From an uncultured Oscillospiraceae bacterium (GTDB lineage Bacteria; Bacillota; Clostridia; Oscillospirales; Oscillospiraceae): DNA of 43,317 nucleotides. A model generated the notes under the pieces. It was not told where the DNA came from and made no database searches. It saw nothing but the letters and a program-made list of their open reading frames with translations. The position numbers and the translations under genes are program-made. Shown here piece after piece: positions 1 through 43,317 of the stretch (position 1 is the first letter of the stretch; each line of letters opens with the position of its first letter). The stretch is from the NCBI GenBank assembly GCA_944385405.1, contig CALWXB010000014.1:1-43317 (forward strand), read 5' to 3'.

Positions 1-1820
1 CCGTTGCCCAGGGACTTGTGCATGGCCTTGCCCTCGCCGTCCACGGTCCAGCCGTGGGTGACGCACTCCTTGAAGGGAGCGCCCTGGCCCAGCGCGCCGA
101 CGGAGGTCAGCAGACTGGACTGGAACCAGCCGCGGTACTGGTCCAGGCCCTCCAGGTACATGTCGGCGGGCCAGAAGCCCTGGTCCTTCTTCATGGAGGC
201 GAAGTGGGTGGAGCCGGAGTCGAACCAGCCGTCCAGGGTGTCCTCTTCCTTCTCAAAGCCGGACTTGCCGCCGCAGTGGGGGCAGGTGAAGCCTTCGGGC
301 AGGATCTCCTCGGCAGTCTTGGCGAACCAGGCGTTGGAGCCCTCCTTGGCGAACAGAGCAGAGATGGCGGCAATGGTCTCGTCGTTGCAGATGGGCTTGC
401 CGCAGTCCTTGCAGTACACCACCGGAATGGGCAGGCCCCACCGGCGCTGGCGGGAGATGCACCAGTCGTTGCGCTCCCGGATCATGGACTTCATGCGGTC
501 GATGCCCCAGGCGGGGACCCAGCGCACGTCGTCGCAGGCTGCGCAGGCCTCTTCCTTGAAGGCCTCCACAGAGCAGAACCACTGGGGCGTGGCCCGGAAG
601 ATGATGGGGCCCTTGCAGCGCCAGCAGTGGGGATAGCTGTGGACAATATCCTCGCTGGCAAAGAGCATACCGCTCTCCTTCATGTCCTGCAGGATGATGG
701 GGTTGGACTCGTCGGTGGTGAGGCCTGCGTATTTGCCGGCGTAGTCGGTGTGGCGGCCCTGATCGTCCACGGGCACCACCATGTCCATGCCGTAGCGCTT
801 GCAGGTCTGGTAGTCGTCGGCGCCGAAGCCGGGGGCGGTGTGGACGCAGCCGGTACCGGAGTCCATGGTGACATAGTCGGCATTCACCAGACGGCTGGTC
901 TTGGGCAGGAAGGGATGGTCCGCCAGCATGTTCTCGAAGAAGGAGCCGGGATGGGTCTCCGCAATCTCATAGCCGGTGAAGCCGCCCAGGCCCATGACCT
1001 TCTCCACCAGGGCTTCGGCCATGATATAGCACTCGCCGTTGTCCGCCTTCACCACGGCGTAGGACTCGTCGGGGTGCAGGGCGATGGCCAGGTTGCCGGG
1101 CAGGGTCCAGATGGTGGTGGTCCAGATCACGAAGAAGAGCTTTTCATAGCCGGGGAGCTTGCCGAGGTCGTCGTGCATGGGGAACTTCACATACACGGTG
1201 GTGCAGGGGTCGTCCTGATACTCGATCTCCGCCTCAGCCAGGGCGGTCTCATCCTTGGGGCACCAGTACACGGGCTTGAGGCCCTTGTAGATATACCCCT
1301 TCTTGTACATCTCCCCGAACACCTTCACCTCCTCGGCCTCAAAGCCGGGGTACATGGTGGCGTAGGGATGGGCCCAGTCGCCCAGGACGCCCATGCGCTG
1401 GAAGCCCTCGCTCTGGACATCCATATAGTGCTGGGCGTAGGCGTGGCAGGCGGAGCGGAACTCCGGCACGCTCATGGCCTTGCGGTTGAGCTTCTGCTCT
1501 TTGATGATGGCGGACTCGATGGGCATGCCGTGGTTGTCCCAGCCGGGGATATAGGGGGTATAGTAGCCCCGCATGGCGTAGGAGCGGGTGATGAAGTCCT
1601 TGATGGCCTTGTTCAGAGCATGGCCCATGTGGAGGGCGCCGTTGGAGAACGGAGGGCCGTCGTGGAGGCTGAAGCGGGGCTTGCCCTCGTTCTTCTTCAG
1701 CATCTCGTGGTAGACGTCCTGCTCCTGCCAGCGCGCCAGCATCTCCGGCTCCCGCTTGGGCAGGCCCGCCCGCATAGGGAAGTCTGTTTTGGGCAGGCAG
1801 ATGGTCTTGTTGTAATCCAT
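1..1820 (-). CDS. ileS: Isoleucine--tRNA ligase (partial, C-terminus outside window)
   Basis: Class I aminoacyl-tRNA synthetase that charges tRNA-Ile in the cytoplasm. About 606 N-terminal residues of an expected 900+ are present and the gene runs off the left edge. The class I HIGH motif is HMGH at about residues 64-67, inside a GPPFSNGALHMGH context. The editing-domain region follows, and a Cys pair (CPHC) lies near residue 540. Close to the window edge the KMSKS loop reads KAMHKSLGN, a variant of KMSKSLGN. The start is the ATG at 1818-1820, behind a purine-rich site. An Ile-specific T-box leader lies directly upstream, so expression should rise when uncharged tRNA-Ile accumulates. Identity is secure. 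Confidence 0.97.
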   Translation of the reverse strand, partial: MDYNKTICLPKTDFPMRAGLPKREPEMLARWQEQDVYHEMLKKNEGKPRFSLHDGPPFSNGALHMGHALNKAIKDFITRSYAMRGYYTPYIPGWDNHGMPIESAIIKEQKLNRKAMSVPEFRSACHAYAQHYMDVQSEGFQRMGVLGDWAHPYATMYPGFEAEEVKVFGEMYKKGYIYKGLKPVYWCPKDETALAEAEIEYQDDPCTTVYVKFPMHDDLGKLPGYEKLFFVIWTTTIWTLPGNLAIALHPDESYAVVKADNGECYIMAEALVEKVMGLGGFTGYEIAETHPGSFFENMLADHPFLPKTSRLVNADYVTMDSGTGCVHTAPGFGADDYQTCKRYGMDMVVPVDDQGRHTDYAGKYAGLTTDESNPIILQDMKESGMLFASEDIVHSYPHCWRCKGPIIFRATPQWFCSVEAFKEEACAACDDVRWVPAWGIDRMKSMIRERNDWCISRQRRWGLPIPVVYCKDCGKPICNDETIAAISALFAKEGSNAWFAKTAEEILPEGFTCPHCGGKSGFEKEEDTLDGWFDSGSTHFASMKKDQGFWPADMYLEGLDQYRGWFQSSLLTSVGALGQGAPFKECVTHGWTVDGEGKAMHKSLGN

Positions 1821-1864
1821 GGGAAACTCACTCCTTCAGTTTGTTGGGCGGAGCGCCTGCGTAT

Positions 1865-2153
1865 GCGCAAAAAAGACGCTCCGTCTCTCTTTTCAAGAGA
1901 CAAAGCGCCTTCACACTCTGCGGTACCACTCTTCTTGCCGCCCCCTTGCGGGCTGCGGCCCCTCACGGCCCGCCGTCACGGGCCGACGGAATAACGCCCG
2001 TCACACGTCCTGTCCTACTCGCGTCGTCTTTCAGCAGGAGGCTCCAAGGTGATCTTCCGCGCCCGACCCTGACCGCCTTGCACCAAACGGCAGCTCTCTT
2101 GACAGGGTGATGGGGGCGTACTTGTCCTTATCCACGCCAAAATGTTCAATTAC
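1865..2153 (-). promoter_or_regulatory. T-box riboswitch, isoleucine specifier, ileS leader
   Basis: This accounts for the long gap before ileS. Read on the minus strand, the leader carries the conserved T-box sequence AGAGTGGTACCGCAG at about 1918-1932, which matches the UGGNACCGCG-type antiterminator motif. It is followed by an intrinsic terminator. The specifier is inferred as ATC (positions 2053-2051) in the context GGAAGATCACC; the A after the codon and the GAA before it fit a T-box specifier loop. ATC is an Ile codon, which matches the downstream gene. Uncharged tRNA-Ile would stabilise the antiterminator and allow ileS transcription. Confidence 0.93.
1869..1910 (-). terminator. Intrinsic terminator of the ileS T-box
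   Basis: Minus-strand hairpin with arms of about 14 bp, including two G-U pairs, closed by a TGAAA-type loop and followed by six T residues (1874-1869). It is the terminator that competes with the T-box antiterminator. Confidence 0.88.
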
Positions 2154-2159
2154 CGAATC

Positions 2160-2187
2160 ATCATATCACGTTTCCCCGGTTTGTCAA
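2160..2187 (-). promoter_or_regulatory. Promoter of ileS T-box transcript
   Basis: The minus strand shows a perfect -35 TTGACA (2187-2182), a 16-bp spacer and -10 TATGAT (2165-2160). Transcription would begin near 2153, just upstream of the T-box stem I. Confidence 0.8.
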
Positions 2188-2199
2188 CGGGGTCCACGG

Positions 2200-2226
2200 A
2201 AAAAAGGCGGGTCGCCCCGCCCTTTT
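2200..2226 (-). terminator. Terminator after the small gene and amidase operon
   Basis: Minus-strand hairpin GGCGGG-GCGA-CCCGCC, preceded by AAAG and followed by six T residues. It ends the GntR/ABC/amidase operon just before the ileS promoter. Confidence 0.85.
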
Positions 2227-2247
2227 ATGCCGTTTTCTGCCGGGATG

Positions 2248-2418
2248 TCACTGATAGCGGTACTGCAGCCCCGTATACTGGTCCACGCAGCTCAAAAACA
2301 GCTCCCGGCTGCGGAACTCCAGCAGCTGGCACCCCTCCTCCTCATGGAAGGAGACGATGCGCCGGCGGGTGTCCACCCACACGCGCCACAGGTTCTCCGC
2401 CAAATTCTTCTGCTCCAT
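2248..2418 (-). CDS. Small conserved-looking protein of unknown function, 56 aa
   Basis: I do not recognise this protein. It starts MEQKNLAENLWRVWVD and is charged and soluble, with no signal peptide or membrane segment and two Cys residues. The frame extends upstream to a GTG at 2499, but that codon has no ribosome binding site. The internal ATG at 2418 is preceded by AGGGAGG at 6-nt spacing, so I chose the shorter form. It lies about 100 bp downstream of the amidase gene on the same strand and before a strong terminator, so it is probably the last gene of that operon. Function cannot be inferred. Confidence 0.6.
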   Translation of the reverse strand: MEQKNLAENLWRVWVDTRRRIVSFHEEEGCQLLEFRSRELFLSCVDQYTGLQYRYQ

Positions 2419-2519
2419 CTGGATGCCTCCCTTTCCGCTCCGTTGCTCAAAAAGTTCCGTTTGTTCTATAAGACGATCCAGCAGGCTATTTTGTTGCACG
2501 TTTGAAAGATTTTTTTATC

Positions 2520-3188
2520 TTACGTCATGGCCGCCTCTACGTCCGCCAAAAAGGTCTCCCAGGCCTCCGGATGCTCCACGTAATAGAGGGGGCATCGCTT
2601 CCCCGTCACATCGTAGTGGCGGATCACATCCTCCGCCGGGTCCAGCCGGAAGGTCTCGCAAAGCCAGGCCGTCAGCTCCACGCATCGGTCATAGCTCACC
2701 TGTGAGAATTCCCCCGTTTCGTCCGGGTGACAGACTTCGATGGACACAGTGTCGGCGTTGCGCTCGTTGGAAGCATACGCGATCTCCGTCAGGGGCACGC
2801 ACTGGATCACCTCCCCCTCCAGTCCCACGATGAAGTGGCTGGAGGCGTAAGTCTCCCCCTCTCCGGAAGAGAGGGAGGCAAAGTAATTGCGATTGGCCTG
2901 AGCGGTGGTATCGGGATTGCCCACATAGTGGATCACCACCCCTTCAATACGCTCCAGCGTGATCCCGGGCCGGGACCACTGGTTCACCGGCAGGAGATCC
3001 TCCTCCACATAGTCCGGCACCGCCACACCTTCTCCGTCGGGGCCGCGGGTCACCATCCTGCAGACCATGGCGCCCGCCAGGACCACGACCCCCGCCAGCA
3101 GCACCGGCAGAACCCTCGGCCCCGGACGCGCCCGCCGCCGCGGCCTGCGGCGGCGGGGCGCATGGGATATCTCCGTGATCTCTGTCAT
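2520..3188 (-). CDS. N-acetylmuramoyl-L-alanine amidase (Amidase_2/PGRP fold), membrane-anchored
   Basis: Predicted zinc amidase that cleaves the lactyl-amide bond between MurNAc and the stem peptide in peptidoglycan. A short Arg-rich cytoplasmic tail (residues 12-24) precedes one membrane segment (about 26-46), and the catalytic domain (about 65-220) would lie outside the cell. Visible family landmarks are VIHYVGNP with the first zinc-ligand His, ASSHFIVG, and RHYDVTGKRCPLYY with the second His and the Cys ligand. Its ATG overlaps the stop of the upstream ABC permease by 4 nt, so the two are translationally coupled. That links cell-wall cutting to the transporter operon. The family call is strong; the biological trigger is inference. 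Confidence 0.9.
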   Translation of the reverse strand: MTEITEISHAPRRRRPRRRARPGPRVLPVLLAGVVVLAGAMVCRMVTRGPDGEGVAVPDYVEEDLLPVNQWSRPGITLERIEGVVIHYVGNPDTTAQANRNYFASLSSGEGETYASSHFIVGLEGEVIQCVPLTEIAYASNERNADTVSIEVCHPDETGEFSQVSYDRCVELTAWLCETFRLDPAEDVIRHYDVTGKRCPLYYVEHPEAWETFLADVEAAMT

Positions 3189-5140
3189 CCCATCACCATC
3201 ACGGACGTCATCGTATCGGCGCCGCCGATGACGCCCGCACTGGCGGGGAGCGCCTCCCAGACAGTTTCAGGGTAGCTTTCGGGATAGAGCTGGATGCGCT
3301 GGACCAGATCCTCTTCCGTCACCAGGCCCAGCCGCAGCAGGCAATCCACGGTGTGGGTCATCTCAGGCCGGACGTTGATGGTGATCCAGTCCATGCCGGC
3401 GTCCCGGTCCGTCCTGCGGAAGCTCAGCTCCAGGTAGATGGCGTATTCCAGGCCGTCCCGGTCGCCGAACCAGTCGTACTCTCCCCAGGCGCCCTCCGCC
3501 AGGTCCTGTCCCACGGCTGTGAGAATGGCCTCCGCCTCCCGGCTGCCCAGGTCCTCGCTTTCGCTGTACTCACCGCTGCAGTAGCCGCCTTCCACGGCGT
3601 AGCGGCTGTCGCCCATGTGGAGACGCCGTGCCTTCATGGCCTCGCTGTTGACCAGCTGATCCATGAGGTACTCGCAGGTGCCCGGCTCCTCCATCCGCTC
3701 CCGGGTCAGGGGGATGCTGTACCACCGATGGAGCGTCAGGCCGTTTTTCAGGGTGTATTCCAGCTGCAGGGTATGCACCGTCTCCGCGCCCATACCCTCA
3801 TAGTCGTAGTCGTTCTCGTACAGCTCCCGGATGCGGCCCACATCCGCCGTCACCGCCTGGTGCAGCGCCAGCGCCTCCTCCAGAAGGCCGTCGTCCTCTC
3901 CGGCGTACAGGATATAGGTGTTCTCGGCCAGACGCAGCTCCAACTGCGCCACCTCGCCCAGGGCGGGGACCCGGGTGGTAACACCCAGCACGTCGGCATG
4001 GAGCCCGGCACACAGCGCGCCGCAGCAGACTACCACCACGATAGCTCCCTTCCAGCTGCCCCGAAAGACCCGCAGGGTCTTTTTCAGCAGCATGGCAGCG
4101 GCATAGTAGCCGATGAGCCCGCCCACGGACAGGCACACCGCCATGGGCACAGCCTCGTAGAACGTGCCGTACTGGAGCCCTCTCCAGATCAGCTCATAGA
4201 GGATCACACCGCCCCCCAGGGCTGCCAGCGCCGTCACCACGCACTGGAACACCGGCCGCAGCCAGCCGGCCGCCATGACGTCGCCGGCGCGCTCGCTGCC
4301 GCGGCGGCGGTAGAGGAGATATGCCAGGATCAGCAGCACCACGCCCGCTAGGGCATAGAACCCCACCAGACGGCCGTTTTCCAAAACCACGTCCACCAGT
4401 TCCCGGGAGGTGTAGGGATCCCCGGCCGCCGGCGTGATCACCACATCCTCCCGGATGTAGTTGACACCCACGTTCCGCAGCAGATACACCGTGGGAGAGA
4501 GGCACTCCAGCACGCCGGCGTAGACGTCCTCCACACCCACGAAAAAGCCCGTGGCGATGCTGGAGACCAGATAGTCCAGCAGCACCTCCAGGAAATGCAG
4601 CAGGAAGTAGATGGCCGGCAAGGCCAGGAGATTGCCGGTTAGGAACGCGGCAAAGGTGGCGCTGGCAAAGTAGAAAAGGCAGTTGCCCAGCACCAGCAGC
4701 ACCGTCACCGCCAGGCTCCCCGCGTCAAAGGCCCCCACGGCCAGTGACACCGCCACGCATGCCGCTCCCGTCACCGCGAAGGGGATCAGCATCATGGCAA
4801 GGCCTGAGAGGAAATTGGTCAGGAAGATCCCCTCCCGCCGGATGGGCAGGGAGTGCATCATCCCCACACTGCGGGCGCTGTAAAGATAACTCCACACCGC
4901 CATGGCGCACAGCACCGCGTAGATCAGGCATAGGACCGGCGCCACCTGGCCGGCGATGGAATAGTAGCCGCCGGTGACGTCCAGCTTTGTGACCACATAC
5001 TGGGGCTGCCGCAGGATCTGCAGCACCAGCGTCAGCGGGAACAGCACCCCGATGAAGGACGCCATGCCCCACAGCGGCCAGAACCGGCCGAGGTTCTTGC
5101 GAAACAGCGTGGCGTTAAAGCACGATATCCCGGACCGCAT
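3185..5140 (-). CDS. ABC transporter permease, 651 aa, with large C-terminal extracytoplasmic-type region
   Basis: Membrane component of an ABC system. Residues 1-400 hold about eight hydrophobic segments, for example PLWGMASFIGVLFPLTLVLQ near residue 25 and a last one near 375-395. They are followed by about 250 mostly soluble, acidic residues. A start at 5161 is possible, but the ATG at 5140 has GGGAGGTG immediately upstream and begins MRSGISCFNATLF, so I chose it. It overlaps the end of the ATPase gene by 26 nt and is coupled 4 nt into the amidase gene. The architecture resembles YtrC/YtrD-type permeases of GntR-regulated, cell-wall-antibiotic-responsive ABC operons. The substrate is unknown. 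Confidence 0.88.
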   Translation of the reverse strand: MRSGISCFNATLFRKNLGRFWPLWGMASFIGVLFPLTLVLQILRQPQYVVTKLDVTGGYYSIAGQVAPVLCLIYAVLCAMAVWSYLYSARSVGMMHSLPIRREGIFLTNFLSGLAMMLIPFAVTGAACVAVSLAVGAFDAGSLAVTVLLVLGNCLFYFASATFAAFLTGNLLALPAIYFLLHFLEVLLDYLVSSIATGFFVGVEDVYAGVLECLSPTVYLLRNVGVNYIREDVVITPAAGDPYTSRELVDVVLENGRLVGFYALAGVVLLILAYLLYRRRGSERAGDVMAAGWLRPVFQCVVTALAALGGGVILYELIWRGLQYGTFYEAVPMAVCLSVGGLIGYYAAAMLLKKTLRVFRGSWKGAIVVVVCCGALCAGLHADVLGVTTRVPALGEVAQLELRLAENTYILYAGEDDGLLEEALALHQAVTADVGRIRELYENDYDYEGMGAETVHTLQLEYTLKNGLTLHRWYSIPLTRERMEEPGTCEYLMDQLVNSEAMKARRLHMGDSRYAVEGGYCSGEYSESEDLGSREAEAILTAVGQDLAEGAWGEYDWFGDRDGLEYAIYLELSFRRTDRDAGMDWITINVRPEMTHTVDCLLRLGLVTEEDLVQRIQLYPESYPETVWEALPASAGVIGGADTMTSVMVMG

Positions 5141-6011
5141 AATCCGCACCTCCCAATTCATAGATAAAGATCTCCTCCAGCGTCAGCGGCACCGCGTCCA
5201 CCAGCAGAGGCTGGTAGGCCGCCAGCAGTTCCTCCGCCTCCTTTGCTCCCATGCGCATGATCAGCGTGTGGATGCGGCCGATCTTCGACGCGTGGAGCAC
5301 CGGCAGGTCCGCCGGAACCTCCGTGACGCCGTCGGGAAACACCACCTGGAGCTTGACCATGTTGTCCTGGAGCTGGGCCAGGGACCGCTCCAGCAGCACC
5401 TTGCCGTGGTCCATGATACCCACGTGGTCGCACACGTCCTCCAGCTCCCGCAGGTTGTGGGAGCTCACCAGCACCGTGGTGCCCCGCTGGGCCACGTCTC
5501 CCAGCACCAGCGACCACACCTGCCGCCGCATCACCGGGTCCAGGCCGTCCACCGGCTCGTCCAGGACCAGGTACTCCGGCATGCAGCAAAGCGCCAGCCA
5601 GAAGGCCGCCTGCTTTTGCATGCCCTTGCTCAGCCGGCGGATGGGCCGCTTTTCCTCGATGCGGAACACGTCCTTGAGGGTCTCATACCGCTCCATGGAA
5701 AAGTTCGGATAAAATCCCCGGTAAAAGCGCATCATATCCCGGACGGAAGCCTGGGAGAAATAGTACCAGTCGTCCGGGATATCCGCCACCCGGGCCTTCA
5801 GGCCGGGATTTTCCCACACGTCCTCTCCGCCGATACGCACCGTGCCGGCATCCTGACGGAAAATGCCGGTGAGATGGCGGATCAGCGTGGATTTGCCCGC
5901 GCCGTTGGGGCCCACCAGACCGTACACGCTGCCCGCCGGCACTGTAAGCGTGGCGCCGGAGAGCGCCGCAAAGCCGTCAAACCGCTTCACCAGATCCCGT
6001 ATCTCGATCAT
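5115..6011 (-). CDS. ABC transporter ATP-binding protein (YtrB/BcrA-like)
   Basis: ATPase subunit of about 298 aa. Residues 1-220 form the nucleotide-binding domain, with Walker A GPNGAGKST near residue 35, a signature LSKGMQKQ in place of the common LSGGQ, Walker B YLVLDEP and switch His in SSHNLREL. The C-terminal 70 residues resemble the small extension found in drug- and peptide-exporting ABC ATPases. The start is the ATG at 6011 behind AGGAGGAGG, overlapping the GntR stop by 4 nt. A frame that continues upstream through the regulator is not coding. It pairs with the downstream permease, so the two form one transporter. Confidence 0.93.
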   Translation of the reverse strand: MIEIRDLVKRFDGFAALSGATLTVPAGSVYGLVGPNGAGKSTLIRHLTGIFRQDAGTVRIGGEDVWENPGLKARVADIPDDWYYFSQASVRDMMRFYRGFYPNFSMERYETLKDVFRIEEKRPIRRLSKGMQKQAAFWLALCCMPEYLVLDEPVDGLDPVMRRQVWSLVLGDVAQRGTTVLVSSHNLRELEDVCDHVGIMDHGKVLLERSLAQLQDNMVKLQVVFPDGVTEVPADLPVLHASKIGRIHTLIMRMGAKEAEELLAAYQPLLVDAVPLTLEEIFIYELGGADYAVRDIVL

Positions 6012-6370
6012 GCTTCGTCCTCCTCCTTCAAAAGCGCCTCCAGTTCCGTCTGGGTCACCCCCAGATACCGCAGCTCCGCCAGCATCTCCCGAGTCTTTTC
6101 CAGCAGTTCCTCCCGCCGGGCCGCATCCGCTCCCGTGTCTCCGGCGGCAAAGCTGCCCTTGCCCGGCACGGAATAGATGTATCCCTCGTTTTCCAGCTCG
6201 TTGTAGGCCCGCTGGATGGTGTTGGGGTTGATACTCAGCTGGGTAGCCAGCGCCCGCACTGACGGCAGCTTTTCGTCCGGAGCCATGGCCCCGGTGACGA
6301 TCAGTCTCCGCAGACCGTCCTTGATCTGTTCGTAGATGGGTCGGGAGTCCCGGTAATTCAGACTGATCAC
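6008..6370 (-). CDS. GntR-family transcriptional regulator (YtrA subfamily), GTG start
   Basis: Regulator of 120 aa, the length usual for the short YtrA subfamily. It has a winged-helix DNA-binding domain (residues about 1-75, including RPIYEQIKDGLRRLI and NPNTIQRAYNELENEGYIYS) and a short helical dimerisation tail. The frame continues far upstream, but GTG at 6370 has GGGAGGCGAGG just ahead of it and gives the canonical N-terminus, so I chose it. A 14-bp palindrome overlapping the operon promoter is the likely autoregulatory operator. In known YtrA systems the regulator represses its own ABC operon until cell-envelope stress; that role here is by analogy. Confidence 0.93.
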   Translation of the reverse strand: MISLNYRDSRPIYEQIKDGLRRLIVTGAMAPDEKLPSVRALATQLSINPNTIQRAYNELENEGYIYSVPGKGSFAAGDTGADAARREELLEKTREMLAELRYLGVTQTELEALLKEEDEA

Positions 6371-6424
6371 ATCCTCGCCTCCCTTTCCGGCCTCCATCTC
6401 CCGTGGCCGTTTTAACTGTACTAA

Positions 6425-6438
6425 CTGTACTAGTACAG
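6425..6438. promoter_or_regulatory. Palindromic operator of the GntR regulator
   Basis: Perfect 14-bp palindrome CTGTACTAGTACAG, with a further direct copy of ACTGTACTA beside it (from about 6415). It sits at the start-site side of the -10 box, where a bound repressor would block transcription. It is the most likely binding site for the GntR protein encoded directly downstream. Confidence 0.75.
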
Positions 6439-6440
6439 AT

Positions 6441-6469
6441 AGCATAACACCCCCGCCCTCCCCTGTCAA
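6441..6469 (-). promoter_or_regulatory. Promoter of the GntR/ABC/amidase operon
   Basis: The minus strand has -35 TTGACA (6469-6464), a 17-bp spacer and -10 TATGCT (6446-6441), about 70 bp ahead of the regulator start. The adjoining palindrome at 6425-6438 implies repression. Confidence 0.85.
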
Positions 6470-6520
6470 GAGGTCCTTGGAAACTTTCCCCAAAGCGGCG
6501 AAAAAAGGCCATTTTTTCTC

Positions 6521-6549
6521 TTTACAACCGGAATCCCTTGTGATATAGT
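6521..6549 (+). promoter_or_regulatory. Promoter of rpsO
   Basis: -35 TTTACA (6521-6526), 17-bp spacer and -10 TATAGT (6544-6549). It predicts a leader of roughly 100 nt before rpsO. Confidence 0.8.
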
Positions 6550-6656
6550 CATTTGGCACGTATTCGTGCATTTGCCCCAGGGCCTCGTCTCACGGAGATG
6601 CACCGCTCCTGACGCGCAGTCCTGCGGGGACTATTTATGAAAGGTGGAACTTAACC

Positions 6657-6923
6657 ATGCTGCGCAAAGAACAGAAGACTGCCATCATCGACGCCAACCG
6701 CACTCACGAGACGGACACCGGCTCCCCCGAGGTCCAGATCGCCATTCTCACCGAGCGGATCAATCAGCTCACCGCTCACATGCAGGCCAACCCCCAGGAC
6801 AAGCACTCCAACCGGGGCCTTTTGAAGATGGTCGGCAAGCGCCGCAGCCTGCTGGATTACCTGCAGAAGAAGGACATCGAGCGCTATCGCGCCCTGATCG
6901 CCAAGCTGGGCATCCGGAAGTAA
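6657..6923 (+). CDS. rpsO: 30S ribosomal protein S15
   Basis: Full-length S15, 88 aa, which binds the central domain of 16S rRNA early in 30S assembly. The whole family signature is present, with [15 protein letters not shown] near the N-terminus, DKHSNRGLL, and RRSLLDYLQ leading to the basic C-terminus KLGIRK. The start ATG is at 6657 behind AAAGGTGG; an ATG at 6644 lies in another frame. pnp follows, as in many bacteria. A structured leader precedes the gene, which could allow S15 autoregulation, but that cannot be proved from sequence alone. Confidence 0.98.
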
Positions 6924-6933
6924 GCTGAAAACA

Positions 6934-6966
6934 GGGTGGTGTAGACTCTCTGCACCACCCTTCTTT
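6934..6966 (+). terminator. Stem-loop after rpsO
   Basis: GGGTGGTG and CACCACCC form an 8-bp GC-rich stem with a loop of about 14 nt, followed by TTCTTT. It is a modest terminator, possibly partial, because no clear separate promoter is visible before pnp. Confidence 0.65.
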
Positions 6967-6984
6967 CACATTTTTCCCTCCGCG

Positions 6985-7082
6985 CCCACGAGAGCCCGTT
7001 TCGCATTTAGCAGTTGAAAATGCGCCTGAACAGATGGGCTTCGGGTCTGTTTTCAAGTGCTAAATGGCCCGGCTCTTGTGGG
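6985..7082 (+). promoter_or_regulatory. Large RNA hairpin in the pnp leader (possible RNase processing site)
   Basis: CCCACGAGAGCC (6985-6996) pairs with GGCTCTTGTGGG (7071-7082) over 12 bp with one G-U. CATTTAGCA (7004-7012) then pairs with TGCTAAATG (7058-7066), and TTGAAAA (7014-7020) with TTTTCAA (7050-7056). This makes one long, mostly double-stranded rod ending 27 nt before the pnp start. In Escherichia coli a long pnp-leader hairpin is cut by RNase III and mediates PNPase autoregulation; the same role is proposed here by analogy. Confidence 0.75.
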
Positions 7083-7109
7083 GAATCTCAAAAGAAAAGG
7101 AGCAATCCC

Positions 7110-9260
7110 ATGTCAACCATCATCACCAAGAGACAGTTCCCCCACTACCACAAGTATGAGATGGATCTGGCCGGCCGCCCCCTGACCCTGGAGGTGGGCA
7201 AGCTGGCGGAGCTGGCCAACGCCGCCGTCATGGTGGGCTACGGCGACACCAGGGTCCTGGTGTGCGCCACCGCCGCCCCCCGTCCCCGGGACGGCATCGA
7301 CTTCTTCCCCCTGTCCGTGGATTTTGAGGAGAAGCTCTACTCCGTGGGCCGCATCCCCGGCTCCTTCAACCGCCGGGAGGGCCGTCCCGGCGAGAAAGGC
7401 ATCCTCACCAGCCGCGTCATCGACCGGCCCATCCGCCCCCTGTTCCCCTACGACTTCCGCAATGACGTGTCCATCATGGCCACCGTCATGAGCGTGGACC
7501 ACGACTGCTCTCCCGAGATCGCCGCCCTCATCGGCACCTCTGCCGCCCTGGCCATCTCCGACATCCCCTGGAACGGCCCTGTGGGCGCCCTGAAGGTGGG
7601 CCTGGTGAACGGTGAGCTGGTGCTCAACCCCAACAGCGAGCAGCGCAAGGTCTCCGATCTGGACGTCACCGTGGTCTCCACCGGCGAGAAGGTGGTCATG
7701 ATCGAGGCCGGCGCCAACGAGGTGGACAACGACACCATGTTCCGCGCCATCCAGCTGGCCCATGAGGAAAACCAGAAGCAGATCGCCCTGATCCGCCAGA
7801 TGGTGGCCGAGGTGGGCAAGCCCAAGTTCGACTATCCCCACGCCGACTTCAACCAGGAGCTCTTCGACGACATCGTGGCCAACTTCATGGACGAGGCCAA
7901 GGCCGCCATGGACACCGACGACAAGAATGTCCGGGAGGCCCGCTGGAACGCCATGATCGAAAAGTGGCATGAGAAGTACCTGGAGCAGTACCCCGAGATG
8001 GACAAGTACCTCGAGGAGATCACCTACAAGTTCCAGAAGAAGATCGTCAAGGCCTGGCTGCTGGAGGGCCATCGCGTGGACGGCCGCGCCAAAAACGAGA
8101 TCCGTCCTCTGTCCGCCGAGGTGGGCCTGCTGCCCCGCGCCCACGGCTCCGGCCTCTTCACCCGCGGCCAGACCCAGGTGCTGTCTGTGGCCACCCTGGA
8201 CACCCTTTCCGCCAACCAGAAGCTGGATACCATCTGGGAGGAGACGGAGAAGCGGTATATGCACCACTACAACTTCCCCGGCTATTCCGTGGGCGAGGCC
8301 AAGCCCGCCCGCTCCCCCGGCCGGCGTGAGATCGGCCACGGCGCGCTGGCCGAGCGTGCCCTGCTGCCTGTGATCCCCTCTGTGGAGGAGTTCCCCTACG
8401 CCATCCGCGTGGTCAGCGAGGTGGTCTCCTCCAACGGCTCCACCTCCCAGGGCAGCGTCTGCGGCTCCACCCTGGCGCTGATGGACGCCGGCGTGCCCAT
8501 CAAGGCCCCTGTGGCCGGCATCTCCTGCGGCCTGATCCAGGACGACGACGGCTCCTTCACCACCTTCATCGACATCCAGGGCGTGGAGGACTTCCACGGC
8601 GAGATGGACTTCAAGGTGGCCGGCACCAAGAAGGGCATCACCGCCATCCAGATGGACCTGAAGAATGACGGCCTCACTATGGCCATCATCCGGGAGGCCC
8701 TGGACACCACCTACGACGCCCGCTGCCAGATCCTGGACCAGATCATGCTGCCTGTGATCTCTGAGCCCCGCAAGGAGGTCTCCAAGTACGCCCCCAAGAT
8801 GCTCACCATGCACATCGATCCCTCCAAGATCCGGGAGGTCATCGGCTCCGGCGGCAAGGTCATTCAGAAGATCGTGGCCGACACCGGCGCCAAGATCGAC
8901 ATCAACGACGACGGCTCCATCTTCATCGCCGGCGTGGACGCCGCCTCCTGCGACGCCGCCAAGAAGTGCATCGACGACATCGTGTTCGTTCCCGAGGTGG
9001 GTGCGCTGTACTACGGCCGCGTGGTGCGCCTGATGACCTTCGGCGCCTTCGTGGAGCTGGCTCCCGGCAAGGACGGCCTGGTGCACATCTCCAAGCTGGC
9101 CGACCACCGCATCGAGAAGGTGGAGGACGCCTGCAAGATCGGCGATATGATGTGGGTGAAGGTCACCGACATCGACGAAAAGGGCCGCGTGAACCTCTCT
9201 CACAAGGACGCCGTGAAGGAGATCAAGGCCAAGGAAGCCGCCGGCGAGCGGATCAAGTAA
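7110..9260 (+). CDS. pnp: Polyribonucleotide nucleotidyltransferase (PNPase)
   Basis: Phosphorolytic 3'-to-5' exoribonuclease, 716 aa, of RNA turnover. It shows two RNase PH-like domains (about 10-215 and 315-545), a linking helical domain, a KH domain (about 555-615, with [15 protein letters not shown]) and an S1 domain (about 625-700, with [21 protein letters not shown]). Catalytic-core landmarks such as [17 protein letters not shown] and [23 protein letters not shown] are intact. The frame runs upstream to 7014 through the leader hairpin, but the ATG at 7110 has AAAAGGAG upstream and gives the normal N-terminus. It follows rpsO and ends at a strong terminator. Confidence 0.98.
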
Positions 9261-9277
9261 ACTCCTCTGTAAATGAC

Positions 9278-9315
9278 AAGCAGGCCGGACGCCGCAGCGT
9301 CCGGCCTGCTTTTTT
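9278..9315 (+). terminator. Terminator after pnp
   Basis: A perfect 14-bp stem (AAGCAGGCCGGACG and its complement) with a six-base loop, CCGCAG, ending in a T-run. It lies between the convergent pnp and SLH genes and may act weakly in the other direction. Confidence 0.93.
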
Positions 9316-9327
9316 ACAGAAGAAGCA

Positions 9328-10326
9328 TTATGCAGGGGTCGTCTCCGCCTCACCGGCAGGAAGGTTCTCCACCCGGTAGAGGAAGGTGGCGATCTGCCCC
9401 CGGGTGCAGATGGTATCCGGGCTGAAGGTGGTATCGCTGGTGCCCAAAGTCACGCCGTTTTCCACAGCCCAGGCCACCGCCTGCGCATAGGCGGCATCCG
9501 CGGCCACATCCGTAAAGGAGACAGCCTCCTTTGCCTCCGGCGCACCCACCGCTTTCCAGAGATAGGTCACTGCGTCCGCCCGGGTGCAGCCGGCATGGAT
9601 ATCGTCCACCTGCAGCAGGTCCTCTCCGATGGCCCAGCGGGTGACGTTCATGGTCTCCTGGCCCGCCTCACCGGTTGCATCCGGCTTGCCTTCCGCCCGC
9701 CACAGGAACGTCAAAATGTGCAGGTGGGAGCAGGTAGCCGCAGGCCGGAAGGTGCCGTCCGTATAGCCCTGGGTGATGCCCTTCTCCACGGCCCACAAAA
9801 TGGCATCATAATAGGGAGAATCTTCCGCCACATCGGGGAAGGGATTTTCCGCGGCGGGGGCCGCCTCTTCCGGCTCTCCGGCAGGCAGCGCGTTGTAGAC
9901 GGCGCCCTCAGCCACTACGACAGCCTCCTCCGCATCGGCAGCCAGCTTGCCGGTCTTGCCCGCAGAGGAATCCACGATGGTCAGCGTATAACCCTCCTGG
10001 ACCTCAAAGACAGCACAGCCCGGCGCGCCGGTGAGGGTGTGGCCGTTGAGATCCACGGTGACGTTTTTCGCCGTGACGGTCATAGGCTCAGCAAACAGCC
10101 CGTCATAGTCACTGGTGCCGATGACCACGGCGGCAGTCAGCACCACGTCGGTGTCCAGCCGGGCGGTGACACTGTCCGCCTCCGTCTCAGACAGGATAGC
10201 GCCCAGCAGCGCCTCGTAGGTCTGCCCGTTCACCGTGATCTGCTGTTCCCCGGCGGCGGAGGCAGGCAGCGCCAGTCCCAGGCACAGGACCAGCGCCAGC
10301 AGCGTGGATACGAACCGTCTTTTCAT
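9328..10326 (-). CDS. S-layer homology (SLH) domain surface protein, 332 aa
   Basis: Secreted protein with a signal peptide (MKRRFVSTLLALVLCLGLALPASAA, cleavage near residue 25), a region of about 120 residues rich in beta-type sequence (VDLNGHTLTG, YTLTIVDSSAG, resembling right-handed beta-helix surface proteins), an Ala/Glu/Pro linker, and three SLH repeats from about residue 150. Each repeat shows the pattern of aromatic pair, W-A-V-E-x-G-I/V and TDGTF-type turn. SLH domains typically hold proteins to pyruvylated wall polymers. The start is the ATG at 10326 behind AAAGGAG. The gene diverges from the GNAT gene and has its own promoter. Its specific role is unknown. Confidence 0.87.
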   Translation of the reverse strand: MKRRFVSTLLALVLCLGLALPASAAGEQQITVNGQTYEALLGAILSETEADSVTARLDTDVVLTAAVVIGTSDYDGLFAEPMTVTAKNVTVDLNGHTLTGAPGCAVFEVQEGYTLTIVDSSAGKTGKLAADAEEAVVVAEGAVYNALPAGEPEEAAPAAENPFPDVAEDSPYYDAILWAVEKGITQGYTDGTFRPAATCSHLHILTFLWRAEGKPDATGEAGQETMNVTRWAIGEDLLQVDDIHAGCTRADAVTYLWKAVGAPEAKEAVSFTDVAADAAYAQAVAWAVENGVTLGTSDTTFSPDTICTRGQIATFLYRVENLPAGEAETTPA

Positions 10327-10402
10327 GTTGCATTTCTCCTTTGCAGACAAATTTGACCACCGCCGGCACACCGGCGGACATGTCCCGCTTCATGCCGCAG
10401 AC

Positions 10403-10431
10403 TTGCAAACAAATCCGCTTCCCTCTATAAT
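10403..10431 (+). promoter_or_regulatory. Promoter of GNAT-mnmE
   Basis: -35 TTGCAA (10403-10408), 17-bp spacer and consensus -10 TATAAT (10426-10431), about 105 bp ahead of the acetyltransferase gene. Confidence 0.75.
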
Positions 10432-10473
10432 TGGTTCCGGTAACCTTCCCCGGAATGAGAAATGTGTGCAAAA

Positions 10474-10502
10474 AGCATATCAAATCTTTTGAATTTTTGC
10501 AA
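10474..10502 (-). promoter_or_regulatory. Promoter of the SLH protein at 9328-10326
   Basis: The minus strand shows -35 TTGCAA (10502-10497), a 17-bp spacer and -10 TATGCT (10479-10474). The transcript would carry a leader of about 140 nt that includes a CCGCCGG/CCGGCGG hairpin near 10360. Confidence 0.7.
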
Positions 10503-10537
10503 GAACCATCCCCATGCATGTTCAGAAAGGAGCCGCT

Positions 10538-10990
10538 ATGACCATCCGCCCCTGCCGTCCGGACGACCTGCCCGCGATCCTGGCGCTTTTTCATGACACG
10601 GTCCACACCGCCTGCGCCGCCGACTATGCCCCCGATCAGCTCTCCGCCTGGGCGCCCGAAACACCGGACACCGCCGCCTGGGCAGAAAAGCTCCGGCGGG
10701 AGACGGTGCTCGCAGCGGAGGAAAACGGCATATTGCTGGGGTTCGGCAGCCTGGACGGAGAATTGCTGGATCTGCTCTACGTCCACCCGGACCATCAGCG
10801 CCGGGGCGTGGGATCGACGCTGTGCCTCTTCCTGGAGCGGGCGTGCCTGGGGCCGCGGATCAGCGTCCACGCCTCCCGCACCGCCCGCCCCTTCTTCGAA
10901 GCCCGGGGCTACCGGCTCCGCCGGGCCCAGACGGTGGTCCGCCGGGGCGTGGCCCTGGAAAATTTCGTCATGGAACTGGAGGTCGTATAA
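10538..10990 (+). CDS. GNAT-family N-acetyltransferase
   Basis: Predicted acetyl-CoA-dependent acetyltransferase of 150 aa. The GNAT fold is recognisable from the N-terminal IRPCRPDDLPAILALF, the central beta-strand LLDLLYVHP and the acetyl-CoA-binding loop HQRRGVGSTL (Q/R-x-x-G-x-G/A type), followed by SRTARPFFEARGY. It resembles the YafP-like branch; the substrate is unknown. The ATG at 10538 was preferred over an upstream ATG at 10514 because AGAAAGGAG sits 5 nt ahead of it. mnmE begins one base after its stop codon, so the two are cotranscribed. Confidence 0.87.
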   Translation: MTIRPCRPDDLPAILALFHDTVHTACAADYAPDQLSAWAPETPDTAAWAEKLRRETVLAAEENGILLGFGSLDGELLDLLYVHPDHQRRGVGSTLCLFLERACLGPRISVHASRTARPFFEARGYRLRRAQTVVRRGVALENFVMELEVV

Positions 10991-10991
10991 C

Positions 10992-12371
10992 ATGGACGTC
11001 ATCGCCGCCATTGCCGCCGGAGGGTCCGCCCCCGGCGCCATCGGCATCGTGCGGGTGTCGGGCGAAGGGTGCTTCGGCCTGTGCGAGGCCGTGTTTCAGG
11101 CCGGAAACGGCACCGCCTTCGCCGCCCAGGAGCCCCGGAAGATGATCTGCGGGCGGATGCTGGACGCCCGGGGCCGGGTCATCGACCAGGGCCTTGCCGT
11201 CCGCTTCCCCGGCCCCCACAGCTATACCGGCGAGGACTGCGCTGAGTTCCACTGCCACGGCTCCCCCGTGGTACTGCGGGAGCTGCTCGCCGCCCTCTTT
11301 GCCGCCGGGGCCCGGCAGGCAGGTCCCGGAGAATTCACCCAGCGTGCCTTCCTCAACGGCCGGATGGACCTCACGGAGGCGGAGGCCGTCATCGATCTCA
11401 TTGACGCCGAGACCGCTGCCGCCGCCCGGAATGCCGCGGCCCAGCTCTCCGGCGGGCTGCGGCGGATGCTGGAACCCATTCAGGACGCCCTGCTGGAGAT
11501 CACCTCCCGATTTTACGCCGTGGTGGACTATCCGGACGAGGACATTCCCGATGTGGACGCTCTCCAGATCCGCACCGCCCTGGACGACGCCGCAGGGCGG
11601 CTGGATCGCCTGCTGGCCACCTGCCGCCGGGGCCGGGTGCTGAAAAACGGCGTCCGCACCGCCATCGTAGGCCGCCCCAACGCGGGGAAATCCTCCCTGC
11701 TCAACGCCCTGGCCGGGTACGAGCGCGCCATCGTCACCAATATCCCCGGCACTACCCGGGACACAGTGGAGGAATCCGTTTTCTGCGGCGGCGTGCTGCT
11801 GCGGCTCATCGACACCGCCGGCATTCGGGAAAGCACCGACGCGGTGGAGCGCCTGGGGGTGGAGCGGTCCCGGCGGGCGCTGGACGAGGCCGAGCTGGTG
11901 CTGGCGGTGCTGGACGGCTCCATCCCCGTCACGGCGGAGGACCGGGAGGTGCTGGATCTGGTCCGGAAGAGCGAAAAGCCCTTTATCGTGATCCTTTCCA
12001 AGCTGGACCTGGGCACAGTGCCTTACGTCTGTCTGGATGGCCCCGGCGGCCGCCCTGCAGCCGCCATCCGTCTCTCCGCCCGGACCGGAGAGGGGATCTC
12101 CGTTCTAGAGGACACCGTGGCCGCCCTCTTCCCCGCCGGGGACGGCGGCGACGCCGGCGCCCTCCTCACCGACGCCCGGCAGGAAGAGGCCGCCGGACGG
12201 GCCAGAGCCGCCGTGGGCCGGGCTGCAGAGGCTCTGGACGCCGGCCTCACCCCCGACGCCATCCTCACCGACGCGGAAGAGGCCCTGGAGGCTCTGGGAG
12301 AGCTGACAGGCCGCACCGCCCGGGACGAGATCGTGTCCCGGATCTTCTCGCGGTTCTGCGTGGGAAAGTGA
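10992..12371 (+). CDS. mnmE: tRNA uridine-5-carboxymethylaminomethyl(34) synthesis GTPase MnmE
   Basis: GTPase of 459 aa that works with MnmG (not in this window) to modify the wobble uridine of certain tRNAs. It has an N-terminal tetrahydrofolate-binding domain (about 1-118), a helical domain, and an inserted G domain with G1 GRPNAGKSS, G2 GTTRD, G3 DTAG and a G4 that reads SKLD rather than NKxD. The C-terminus ends FCVGK, the essential Cys motif (FCIGK in most species). GGAGG lies 9 nt before the ATG. mnmE commonly lies near the origin in Firmicutes, which fits noc, parAB and rsmG in the same window. Confidence 0.97.
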   Translation: MDVIAAIAAGGSAPGAIGIVRVSGEGCFGLCEAVFQAGNGTAFAAQEPRKMICGRMLDARGRVIDQGLAVRFPGPHSYTGEDCAEFHCHGSPVVLRELLAALFAAGARQAGPGEFTQRAFLNGRMDLTEAEAVIDLIDAETAAAARNAAAQLSGGLRRMLEPIQDALLEITSRFYAVVDYPDEDIPDVDALQIRTALDDAAGRLDRLLATCRRGRVLKNGVRTAIVGRPNAGKSSLLNALAGYERAIVTNIPGTTRDTVEESVFCGGVLLRLIDTAGIRESTDAVERLGVERSRRALDEAELVLAVLDGSIPVTAEDREVLDLVRKSEKPFIVILSKLDLGTVPYVCLDGPGGRPAAAIRLSARTGEGISVLEDTVAALFPAGDGGDAGALLTDARQEEAAGRARAAVGRAAEALDAGLTPDAILTDAEEALEALGELTGRTARDEIVSRIFSRFCVGK

Positions 12372-12400
12372 AATACCGTTTTCAACGCCGCAAAATCCGG

Positions 12401-12429
12401 TTTACAAAATCACATGATGGTGCTACACT
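12401..12429 (+). promoter_or_regulatory. Promoter of DUF1836-DegV-prmA operon
   Basis: -35 TTTACA (12401-12406), 17-bp spacer and -10 TACACT (12424-12429), about 45 bp upstream of the first gene. Confidence 0.75.
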
Positions 12430-12474
12430 CCCTATTGATAAGATCTTTCTTTCCCGGAAAAGGAGGCTGATGAC

Positions 12475-13041
12475 ATGCAGGATCTGGACGCCACACGCCA
12501 GCGGCTGAAGGAACAGCGGCCCGTTCCCTGGGACCAGCTGCCGGACTTTGCGCTGTATATGGACCAGGTGCTCTCCTATATGGACCGGCAGGTACTGCGT
12601 TTTGACGAAGAGGACACCCTTACCGCCGCCATGGTGAACAACTACACGAAAAACGGTCTGGTGCCCCGGGCCGAGGGCAAAAAATATGGCCGGGAGCATC
12701 TGGCCTATCTCACGGCCATCTGCATTTTGAAGCGGGTGATGTCCGCCCGGGACATGGACATGCTGATCCACGAGGAGCTGCAGGGGGACCGCACCGTGGA
12801 GGACGGCTACGCCGCCTTCTGCGCCAGCCTGGACAAGGCCCTGAACCTGGCTGCCGCCGAGATGGACCAGCGGCCGGAAAGCGACACCCTGGCCGACGCT
12901 GCCATCCATTTCGCCCTCCTCAGCTATGCCGCAGGGCTGGCCAGCAGCCGGTATGTGGCGCTGCTGCGCCAAGAGCAGGCAGAGGCCGAGCCGCCCCGGA
13001 GCAGCAAAGCGCGGAATAAAAAAGAAAAGGAGCGGGATTGA
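12475..13041 (+). CDS. DUF1836 domain-containing protein
   Basis: Cytoplasmic protein of 188 aa. Residues about 20-125 match the DUF1836 family, seen in LPDFALYMDQVLSYMDRQV, the MVNNYTKNGLVPR stretch and YLTAICILKRV. These segments look like a MerR-type winged-helix region, so a regulatory role is plausible but unproven. The C-terminus is a charged Lys/Arg/Glu tail. GGAGG precedes the ATG. It is the first gene of a run of three with gaps of only 3 bp. Confidence 0.85.
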   Translation: MQDLDATRQRLKEQRPVPWDQLPDFALYMDQVLSYMDRQVLRFDEEDTLTAAMVNNYTKNGLVPRAEGKKYGREHLAYLTAICILKRVMSARDMDMLIHEELQGDRTVEDGYAAFCASLDKALNLAAAEMDQRPESDTLADAAIHFALLSYAAGLASSRYVALLRQEQAEAEPPRSSKARNKKEKERD

Positions 13042-13044
13042 ACC

Positions 13045-13917
13045 ATGCGGGATTATATCATCATGACCGACAGCTGCTGCGACCTCACTGCGGAGCTGGC
13101 GGCGGAGCTGGAAGTGGATGTGCTGCCTCTGAGCCTGTCCCTCTCCGGGCGGACCTACTGGAACTATCTGGACGGACGGGACATCCCCTTCGGGGAATTT
13201 TATGCCCGTATCCGGGCCGGTGAAACTGCTACCACCGCCGCCGTGGGGGTGGGCACCTTTGAAGACCGGATGCGCTCCCACCTTTCTCGGGGACGGGATA
13301 TCGTGTGCATCGCCTTCTCCTCCGCCCTCTCCACCACCTATCAGTCCGCCTGCATCGCGGCCCAGACCATGGCGGAGGAATTTCCGGAGGGCAAGGTGTA
13401 CGTGGTGGACTCCAAGTGCGCCTCTCTGGGCCAGGGCCTGCTGGTGTACCTCTGCGCGCAGCGCAAGCAGGCGGGCGCCACGGCGGAGGAGCTGGCCGCC
13501 TATGCCCAGGAGACACTGGGCCGCGTGTGCCACTGGTTCACCGTCAACGACCTGAACCATCTGCACCGGGGCGGCCGGGTCAGCGCTGCCGCGGCGCTGT
13601 TCGGCACCATGCTCTCCATCAAGCCGGTGCTCCATGTGGACGACGCCGGACGGCTGATCCCCATGTCCAAGGCCCGGGGCCGGAAGGCCTCCCTGCTGGC
13701 TCTGGTGGATCACATGGCCCAGACGGCTGTGGATCCAGCTGCGCAGACCGTGTTCATCAGCCACGGCGACTGCCTGGCTGACGCCCAGTTCGTGGCGGAT
13801 GCCGTCCGGGAGCGCCTGGGCGTGCAGGACATCCGCATCAACTATGTGGGCCCCGTCATCGGCAATCACTCCGGTCCCGGCACTGTGGCGCTGTTTTTCC
13901 TGGGAAAGGAGCGATAA
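13045..13917 (+). CDS. DegV family fatty-acid-binding protein
   Basis: Protein of 290 aa of the DegV/FakB family. Family members bind a fatty acid and, where studied, present it to the kinase FakA. Landmarks are MTDSCCDLT at the N-terminus, SSALSTTYQSA for the acyl carboxylate-binding loop, LHRGGRVS, KPVLHVDDAGRLIP, and the C-terminal VGPVIGNHSGPGTVALFF. No fakA is visible here. It sits 3 bp after DUF1836 and 3 bp before prmA. Confidence 0.93.
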   Translation: MRDYIIMTDSCCDLTAELAAELEVDVLPLSLSLSGRTYWNYLDGRDIPFGEFYARIRAGETATTAAVGVGTFEDRMRSHLSRGRDIVCIAFSSALSTTYQSACIAAQTMAEEFPEGKVYVVDSKCASLGQGLLVYLCAQRKQAGATAEELAAYAQETLGRVCHWFTVNDLNHLHRGGRVSAAAALFGTMLSIKPVLHVDDAGRLIPMSKARGRKASLLALVDHMAQTAVDPAAQTVFISHGDCLADAQFVADAVRERLGVQDIRINYVGPVIGNHSGPGTVALFFLGKER

Positions 13918-13920
13918 CGG

Positions 13921-14874
13921 ATGGAATGGCTGGAACTGCACATCGACACCACCCATGCCGGGCTGGACACCGTGGAGGCCACCCTCTCCGCCCTGGGCAT
14001 CGACGGTGTGGTGATCGACGACGAGACGGAATTTCAGGACTTTTTGGCAGAGAACCGCCAGTACTGGGACTATGTGGACGAAGACCTCTCCGCCGCCATG
14101 GCGGGCAAGTCCCGCATCACCTTCTACCTCCCCGCCGACGAAACAGGCTTTTCTCAGCTGGGGCAGGTGCGCCTGGCCCTGGAGCGGCTCAAGGCAGAGC
14201 GGACGGACTGCGGCGCACTGCTTTTGACCATGGACAGCCTGCAGGAGGCCGATTGGGCCAACAACTGGAAACAGTACTACAAGCCCATGAATATCGGTGA
14301 GCGCCTGGTGGTGGTGCCCCAGTGGGAGACGCCGCCGGAAAACGGTCGGGTGCCGCTGATCCTGGACCCGGGCCTCACCTTCGGCACCGGCAGCCACGCC
14401 ACCACCCAGCTGTGTCTGCAGGGTCTGGAGCAGGCCGTCTGCGGCGGTGAGCGGGTGCTGGACCTGGGCTGCGGCAGCGGCATCCTCTCCATCGCGGCGC
14501 TGAAGCTGGGCGCCGCCTCCGCCCTGGCAGTGGACATCGATGACAAGTGCCTGGACGTGGCCTACGAGAACGCCGCCCTCAACGGCATCGGCCATGACAC
14601 CTACACCGTGCTGGCCGGAGACATCCTCTCCGATGAGGCGCTCCGCAGCCGCATCGGCGGCGGGTATCAGGTGGTGCTGGCCAACATCGTGGCCGACGTC
14701 ATCATCGCCCTGGCGCCCCGGGTCCGGGGCCTGCTGGCCCCCGGCGGGCAATTCCTCTGCTCCGGCATCATCGACGACCGGTCCGAGGAGGTGGCCCAAG
14801 CCCTGCGCCAGGCGGGCCTGGAGATCCTGGACACCCGCAGCGCCTCCGGCTGGTTCGCCTACACCTGCCGGTGA
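13921..14874 (+). CDS. prmA: Ribosomal protein L11 methyltransferase
   Basis: SAM-dependent enzyme of 317 aa that methylates Lys residues and the N-terminus of ribosomal protein L11. The N-terminal substrate domain (about 1-120) is followed by LDPGLTFGTGSHATT, SAM motif I LDLGCGSG, acidic motif II AVDIDDK and the conserved NIVADVI. AAAGGAG precedes the ATG at 9-nt spacing. It ends at a strong terminator, closing the DUF1836-DegV-prmA unit. Confidence 0.96.
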   Translation: MEWLELHIDTTHAGLDTVEATLSALGIDGVVIDDETEFQDFLAENRQYWDYVDEDLSAAMAGKSRITFYLPADETGFSQLGQVRLALERLKAERTDCGALLLTMDSLQEADWANNWKQYYKPMNIGERLVVVPQWETPPENGRVPLILDPGLTFGTGSHATTQLCLQGLEQAVCGGERVLDLGCGSGILSIAALKLGAASALAVDIDDKCLDVAYENAALNGIGHDTYTVLAGDILSDEALRSRIGGGYQVVLANIVADVIIALAPRVRGLLAPGGQFLCSGIIDDRSEEVAQALRQAGLEILDTRSASGWFAYTCR

Positions 14875-14890
14875 TCTTCCTTCCGCCCCC

Positions 14891-14925
14891 AAGCCCCTGT
14901 CCGCGCTGCGGACAGGGGCTTTTTG
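14891..14925 (+). terminator. Terminator after prmA
   Basis: Perfect stem AAGCCCCTGTCCGC / GCGGACAGGGGCTT with a three-base loop, running into a T-run. Confidence 0.93.
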
Positions 14926-15004
14926 CGTTTTCATCGACAGATTCCATCCGACTTTTCCGCCGCCGCGCTGTAAAATAACGGAAACGACGAAAGGAGGAGA
15001 TGCC

Positions 15005-15814
15005 ATGGACGTGCAGCAGGACCGTCCCGTACTGCGCCTGCCGGTATCCCAGATCCGGCCCAACCCCCGCCAGCCCCGGCGGCTGTTCGACGAGCGGGGA
15101 CTACGGGAGCTGGCAGCCTCCATCCGCCGCCACGGCATCCTCCAGCCCCTGACTGTGCGCCGCGTGGGAGACGGCTGGGAGCTCATTGCCGGGGAGCGGC
15201 GGCTGCGGGCAGCCAAAATGGCGGGACTGGAGACGGTGCCGTGCATCGAGTCCTCTGCCGACGAGGAGGAGTCCGCCCTGCTGGCGCTGGTGGAAAACCT
15301 TCAGCGCCGGGACCTGCACTATTTTGAGGAAGCCGCCGCCATCGCCAAATTTCTCTCCGCCAGCCGCCGCACACAGGAGGAGACCGCTGCCCTGCTGGGC
15401 CGGTCTCCCTCCGCACTGGCCAACAAGCTGCGGCTGCTCCGGCTCTCGCCTGCCTGCCGGACGGCGCTGATGGAGCACGGGCTCTCCGAACGCCACGCCC
15501 GGTGCCTGCTGCGTCTGGAGGACGAGGAGGAACGGCGCCTGGCTCTGGACCACATGATCCGCCAAAAACTCAACGTAGCCCAGGCGGAGCAGTATGTGGA
15601 ACGGCGCCTGGCTGCCCTCCAGTCCACGCCCCCTGCCCGGCGGCGGACCTTCATCCTCAAGGACGTGCGGCTTTTTCTCAACAGTCTGGACCGGGGGCTG
15701 CGCCTGATCCGGGAGGCGGGTGTGGACGCCCAGAGCGGCCGGGAGGAGACGGAGGATGCCATCGTCCTCACCATCCGCATTCCCAAGCAACGCAGCGGTT
15801 CTCCGGGAAAATAG
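15005..15814 (+). CDS. noc: Nucleoid occlusion protein Noc-like (ParB family)
   Basis: ParB-family DNA-binding protein of 269 aa. The N-terminal CTP-binding domain has GERRLRAA and VENLQRRDLHYFEEA. A helix-turn-helix region follows (TQEETAALLGRSPSALANKLRLLRL), then LSERHARCLLRL, which is closer to the Noc form than to the GHARALL of the ParB at 30771-31661. The start is the ATG at 15005, behind AAAGGAGGAG. With a complete parA/parB pair elsewhere in the window, this stand-alone copy is best read as Noc, which keeps the division septum away from the chromosome. No perfect Noc-binding site was seen nearby. A weak promoter (TAAAAT at 14971) may serve it. Confidence 0.82.
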   Translation: MDVQQDRPVLRLPVSQIRPNPRQPRRLFDERGLRELAASIRRHGILQPLTVRRVGDGWELIAGERRLRAAKMAGLETVPCIESSADEEESALLALVENLQRRDLHYFEEAAAIAKFLSASRRTQEETAALLGRSPSALANKLRLLRLSPACRTALMEHGLSERHARCLLRLEDEEERRLALDHMIRQKLNVAQAEQYVERRLAALQSTPPARRRTFILKDVRLFLNSLDRGLRLIREAGVDAQSGREETEDAIVLTIRIPKQRSGSPGK

Positions 15815-15928
15815 GGAGGCGTTGTTACTGTATTGTAATCTCTTTTTTTTAAAAACCATGATAGAATGAAGGCGACCATACTGGCGGCCCTGCTGCCGTC
15901 TTTTGGAATACACAACCAGGAGGCCTTC

Positions 15929-17764
15929 ATGGAACAGCGTACCGACCTGACCACGCATCCGGAGGCTGCCGAGGCGAAAAAAGGCGTCAAAAAGCCACTC
16001 GTCATTCTGGTGGTCCTCCTTATTCTGCTGGCGGCTGCCTACGGCGGATTGTGCGCCTGGGCCCTCCACAGCGCCGCCCTCTGGCGGAACACCTACATTC
16101 TGGGCGTAAATGTGGGCGGCATGGACCCGGTTGAAGCTGCTGCAGCTGTTTCCGCCGCCCTGCCGGAGATGGAGATCCAGCTTTACCTCTATCCGCAGGA
16201 CGGCGCACTGCCGGATCGGCAGTCCCAGTCCTCCGACGCCGTCATCCCGCTCTCTGACCTTGGCGCCCAAATAGACGAGGCCGCTCTGGTACAGGGCGCC
16301 GACCGTGCCCAGCGCAGCGGCTCCGTCCTGACTGCCGGATGGCGGTATCTCACCGGCGGAAGCCTGTCCTATGCCGGCAGCGGAGAGATCGCCGTTTCCT
16401 CTGCAGCGGCATATGCCGCTGCCACTACCACTGCCGCCGCCCTTTCCTGGGATCCTCAGGACACGACCTATCAGGTGACGGAGGATTCTCTGGAGATCAC
16501 CTTGGCCAAGGACGGCCGCACCGTGGACGCGGAAAACCTGGCCCAGCAGCTGGAAGCGGGCGACTGGATCTGTGACTTGGCTCTGTCCGTCCCCTATGCC
16601 GCGCCCCCTGCCAAGACCCTTACCGCTCAGGAGATCCACGACGATACCTGCGGGGTGGTGAAAAACGCGGGATATGATGCCGCCACCGGCACCATCATCC
16701 CCGAGCAGATCGGCGCGGAGTTTGACGTCTCCGCCGCTCAGTCCGCCATGGACGCGGCGCAGCCCGGGGAAACCGTCTCCCTTCACGCGGACGTGGAGCT
16801 GCCCACCGTCACTGCGGCAGAGCTGGAACAGGTGCTGTTTCGGGATGTGCTGGGCGAGTGCCGCACCCACGTCTCCGGTACCTCCGCCCGGATCTCCAAC
16901 GTGAAGCTGGCCGCAGCGGCCTTCAACGGCACCGTCCTCAATAGCGGAGACGTCTTTTCCTACAACGGCACCGTGGGCGAACGCACCGCGGCCAAGGGCT
17001 ACAAGGCGGCCCCCGCCTACGTCCAGGGCGAGACTGTGGACGAGATCGGCGGCGGCGTATGTCAGCCCTCCTCCACACTGTATCTGGCCTGCCTGCGGGC
17101 CAATCTGGAGATCACCGAGCGCTACGCCCACCGCTATGTCCCCGCCTACATCCCCTGGGGCATGGACGCCACCGTATCCTGGGGCGGTCCCGACTACAAA
17201 TTTACCAACAACACGGACTATCCCATCAAGATTGTGACGGAGTATTCCGGCGGTTATCTCACGGTGAAGCTCCTGGGCACCAACGCCGACGGCATCACCG
17301 CCAAGATCACCAACGAGACCCTTTCCACCACCCCCTGGACCACGGTCTATGAGGACGACCCCACGCTCCCCGCCGGCACAGAGACCGTCAAGACCACGCC
17401 CTATACCGGCTACAAGGTCCGTACTTACCGCAATCTCTACGACGCCGACGGCAACCTGATCTCCAGCACCTATGAAGCTACCAGCGACTACAAGGTCCGC
17501 AACAAGGTGGTCCTTCGGGGCCCGGAGCTGCCCGAGACACCGGATGTCCCCGCCGTGAACCCCGACACGTATCCCGGCACCGGAGAAGGCGGGGCCGGTC
17601 CCTCTCAGGGGACGGGCACCCCCTCGGAAACGCCCTCCGGGACCACACCGGAGACCGGCTCCAACACCTCGACGGACACCGGCTCTGAACCGGCACCGGA
17701 TCCCGGGAGCTCGGAAGAGCCGCCGCCGGTGATCGTGGTAACTCCGGAAACGGATCCCATCTGA
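15929..17764 (+). CDS. VanW family surface protein with putative peptidoglycan-binding domain
   Basis: Membrane-anchored extracytoplasmic protein of 611 aa. A cytoplasmic N-terminus and one membrane segment (about 24-46) precede a domain at about 55-300 resembling the putative peptidoglycan-binding domain found before VanW. The VanW domain spans about 325-460 (ISNVKLAAAAFNGTVL, GDVFSYNGTVGERTAAKGY, GGGVCQPSSTLY). A beta-rich region of the G5 type follows (TTPYTGYKVRTYR), then a Pro/Thr/Gly/Glu-rich disordered tail of about 80 residues. The ATG at 15929 has AGGAGG 5 nt ahead; upstream in-frame codons lack a site. It stands alone and ends at a terminator. Exact function is unknown. Confidence 0.87.
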   Translation: MEQRTDLTTHPEAAEAKKGVKKPLVILVVLLILLAAAYGGLCAWALHSAALWRNTYILGVNVGGMDPVEAAAAVSAALPEMEIQLYLYPQDGALPDRQSQSSDAVIPLSDLGAQIDEAALVQGADRAQRSGSVLTAGWRYLTGGSLSYAGSGEIAVSSAAAYAAATTTAAALSWDPQDTTYQVTEDSLEITLAKDGRTVDAENLAQQLEAGDWICDLALSVPYAAPPAKTLTAQEIHDDTCGVVKNAGYDAATGTIIPEQIGAEFDVSAAQSAMDAAQPGETVSLHADVELPTVTAAELEQVLFRDVLGECRTHVSGTSARISNVKLAAAAFNGTVLNSGDVFSYNGTVGERTAAKGYKAAPAYVQGETVDEIGGGVCQPSSTLYLACLRANLEITERYAHRYVPAYIPWGMDATVSWGGPDYKFTNNTDYPIKIVTEYSGGYLTVKLLGTNADGITAKITNETLSTTPWTTVYEDDPTLPAGTETVKTTPYTGYKVRTYRNLYDADGNLISSTYEATSDYKVRNKVVLRGPELPETPDVPAVNPDTYPGTGEGGAGPSQGTGTPSETPSGTTPETGSNTSTDTGSEPAPDPGSSEEPPPVIVVTPETDPI

Positions 17765-17778
17765 TTTCTAATCTGTTA

Positions 17779-17814
17779 AAAAGACGCCCCGGCACGACCG
17801 GGACGTCTTTTTTT
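17779..17814 (+). terminator. Terminator after the VanW-domain gene
   Basis: AAAAAGACG-C-CCCGG / CCGGG-A-CGTCTTTTTTT: a GC-rich stem with one mismatch and a loop of about 5 nt, followed by seven T residues. Confidence 0.9.
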
Positions 17815-17903
17815 GACGTTTTTCTCCGCATCATGCCATAAAACGCCGCCGTTCCACCCATACTAAAGCAGATTCCGACACGGCGCGGCAGGAGGCGGAT
17901 ATT

Positions 17904-18548
17904 GTGGGCAGAAAAAATTGGTGGATCCCGGCGGCGGTACTGGCGGCAGGCATTGTCTTTGTATGGCCCCGGCGGCATCTCCTCACGGCGGAGAGCATCG
18001 CCGCCCTCTCTCCCCGGCAGACCGCTGCAGCAGCCGCTTTTCTGCTGGTACTGTATGCCGTCAAGGGCTTTTCCGTAGTAGTGCCGCTGTCGGCACTGGA
18101 GGCGGCGGGCGGTCTGGTATTCCCCCTGCCCCTGGCCCTGGCCGTCAACGCTGCCGGGGTGGCCATGGCCCAGGCGGGTCCGTATCTCCTGGGGCGGCGG
18201 AACCGGGAGGATCCCGCGGCCCTGCGCCGCCGCTGGCCCCGGCTGTGGACCCTGCTGGCTCCCGGCGGACATCCGGACAGGGGCGTTTTTTTGCTGCGGC
18301 TGGCCGGGGCCCCTCCGGGAGATGTGGTAAGTTTCCTGCTGGGCACCGCCGGCGTGCCCTGGCGGGCCTATCTGGCTCCGGGCCTTCTGGGAAGCCTGCC
18401 CCGGATCGCGGCAGCCACGCTGCTGGGCAGCGCGCTGTGGGAGGCCGGCAGCCCCCGCTTCTGGCTGTCGCTGGCGGCGGGAGGCGCCTGCACGCTGCTG
18501 TCCTTGCTGCTGTGGCGCCGTCTGCGCATGAAAGAGGGACCGCCCTAG
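17904..18548 (+). CDS. VTT/TVP38-type (DedA-like) integral membrane protein, GTG start
   Basis: Membrane protein of 214 aa with about five hydrophobic segments (near 8-22, 40-75, 78-95, 135-165 and 180-205). The pattern VVVPLSALEAAGGLVFPLPLALAVNAAGVAMAQAGPYLLGR, and the later LLRLAGAPPGDVVSFLLGTAGVPWRAYL, correspond to the re-entrant loop and transmembrane core of the VTT (SNARE-associated/TMEM64) family. Some relatives are lipid flippases or scramblases; substrate specificity here is unknown. The GTG at 17904 follows GGAGG at 9-nt spacing. A perfect terminator starts inside the last codons. Confidence 0.8.
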   Translation: MGRKNWWIPAAVLAAGIVFVWPRRHLLTAESIAALSPRQTAAAAAFLLVLYAVKGFSVVVPLSALEAAGGLVFPLPLALAVNAAGVAMAQAGPYLLGRRNREDPAALRRRWPRLWTLLAPGGHPDRGVFLLRLAGAPPGDVVSFLLGTAGVPWRAYLAPGLLGSLPRIAAATLLGSALWEAGSPRFWLSLAAGGACTLLSLLLWRRLRMKEGPP

Positions 18549-18566
18549 CAGGGCGGTCCCCGATTT
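18536..18566. terminator. Terminator between converging genes
   Basis: Perfect 10-bp stem GGGACCGCCC / GGGCGGTCCC with loop TAGCA, followed by CGATTTT on the plus strand. The stop codon of the VTT-type gene lies in the loop. A second perfect stem (CCGCCGC / GCGGCGG around 18570-18586) lies at the end of the opposing gene. Confidence 0.8.
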
Positions 18567-18574
18567 TCCGCCGC

Positions 18575-19567
18575 TCAGCGGCGGCGCTTTTTCAGCTTTC
18601 GGATGTCCTCCCCCACAAAGGGCAGGATCTGATACTCCCCCTCTACCCGGGAGGCGATCTGGGGGGAATAGCGCCGCCCCAGCTCCGTGGGCGAGAGGTT
18701 CGTGTTCAGGATGGTGGACCGCTTTTCCATGAGCCGGGTGTTGAGGATCTGATAGAGGGCGCTCTGGACGAAAGCCGTGGTCATCTCCGTGCCCAGGTCG
18801 TCCAGAATCAGCAGGTCGCACCCCAGCACCCGCTCCACGGCGGAGTCCGCCTCCTGCTCCTCCCGGCCGAACTTCTGATCCTCGAACTGCTGGAACACAT
18901 GGGCTGCGGTGTCGTACACCACGGAATAGCCCTGGCCGCTGACCTCCCGGGCGATGGCGGCGGACAGATGGGTCTTGCCCAGGCCCGGCGCACCGAACAG
19001 CAGCAGGTTTCCCGGCCTGCGGCCGAAGCGGTGAGCGTACTCCGCGCACACGTCGTATACCGTTTTCATGGTCTCCTGGGGGGAGCAGCCCCGCTCCGGG
19101 TCCACCTGGTCGCTGTACCACTCCAGGCTGAAGCTATCGAAGCTCTGGCCCCCCAGGTCCAGCATCCGGCTCAGCTCCCGCTGCTGCTCCCGGGTGTAGT
19201 ATTCCCGCAGGCAGCGGCACACCCGACCGCCGCAATAGCCCGTGTCTCCGCACAGCGGGCAGGCCGGGCGCTCCTCCAGAGCATCCTCCGGAAGACCCAG
19301 CTCTGCCAGCAGCGCGGCCTTTTCCGCCTGGAGCCGGAGGTTCTCCTCCCGCAGCCGCTCCACCGCCGGTCCGGGATCCGTCCCCCGGCGCAGGGCATCG
19401 GAGAGGATGCGGCTCATGGTGGAGCCCAGCCGGGCCTCTACCTCCCGCAGCCGGGGCTGGCGGCGGAAAAGCTCCTCCCGGCGGCGCTCCAGCGCCTCCC
19501 GGCGATGCTGCCGGTCCTCCTCAAACCGCCGCAGCGCCTGACGCATCACCTTGCCGTCATACGCCAT
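18575..19567 (-). CDS. DnaC/DnaI-like helicase loader, AAA+ ATPase
   Basis: Predicted replication-restart or initiation ATPase of 330 aa that would load the replicative helicase. Residues 1-100 form an Arg/Glu-rich coiled coil. A Cys cluster CPLCGDTGYCGGRVCRC (about 100-117) matches the zinc module of DnaI-type loaders. The AAA+ domain has Walker A FGAPGLGKTHLS (about 185-197), Walker B LLILDDLG and sensor-1 STILNTNLSP. The ATG at 19567 was chosen because it lies within the end of the upstream DnaD-like gene (11-nt overlap) behind a G-rich site; the frame upstream of it is not coding. Pairing with a DnaD-like gene supports the replication role. Confidence 0.9.
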   Translation of the reverse strand: MAYDGKVMRQALRRFEEDRQHRREALERRREELFRRQPRLREVEARLGSTMSRILSDALRRGTDPGPAVERLREENLRLQAEKAALLAELGLPEDALEERPACPLCGDTGYCGGRVCRCLREYYTREQQRELSRMLDLGGQSFDSFSLEWYSDQVDPERGCSPQETMKTVYDVCAEYAHRFGRRPGNLLLFGAPGLGKTHLSAAIAREVSGQGYSVVYDTAAHVFQQFEDQKFGREEQEADSAVERVLGCDLLILDDLGTEMTTAFVQSALYQILNTRLMEKRSTILNTNLSPTELGRRYSPQIASRVEGEYQILPFVGEDIRKLKKRRR

Positions 19568-20495
19568 GATCAGACCCCCTCTCCCTGCGCAGCTCCTGCA
19601 CGTACTTCCAGACCTCGTCCCCGCCAGTATCGGACGGCTCCGCCTTCCTGGGCGCCGGACGGTCCTGGCTCTGGACCTCCTCCGGCGTATGTAAGCCCGC
19701 CTCATGCCACTTTTTCAGGATCCCGTTGCAGTACGGCCACTTCAGCTCATGGCAGCGCAGCACCGTCTTGTCGCAGGCCAGGGCCACCGTCTCCGGGGGA
19801 AAGCCCCACTCCTGCCAGGCGGTGAGATACCGCTCCTCCGAGGCCACCGGGGGCCGGTCTCCCAGACCCAGGGCCCGCATGTACTGGGGCAGGACCTCCT
19901 GGCGCAGGGCATACTGGCGCAGGTATTCCGCCGCCCGGGCCTGGGTGTCGATGCCCCGACGGGCCCAGGCGTAGCCCTCCTTCTCGATCTGCCGCAGGGT
20001 AGGCCGGCGGCCCGGGCCGTACCGCCGGGTCACCCGCTCTGTGCAGTGGCACACCAATAAATAGACCACATCAGCGGGCAGGCCCAGAAAGTCCAGCAGG
20101 CCCAGCAGCACCCCCAGGTCCGGGGTGGTGAGCTTCTTGCCCAGCTTCCGCTCCACCTCCGCCGTCAGGTTCCGGAACGCTCCGCTCTCCTCCAGCCGCT
20201 GGACGATGTCCCCCCGTTGATAGGCCGGAGGCTCGTCCGCCGGGTCCAAAACGGTCTGGGCTGCCGCAGGCACTACCAATCCCAGCTCCCGCAGTACCTG
20301 CTCGGCCTCCTCGATGCGTCTGCGATCCCACCGCAGCTCCCCCGCCAGGGCCCGGGGCTGCACAGTCCCCCGGCGGCGCAGCAGCGCCAGATACAAAAGC
20401 GCCGCGTCTCCGCTGCCTCGCTCCAGCAGGCGGCGCACCGCCTGGGCTGTCAGTGTGACGCTCTCATCGCCTGTATCCACCAAGATCCCGGCCAT
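19557..20495 (-). CDS. DnaD-like replication initiation protein
   Basis: Protein of 312 aa with an N-terminal winged-helix-like region (LLYLALLRRRGTVQPRALAGEL, followed by a recognition-type helix). A DnaD/DnaB_2 C-terminal domain follows (LLDFLGLPADVVYLLVCHCTERV, then RQIEKEGYAWARRGIDTQARAAEYL). A second partial repeat of the same kind follows (WGFPPETVALACDKTVLRCHELKWPYCNGILKKWHEAGL). Proteins of this type act before helicase loading in low-GC Gram-positives. The ATG at 20495 follows AAGGGGGT; upstream in-frame sequence lies in the promoter region. The stop overlaps the start of the loader gene. Confidence 0.87.
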   Translation of the reverse strand: MAGILVDTGDESVTLTAQAVRRLLERGSGDAALLYLALLRRRGTVQPRALAGELRWDRRRIEEAEQVLRELGLVVPAAAQTVLDPADEPPAYQRGDIVQRLEESGAFRNLTAEVERKLGKKLTTPDLGVLLGLLDFLGLPADVVYLLVCHCTERVTRRYGPGRRPTLRQIEKEGYAWARRGIDTQARAAEYLRQYALRQEVLPQYMRALGLGDRPPVASEERYLTAWQEWGFPPETVALACDKTVLRCHELKWPYCNGILKKWHEAGLHTPEEVQSQDRPAPRKAEPSDTGGDEVWKYVQELRRERGSDHGV

Positions 20496-20530
20496 TCCCA
20501 GACCCCCTTTCCCGAATTTTCCGTTCTTGT

Positions 20531-20559
20531 ATTCTACACGAAAAATCCCCCCGGGGCAA
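20531..20559 (-). promoter_or_regulatory. Promoter of DnaD-like/DnaI-like operon
   Basis: The minus strand shows -35 TTGCCC (20559-20554), a 17-bp spacer and -10 TAGAAT (20536-20531), some 35 bp before the DnaD-like start. Confidence 0.65.
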
Positions 20560-20616
20560 CCCCCCACCGCAGGCGCCGTATTTGTGAATTTTTTGCAATT
20601 CTCCCGCTTTTCCGCT

Positions 20617-20645
20617 TTCCACAGGCCCGCTTCGTATGGTATACT
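20617..20645 (+). promoter_or_regulatory. Promoter of zapA-U32
   Basis: -10 TATACT (20640-20645), with a weak -35 TTCCAC (20617-20622) at 17-bp spacing. Confidence 0.6.
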
Positions 20646-20713
20646 GTATTCTGTAATATTGTGCGGCCCGGACAGCGGTGCCGTGACGTGAACATACAGA
20701 GGAGGAATCTGGC

Positions 20714-21046
20714 ATGGCAAACCGGGTGGTCGTCAGTATCTGCGGAGTGGAATACACATTTGTGGCGGAGGAATCCGCTTCCTATATGCAGAAGGTGGGC
20801 TCCTACGTCAGTGAGAAGATGGACGAAGTCCTCACCTCCGCCAAGGTGGGGCGCACCGACGCCGCCGTCCTCACCGCCGCCAACATCGCCGACGAGCTGT
20901 TCAAGGCCCAGGCTGCCGCGGAACAGCTGCGCAGCCAGATCAAGGGCTATCTGGACGAGGCCGGGAAGGCCCAGGCCGAGGCCAGCGAGCTCAAGCGGGA
21001 GATTTTCCGCCTCCAGCAGCGGCTGGAGCGCCAGAACAACGGATGA
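20714..21046 (+). CDS. zapA: Cell division protein ZapA
   Basis: Small protein of 110 aa that bundles FtsZ filaments at midcell. The N-terminal globular part VVVSICGVEYTFVAEESASYMQKV and the TAANIADELFKAQ stretch match the ZapA family. The remainder is a continuous coiled coil (about 60-108). GAGGAGG precedes the ATG. The stop overlaps the start of the U32 gene by 4 nt, a frequent pairing in Clostridia. Confidence 0.93.
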   Translation: MANRVVVSICGVEYTFVAEESASYMQKVGSYVSEKMDEVLTSAKVGRTDAAVLTAANIADELFKAQAAAEQLRSQIKGYLDEAGKAQAEASELKREIFRLQQRLERQNNG

Positions 21047-23154
21047 GGCCGGAGCTGCTGGCCCCCGCCGGGTCTCCGGAATCCCTGCGGGCCGCCGTGC
21101 AGAGCGGCGCCGGGGCGGTGTATCTGGGCTGGGGGACCTTCAACGCCCGCCAGAGCGCCAAGAACTTCTCTGACGAGGAGTTTGCCGACGCCCTGGTCTA
21201 CTGCCATCAGCGGGGCGTGCGGGTGTTTCTGACTCTGAACACCCTTTTGACAGACCGGGAGCTGCCCCAGGCCCTGGACACCGCCCGGACGGCCTGCCGT
21301 CTGGGGGTGGATGCCGTGCTAGTGCAGGACTGGGGCCTTCTGCGCCTGCTGCGCGCCGCGCTGCCGGACCTGCCCGTCCACGCCAGCACCCAGATGAGCA
21401 TCTTTACCTCCGGCGCTGCGGCGGAGGCCGCCGCCGATGGATGCGAGCGGGTGGTGCTGGCCCGGGAATGCTCCGCGGAGGATACTGCCGCCGTGTGCCG
21501 AAACGTTTCTGCCGAGGTGGAGGTGTTCGGCCACGGCGCCCTTTGCATGTGCTACTCCGGCCAGTGCGCCATGAGTGCCCTCATCGGCGGCCGGTCCGGC
21601 AACCGGGGCCGCTGCGCCCAACCCTGCCGCCTGCCCTACGGCATCGACATCCCCGCCGGGAAGGCCCGGCCCCTGAGTCTGAAGGACAGCTGTCTGGCCG
21701 ATGACCTGGAAGAAATGGCAGACATGGGCGTTTCCTGCGTGAAGCTGGAGGGCCGTATGAAGCGGGCGGAGTATGTGGCCGTGGTCACGGGCATCTATGC
21801 CCGGCTCCTGGAAGAGGGCCGGGGCCCTACGGCAGAGGAGCAGGCCCAGCTGGAGCAGGCTTTCTCCCGTTCCGGCTTTACCGATGACTACTGGCGGGGC
21901 CGCCACGGCCCCAAGATGTTCGGCAGCCGTCCGGAAAACGTTCCAGAGCCTGCGGAGCTCTTTGCCGCCGCCCGGGCCGTCTACGAAAGGGACAACGCCC
22001 GGCTGGTGGATGTAGACTTCGTCTGCGCCGTCCGCGCCGGTGTCCCCTGCACCCTCACCGCCCGGGACCGGGACGGCCATGCCGTCACCGTGGCGGGGCC
22101 GGTGCCGGAGGCCGCCCGGACAAAAGCCCTCACTGCGGACGAGCTGCGCACCCGGCTGGAAAAGACCGGCGGCACCGGCTACCGCTGCGCCTCTGCTCAG
22201 GTGGAGGTGGACAGCGGTCTGTCCCTGCCTGCCAGCGCCGTCAACGCGCTGCGCCGGGACGCTCTGGCCGCCCTCACGGAGGCCCGCACCGCGCCGCCGG
22301 TGCGGCGGGAACTGCCGCCGCCTCCCCTTCCGGAGGCGGACTGTGCCGCATCCGTGCCGGACTTCACCGTGTCTTTGACCAGCCGCGCCCAGCTCACCGG
22401 CGCGCTGCTGGACCTTGCCCCCGCCCGGATCTCCCTGCCCCTGGAGGAGCTCTCCCGCCTCTCCGCCCTGCCGGAGTCCGGCGCCCGCTGGGCCGCCGTG
22501 CTGCCCAGAGTGTGGCGGGACCGGGACGAGCCCCAACTGCATACCTGGCTGGATCATGCCCGGGATCTGGGGGTCCGGGCCGTGCTGGCGGGGAACCTGG
22601 GGCACCTTCCCCTGGTCCGGGATTCCGGACTGGAGATCTGGGGCGACTACGGCCTCAACGTATTCAACGCCCAGGCCCTGGCATATCTCCGGGAGAAGGG
22701 CCTTTCCTCGGGCTGCCTCTCCTTTGAGCTGCGGTTTTCCCAGATCCGGGACATGGACAAGGTGCTGCCCGCGGAGGCCATCGTCTACGGCCGGCTGCCG
22801 CTGATGATCACAGAGAACTGCCTAGTGCAGAACCACACCGGCTGCCGCCTGGATCGGGGCGGCCCCGCCGTCCCAGACGGCGCCCCCTGCCGCAGTTCCC
22901 ATGAACTGCGGGATCGCACCGGCGCTGCCTTCCCCCTGCTAGGGGCCTACGGCCACCGGACGGAGATCCAGAACAGCCGCCCGCTGTATCTGGCCGACCG
23001 GCCTGCCTGGCGTCAGCTGGGACTGGCCTTCGCCCGGCTGCGCTTCACCACCGAATCTCCGGCGGAGTGCGTCCGGATCTTCCGGGCCTACCGGGAGGGC
23101 CTGCCCCCCGATTTTCCCTTCACCCGGGGACTTTATGAGCGGGGCGTGCAGTAA
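21043..23154 (+). CDS. U32 family protein (RlhA/TrhP-like, long form)
   Basis: Protein of 703 aa. The U32 domain (about 1-300) starts ELLAPAGSPESLRAAVQSGAGAVYLG and carries the family signature EVFGHGALCMCYSGQCAMSA followed by GNRGRCAQPCR. Its Cys residues suit the Fe-S cluster known in RlhA and TrhP, which support hydroxylation of 23S rRNA or tRNA rather than peptidase activity. The C-terminal half (about 370-700) is the extension found in long U32 proteins and includes a second TIM-barrel-like portion (VYGRLPLMITENCLVQ). It is coupled to zapA by a 4-nt overlap. Substrate not determinable. Confidence 0.88.
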   Translation: MRPELLAPAGSPESLRAAVQSGAGAVYLGWGTFNARQSAKNFSDEEFADALVYCHQRGVRVFLTLNTLLTDRELPQALDTARTACRLGVDAVLVQDWGLLRLLRAALPDLPVHASTQMSIFTSGAAAEAAADGCERVVLARECSAEDTAAVCRNVSAEVEVFGHGALCMCYSGQCAMSALIGGRSGNRGRCAQPCRLPYGIDIPAGKARPLSLKDSCLADDLEEMADMGVSCVKLEGRMKRAEYVAVVTGIYARLLEEGRGPTAEEQAQLEQAFSRSGFTDDYWRGRHGPKMFGSRPENVPEPAELFAAARAVYERDNARLVDVDFVCAVRAGVPCTLTARDRDGHAVTVAGPVPEAARTKALTADELRTRLEKTGGTGYRCASAQVEVDSGLSLPASAVNALRRDALAALTEARTAPPVRRELPPPPLPEADCAASVPDFTVSLTSRAQLTGALLDLAPARISLPLEELSRLSALPESGARWAAVLPRVWRDRDEPQLHTWLDHARDLGVRAVLAGNLGHLPLVRDSGLEIWGDYGLNVFNAQALAYLREKGLSSGCLSFELRFSQIRDMDKVLPAEAIVYGRLPLMITENCLVQNHTGCRLDRGGPAVPDGAPCRSSHELRDRTGAAFPLLGAYGHRTEIQNSRPLYLADRPAWRQLGLAFARLRFTTESPAECVRIFRAYREGLPPDFPFTRGLYERGVQ

Positions 23155-23161
23155 ATTTTGA

Positions 23162-23191
23162 TTGCAATCTGTATTATATTTGGTATATGAT
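23162..23191 (+). promoter_or_regulatory. Promoter of dut-maf-mreCD-PBP2 operon
   Basis: -35 TTGCAA (23162-23167), 18-bp AT-rich spacer and -10 TATGAT (23186-23191), about 25 bp ahead of the dUTPase ribosome binding site. Confidence 0.75.
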
Positions 23192-23221
23192 ACGAGATAT
23201 TATCATTTTTTGGAGTATCGC

Positions 23222-23662
23222 ATGGAAGAGATCAAGGAAATTCAGGTAAAATATCTGGCGGAGGGGCTGGAGCCCCTTTGCTATGTGGGCGGGAAATCTG
23301 ACTGGATCGACCTGCGGGCCGCGGAGACCGTGAAGCTGAAGGCCGGGGAATTCCGGCTGATCCCCCTGGGGGTGGCCATGGCCCTGCCGGAGGGGTATGA
23401 GGCCCATATCGTGCCCCGCAGCTCCACCTTCCGCAATTACGGCATCCTGCAGACCAACTCCATGGGCGTGGTGGATGGATCCTACCGAGGCGACGGCGAT
23501 GAGTGGAAGATGCCCGCCTACGCCACCCGGGACGTGACCATCGAGAAAAACGCCCGGATCTGCCAGTTCCGCATCGTGCGCAACCAGCCCCAGCTGTGCT
23601 TCGTCCCGGTGGAACATCTGGACAGTCCCGACCGGGGGGGCTTTGGCTCCACGGGAAAGTGA
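23222..23662 (+). CDS. dut: dUTP diphosphatase
   Basis: Trimeric-type dUTPase of 146 aa that hydrolyses dUTP to dUMP, keeping uracil out of DNA. The conserved motifs are visible as [38 protein letters not shown] (with the catalytic Asp), RICQFRI and the C-terminal Gly-rich GGFGSTGK that closes over the active site. The ATG at 23222 follows TTGGAG; a longer frame starting at 23162 overlaps the promoter and is rejected. maf follows directly. Confidence 0.95.
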
Positions 23663-23670
23663 GGCGCGCC

Positions 23671-24270
23671 GTGGCCAAGATCGTACTGGCCTCCGGCTCT
23701 CCCCGCCGCCGGGAGCTGCTGGAGCGCATCGGCATCCGGGACTTCGATATCCGGGTGCCGGAGACGGAGGAGACGTGTCCGGAGGGCCTCTCCCCTCAGG
23801 AGACGGTGGCATACATCTCCCGGGAAAAGGCGGAGGCCGCCGCGGCGCTGTGCGCCCCGGATGAGATCGTCATCACCGCCGACACCATGGTGTTCCTGGA
23901 CGGACGCCGCCTGGGCAAGCCTGCCGACGAAGCGGAGGCCCTGGCCATGCTGACGGCTCTTCAGGGCCGCCATCACACCGTGTGCACCGGCGTCACCGTC
24001 CAGCAGGGCGGCCGCGCCGTCACGGAGAGCGAGACCACAGAGGTCTATTTCCGGCCCGCCTCCCAGGCGGAGCTCCTGGCCTACATCCGCACCGGCGAGC
24101 CCATGGACAAGGCCGGGGCGTACGGCATCCAGGAAAAGGGCGCGCTGCTGGTGGAGGGCATCCGCGGCGACTATTTTAATGTGATGGGCCTGCCGGTGCT
24201 GCGCCTGAGCCGGATACTGGCCCGCTTCGGCGTGGTCCTCCTGGGGGAGGACGAGGAGGAGCAGACTTGA
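23671..24270 (+). CDS. maf: Maf-like nucleoside triphosphate pyrophosphatase, GTG start
   Basis: House-cleaning pyrophosphatase of 199 aa that removes non-canonical or excess nucleotides. Landmarks are IVLASGSPRRRELL at the N-terminus, the VPETEET loop, ITADTMVFLDGRRLGKP with the catalytic Asp, and MDKAGAYGIQEKGALLVEGIRGDYFNVMGLP. The GTG at 23671 gives the canonical MAKIVLASGSPRR and has GAGG ahead; a GTG at 23659 overlapping the dut stop is an alternative. Cotranscription with dut groups two nucleotide-pool enzymes. The stop overlaps the mreC start by 4 nt. Confidence 0.93.
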   Translation: MAKIVLASGSPRRRELLERIGIRDFDIRVPETEETCPEGLSPQETVAYISREKAEAAAALCAPDEIVITADTMVFLDGRRLGKPADEAEALAMLTALQGRHHTVCTGVTVQQGGRAVTESETTEVYFRPASQAELLAYIRTGEPMDKAGAYGIQEKGALLVEGIRGDYFNVMGLPVLRLSRILARFGVVLLGEDEEEQT

Positions 24271-25106
24271 AGGACTTCCTGAAACATCACGGATTATGGG
24301 TGCTCTTTGCCGCGGCGGTGATCGCCGTGGCTCTGGCCGCCATGTCACTTCTCAGCAACACCTCCTCCCCTCTGGTCAACGTCGCCAACGTGCTGGCCTC
24401 TCCCTTCCGCTCGGCCTACACCGCCGTGGCCACCTGGTTCAACGACAAGCAGAACTATTATAAAGACACCACCGCTCTGGAAGAGGAAAATGCCGCCCTC
24501 CGCCGCCGCATTGCGGAGATGGAGGAGGAGGTCCGGCAGGCGGAGTCCGACCGGGCGGAGAACGCCCGGCTGCGGGAGCTGCTGAATCTCACTGAGCAGC
24601 GCCGGGAATTTACCTATGAGACCGCCTATATCACCGAGCATGCCGTCACCAATTGGACCTCCTCCCTGACGCTGAACAAGGGCACTGCCCGCGGCATCGC
24701 TGTGGGTGACTGTGTGGTGGACGAGACCCACGCCCTGGTGGGGGTAGTCAGCGCGGCAGGCACCAACTGGTGCACGGTGCTGACCATCGTGGATACCGAT
24801 ACCTCCTTGGGCGCCCAGATATTCCGCACCAAAGACCTGGGGCTGGCCCAGGGAGACTTCTCGTTGATGGAGGAGGAGCGTCTTCGGCTGGACTACCTGC
24901 CTGCGGACTGCCAGCTGCTGGCGGGCGATCTGGTGGAGACCTCGGGCCTGGGCGGCTTCTATCCCTCGGGACTGGTGATCGGATCGGTGGAGTCCGTACA
25001 GATGGACGACTCCGGCGCCGCCTCTTACGCCATTCTGGCACCTCAGGTGGATTTTGATGAACTGACGGAGGTCTTTGTCATCAAGGACTTTGACATCGTG
25101 ACGTAA
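24267..25106 (+). CDS. mreC: Rod shape-determining protein MreC, TTG start
   Basis: Bitopic elongasome protein of 279 aa. A short cytoplasmic tail and one membrane segment (about 8-30) are followed by a coiled coil (about 68-110, LEEENAALRRRIAEMEEEVRQAES) and two beta-barrel domains, with the typical DETHALVGVVSAAGTNWCTVLTIVD and SGLGGFYPSGLVIGSV. It links the MreB/RodA/PBP2 machinery outside the membrane. The TTG at 24267 overlaps the maf stop, and GAGGAGGAG lies just ahead. mreB is not adjacent, unlike the usual mreBCD order. Confidence 0.95.
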   Translation: MKDFLKHHGLWVLFAAAVIAVALAAMSLLSNTSSPLVNVANVLASPFRSAYTAVATWFNDKQNYYKDTTALEEENAALRRRIAEMEEEVRQAESDRAENARLRELLNLTEQRREFTYETAYITEHAVTNWTSSLTLNKGTARGIAVGDCVVDETHALVGVVSAAGTNWCTVLTIVDTDTSLGAQIFRTKDLGLAQGDFSLMEEERLRLDYLPADCQLLAGDLVETSGLGGFYPSGLVIGSVESVQMDDSGAASYAILAPQVDFDELTEVFVIKDFDIVT

Positions 25107-25118
25107 GGAGGCGCCGCC

Positions 25119-25661
25119 GTGCTGGCCAGAAACGAGACGATCTTCAAATGGGCGCTGTATGCCGGGGCGGCTTTTGTCTGTCTTTTGATCCAGTGGGCGG
25201 TGCTGCAGCGGTTTACTGTCTGGGGCGTGATCCCCTTTCTTTACCCCGCTGTGGCGGTAGTGCCCGCCATATTTGAAGGCCCTGCCGCCGGGTCCGCCTT
25301 CGCTCTTGGTGTAGGCGTGGTGTGCGATCTGATCCTGCCGGGCAGCGACTGCTTCTATACCCTGGTCTTTCCGCTGGCGGGGCTGTGCGCGGGGCTGTTG
25401 TCCCGGGGCGTGCTGCGCAGCGGCGTGCTGTGTGCTCTGGTATCCACTGCCGCCGCTTTTGCACTGACCGGCTTCGGCGGCTGTCTGGTCCTGTGGCTCC
25501 ACAGCCAGAGCGCCTGGCAGACCGGCGCATACCTCACACTGCGGGAATTCTGCGTCACCGCACCGCCCGCCCTGCTGCTCTCTCCCCTGTTCCGGGCCGT
25601 ATACCAGCGGACCCACCGGGATGAGCGGGCTGCTGAACAAAGGAGATTCTATGGACCGTAA
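25119..25661 (+). CDS. mreD: Rod shape-determining protein MreD, GTG start
   Basis: Hydrophobic protein of 180 aa with about five membrane segments from residue 12 to 155. The pattern WALYAGAAFVCLLIQWAVLQRF, AFALGVGVVCDLILPGSDCFYTLVFPLAGLCAGLL matches MreD. AAGGAGG precedes the GTG. It lies 12 bp after mreC and overlaps the PBP2 start by 11 nt, which confirms its place in the elongation operon. Confidence 0.9.
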   Translation: MLARNETIFKWALYAGAAFVCLLIQWAVLQRFTVWGVIPFLYPAVAVVPAIFEGPAAGSAFALGVGVVCDLILPGSDCFYTLVFPLAGLCAGLLSRGVLRSGVLCALVSTAAAFALTGFGGCLVLWLHSQSAWQTGAYLTLREFCVTAPPALLLSPLFRAVYQRTHRDERAAEQRRFYGP

Positions 25662-27840
25662 AGAACACCGCCTGCTCCGGCTGGGAATTTTAGGCGGATT
25701 TCTCGTCGTTGTGCTGATTTTATACTTGGGGGTCTTGTACGATACCCAGGTCAACGATTATAATAAATATTTGGCTCAGTCCATCCGCTCCATCGCCCGG
25801 GAGGAAAAAGTGGAGGCCTCCCGGGGCATCATCACCGACCGCAGCGGCCGGCCTATGGTGTCCAACCGCTCCACCTACAGCCTGACCTTCGATGCCAGCC
25901 TCCTGCAGAAAGGCGACGACGAAAACGAGGCGATCCTGCGGCTGATCCGGCTGTGCCAGGCCCAGGGCGTGGCCTGGGTGGACAACCTGCCCATCACTGC
26001 CATCCAGCCCTTTGCCTATACGGTGGATCAACTTTCCTCCATTCAGAAGGGGCGGTTCATGACCTACGTGAAGTCCCTGCCGGACGCCCGGGAGGCCCTG
26101 GGGAAGTATTTCCTCTCTCATCCTGAGGCCACCGGCAGTGCGGAGACTGCCGAATCCATCCTCGCTCAGACGGAACTGGATCAGGATGCCAAGGCCGCCG
26201 CCCTGGTGGACTGTCTCACCGCCGACGCGTTCTCCGCCCAGCTGCTGGAGGACGCGGGCGTCACGGTGTCCAAGCTGCTGGGCATGATGCGCGCCAAGCT
26301 GGAGATCCCCTCCTACTTCACGCTGGAGGAAGCCCGGCTGGTTCTGGGGGTACAGTACGAGCTGTCGCTGCGTAAACTGGATAACTACGACGCGTACATC
26401 CTGGCCGAGGACATCGACACGGTGTTCATCTCCCTGCTCAGCGACGGCGACTACGCCGGTGCCAAGGTCTCCCGCTCCACCGTCCGGGAATATGAGACGG
26501 AATTTGCCGCCCACATCCTGGGCACCGTGGGCCGCCTTCAGGCCGAGGACTGGGATGACCTCAAGGGCAAGGGCTACGACATGGACGACTGGATCGGCCG
26601 GGACGGCGTGGAGCTGGCTTTCGAGGAGTACCTCAAAGGCACTGACGGCCGCCGGGTGGTATCCACCAACGCCGAGGGCAAGATCACCGGTGAATACTAC
26701 TCCGAAGAGCCGGAGCCCGGCAATACCGTGGAACTGACCATCGACCTGGAGCTTCAGCAAGCCGTGGAGACCTACCTGGCTCAGACCGTCTCCGCCATGA
26801 GCGAAGAAGACGGCGACTACACCCGAGGCGCCGGCGTCGTGGTGGAAAAGGTGGGCACCGGGGAGATTTTGGCCCTGGCCTCCTACCCCACCTTCAACCT
26901 CTCCACCTACCGTCAGGATTTCACCGATCTGTCCAATGAAGAGCTGAATCCCGACAGGCCCCTCTATAACCGCGCTACTCAGGGCAGATATGCTCCCGGC
27001 TCCACCCTCAAGCCTTTGACCGCGGTGGCAGCCCTGGAGGAGGGCGTTACCACCCTCACAGAGCGTCTCCGGGACACCGGCTTCTGGCGCTATCCCGGCG
27101 ATCCCAGCGGTTTAGGCACCTATTGCTGGAACCGCAGCGGCCACGGCTGGGTGAACGTCACCTCCGCCATTACCAACTCCTGTAACTATTTCTTTGCCGA
27201 AATGGGATACCGCATGGGTATGGACACCCTGCGGGAATACCTCTCCGCCTTTGGCCTGGGTTCTTCCACCGGCATTGAGATCGGCGACTCCGCGGGACTC
27301 CTGCCGGAGAACCCCCAGGGCCAGGACCAGGCCCCCTGGGCCGCCTATGGCCAGTCCAACCAGCTCTATACCCCCATACAGATGGCCAACTATATCTCCA
27401 CCCTGGTCTCCGGCGGCAAGCGCTGTGAGGCCCATCTGCTCAAGGCCGTCAAGTCCTACGACAGCGCCCAGGTGCTGGCTGTGGGCAATACTGATCCCGT
27501 GGATACCATTGCCATACGGGACTCCACCCTGCAGGCGGTGAAGGAAGGCATGCTGGGCTATACCCAGCCCGGCGGCCAGCTCTATTCCTACTTCACTCAG
27601 TGCGTGGTCACCGCCGGCGCCAAGACCGGCACCGCCCAGCTGGGCGGCGGACAGACCAACAACGGCGTGTTCGTGTGCTTTGCCCCCTACGACGACCCCG
27701 AGATCGTGGTCTCCATCGTCATCGAACACGGCAATGCCGGCGCCGCCCTTGCCTCCACCGCCGTGTCCATCCTCAACGCCTATTTTGCCGCCGATGATGT
27801 GGGTACCGCCGTCATCGGTGAAAATCAGTTACTTCCGTAA
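25651..27840 (+). CDS. mrdA: Penicillin-binding protein 2 (class B PBP, D,D-transpeptidase)
   Basis: Transpeptidase of 729 aa that cross-links peptidoglycan during cell elongation. One membrane segment (about 12-32) precedes the PBP dimer domain (about 55-350, with EASRGIITDRSGRPMVSN). In the transpeptidase domain the active-site motifs are S451-TLK, S510-CN and K658-TGT. The ATG at 25651 follows AAAGGAG; an ATG 30 bp upstream is less likely. It overlaps mreD, and with mreC/mreD forms the elongasome set. RodA is not in the window. Confidence 0.95.
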   Translation: MDRKEHRLLRLGILGGFLVVVLILYLGVLYDTQVNDYNKYLAQSIRSIAREEKVEASRGIITDRSGRPMVSNRSTYSLTFDASLLQKGDDENEAILRLIRLCQAQGVAWVDNLPITAIQPFAYTVDQLSSIQKGRFMTYVKSLPDAREALGKYFLSHPEATGSAETAESILAQTELDQDAKAAALVDCLTADAFSAQLLEDAGVTVSKLLGMMRAKLEIPSYFTLEEARLVLGVQYELSLRKLDNYDAYILAEDIDTVFISLLSDGDYAGAKVSRSTVREYETEFAAHILGTVGRLQAEDWDDLKGKGYDMDDWIGRDGVELAFEEYLKGTDGRRVVSTNAEGKITGEYYSEEPEPGNTVELTIDLELQQAVETYLAQTVSAMSEEDGDYTRGAGVVVEKVGTGEILALASYPTFNLSTYRQDFTDLSNEELNPDRPLYNRATQGRYAPGSTLKPLTAVAALEEGVTTLTERLRDTGFWRYPGDPSGLGTYCWNRSGHGWVNVTSAITNSCNYFFAEMGYRMGMDTLREYLSAFGLGSSTGIEIGDSAGLLPENPQGQDQAPWAAYGQSNQLYTPIQMANYISTLVSGGKRCEAHLLKAVKSYDSAQVLAVGNTDPVDTIAIRDSTLQAVKEGMLGYTQPGGQLYSYFTQCVVTAGAKTGTAQLGGGQTNNGVFVCFAPYDDPEIVVSIVIEHGNAGAALASTAVSILNAYFAADDVGTAVIGENQLLP

Positions 27841-27857
27841 GCAGAGGAGCTGTATCT

Positions 27858-29729
27858 ATGACTGATCCTTTCATATTCGACTCCCGCAGCACCCAGTGCA
27901 AAGAGCCTTTCGGCGCCGTGCCCTGCGGACAGCGCGTCACCTTCCGATGTCGGCCCCTGGCCCGTGAGGCCTTTACCCATTGCGCTCTGGTCCTCTTTCA
28001 CGAGTTCTCCCACCGCACCCAGGAGGTCGAGCTTTCCTGCCTGGGTCCGGAGGGAGAGCGCGTGTGCTTCGGCGGCACGGTGTCCGCCCCGGAGGAGCCG
28101 GAACTGACCTGGTATTCCTTCCGTTTCTGGCGGGATGACGGCACCGGCTGTGCCTTTGACAAAACGGGCTACCGCAGCGACAGCGACCTGCGGCCCTGGC
28201 AGCTGACCACCTACCGTCCCAGTCATACCCCGGAGTGGTTCGGGAGCGGTGTTACTTACCAGATTTTCCCAGATCGTTTTTGCCGTCTTTCCGTGCCGGA
28301 TCCCAGGGGGCTGGTGGGCAACCGCTGGGTCCACCGGACCTGGAGCGATCAGCCCGTCTGGAAACCGGATCCCGATGGCGAGGTCTGGAACCGGGACTTC
28401 TTCGGCGGCTCCCTGGCCGGCATTACCTCCAAGCTGGATATGCTGGCAAATTTGGGCGTTACCACACTGTATCTGTGCCCCATTTTCGAGTCTGCCTCCA
28501 ATCACCGTTACAACACGGCGGATTATACCCGCATCGACCCTATGCTGGGCACAGAGAAGGATTTTGCCACACTGTGCAGCAAGGCCTGGGAGAAGGGCAT
28601 CCGCGTGATCCTGGACGGTGTCTTCAACCACACCGGCTCCCAGAGCCTTTACTTCAATGCCGACGGCTTCTATCCCACCCTGGGCGCCGCCCAAAGCCGG
28701 GAAAGCCCCTACTATGACTGGTACTCCTTCCATCCCTGGCCCAGCGACTATGACTCCTGGTGGGGCATCCGCACCCTGCCCGCTGTGCGGGAGGACTGTC
28801 CCAGCTATGTGGACTACATCATCGACGCGCCGGATTCCATTATCCGCCGCTGGATCGACCTGGGCGCCTCCGGCTGGCGGCTGGACGTGGCCGATGAGCT
28901 GCCGGACTGGTTCATCGAGAAGGTCCGCGCCGCCGTGGAGGAATCCGACCCCGACGGCGTCCTGATCGGCGAGGTGTGGGAGGACGGCTCCAACAAGATC
29001 GCGTATTCTCAGCGGCGCCGCTATCTGCTGGGCAGTGAGGTCCACGGCCTGATGAATTACCCCTTCCGCACCGCTCTGCTGGCCTATCTGCAGGGCGGAG
29101 GTGCCGAGCAGTTCCTGGACGCCATGGAGACACTGCGGGAGAATTATCCCCCCGCCTCTTTTTATTCCGCCATGAATTTCCTGGGCACCCACGATACCAT
29201 GCGTATCCTTACAGCTTTGGGCGCAGACCATACGCCCCCCACCCGGGAGGAGCGGGCTGCCTACCGTCTCTCCCCCCAGGAGCGGGCCAAAGGACTGGCG
29301 CTGGTGAAGCTGGCGGCACTGGTGCTCTTTACCTTCCCCGGCAGCCCCACCGTCTACTATGGCGACGAGGCCGGTATGGAGGGATTTGAGGATCCCTTTA
29401 ACCGGGGCACCTATCCCTGGGGCCGGGAGGATCGGGAGCTGATGTCCTTCTTTGCTCTGCTGGGCCGCCTGCGGGGACGGCGGGAATCTTTGCGCCGGGG
29501 CTCCATCACCTGGCTCTGTGCCCAAGGTCCTCTGCTGGCGTTCTCCCGGGAGTTCGCCGGAGAGCGGACCGTCACGGTGGTAAACGCAGACCGTGCGGAA
29601 CACGCCCTGACCCTTCCCTGGAGCGGTGAGGCCCCGGAAGATCGGCTTACCGGCACCGTGCTGACCCCGGAGGACGGTGTCCTGCGTCTGGTTCTGCCTC
29701 CCCGCAGCGGGATGCTGCTGCTGAATTGA
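27858..29729 (+). CDS. Glycoside hydrolase family 13 alpha-amylase-type enzyme, cytoplasmic
   Basis: Protein of 623 aa without a signal peptide. An N-terminal beta domain (about 1-120) precedes the TIM barrel starting TYQIFPDRF. The GH13 conserved regions are DGVFNHTG, GWRLDVADE with the nucleophile at D343, GEVWED with the acid/base at E372, and FLGTHD with the third Asp at D446. The layout resembles neopullulanase, cyclomaltodextrinase or maltogenic amylase enzymes acting on imported maltodextrins. It lies 17 bp after PBP2 behind GAGGAG, so it seems to be the last gene of the dut-maf-mreCD-PBP2 operon. Substrate preference is not visible. Confidence 0.93.
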   Translation: MTDPFIFDSRSTQCKEPFGAVPCGQRVTFRCRPLAREAFTHCALVLFHEFSHRTQEVELSCLGPEGERVCFGGTVSAPEEPELTWYSFRFWRDDGTGCAFDKTGYRSDSDLRPWQLTTYRPSHTPEWFGSGVTYQIFPDRFCRLSVPDPRGLVGNRWVHRTWSDQPVWKPDPDGEVWNRDFFGGSLAGITSKLDMLANLGVTTLYLCPIFESASNHRYNTADYTRIDPMLGTEKDFATLCSKAWEKGIRVILDGVFNHTGSQSLYFNADGFYPTLGAAQSRESPYYDWYSFHPWPSDYDSWWGIRTLPAVREDCPSYVDYIIDAPDSIIRRWIDLGASGWRLDVADELPDWFIEKVRAAVEESDPDGVLIGEVWEDGSNKIAYSQRRRYLLGSEVHGLMNYPFRTALLAYLQGGGAEQFLDAMETLRENYPPASFYSAMNFLGTHDTMRILTALGADHTPPTREERAAYRLSPQERAKGLALVKLAALVLFTFPGSPTVYYGDEAGMEGFEDPFNRGTYPWGREDRELMSFFALLGRLRGRRESLRRGSITWLCAQGPLLAFSREFAGERTVTVVNADRAEHALTLPWSGEAPEDRLTGTVLTPEDGVLRLVLPPRSGMLLLN

Positions 29730-29733
29730 ACGG

Positions 29734-29769
29734 AAAGCGGAGATGTTTCACGTGAAACATCTCCGCTTT
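29734..29769. terminator. 36-bp perfect palindrome: terminator with embedded parS
   Basis: A perfect inverted repeat whose outer arms (AAAGCGGAGA and complement) lead into a T-run on the plus strand, as in an intrinsic terminator. Its inner 16 bp are exactly a parS site. It lies 4 bp after the GH13 stop codon. Confidence 0.85.
29744..29759. promoter_or_regulatory. parS: parS centromere site 1
   Basis: TGTTTCACGTGAAACA, a perfect match to the bacterial parS consensus where ParB loads and spreads. It lies about 0.24 kb upstream of parA, and the ParB protein is encoded at 30771-31661. Confidence 0.97.
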
Positions 29770-29792
29770 TTATGAATTTTCCTGCGAATGCC

Positions 29793-29821
29793 TTGCAAGC
29801 CCCATCCGCCCTTGATATAAT
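29793..29821 (+). promoter_or_regulatory. Promoter of parA-parB
   Basis: -35 TTGCAA (29793-29798), 17-bp spacer and consensus -10 TATAAT (29816-29821). It predicts a leader of about 160 nt. Confidence 0.82.
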
Positions 29822-29828
29822 AGTGTGC

Positions 29829-29986
29829 GTTGGATGTTTGTCTGCTGCGCCTTTTGCACGGACAAGCCCTTCCCCGCCGCGTCAGGCGGGCCCTGTGCCC
29901 TGAATGCCCCGGCCTTCAGGGCTTTGGACCTTCTCCGGCACGGATGCGGCCACCTGACTCCGCGTAAAAAGAAAGTAGGTGCCTTT
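29829..29986 (+). promoter_or_regulatory. Structured leader of parA
   Basis: The stretch between the promoter and the GTG start holds two GC-rich hairpins: CCCGCC/GGCGGG near 29875-29891, and an 8-bp perfect stem GCCCTGAA/TTCAGGGC near 29897-29922. The parA frame is open through it, but no good start lies there. The function of the leader is unknown. Confidence 0.45.
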
Positions 29987-30745
29987 GTGGCAAAGACCAT
30001 TGCAATCGTGAATCAAAAGGGCGGTGTAGGCAAAACCACCACCTGTGTGAATCTGGCTGCCGCCTTGACCGAGGCCGGCCGCCGGGTACTGCTGTGCGAC
30101 TTTGATCCCCAGGCCAACTCCACTTCGGGTATGGGGGTGGACAAGACCGTCTCCAAGGGGATCTATCAGGTGCTCATCGGAGAGGCTTCCGCCCAGGACG
30201 CCATGGTACACACCCGCTTCGGCGACGTTCTGCCTTCCAACAAGGCCCTGGCCGGGGCGGGCATCGAGCTGATCTCCATGGAGAACCGGGAATTCCTCCT
30301 GCGGGACGCGCTGGCTCAGGTCGCGGATCAATATGATTTTATTTTTATTGACTGTCCTCCCTCCCTGGAGCTGCTGACGCTCAATGCGCTGTGCGCTGCC
30401 CAAGCGATTTTGGTGCCAGTGCAGGGGGAATACTTTGCATTGGAAGGTCTCAGTGATCTGATGAACACCGTGCGCATCGTGCGCCGGTCCCTGAACCCGG
30501 GCCTGGAGCTGGAGGGCGTACTGCTGACCATGTTCGACGGCCGCACCAATCTGGCCCTCCAGGTGGCAGAGGAGGTCAAGCACTACTTCCCCGGCAAGGT
30601 ATACGCCACGGTGATCCCCCGGAACGTGCGCCTCAGCGAGGCCCCCAGTCATGGGAAACCTATCACTGCCTACGACCGCTCTTCCCGGGGCGCGGAGGCC
30701 TATACCGCTCTGGCTGCGGAATTTTTGAACAAACAGAGCGCGTGA
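29987..30745 (+). CDS. parA: Chromosome-partitioning ATPase ParA (Soj)
   Basis: Walker-type ATPase of 252 aa that moves ParB-parS complexes over the nucleoid. The deviant Walker A KGGVGKTTT is at the N-terminus (IAIVNQKGGVGKTT), followed by LLCDFDPQANSTSG, Walker B-type FIFIDCPPSLELLT and the C-terminal VIPRNVRLSEAPSHGKPI. The frame extends upstream to 29825, but the GTG at 29987 gives the conserved start and has AGTAGGTG ahead. parB follows 25 bp later and parS lies upstream, so the full parABS system is present. Confidence 0.96.
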   Translation: MAKTIAIVNQKGGVGKTTTCVNLAAALTEAGRRVLLCDFDPQANSTSGMGVDKTVSKGIYQVLIGEASAQDAMVHTRFGDVLPSNKALAGAGIELISMENREFLLRDALAQVADQYDFIFIDCPPSLELLTLNALCAAQAILVPVQGEYFALEGLSDLMNTVRIVRRSLNPGLELEGVLLTMFDGRTNLALQVAEEVKHYFPGKVYATVIPRNVRLSEAPSHGKPITAYDRSSRGAEAYTALAAEFLNKQSA

Positions 30746-30770
30746 CGCGCCGGAAAGGAGCATTCCAATC

Positions 30771-31661
30771 ATGGCATCCAAAAAGCCCTCCGGACTCGGC
30801 CGGGGCCTCGGCGCCCTGCTGGGCGACGACGTGCTCTCCACCGAGCGCAGCGGAACCTTTACCTTGCCCATCTCCCAGGTGGAAAGCTGCTCCTCGCAGC
30901 CCCGAAAGTCTTTTGACGAAGCCTCGCTGGCGGAGCTGGCGGACTCCATCCGCCGCCACGGCATTATTCAGCCTCTCACGGTGCGGAAGCTGGCCTCCGG
31001 CTACTATCAGATTATCGCGGGAGAGCGCCGCTGGCGGGCCGCGCGGCTGGCAGGGCTTTCCGAGGTTCCGGTGGTGGTCATTGAGGCAGATGACCGCAAG
31101 GCCGCCGAGCTGGCCATGATCGAGAACCTCCAGCGGGAGGACCTGAATCCTATGGAGGAAGCCATGGGATTCCACACCCTCATTGAGACGTACCACATGA
31201 CCCAGGAAGAAGCCGCCCAAAGTGTGGGGAAATCCCGCAGCGCCGTGGCCAACGCCCTGCGGCTGCTGGGTCTCACCCCTGCCGTCAAAGCTATGGTGGA
31301 ACGGGGCGATCTCTCCGCCGGCCACGCCCGGGCGCTGCTGCCACTCTCCCCTGCCCTGCAGGAAACCGCCGCCAACGCAGTATGCTCCGGAGGGCTGTCC
31401 GTACGGCAGACTGAGGCACTGGCCAAACGTCTGGCAGCAGAAAAAAAGGAACCTGCCCCCAAAGCGTCATCCGGCCCGGATTATGCGGCTGAGGCCCAGC
31501 GGGATCTGTCTTCCCGGCTGGGACGCGGCGTGCGGATTGTCACCGGTCGGAAAAAAGGCCGGGTGGAATTGGAATACTACGGAATCGATGACTTGAACGA
31601 CCTTCTGGAGGCCCTGGCTCTGATCCGGGTGCGGAAAGAAGAGAAAGGACCCACGGTATGA
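30771..31661 (+). CDS. parB: Chromosome-partitioning protein ParB (Spo0J)
   Basis: CTP-dependent DNA clamp of 296 aa that loads at parS. The N-terminal ParA-stimulating peptide (SKKPSGLGRGLGALLG) is present. The CTPase domain follows with GERRWRA (residues 84-90) and ENLQREDLNPMEEA, then the helix-turn-helix region (MTQEEAAQSVGKSRSAVANALRLL, AGHARALL) and the C-terminal dimerisation domain (about 240-290). AAAGGAG precedes the ATG. Two perfect parS sites flank the parA-parB region. Confidence 0.97.
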   Translation: MASKKPSGLGRGLGALLGDDVLSTERSGTFTLPISQVESCSSQPRKSFDEASLAELADSIRRHGIIQPLTVRKLASGYYQIIAGERRWRAARLAGLSEVPVVVIEADDRKAAELAMIENLQREDLNPMEEAMGFHTLIETYHMTQEEAAQSVGKSRSAVANALRLLGLTPAVKAMVERGDLSAGHARALLPLSPALQETAANAVCSGGLSVRQTEALAKRLAAEKKEPAPKASSGPDYAAEAQRDLSSRLGRGVRIVTGRKKGRVELEYYGIDDLNDLLEALALIRVRKEEKGPTV

Positions 31662-32242
31662 ATCTGGAACACAACAACACCGGCTCCGCATCGGAGACTT
31701 CTGCGCCGGAGCAGTCCGCCACCCAATCCGCTCCGGCTGCACCGTCTCCCCAGCCGCAGCCCGGCTCCGGCGGGCAACCCGGCAAAAAGCCGGTGGTGAT
31801 CTATATCATGATCCTGTTTCTGGCAGCTTTCCTGCTGATGGCCCTGTCTCTGCTGATGCATCAGCGCAGCAACACGGAGGCTCTTGGCCAGCTGCAGAAT
31901 TCCGTCAACGCCATGCAGGCGGTGCAGGAGACTCAGGACAAGATCATCGGATTGCAGGAGGAGCTCTCCCAGGCCCGGGAGGAACAGGAATCCCTTCAGG
32001 AACAGCTGGATGCCTCCCAGGAGGAGATCCTGGATGCGCAGCGGCAGGCAGACGCACTTCTGGGGCTGTACAGCCTGCAGCAGGCCTATCTCAGCCGGGA
32101 TTACGACGCCTGCGGCGAAATTCTTCAATCTATGGAGGATCAGGGACTGCCGTCACTGTTGTCCAAAGAGCCCGGTATCAGCGGCACCACCGCCCCTGCG
32201 GAGCGGTATCAGCAGCTGAAGGAAGCCGTGTTGAATCCCTGA
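31658..32242 (+). CDS. Membrane-anchored coiled-coil protein of unknown function
   Basis: I do not recognise a family. The 194-aa protein has a Ser/Pro/Gln-rich N-terminal tail (1-42), one membrane segment (about 45-67, VVIYIMILFLAAFLLMALSLLM), a long coiled coil (about 75-140, rich in Gln/Glu/Leu) and a short helical C-terminal part with LYSLQQAYLSRDYDACGEILQSM that looks like one TPR-like helical hairpin. The ATG overlaps the parB stop by 4 nt, so it is translationally coupled to parB, and parS site 2 begins 6 bp after its stop. Position suggests a link to chromosome segregation or the membrane, but this is inference only. Confidence 0.8.
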   Translation: MNLEHNNTGSASETSAPEQSATQSAPAAPSPQPQPGSGGQPGKKPVVIYIMILFLAAFLLMALSLLMHQRSNTEALGQLQNSVNAMQAVQETQDKIIGLQEELSQAREEQESLQEQLDASQEEILDAQRQADALLGLYSLQQAYLSRDYDACGEILQSMEDQGLPSLLSKEPGISGTTAPAERYQQLKEAVLNP

Positions 32243-32247
32243 ACCGC

Positions 32248-32263
32248 TGTTTCACGTGAAACA
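32248..32263. promoter_or_regulatory. parS: parS centromere site 2
   Basis: A second perfect TGTTTCACGTGAAACA, 2504 bp from the first. It lies in the 57-bp gap between the unknown coiled-coil gene and serS, and unlike site 1 has no terminator arms around it. Confidence 0.97.
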
Positions 32264-32299
32264 CACCGGTTATTTTAAAATTTATTTGAGGTGACAACC

Positions 32300-33604
32300 A
32301 TGCTGGATATTCGTTTCATTCGGGAAAATCCCGATGCCGTCAAGGAAAACATCAAGAAGAAATATCAGGACGCCAAGCTGCCCCTGGTGGACCAGGTCAT
32401 TGAGCTGGACGCCAAGCGCCGGGCCGCCATCGCAGAGGCCGATCAGCTGCGCTCCAACCGCAACACCCTCTCCAAGCAGATCGGCATACTGATGGGACAA
32501 GCCAAAAAGGACCCCGGCAAGCTGGCGGAGGCCGAAGCGGTGAAAGCCCAGGTAAAGGAGCAGGCGGACCGTCTGGCGGAGCTGGAGAAGCTGGAGACGG
32601 AGCTGGAAACGGCTCTGCACAAGGATCTGCTGCAGATCCCCCAGATCATTGACCCCTCTGTGCCTCTGGGCCCCGACGACTCCTGCAACGTGGAGGTGGA
32701 GCGCTTCGGTGAGGCCAAGGTTCCCGACTTCCCCATCCCCTATCACACGGAGATCATGGAATCCTTCAACGGCATCGATCTGGATGCCGCCGGCCGGGTC
32801 TCCGGCAACGGCTTCTACTATCTGCTGGGGGATATCGCCCGGCTTCACGAGGCGGTGCTGGCCTATGGTCGGGACTTCATGATCGGCAAGGGCTTTACCT
32901 ACTGCATCCCCCCCTTCATGATCCACGGCAATGTGGTGGAGGGCGTCATGAGCCAGACGGACATGGACGCCATGATGTACAAAATTGAGGGCGAGGATCT
33001 CTATCTTATCGGTACCTCCGAGCACTCTATGATCGGCCGGTTCATTGACCAGATCCTCCCTGCCGAGAAGCTGCCCCAGACCCTTACCTCCTACTCCCCT
33101 TGCTTCCGCAAGGAGAAAGGCGCCCACGGCATTGAGGAGCGGGGCGTCTACCGTATCCACCAGTTCGAAAAGCAGGAGATGATCGTGGTCTGCAAGCCTG
33201 AGGAGTCCAAGGAGTGGTATGAGAAGCTGTGGCGCTACTCCGTGGAGCTGTTCCGCTCCCTGGACATTCCCGTTCGGCAGCTGGAGTGCTGCTCCGGAGA
33301 TCTGGCGGATCTGAAGGTGAAGTCCTGCGATATCGAAGCCTGGTCTCCCCGGCAGCAGAAGTACTTCGAGGTGTGCTCCTGCTCCAATCTGGGCGACGCC
33401 CAGGCCCGCCGTCTGCGCATCCGCTACAAGGACGAAAACGGCAAGATGCAGCTGTGCCACACGCTGAACAACACCTGCGTGGCACCGCCCCGGATGCTTA
33501 TCGCTTTCCTGGAGAACAACCTCCAGGCCGACGGTACTGTCCTGATTCCCGAAGTCCTGCGCCCCTACATGGGCGGCAAGGACAAGCTGATCCCCCAGAA
33601 GTAA
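32300..33604 (+). CDS. serS: Serine--tRNA ligase
   Basis: Class II synthetase of 434 aa that charges tRNA-Ser (and tRNA-Sec where present). The N-terminal long antiparallel coiled-coil arm (about 1-110) binds the tRNA. The catalytic core includes LIGTSEHSMIGRF, FRKEKGAHGIEERGVYRIHQFEKQEM (motif 2) and NNTCVAPPRMLIAFLEN (motif 3). The motif-2 neighbourhood differs from the GSAGRDTRGL form of Escherichia and Bacillus; I recall the same form from other gut Clostridia. The ATG at 32300 follows GAGGTG; a GTG 9 bp upstream is the alternative. No T-box is visible. Confidence 0.95.
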   Translation: MLDIRFIRENPDAVKENIKKKYQDAKLPLVDQVIELDAKRRAAIAEADQLRSNRNTLSKQIGILMGQAKKDPGKLAEAEAVKAQVKEQADRLAELEKLETELETALHKDLLQIPQIIDPSVPLGPDDSCNVEVERFGEAKVPDFPIPYHTEIMESFNGIDLDAAGRVSGNGFYYLLGDIARLHEAVLAYGRDFMIGKGFTYCIPPFMIHGNVVEGVMSQTDMDAMMYKIEGEDLYLIGTSEHSMIGRFIDQILPAEKLPQTLTSYSPCFRKEKGAHGIEERGVYRIHQFEKQEMIVVCKPEESKEWYEKLWRYSVELFRSLDIPVRQLECCSGDLADLKVKSCDIEAWSPRQQKYFEVCSCSNLGDAQARRLRIRYKDENGKMQLCHTLNNTCVAPPRMLIAFLENNLQADGTVLIPEVLRPYMGGKDKLIPQK

Positions 33605-33619
33605 GCCGCGCTTTTACGC

Positions 33620-33656
33620 GCAAATATACTGTTTGTAGTTTTTATTAAGTTTAATA
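33620..33656 (+). promoter_or_regulatory. AT-rich possible promoter/operator before the SLH gene at 33701
   Basis: The serS-SLH gap contains a sharp AT-rich island with TATACT (33626), TAATAC (33651) and a small inverted repeat TATTAA-GT-TTAATA (33643-33656). No convincing -35 fits either -10 candidate. Confidence 0.35.
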
Positions 33657-33700
33657 CGAATCGTTGAACCCGTTTCCAGCCAACAGAAAGGAGCGCCACG

Positions 33701-34738
33701 ATGAAACGTACCTTTTGCGCGATCCTATCGGCCCTGATCCTGTCTGCCGCCGCGATCCCTTGCGCCGCAGCGGATACAGCGATCCCTGTCCAGCGGGAAT
33801 ACGCCGGATTCTCCGATGTGTCCCAGGACAGCTGGTGTTATGAGGCCGTGAAGCTGTGCTATGAAGCAGGACTGATGAACGGTACCACAGCCACTACCTT
33901 CTCGCCTCAGGAACCCCTCACCGCCGCACAGCTGACGGTGCTGGCCGCCCGGCTGTACGATCTGCGCAGCGGCGGCAGCGGGGTAGTACCGGACCTGCCG
34001 GACCTGACGCAGTCCTACCTGCAGTTCTATGACGAAGAAGGCAATCTGCTCCGGGCATATACCCTGACGGATACCCCGGTGTACAACGCCGTGCAGCCCG
34101 ACAGTCTTTTCATCTCCCTCAGCGGGATGCCCCAGGATCCCTCCCTGCCGGAGACCTGTATCCTGGAGGTGGGCTTCCCGGACTACTGCACGCTGCGGCG
34201 CTATACCGGCCTTCGGGTATCTTATGAAAGAGTAAACGGCGCCATGACCCAGGGCCTTCAGGGCACTGGGTACCGGATCTCAGATCCTCAGGTAGCTGCC
34301 CGGTGCTTTTTCCTGGGGGACACCCGGGCGGAGACGCTGGCTGTGTGGCAGAAGGCCTGGTGGTTCCCTGCTGCCTTCTATCTCTCCAGCCAGGGCCTGC
34401 TGAATCTCAGCGGGGACCTGATCTACCGGCTGGATCCCCAGGGACAGCACACCGGAGAATACGATCTGCTCTTCTCTCAGAGTGCCAGCCGCGCCCTGGC
34501 CGCCTGGCTGATGGACCTGTCTGCCGGAGACCTGATCGCCCGCAATGCAGCCGTCTCCATTCCGGACATGGATCCGGACTCCCCTGATACCGCCGCTGCA
34601 GCGCGGCTGTATCAGGCCGGTGTCCTCACCGGCGTGGATACGGCGGGCAACTTTGCCCCCGATGCGCCCCTGACCCGGGCCCAGGCGGCAGTGATCTTCG
34701 CCCGGATCCTAGATCCCGACCTGCGGGTAACGGTGTAA
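33701..34738 (+). CDS. SLH-domain secreted protein, 345 aa
   Basis: A signal peptide ([24 protein letters not shown], cleavage near 24) is followed by one SLH repeat (about 35-90: [38 protein letters not shown]). A central region of about 180 residues has no match I recognise, and a second SLH repeat lies at the C-terminus (about 285-345: [38 protein letters not shown]). GAAAGGAG precedes the ATG. It shares layout and SLH wording with the proteins at 38913-40619 and 40684-41826, so the three are probably related. Function unknown; wall attachment is expected. Confidence 0.83.
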
Positions 34739-34779
34739 TCCGTACACCCCCAACGATATCAAGGAAAGGCAATTGTGCT

Positions 34780-35181
34780 ATGTCCAAAACCAAAGGCTTT
34801 TTTGCAGAATTCAAGACCTTCATCGCCCGGGGCAATGTCCTGGATCTGGCGGTGGGCGTCATCATCGGCGGTGCTTTCAGCGCCATTACCAATTCACTGG
34901 TGAATGACATCATCAACCCCATTCTGGGGATCTTTGCCGGCGGCAACAGCGCACTGTCCAGCCTGTCCTTTACCGTCCCCGGCGGCGGCGAAGTGATGCT
35001 GGGCAGCTTCCTCAACGCCGTGCTGAACTTCCTCATCATGGCTTTTGCCGTGTTCTGTCTGGTGAAGGCGGTGAACAGCCTCCACCGCAAGAAGGAGGCC
35101 GCCCCTGCTCCTGCGCCCAAGCCCTCCAATGAGGAAGTGCTGCTGGCGGAGATCCGGGATCTTCTAAAGGAGCGGACGTAA
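34780..35181 (+). CDS. mscL: Large-conductance mechanosensitive channel MscL
   Basis: Homopentameric channel of 133 aa that opens under membrane tension to release solutes on hypo-osmotic shock. The N-terminal amphipathic helix ([12 protein letters not shown]), TM1 ([19 protein letters not shown]) with the pore-lining Gly/Ala pattern, TM2 (about 70-95) and a C-terminal helix ([15 protein letters not shown]) are all present. The ribosome binding site (GGAAAGGC) is only fair. The stop codon touches the rsmG start. Confidence 0.95.
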
Positions 35182-35886
35182 ATGGAGGAGATGGTACCCA
35201 TCCTGCGCCGGGGGCTTACCGAACTGGGCCTGCCGGATGACGGCGCGGAATCGCTGGCCCGGTACGGACAGCTCCTGGCGGAGAAAAATCAGGTAATGAA
35301 CCTCACCGCCATCACAGACCCGGCGGACATGGCGGCCCTCCATTTTCTGGACAGTGCGGCGCTGCTGACCCTGGCAGACCTGCGGAATAAGTCTGTGGCG
35401 GACGTGGGCACCGGCGCAGGCTTTCCCGGCCTGCCGCTGCGGATCGTGGAACCGTCCATCCATCTCACGCTGCTGGATGCCCAGAACAAACGGGTGGACT
35501 TTTTGCGGGAGGTGTGCGCCGCCCTGGATCTTCCCGATGTGGCGTGCGTCCATGCCCGTGCGGAGGAGTTTGCCGCAGAGCATCGGGAGTCTTTTGACGT
35601 CGTCACCTCCCGGGCAGTGGCCAATCTCCGGATGCTCTCGGAGCTGTGCCTGCCCCTGGTAAAGCCCGGCGGGTACTTCCTGGCCATGAAATCGGTGGAG
35701 TCCGACGCCGAAACCGCGGAGGCCTCCCAGGCCCTGAAGCTGCTGGGGGGACAGCTGGAGCGGGTGGAAGACTACGCCATTCCGGGCACTGAGGTGCGGC
35801 ACCGGCTGCTTTTTATCAAAAAAACAGCTGCCACCCCGAAAAAATACCCCAGACCCTTTGCAAAGATCAAGAAGAATCCGTTATAA
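35182..35886 (+). CDS. rsmG: 16S rRNA (guanine(527)-N(7))-methyltransferase RsmG
   Basis: SAM-dependent enzyme of 234 aa (GidB) that methylates G527 in the 530 loop of 16S rRNA. Landmarks are EKNQVMNLTAI, HFLDSAAL, SAM motif VADVGTGAGFPGLPL, LLDAQNKRVDFL, and SRAVANLRMLSELCLPLVKPGG. A basic C-terminal tail is added. The ATG follows the mscL stop with no gap and lies within GGAGATGG-rich sequence. rsmG is usually an origin-region gene, consistent with parAB and mnmE here. Confidence 0.96.
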   Translation: MEEMVPILRRGLTELGLPDDGAESLARYGQLLAEKNQVMNLTAITDPADMAALHFLDSAALLTLADLRNKSVADVGTGAGFPGLPLRIVEPSIHLTLLDAQNKRVDFLREVCAALDLPDVACVHARAEEFAAEHRESFDVVTSRAVANLRMLSELCLPLVKPGGYFLAMKSVESDAETAEASQALKLLGGQLERVEDYAIPGTEVRHRLLFIKKTAATPKKYPRPFAKIKKNPL

Positions 35887-35887
35887 T
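35858..35887 (+). promoter_or_regulatory. Promoter of the MinD-like gene
   Basis: -35 TTGCAA (35858-35863), 18-bp spacer and consensus -10 TATAAT (35882-35887). It lies over the last codons of rsmG and about 40 bp before the next start. Confidence 0.78.
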
Positions 35888-35925
35888 GGTAGTACAAAAA
35901 TTTTGGCACGGAAGGCGGGCCTGCG

Positions 35926-36669
35926 ATGAACACACAATGCATTGCGGTGGTGTCCGGAAAAGGCGGCACCGGTAAGACCTCCTTCGTGGCGGGCGTAGGC
36001 TCCGCCCTGGCGCTGGGCAAGCGGCGGGTGCTGTGTCTGGACTGCGACGTGGGCCTGCGGAATCTGGACCTGGCCCTGGGATTGACGGACCGGGCCCTGA
36101 TGGACTTCTCCGACGTGGCCCAGGGCCGCTGCAGCCTGACCCAGGCCGTGGTGGAGCACCCGGATATACCGGGCCTGTTTCTCCTGACCGCCCCGGTACG
36201 CACCCGCCGCTCTCCCGTCACCCGGGAACAGATGATCCGGCTGATGCGCGAGGTCCGGGAACAGTTCGACCTTTGCCTGTTGGACGCACCGGCGGGCCTG
36301 GGCGGGGGCTTTGCCTTGGCCACCTGCGCTGCGGACCGCTGCGTGGTAGTCACCACCAGCGACGCCTCTTCCCTGCGGGACGCCCAGCACACCGTGATGG
36401 AACTGCACCGGTTTCCATCCGGCACGCTGCACCTGGTGGTGAACCGGGTACGGAAAAAAATGCTGCGCAGCATGCACGCCACCATTGACGACGCCATGGA
36501 CAAGGCGGGTCTTCCTCTGCTGGGGGTGGTTCCGGAGGACGACGCTCTGCCCCTGTGTCTCAACCGCGGGACCCCGCTGCTGCCGCCGGATTCTTCGGCT
36601 GCGGCGGCCTATCGCAACATCGCCCGGCGCCTGCAGGGAGAGCGCGTGCCCCTGCTGCGCATCAAATAA
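35926..36669 (+). CDS. MinD/ParA-family ATPase
   Basis: Deviant Walker ATPase of 247 aa. The P-loop is KGGTGKTS (SGKGGTGKTSFVAGVGSALAL), followed by LCLDCDVGLRNLDLALG, a Walker B-type LCLLDAPAG and LVVNRVRKKMLRSMHATIDDAMDKAGLPLLGVVPED, the order seen in MinD. The C-terminus (RRLQGERVPLLRIK) could hold a short amphipathic membrane-targeting helix. No minC or minE is adjacent, so whether it positions the septum or serves another polar or membrane task is open. It has its own promoter and lies 19 bp before the methylglyoxal-synthase-like gene. Confidence 0.85.
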   Translation: MNTQCIAVVSGKGGTGKTSFVAGVGSALALGKRRVLCLDCDVGLRNLDLALGLTDRALMDFSDVAQGRCSLTQAVVEHPDIPGLFLLTAPVRTRRSPVTREQMIRLMREVREQFDLCLLDAPAGLGGGFALATCAADRCVVVTTSDASSLRDAQHTVMELHRFPSGTLHLVVNRVRKKMLRSMHATIDDAMDKAGLPLLGVVPEDDALPLCLNRGTPLLPPDSSAAAAYRNIARRLQGERVPLLRIK

Positions 36670-36688
36670 CGAGAAAGGAGTTCCCCCC

Positions 36689-37102
36689 ATGAACATCGCT
36701 TTGATGTCTCACGACAACAAGAAGGACCTGATGGTGCAGTTTTGCACCGCCTACGCCGGCATCCTGTCCCAGCACCACCTCTACGCCACCAATACCACCG
36801 GACACATGGTTTCCGAAGCCACCGGACTGAACGTCCACTGCTTCCTCTCCTATACCCACGGCGGCAGCCAGCAGATCGGCGCCCGCATCGCCTACAACGA
36901 GTTCGATCTGGTGCTGTTTTTCAACGACCCCACCAATGAGAGCATGGCCGGAGACGTGTCCTATATCTCCCGCCTGTGCGACCAGAACAACATCCCCTTC
37001 GCCAGCAACATTGCCACCGCCGAGATGCTGGTGCTGGGCCTGGCCCGGGGGGATCTGGACTGGCGCTGCATCGTCAATCCCTCCACCCGTCCCATCGCTT
37101 GA
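36689..37102 (+). CDS. mgsA: Methylglyoxal synthase-like protein (active-site Asp replaced)
   Basis: Protein of 137 aa of the methylglyoxal synthase fold, which normally converts dihydroxyacetone phosphate to methylglyoxal. The scaffold is clear: IALMSHDNKKDLM, YATNTTGHMVSEATGLNV, GGSQQIGARIAYNEFDLVLFF, and NIPFASNIATAEMLVLGLARGDLDW. In the Escherichia coli enzyme the third of these reads GGDQQ and its Asp71 is the catalytic base; here the position is Ser60. The PHDPDV stretch (His98/Asp101) is replaced by SMAGDV, keeping an Asp but not the His, and TGTTG reads TNTTG. GAAAGGAG precedes the ATG. It may be inactive, altered in reaction, or a binding protein. Confidence 0.85.
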   Translation: MNIALMSHDNKKDLMVQFCTAYAGILSQHHLYATNTTGHMVSEATGLNVHCFLSYTHGGSQQIGARIAYNEFDLVLFFNDPTNESMAGDVSYISRLCDQNNIPFASNIATAEMLVLGLARGDLDWRCIVNPSTRPIA

Positions 37103-37127
37103 CTTTTTCCCACAAAGCGCATACAAT
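37099..37127 (+). promoter_or_regulatory. Promoter of the hisS T-box transcript
   Basis: -35 TTGACT (37099-37104, overlapping the preceding stop codon), 17-bp spacer and -10 TACAAT (37122-37127). Transcription would start near 37134. Confidence 0.83.
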
Positions 37128-37133
37128 ACAACC

Positions 37134-37373
37134 CATCACCGCGCTGAAGCCGCAGCAGTACTTCGGTCCGCCGATCTCCAGAGAGGGATGCATCGCTGCA
37201 AGCATCCCGTTCGGCCCGGGGGAAGGACAGCGGCGGAGCGGGGGCGGAAACGCCCACGGCTCCCTCCCCGTACCAGGAGGCCAAAGGAGGCCCTGCAGGC
37301 CTTGAATTTGGGTGGCACCACGAAGCGAGTTTCGCTCTCGTCCCAAAATTTTGGGACGGGAGCATTCTTTTTA
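37134..37373 (+). promoter_or_regulatory. T-box riboswitch, probable aspartate specifier, hisS(-aspS) leader
   Basis: Fills the 321-bp gap before hisS. The T-box sequence TGGGTGGCACCACG is at 37309-37322 and is followed by a terminator. Stem I is closed by CGCTGAAGCCGC (37142-37153) with GCGGCGGAGCG (37230-37240), including a k-turn-like GAAG/GGA, and capped by GGGATGC/GCATCCC. The specifier loop shows AGTA on the 5' side and GAAG-GAC-A on the 3' side, so the codon read is GAC (37226-37228), Asp, by the same layout as the ileS leader. No CAC (His) codon lies in that position. Confidence 0.87.
37334..37372 (+). terminator. Intrinsic terminator of the hisS T-box
   Basis: Stem GCTCTCGTCCCAAAA / TTTTGGGACGGGAGC (one T-G pair) followed by ATTCTTTTT. 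It is the conditional terminator of the T-box. Confidence 0.9.
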
Positions 37374-37423
37374 TCCCAACTGTGCTATAATTTGCTTATA
37401 CAAGAGAAAAAGGAGAACACACC

Positions 37424-38779
37424 ATGGCAAAAATGACCCCCCGGACCCTGTCCGGCTTTATGGAGCTGCTGCCCGCACCCCAGCAGCAGATGGAGCGCAT
37501 CATGGAGACTCTCCGCCGCACCTATGCTCTCTACGGCTTCACCCCCCTGGACACTCCGGTCATCGAGTCCAGTGAAGTGCTGCTGGCCAAGGGCGGCGGC
37601 GAGACGGAAAAGCAGATCTACCGCTTCACCAAGGGCGACGCGGACCTGTCCCTGCGCTTCGATCTCACCGTCCCCCTGGCCAAATACGTGGCATTGCACT
37701 ACAATGACCTCTCCTTCCCCTTCCGCCGCTATCAGATCGGCAAGGTCTACCGGGGTGAGCGGGCCCAGCGGGGCCGCTTCCGGGAGTTCTACCAGGCGGA
37801 CATCGACATCATCGGCGACGGCAAACTCTCCATCCTCAACGAGGCGGAGATCCCCGCCATCATTTACCGCACCTTCTCCGCCCTGGGCCTCCGGCGCTTC
37901 CAGATCCGGGTGAACAACCGGAAGATCCTCAACGGCTTTTACGCCATGATGGGCCTCACGGAGCGCTCCGGCGACATCATGCGCACCGTGGACAAGCTGG
38001 ACAAGATCGGCGCGGAAAAGGTGGGGGCGCTGCTGGTGGCCGACTGCGGCCTCACCCACGACCAGGCCGACGAGATCCTGAAATTCATCGCCATCTCCGG
38101 CAGCAACGAGACGGTTCTCTCCGCCCTGGAGGGCTACCGGGGTCGGAATGAGGTCTTTGACCAGGGCCTCACGGAGCTTGCCACCGTGGTGCGGTATCTG
38201 GCCGACTTCGGCGTCCCGGCGGAGCACTTTGCCGTGGACCTCACCATCGCCCGGGGACTGGACTACTACACCGGTACCGTGTATGAGACCACCCTGCTGG
38301 ACCACCCGGAGATCGGCTCCGTGTGCTCCGGCGGCCGGTACGACAACTTGGCGGAGTACTACACCGACCGCCAGCTTCCCGGCGTGGGCATCTCCATCGG
38401 TCTCACCCGCCTCTTCTACGTCCTGGGAGAGCAGGGCATGCTGAATCCGGACCTGCCCACCGCTCCCGCGGACGTGCTGATCCTGCCCATGACGGAGGAC
38501 CTCTCCGCCGCCATCTCCCTGGCCACGCTGCTGCGGGACAACGGCATCCGGGCCCAGCTCCACTGGGAGGAGAAGAAGTTCAAGCAGAAGATCTCCTATG
38601 CGGACAAGCTCTCCATCCCCTACGTGATCTTCCTGGGCGAGGACGAGATCGCCGCAGGTGTCGTGGCCTGCAAGGACATGGCCACCGGCGAACAGACCAA
38701 GCTGGAACCCGCCGCCACGGTGTACCACATCAAGGCAGGCCTGGCGGAGCGGGAGAAGGGCGCCGTGATCCTGGGCTGA
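37424..38779 (+). CDS. hisS: Histidine--tRNA ligase
   Basis: Class II synthetase of 451 aa. Motif 1 lies near the N-terminus (PRTLSGFMELLP, TPVIESSEVL), and RFDLTVPLAKYVA and motif 2 FRRYQIGKVYRGERAQRGRFREFYQADIDIIG follow. The HisRS-specific signature ARGLDYYTGTVYE is intact, with SGGRYDNL and GVGISIGLTRL completing the core. The last 90 residues are the anticodon-binding domain (ADVLILPMTED to the end). AAAAAGGAG precedes the ATG. A T-box leader controls it, although its specifier reads Asp rather than His. Confidence 0.97.
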   Translation: MAKMTPRTLSGFMELLPAPQQQMERIMETLRRTYALYGFTPLDTPVIESSEVLLAKGGGETEKQIYRFTKGDADLSLRFDLTVPLAKYVALHYNDLSFPFRRYQIGKVYRGERAQRGRFREFYQADIDIIGDGKLSILNEAEIPAIIYRTFSALGLRRFQIRVNNRKILNGFYAMMGLTERSGDIMRTVDKLDKIGAEKVGALLVADCGLTHDQADEILKFIAISGSNETVLSALEGYRGRNEVFDQGLTELATVVRYLADFGVPAEHFAVDLTIARGLDYYTGTVYETTLLDHPEIGSVCSGGRYDNLAEYYTDRQLPGVGISIGLTRLFYVLGEQGMLNPDLPTAPADVLILPMTEDLSAAISLATLLRDNGIRAQLHWEEKKFKQKISYADKLSIPYVIFLGEDEIAAGVVACKDMATGEQTKLEPAATVYHIKAGLAEREKGAVILG

Positions 38780-38847
38780 GGCCCGCGTCGGCAGCCAGCA
38801 CAGATCCGGTGCACTCCATCGCATTTTGTGGGAAATGACACGATCGA

Positions 38848-38894
38848 TTGAATCCTAATCGTAATATATTTTATATATCGTCCGAATTGGAATC
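38848..38894 (+). promoter_or_regulatory. Promoter with inverted-repeat operator before SLH gene 38913 (copy 1)
   Basis: GAATCCTAATCG (38850-38861) and CGAATTGGAATC (38883-38894) form an imperfect inverted repeat (9 of 12) with a 21-bp AT-rich gap. A probable -35 TTGAAT (38848) and -10 TATATA (38872, 18-bp spacing) lie inside. The same arrangement recurs before the gene at 40684. Confidence 0.65.
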
Positions 38895-38912
38895 ATTTTA
38901 GGAGGTGTCACC

Positions 38913-40619
38913 ATGAAGAAGTCCCTGCGATTTTCGTCCCTGCTCCTGGCATTGCTCCTGATCCTGACCTTACCTGCGGGTGCCTACAGTGCCCAGAGCC
39001 TGGTGCCCCAGGCCCGGACCTATACCGGCTCTTTCACCGACATCTCCGGCCTCTGGTGCGAGGATGCCGTGGTCACCTGCTATGAATCCGGCTTGCTCAG
39101 CGGCAAGACCGACCGCACCTTCGCTCCCCAGGAACCCCTGACCGTCGGCCAGGTGATTGTGATCTCCGCCCGGCTGGCGGACCTGCTCCAGGGCGGAGAC
39201 GGCGATTTTGGGGACCCGGCGCCGGGCGAGCCCTGGTACATGCCCGCCGCCAACTTCCTGTATACCCGCCTGAACACCCTGGATTCCTCCACCTATTTCC
39301 CCTTGATGATCATGCTCCTAGAGGACGAGATCGCCGCCGAGTCCTGCACCCGCTACCTCTTCGCCTGCTTCCTGGCGGAGGTGCTGCCGGAGGAGGCCCT
39401 GACCCCCATCAACCACATCGCCTCCCTGCCGGATATCGAAGAGCCGGGGATCCTGGCCCTCTATAACGCCGGCATCCTCACCGGCAGCGACCAGTATGGT
39501 ACCTTCCGCGGCGAGGAAGACCTGAACCGGGGACAGGCCGCGGCCATGCTGGCCCGGGTGGTAGACCCGGCCCAGCGGGTGTCCTTTACGCCCCAGAAGC
39601 TGGATCTGGCCCAGACGCTGCTGGGACTGGCGCCGGACACCGTGGTCATGCGCATTGACAGCTATGATGTGACGGCGGACCTCTACAGTCTGTGCCTTTC
39701 CGGGTCTCTGAGCCAGTACGCCATGATGCACTATATGGATCTCATGGACCAGTATCCGGACGAGCTTCTGGCCTATCTCAACGACGACGCTTTCACCGAC
39801 GGCTTTGACGTCTACCTCAGGGACGTGTGCGGCGCGGACATCTCCATCGACTGGGACGCCCCGGACACCGGGGGCATGACCCCCGCCCAGAAGGTCCGGT
39901 CCGATACCCAGGCCACCCTTACAGAGCTGGCGGTGCTGCTGAACCATCAGAATCAGTATCCCCTCACCGACGCCCAGCGGACGGAACTGGACGAGATAGC
40001 CGCAGAACTTACAGAGGGCCTCGCCTACCTGGACATCCGGCCGGAATCCGTCCGGGACGCGGCCATCGCCGAGTGCGTCCGGGAAAACCTCACCGCCGCC
40101 AGCGTCCCCTCCGCGGCGGAAATCAGCGACATGCTCCGGCAGGAGGGCTATCTCTACGGCCTGTGCGCCGAGCTGTGCTACGGCCCCTATGAGATGTACG
40201 ACACCCGGGAGGAGGCCAAAGAGACCGCCGTCTCCCTCCGCAGCAAGATGGCAGGGCACCTGGACGACCCGGAATATCTGGGCTATCTCACGTGGACCTA
40301 CGGCAGCGGCTATGACGACACACCTACCGTCATCGCCCTCTCCGACTTTTCCGAACAAAACCGCCGGACCCTCAGCGCTCTGTCCGTGGGTGCCGTCTCC
40401 GCCGTGCTGGAGGAGCCGGACCGGTTCGTGGTAGTGGTCCGGCTGGACCCTGCCGATGATGACCTGATCCGGGAGGCCGCCGCCCAGATCCCCGCCGAGG
40501 CAAAAATCGATGAATGGATGGAGGCTGCCTCCGTCACCACCACCCCCGCCTGCGGCGCCATCGACATCGGCGCGGCCTATAACACCCTGGAAAATCTGGA
40601 TTCCCTGTTCTATATTTGA
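38913..40619 (+). CDS. SLH-domain secreted protein with PrsA/SurA-like foldase region, 568 aa
   Basis: Signal peptide (MKKSLRFSSLLLALLLILTLPAGAYS), then SLH repeats at about 40-96 (FTDISGLWCEDAVVTCYESGLLSGKTDRTFAP) and 170-226. From about residue 240 the sequence resembles SurA/PrsA-type foldases: a chaperone-like helical part starting VVMRIDSYDVTADLYSLCL and a degenerate parvulin-like end (AKETAVSLRSKMAGHLDDPEYLGYLTWTYG, LSVGAVSAVLEEPDRFVVVVRLDPADDD). The foldase relation is a pattern judgement, not a firm match. AGGAGGTG precedes the ATG. The gene sits between hisS and aspS with no clear terminator on either side. Confidence 0.78.
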   Translation: MKKSLRFSSLLLALLLILTLPAGAYSAQSLVPQARTYTGSFTDISGLWCEDAVVTCYESGLLSGKTDRTFAPQEPLTVGQVIVISARLADLLQGGDGDFGDPAPGEPWYMPAANFLYTRLNTLDSSTYFPLMIMLLEDEIAAESCTRYLFACFLAEVLPEEALTPINHIASLPDIEEPGILALYNAGILTGSDQYGTFRGEEDLNRGQAAAMLARVVDPAQRVSFTPQKLDLAQTLLGLAPDTVVMRIDSYDVTADLYSLCLSGSLSQYAMMHYMDLMDQYPDELLAYLNDDAFTDGFDVYLRDVCGADISIDWDAPDTGGMTPAQKVRSDTQATLTELAVLLNHQNQYPLTDAQRTELDEIAAELTEGLAYLDIRPESVRDAAIAECVRENLTAASVPSAAEISDMLRQEGYLYGLCAELCYGPYEMYDTREEAKETAVSLRSKMAGHLDDPEYLGYLTWTYGSGYDDTPTVIALSDFSEQNRRTLSALSVGAVSAVLEEPDRFVVVVRLDPADDDLIREAAAQIPAEAKIDEWMEAASVTTTPACGAIDIGAAYNTLENLDSLFYI

Positions 40620-40662
40620 TTTCTAATCGTATATTTTTATATTTTTTATCCGATTTGGAATC
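40616..40662 (+). promoter_or_regulatory. Promoter with inverted-repeat operator before SLH gene 40684 (copy 2)
   Basis: GATTTCTAATCG (40618-40629) and CGATTTGGAATC (40651-40662) form an inverted repeat (10 of 12) with exactly the same 21-bp AT-rich gap as copy 1. -35 TTGATT (40616) and -10 TATATT (40638) lie within. The element begins inside the stop codon of the preceding gene. Confidence 0.68.
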
Positions 40663-40683
40663 AATATAAGGAGGAATCCCGCC

Positions 40684-41826
40684 ATGAAACACATTCTGGC
40701 TGCTCTGCTGGCCGCATTGCTGCTGTCCCTCCCTGCCGCGGCGGCGGAATCGGACTGGCTGATCCCGCCCATGCGGGACTATGCCCCCTTCACCGACACC
40801 GCCGGCACCATCTGCGAGACCGCTGCCGGGATCTGCTGCCGCGCCGGCCTCATGGACGGCGTGGACAGCCGTCACTTCTATCCCACCTCCGGCCTCACCC
40901 ATGCCCAGATCATCGTGATCTCCGCCAGGCTGCACCGGCTGCTCTCCGGCGGGGACCTGGACTACTTTGAGCCCATCTCCCGCACCGGGGCGGACTGGTG
41001 GAAGCCATATGACGGCTATCTCACGGAGAACCTCCCCGCCCTGGCAGGGGATCCCGCCTATGCGGCTGCTGCGGAGTCTCCCACCATCGGCTGCACCAGG
41101 GGCACATTTCTGACCCCGCTTTCCGCCGTGCTCACCGGCACCGATACTGCATTGCCGGAGATCAACGTTGTCACCGCTGTGCCGGACTGTCAGGACCCGG
41201 ATATTCTGACCTTTTACCGTTGGGGCGTTCTCAGCGGAAAAGATGCCTACGGCACCCTGGAGGCGGATGCATCCCTGAGCCGCGCTGCGGCTGCTGCCAT
41301 GCTGGCCCGCCTCATTGACCCTGCCCAGCGTTTGACGCTGGAGCTCCAGCCTCTGGACCTGTGCCGGGATCTGCTGGGCACGGAGCCGGAGACGGTCATT
41401 CTGACCATCGGCGGACAGGACATCACGGCGGAGCAGTTCGCCCCCACCATCGTCTCCGTTTGCAGCGGCTACAATCACGACCACTTCGGCTCCATGGGTC
41501 TGGAGATGAGCGGCCGAACCGTGGTGGACGAGGCGGTGGACACGCTGCGCCGCTACATTCTCAGCGAGACCCTGGCCGCAGAGACAGGACTGGAACCCCC
41601 GGCATGTGAAACGGTATATGCCAACGGTTACCGCGGACTCACCGCCGCCGGGCAGACCTGGACAGAGGAACATGTCCTCCTGACGGACCAACTCATAAAG
41701 GCCCAGGGCGCCCTGCCCAGGGACCGGCTGCCGGATGTCGCGTATGCCCCCGCCTGGGAGACGCTGGATCTCACCGGCATCAGCGCCCGTGTGGCGCAGC
41801 TGCCCTACTGGGGCGGCACCTTCTGA
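40684..41826 (+). CDS. SLH-domain secreted protein, paralogue of the upstream gene, 380 aa
   Basis: Signal peptide (MKHILAALLAALLLSLPAAAA), SLH repeat 1 (about 33-90) and SLH repeat 2 (about 160-220, PDCQDPDILTFYRWGVLSGKDAYGTLE). A shortened region then starts TVILTIGGQDITAEQFAP, which lines up with VVMRIDSYDVTADLYSLC of the 568-aa neighbour just after a shared DPAQR. The parvulin-like end of that neighbour is missing. AAGGAGG precedes the ATG. The two genes are likely a tandem duplication with later truncation of this copy, since the upstream control element was also duplicated. aspS follows after 43 bp. Confidence 0.78.
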   Translation: MKHILAALLAALLLSLPAAAAESDWLIPPMRDYAPFTDTAGTICETAAGICCRAGLMDGVDSRHFYPTSGLTHAQIIVISARLHRLLSGGDLDYFEPISRTGADWWKPYDGYLTENLPALAGDPAYAAAAESPTIGCTRGTFLTPLSAVLTGTDTALPEINVVTAVPDCQDPDILTFYRWGVLSGKDAYGTLEADASLSRAAAAAMLARLIDPAQRLTLELQPLDLCRDLLGTEPETVILTIGGQDITAEQFAPTIVSVCSGYNHDHFGSMGLEMSGRTVVDEAVDTLRRYILSETLAAETGLEPPACETVYANGYRGLTAAGQTWTEEHVLLTDQLIKAQGALPRDRLPDVAYAPAWETLDLTGISARVAQLPYWGGTF

Positions 41827-41869
41827 CGCTTTTTCCACATTTTCAAATACAGAAAGGAACACACCCAAC

Positions 41870-43317
41870 ATGATGCAGAATCGTACCCATACCTGCGGGG
41901 AGCTGCGGCTCTCCGACGCCGGCAAGTCCGTGCAGATCTGCGGCTGGCTGGAGAACGTCCGCGAGGTGGGCGCCGAACTGGCCTTCGCCGTGGTCCGGGA
42001 TTTTTACGGCACCACCCAGGTGGTGGCAGAGACGCCCGAGATGGTGAACACCTTCAAGTCCATCACCAAGGAGTCCACCATCTCCGTGGCGGGCACCGTC
42101 CGGGAGCGGGCCAGCAAGTCCGCCAAGATGGCCACCGGCGAGATCGAGATCGTGCCGGAGAAGGTGGAGGTCCTGGGCCGCTGCCGTCACAACGAGCTGC
42201 CCTTCCAGGTGAACCGCAGCCGGGAGGCCGACGAGGCCCAGCGGCTGAAGTACCGCTATCTGGACCTGCGGAACCCCGCCGTGAAACAGAACATCGTTCT
42301 GCGGTGCAACGTGGTCTCCGCTCTGCGCCAGGCCATGACCGCCCACGGCTTCCTGGAGATCACCACACCCATCCTGACGGCCTCCTCTCCCGAGGGTGCC
42401 CGGGACTACCTGGTACCCGCCCGGAACCACCCCGGCAAGTTCTACGCCCTGCCCCAGGCCCCCCAGCAGTTCAAGCAGCTGCTGATGACCTCCGGCTTCG
42501 ACCGCTACTTCCAGATCGCCCCCTGCTTCCGGGATGAGGACGCCCGGGCGGACCGCTCCCCCGGCGAGTTCTATCAGCTGGATATGGAGATGGCCTTTGC
42601 CTCCCAAGAAGACGTGTTCGCGGTGTGCGAGGACGTGCTGCCGCCCATCTTTGCCAAGTATGGCACCTATGACCGGGCCAGCGCCGCTCCCTTCATGCGC
42701 ATCCCCTACACCGAGGCCATGGAGAAATATGGCTCCGACAAGCCGGACCTGCGCATCGACCTGACGGTGACAGACGCAACCGACGTCTTGGGCAGCTGCG
42801 GCTTCGGTCCCTTTGAAGGCAACCGGGTGAAGGCCGTGGTGGTCAGCGATTTCCACGAAACGAGAAAGTTCATCGACAAGACCCTCGCCGACGTAGAGGT
42901 GGTCTCCGGCGGCAAACCCTACTGGTTCCGGCTGGACGAGAACGGCCAGATCGTGGGCGGCATCGCCAAGTTCGTGGCTCCCATCCAGGACCAAGTGGTC
43001 GCCGCCCTGGGCCTCAAGGCAAACGACTTCGTGGCTCTTTCCGCCGGGAAGCTCTCCCAGGCCCAAAAGACCGCCGGCGTGCTGGTCAAGACCCTGGGCG
43101 CCGCTGTTCCCGGCCATATGGACCGTGAGCAGTACGCCTTCTGCTGGATCGTGGACTTCCCCATGTACGAGATCGGCGAGGAGTCCGGAGAGCTGGAGTT
43201 CTGCCACAACCCGTTCTCCATGCCCTCCGGCGGCCTGGAGGTGCTGCTGAAGGCCGAGCGGGGCGAGATCGACCCCCTGAGCATCACCGCCGACCAGTAC
43301 GACCTGGTGTGCAACGG
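41870..43317 (+). CDS. aspS: Aspartate--tRNA ligase (partial, C-terminus outside window)
   Basis: Class IIb synthetase, 482 residues visible of about 590. It has an N-terminal OB-fold anticodon domain (about 1-105, VQICGWLENVREVG), then the catalytic core with RYLDLRNP, TPILTASSPEGARDYLVPAR, ALPQAPQQFKQLLM and motif 2 FQIAPCFRDEDARADRSPGEFYQLDMEM. The bacterial GAD insertion domain follows (about 290-410) and then FCWIVDFPMYE. Two ATG codons (41870 and 41873) compete; AAGGA precedes both. No promoter or terminator is clear in the 43-bp gap before it, so it may be read with the SLH genes and, in part, from the hisS T-box promoter. Confidence 0.96.
   Translation, partial: MMQNRTHTCGELRLSDAGKSVQICGWLENVREVGAELAFAVVRDFYGTTQVVAETPEMVNTFKSITKESTISVAGTVRERASKSAKMATGEIEIVPEKVEVLGRCRHNELPFQVNRSREADEAQRLKYRYLDLRNPAVKQNIVLRCNVVSALRQAMTAHGFLEITTPILTASSPEGARDYLVPARNHPGKFYALPQAPQQFKQLLMTSGFDRYFQIAPCFRDEDARADRSPGEFYQLDMEMAFASQEDVFAVCEDVLPPIFAKYGTYDRASAAPFMRIPYTEAMEKYGSDKPDLRIDLTVTDATDVLGSCGFGPFEGNRVKAVVVSDFHETRKFIDKTLADVEVVSGGKPYWFRLDENGQIVGGIAKFVAPIQDQVVAALGLKANDFVALSAGKLSQAQKTAGVLVKTLGAAVPGHMDREQYAFCWIVDFPMYEIGEESGELEFCHNPFSMPSGGLEVLLKAERGEIDPLSITADQYDLVCN

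Follow-up and report, generated by a model that had tools for sequence, protein, structure and literature searches.

What does a long, near-perfect hairpin do between the genes for ribosomal protein S15 (rpsO) and polynucleotide phosphorylase (pnp)? In E. coli, once RNase III has cut the pnp leader, PNPase degrades the duplex stub that is left. A hairpin in the same position is found in the DNA analysed here, a stretch of 43,317 nt from an uncultured Oscillospiraceae bacterium (GCA_944385405.1, contig CALWXB010000014.1, positions 1-43,317, forward strand), which we call the window. We ask whether this hairpin, the rod, is a functional RNA, how far it is shared and what it may do for pnp.

Results and Discussion

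Layout of the locus

All parts of the locus lie on the plus strand in the order rpsO, terminator-like hairpin, rod, Shine-Dalgarno sequence and pnp. The open reading frame of rpsO occupies 6657-6923, and its translation served to locate the rpsO adjoining pnp in relatives. A first hairpin at 6934-6960 (GGGUGGUG...CACCACCC), followed by the broken U-run UUCUUUCACAUUUUU, folds as a terminator-like and perhaps leaky end of rpsO; it escaped a simple terminator scan, and GC-rich hairpins 3' of rpsO occur in many relatives among the gap folds listed. The rod (6985-7082) comes next, and beyond it lies the Shine-Dalgarno sequence of pnp (AAAAGGAG, 7095-7102). The pnp gene itself (7110-9260, 716 codons plus stop) matches NCBIfam TIGR03591 with 913 bits, above the cut-off, and near relatives use the same start codon, the ATG at 7110. 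A simple sigma-70 scan, which can overlook genuine promoters, called none in the rpsO-pnp gap. The window's own genome encodes RNase III.

Elsewhere in the window, a T-box leader on the minus strand (1893-2143) scores above the Rfam gathering score. Around the end of pnp lies a strong hairpin (9215-9330, z -6.7 on the minus strand), probably a terminator and perhaps shared with a convergent gene. Two perfect sites (29744-29759 and 32248-32263), which by their consensus we take to be parS-like, flank open reading frames at 29825-30745 and 30771-31661 that by eye are parA/soj-like and parB/spo0J-like.

The rod and its stability

A sequence-only reading of this DNA had described a near-perfect hairpin spanning exactly 6985-7082 and ending 27 nt ahead of the pnp start codon, and both statements hold: the minimum free energy fold has just these limits, with 40 pairs and -52.5 kcal/mol. 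The same reading had counted three paired blocks of 12, 9 and 7 bp. Blocks of these lengths are indeed there, and the fold shows four main ones, of 12 bp (6985-6996/7071-7082), 9 bp (7004-7012/7058-7066), 9 bp (7014-7022/7048-7056) and 7 bp (7024-7030/7040-7046), besides three single pairs. None of 200 dinucleotide shuffles was as stable as the rod (mean -28.5 kcal/mol, sd 3.5; z -6.9), and the 186-nt gap, which had been proposed for folding, reached a z of -7.4 against shuffles. By raw stability, the frame nearest to the rod ranks 681st of 8644 (100-nt frames in 10-nt steps on both strands; this coarse frame omits two closing pairs of the rod). Raw stability alone is thus not exceptional for so GC-rich a window, and the case for the rod therefore rests on comparison. 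What distinguishes it is its place, its conservation and its covariation.

Two core types in the genus, family and order

A pnp match was obtained in all 149 genomes searched in the order-level comparison, the window's own included. We took 90 loci in which the DNA ahead of pnp was available (30 from this search and 60 from further ones), and 86 gave a usable start; L071, L072, L078 and L086 were left out because the 80-residue PNPase query missed the start, and the contig of L067 carries no rpsO. A strict pattern found one of two cores ahead of pnp in 82 of the 86 gaps, the window counted. Type A, with UUAGCAGUUGAA in the 5' arm (7007-7018 in the window) pairing with UUCAAGUGCUAA in the 3' arm (7052-7063), accounts for 43 gaps, and type B (UUUGUGUUUGAAA/UUUCAAAUACGAAA) for the other 39. 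As for the four misses, L064 and L066 are type B-like by eye, the gap of L081 is only 41 nt long, and L074 is without a core.

Of the 82 gaps with a core, 78 have a 3' arm that ends 36-53 nt ahead of the aligned start of pnp (30, 33, 64 and 215 nt in the others). The loop between the arms, in contrast, ranges from 21 to 287 nt, a pattern that suits an RNA stem more than paired DNA half-sites. Enlarged loop ends of 95-287 nt with an intact core stem are seen in L025, L026, L041, L042, L055, L058 and L094. In L021, whose gap measures 553 nt, two extra partial type B 5' arms with a longer insert lie upstream of an intact rod. Strong folding is general in this set, which spans the genus, family and order of the window: of 85 leaders scored (86 loci offered), 74 have z <= -3, computed on up to 140 nt before the start without the first 45 nt after rpsO, with 40 shuffles each.

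Strict type B was not found outside the window's genus in the genomes searched. A covariance model of type B matched 23 of 245 genomes of the order, three of which gave no locus. Of the 20 loci obtained, 19 (including that of the window) adjoin rpsO and pnp, and the 18 of these whose sequence was read have type A-like or intermediate cores. Within the genus the same model matched 51 of 86 genomes, and matches with E <= 1e-4 fall at one place per genome except in G050, where a second copy adjoins the first; weaker matches lie elsewhere in G075 (5.6e-4), G002 (0.0054) and G003 (0.0070). The rod is single-copy in its own genome, and no viral contig matched either of two exact patterns. We also considered a repeat or mobile palindrome and rejected it on these copy numbers and on the empty search of viral contigs.

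Compensatory changes

The sequence-only reading had named compensatory base changes among relatives as a check on the rod. Such changes were found, beyond both shuffled and slid controls. RNAalifold reports changes on both sides in 9 of 17 pairs for type A and 9 of 24 for type B, and for each type the counts on the named structures were higher than in any of 500 shuffles by each of five measures, in alignments (A1 and A2) that omit members with loops above 60 nt (6 of 43 and 3 of 39, respectively). Among 46 distant members from many families (alignment A4, drawn from a hand-made list of 48 by leaving out L278 and L037, whose coordinates were wrong), 16 of 19 pairs changed on both sides, with 145 both-sided cells, where shuffles averaged 52.5 (sd 8.7) and sliding the partner gave no more than 55. 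Types A and B alone (A5, 41 rows) gave 15 of 19 pairs and 136 cells, against 44.7 shuffled and at most 45 slid. The first selection (A3, 40 rows), from which L046, L059, L069, L274, L276 and L331 were also omitted by our own choice, gave 16 of 19 pairs and 150 cells against 53.5 shuffled. In A3, 28 of 500 shuffles reached the number of further pair types and 2 of 500 the number of pairs with both sides changed; each of these measures was reached by 2 shuffles in A5 and by none in A4.

The core letters are similar across many families, and much of the helix turns over. Part of the core's constancy is built in, as the core finder accepted only sense folds in which four letters of the core are paired, a rule that fixes identity and pairing of columns 8-11 (type A) and 7-10 (type B). 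The finder made one wrong call (L273), and its loose type B rule took five gaps outside the genus set that are not strict type B (L278, L310, L339, L357 and L361). One column pair, G7013 opposite G7057 in the window, is non-standard in 28 of the 41 rows of A5. A third core type, C, of about GUAGAAGGUAGAUU/AAUCUACAUCCUAC, was seen in other families of the class (L326, L331, L336, L340 and L343); four of these five rows are displaced by seven columns in A4, and the register of type C relative to A and B depends on the alignment and is not a finding. By its compensatory changes, the rod is a structured RNA kept by selection.

The working strand

Two kinds of evidence bear on the molecule in which the rod works. 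Paired cells in two alignments contain 165 G-U and 23 A-C combinations, and the pnp-sense strand is the more stable in 91 of 110 hairpins (one tie; 110 of 112 cores compared), a count slightly favoured by the core finder's demand for a sense fold and whose significance is overstated, since the sequences are related and were selected on that fold. In the class sample the sense strand is preferred in 28 of 32. A type A model (R1) scores 75.4 bits on the sense strand of the window and 40.7 on the opposite one. Because the sense fold is preferred and G-U far exceeds A-C, the rod is assigned to the pnp mRNA, and most likely it acts within this transcript rather than as antisense RNA or as DNA.

An antisense RNA or a DNA-level palindrome, after the manner of Listeria rliD (RF01494), is accordingly very unlikely. 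Listeria rliD, an antisense RNA by its Rfam type label, is antisense to pnpA, and so shares the gene neighbourhood of the rod and differs from it in strand. The name appears in a review (PMC8079631). It is true that both strands of the rod fold, and weak RF01494 matches occur in 22 of 147 class genomes, as they do in the B. subtilis and L. lactis control genomes, above the cut-off in one of the two. Nevertheless, the model has no match in the window's own genome and none above the gathering score in the 147; by coordinates, 18 of the 22 weak matches lie antisense over the pnp start and 4 elsewhere, and the one alignment inspected runs largely over the pnp start. Together with the strand preferences, the loops of 21 to 287 nt speak against a palindrome read in DNA.

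Exchange of types within the genus

When 30 pnp genes of the genus are placed on a tree, the core switches between types A and B six times, and at least five of these switches are forced by well-supported branches. The clearest case is the pair L024 (type B) and L025 (type A): their rpsO genes are identical over 267 nt and their pnp starts are 98.7% identical over 150 nt, whereas the gaps diverge from their very first base. L020 resembles its type A relative L018 in the terminator, yet has a type B rod (alignment by eye). The leader is thus exchanged as a unit, and rod types A and B have been swapped between close relatives with rpsO and pnp in place. Errors in draft genomes could account for single swaps, hardly for all. 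Speculatively, the long palindrome may itself invite recombination. Co-variation of a partner site inside PNPase was considered and rejected: no residue separates the two types, the best one sorting 23 of 30.

Spread beyond the order

With one genome taken per species, the exact type A pattern occurs in at least 118 stretches, of which 80 were examined. Upstream of pnp lie 75 of these, 71 at 23-55 nt and four at 116-183 nt from the aligned start; two more (L136 and L167) adjoin rpsO and failed the pnp test, and the remaining three are gammaproteobacterial with no pnp nearby. By record title, Oscillibacter, Flavonifractor, Pseudoflavonifractor, Intestinimonas, Agathobaculum and Butyricicoccus are among the type A matches listed. 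Three members of the genus share the last 100 nt of the gap identically with records titled Oscillibacter sp. CAG:155, uncultured Oscillibacter and uncultured Dysosmobacter. In the NCBI taxonomy Oscillibacter belongs to the class Clostridia.

Model R1 matches only 26 of 293 class genomes (E <= 0.01), so the type A core is a minority in the class; all 21 matches with E <= 1.3e-4 lie between rpsO and pnp, and the other five do not. Over the phylum it matches 10 of 299 genomes, four of them before pnp (in the window's own genome and in three others from its order) and six not near pnp. In the class sample, a non-random set of 69 loci from 147 genomes (29 best PNPase matches and 40 hand-picked), 48 of the 66 leaders scored have z <= -3, against 1 of 21 in other classes of the phylum (28 loci offered). 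The 18 class gaps with z above -3 include a few, such as L285 and L287, with the core farther upstream; in others no long rod is seen. In the Clostridia L333, L344, L349 and L351 a long rod is kept with quite different sequence. Strong pnp-leader folding is thus common in the Clostridia sample and rare in the sampled other classes of the phylum.

Known pnp leaders and the place of the rod among them

The nearest functional parallel is the pnp leader of E. coli, which has the same arrangement of rpsO, terminator, long stem and pnp (PMC5872136); folded here as a control, its gap formed a terminator hairpin followed by a long imperfect stem ahead of pnp, with z -6.4. RNase III processes this second stem, and the site matters for pnp expression (PMC5872136); E. 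coli pnp is under feedback regulation through its own decay (PMC3997798). There are differences as well. By eye the E. coli sequence is unlike the Clostridia rod; its gap has a pnp promoter, whereas the simple scan, which may overlook promoters, called none in the gap studied here; and RNase III cleavage and feedback are established for E. coli, whereas the rod is known from sequence and folds. Given the lack of likeness by eye and the single other-class gap of 21 with z <= -3, we lean tentatively towards a separate origin of the rod rather than conservation from a common leader.

Another phylum provides the Actino-pnp RNA motif (RF01688; PMC2864571) and a Streptomyces rpsO-pnp intergenic hairpin that is cut by RNase III (PMC5872136). 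Both are RNAs ahead of pnp; we infer that they are the same element, and Actino-pnp is the closest described kind. RF01688 had no match at E <= 5 in 6400-7300 of the window, nor at E <= 0.5 in 18 loci of relatives. The mRNA targets of B. subtilis RNase III resemble the rod in being long intramolecular duplexes, of 10-36 bp and cut with a two-base stagger (PMC11780869), and differ in that the description given there includes no shared core of the rod's kind.

Rfam gave nothing at gathering score over the rod and nothing meaningful at E <= 5, and the 18 loci of relatives gave sub-threshold matches only. Further sub-threshold matches (miRNA families, sraA, MicX and MAT2A) were considered and taken as chance. 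Titles and abstract openings in the literature, searched with incomplete coverage, yielded no Clostridia pnp-leader element. A large set of human-microbiome RNA candidates, mostly unnamed (PMC8040213), could contain the hairpin.

A putative entry site for RNase III

We hold with moderate confidence, and by analogy, that the rod probably acts in cis on the pnp mRNA and offers RNase III an entry site that serves feedback by PNPase, following the E. coli logic with a different sequence. The sequence-only reading had suggested this logic too, and our analysis bears it out in part. This reading is based on the layout of the E. coli control, the Streptomyces hairpin that is cut, the duplex range of B. 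subtilis targets and the RNase III gene of the window's own genome. Transcripts would continue past the weak terminator of rpsO, and their pnp leader would form a rod of about 36-40 bp close ahead of the ribosome-binding site. RNase III would recognise and cut the rod, leaving a processed 5' end on the pnp message; PNPase would then act on the leftover duplex stub, so that more PNPase would mean less pnp mRNA. Counting against the RNase III reading, a mismatch that recurs at one place seems more than a generic duplex needs. The class gaps with z above -3, the small share of class genomes with a type A match and the absence of a promoter call also weigh on that side.

It is the recurrent mismatch that lends some weight to sequence-specific docking, in which PNPase or another RNA-binding factor, and not RNase III, would read the core beside it. 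The similar core letters in many families and the fixed place of the mismatch agree with docking. We still think it unlikely: pairs 8/81 and 10/79 do not vary in A5 partly because the core finder asked for their letters, much of the helix turns over, the four Clostridia rods named above have quite different sequences, and no PNPase residue tracks the core type.

The same core and mismatch seem to exceed what a passive 5' stabiliser or insulator would need, and for such a role a shorter stem should do. A stable rod near the ribosome-binding site could in principle block 5'-to-3' decay by RNase J, which is known in B. subtilis (PMC3997798), or decay from the rpsO side, with no regulated cut; we regard this as quite improbable.

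Hardly credible, finally, is a role in termination or attenuation, or as a switch masking the ribosome-binding site. The leader does hold a stable hairpin, and in 15 of 72 leaders the Shine-Dalgarno sequence pairs mainly upstream of the rod. No U-run follows the rod, however (the bases after 7082, read as RNA, are GAAUCUCAAAAG), the scan calls no terminator there, and pairing of the Shine-Dalgarno sequence with the upstream side averages 0.25, which is not general. Folds leave this site unpaired at a mean of 0.25 in the intact leader and 0.12 in a simulated cut form. Masking of the Shine-Dalgarno sequence was rejected as not general, the site being mostly paired with or without the rod.

Conclusions

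Our analysis provides a compact pnp-leader element that is defined by covariation and is directly testable as a putative RNase III entry site. A bolder proposal combines its parts: an undescribed, Clostridia-wide pnp-leader RNA family that would be read sequence-specifically beside its fixed mismatch and would move between related species as a two-allele cassette, with rpsO and pnp left in place. As a whole we consider this doubtful. The two leader types exchanged within one genus are natural variants for probing the role of the rod sequence. PNPase feedback via a leader cut by RNase III is already known from E. coli, and a cut leader hairpin from Streptomyces. If the rod is their counterpart in the Clostridia, a double-stranded RNA gate on pnp would be a recurrent solution.
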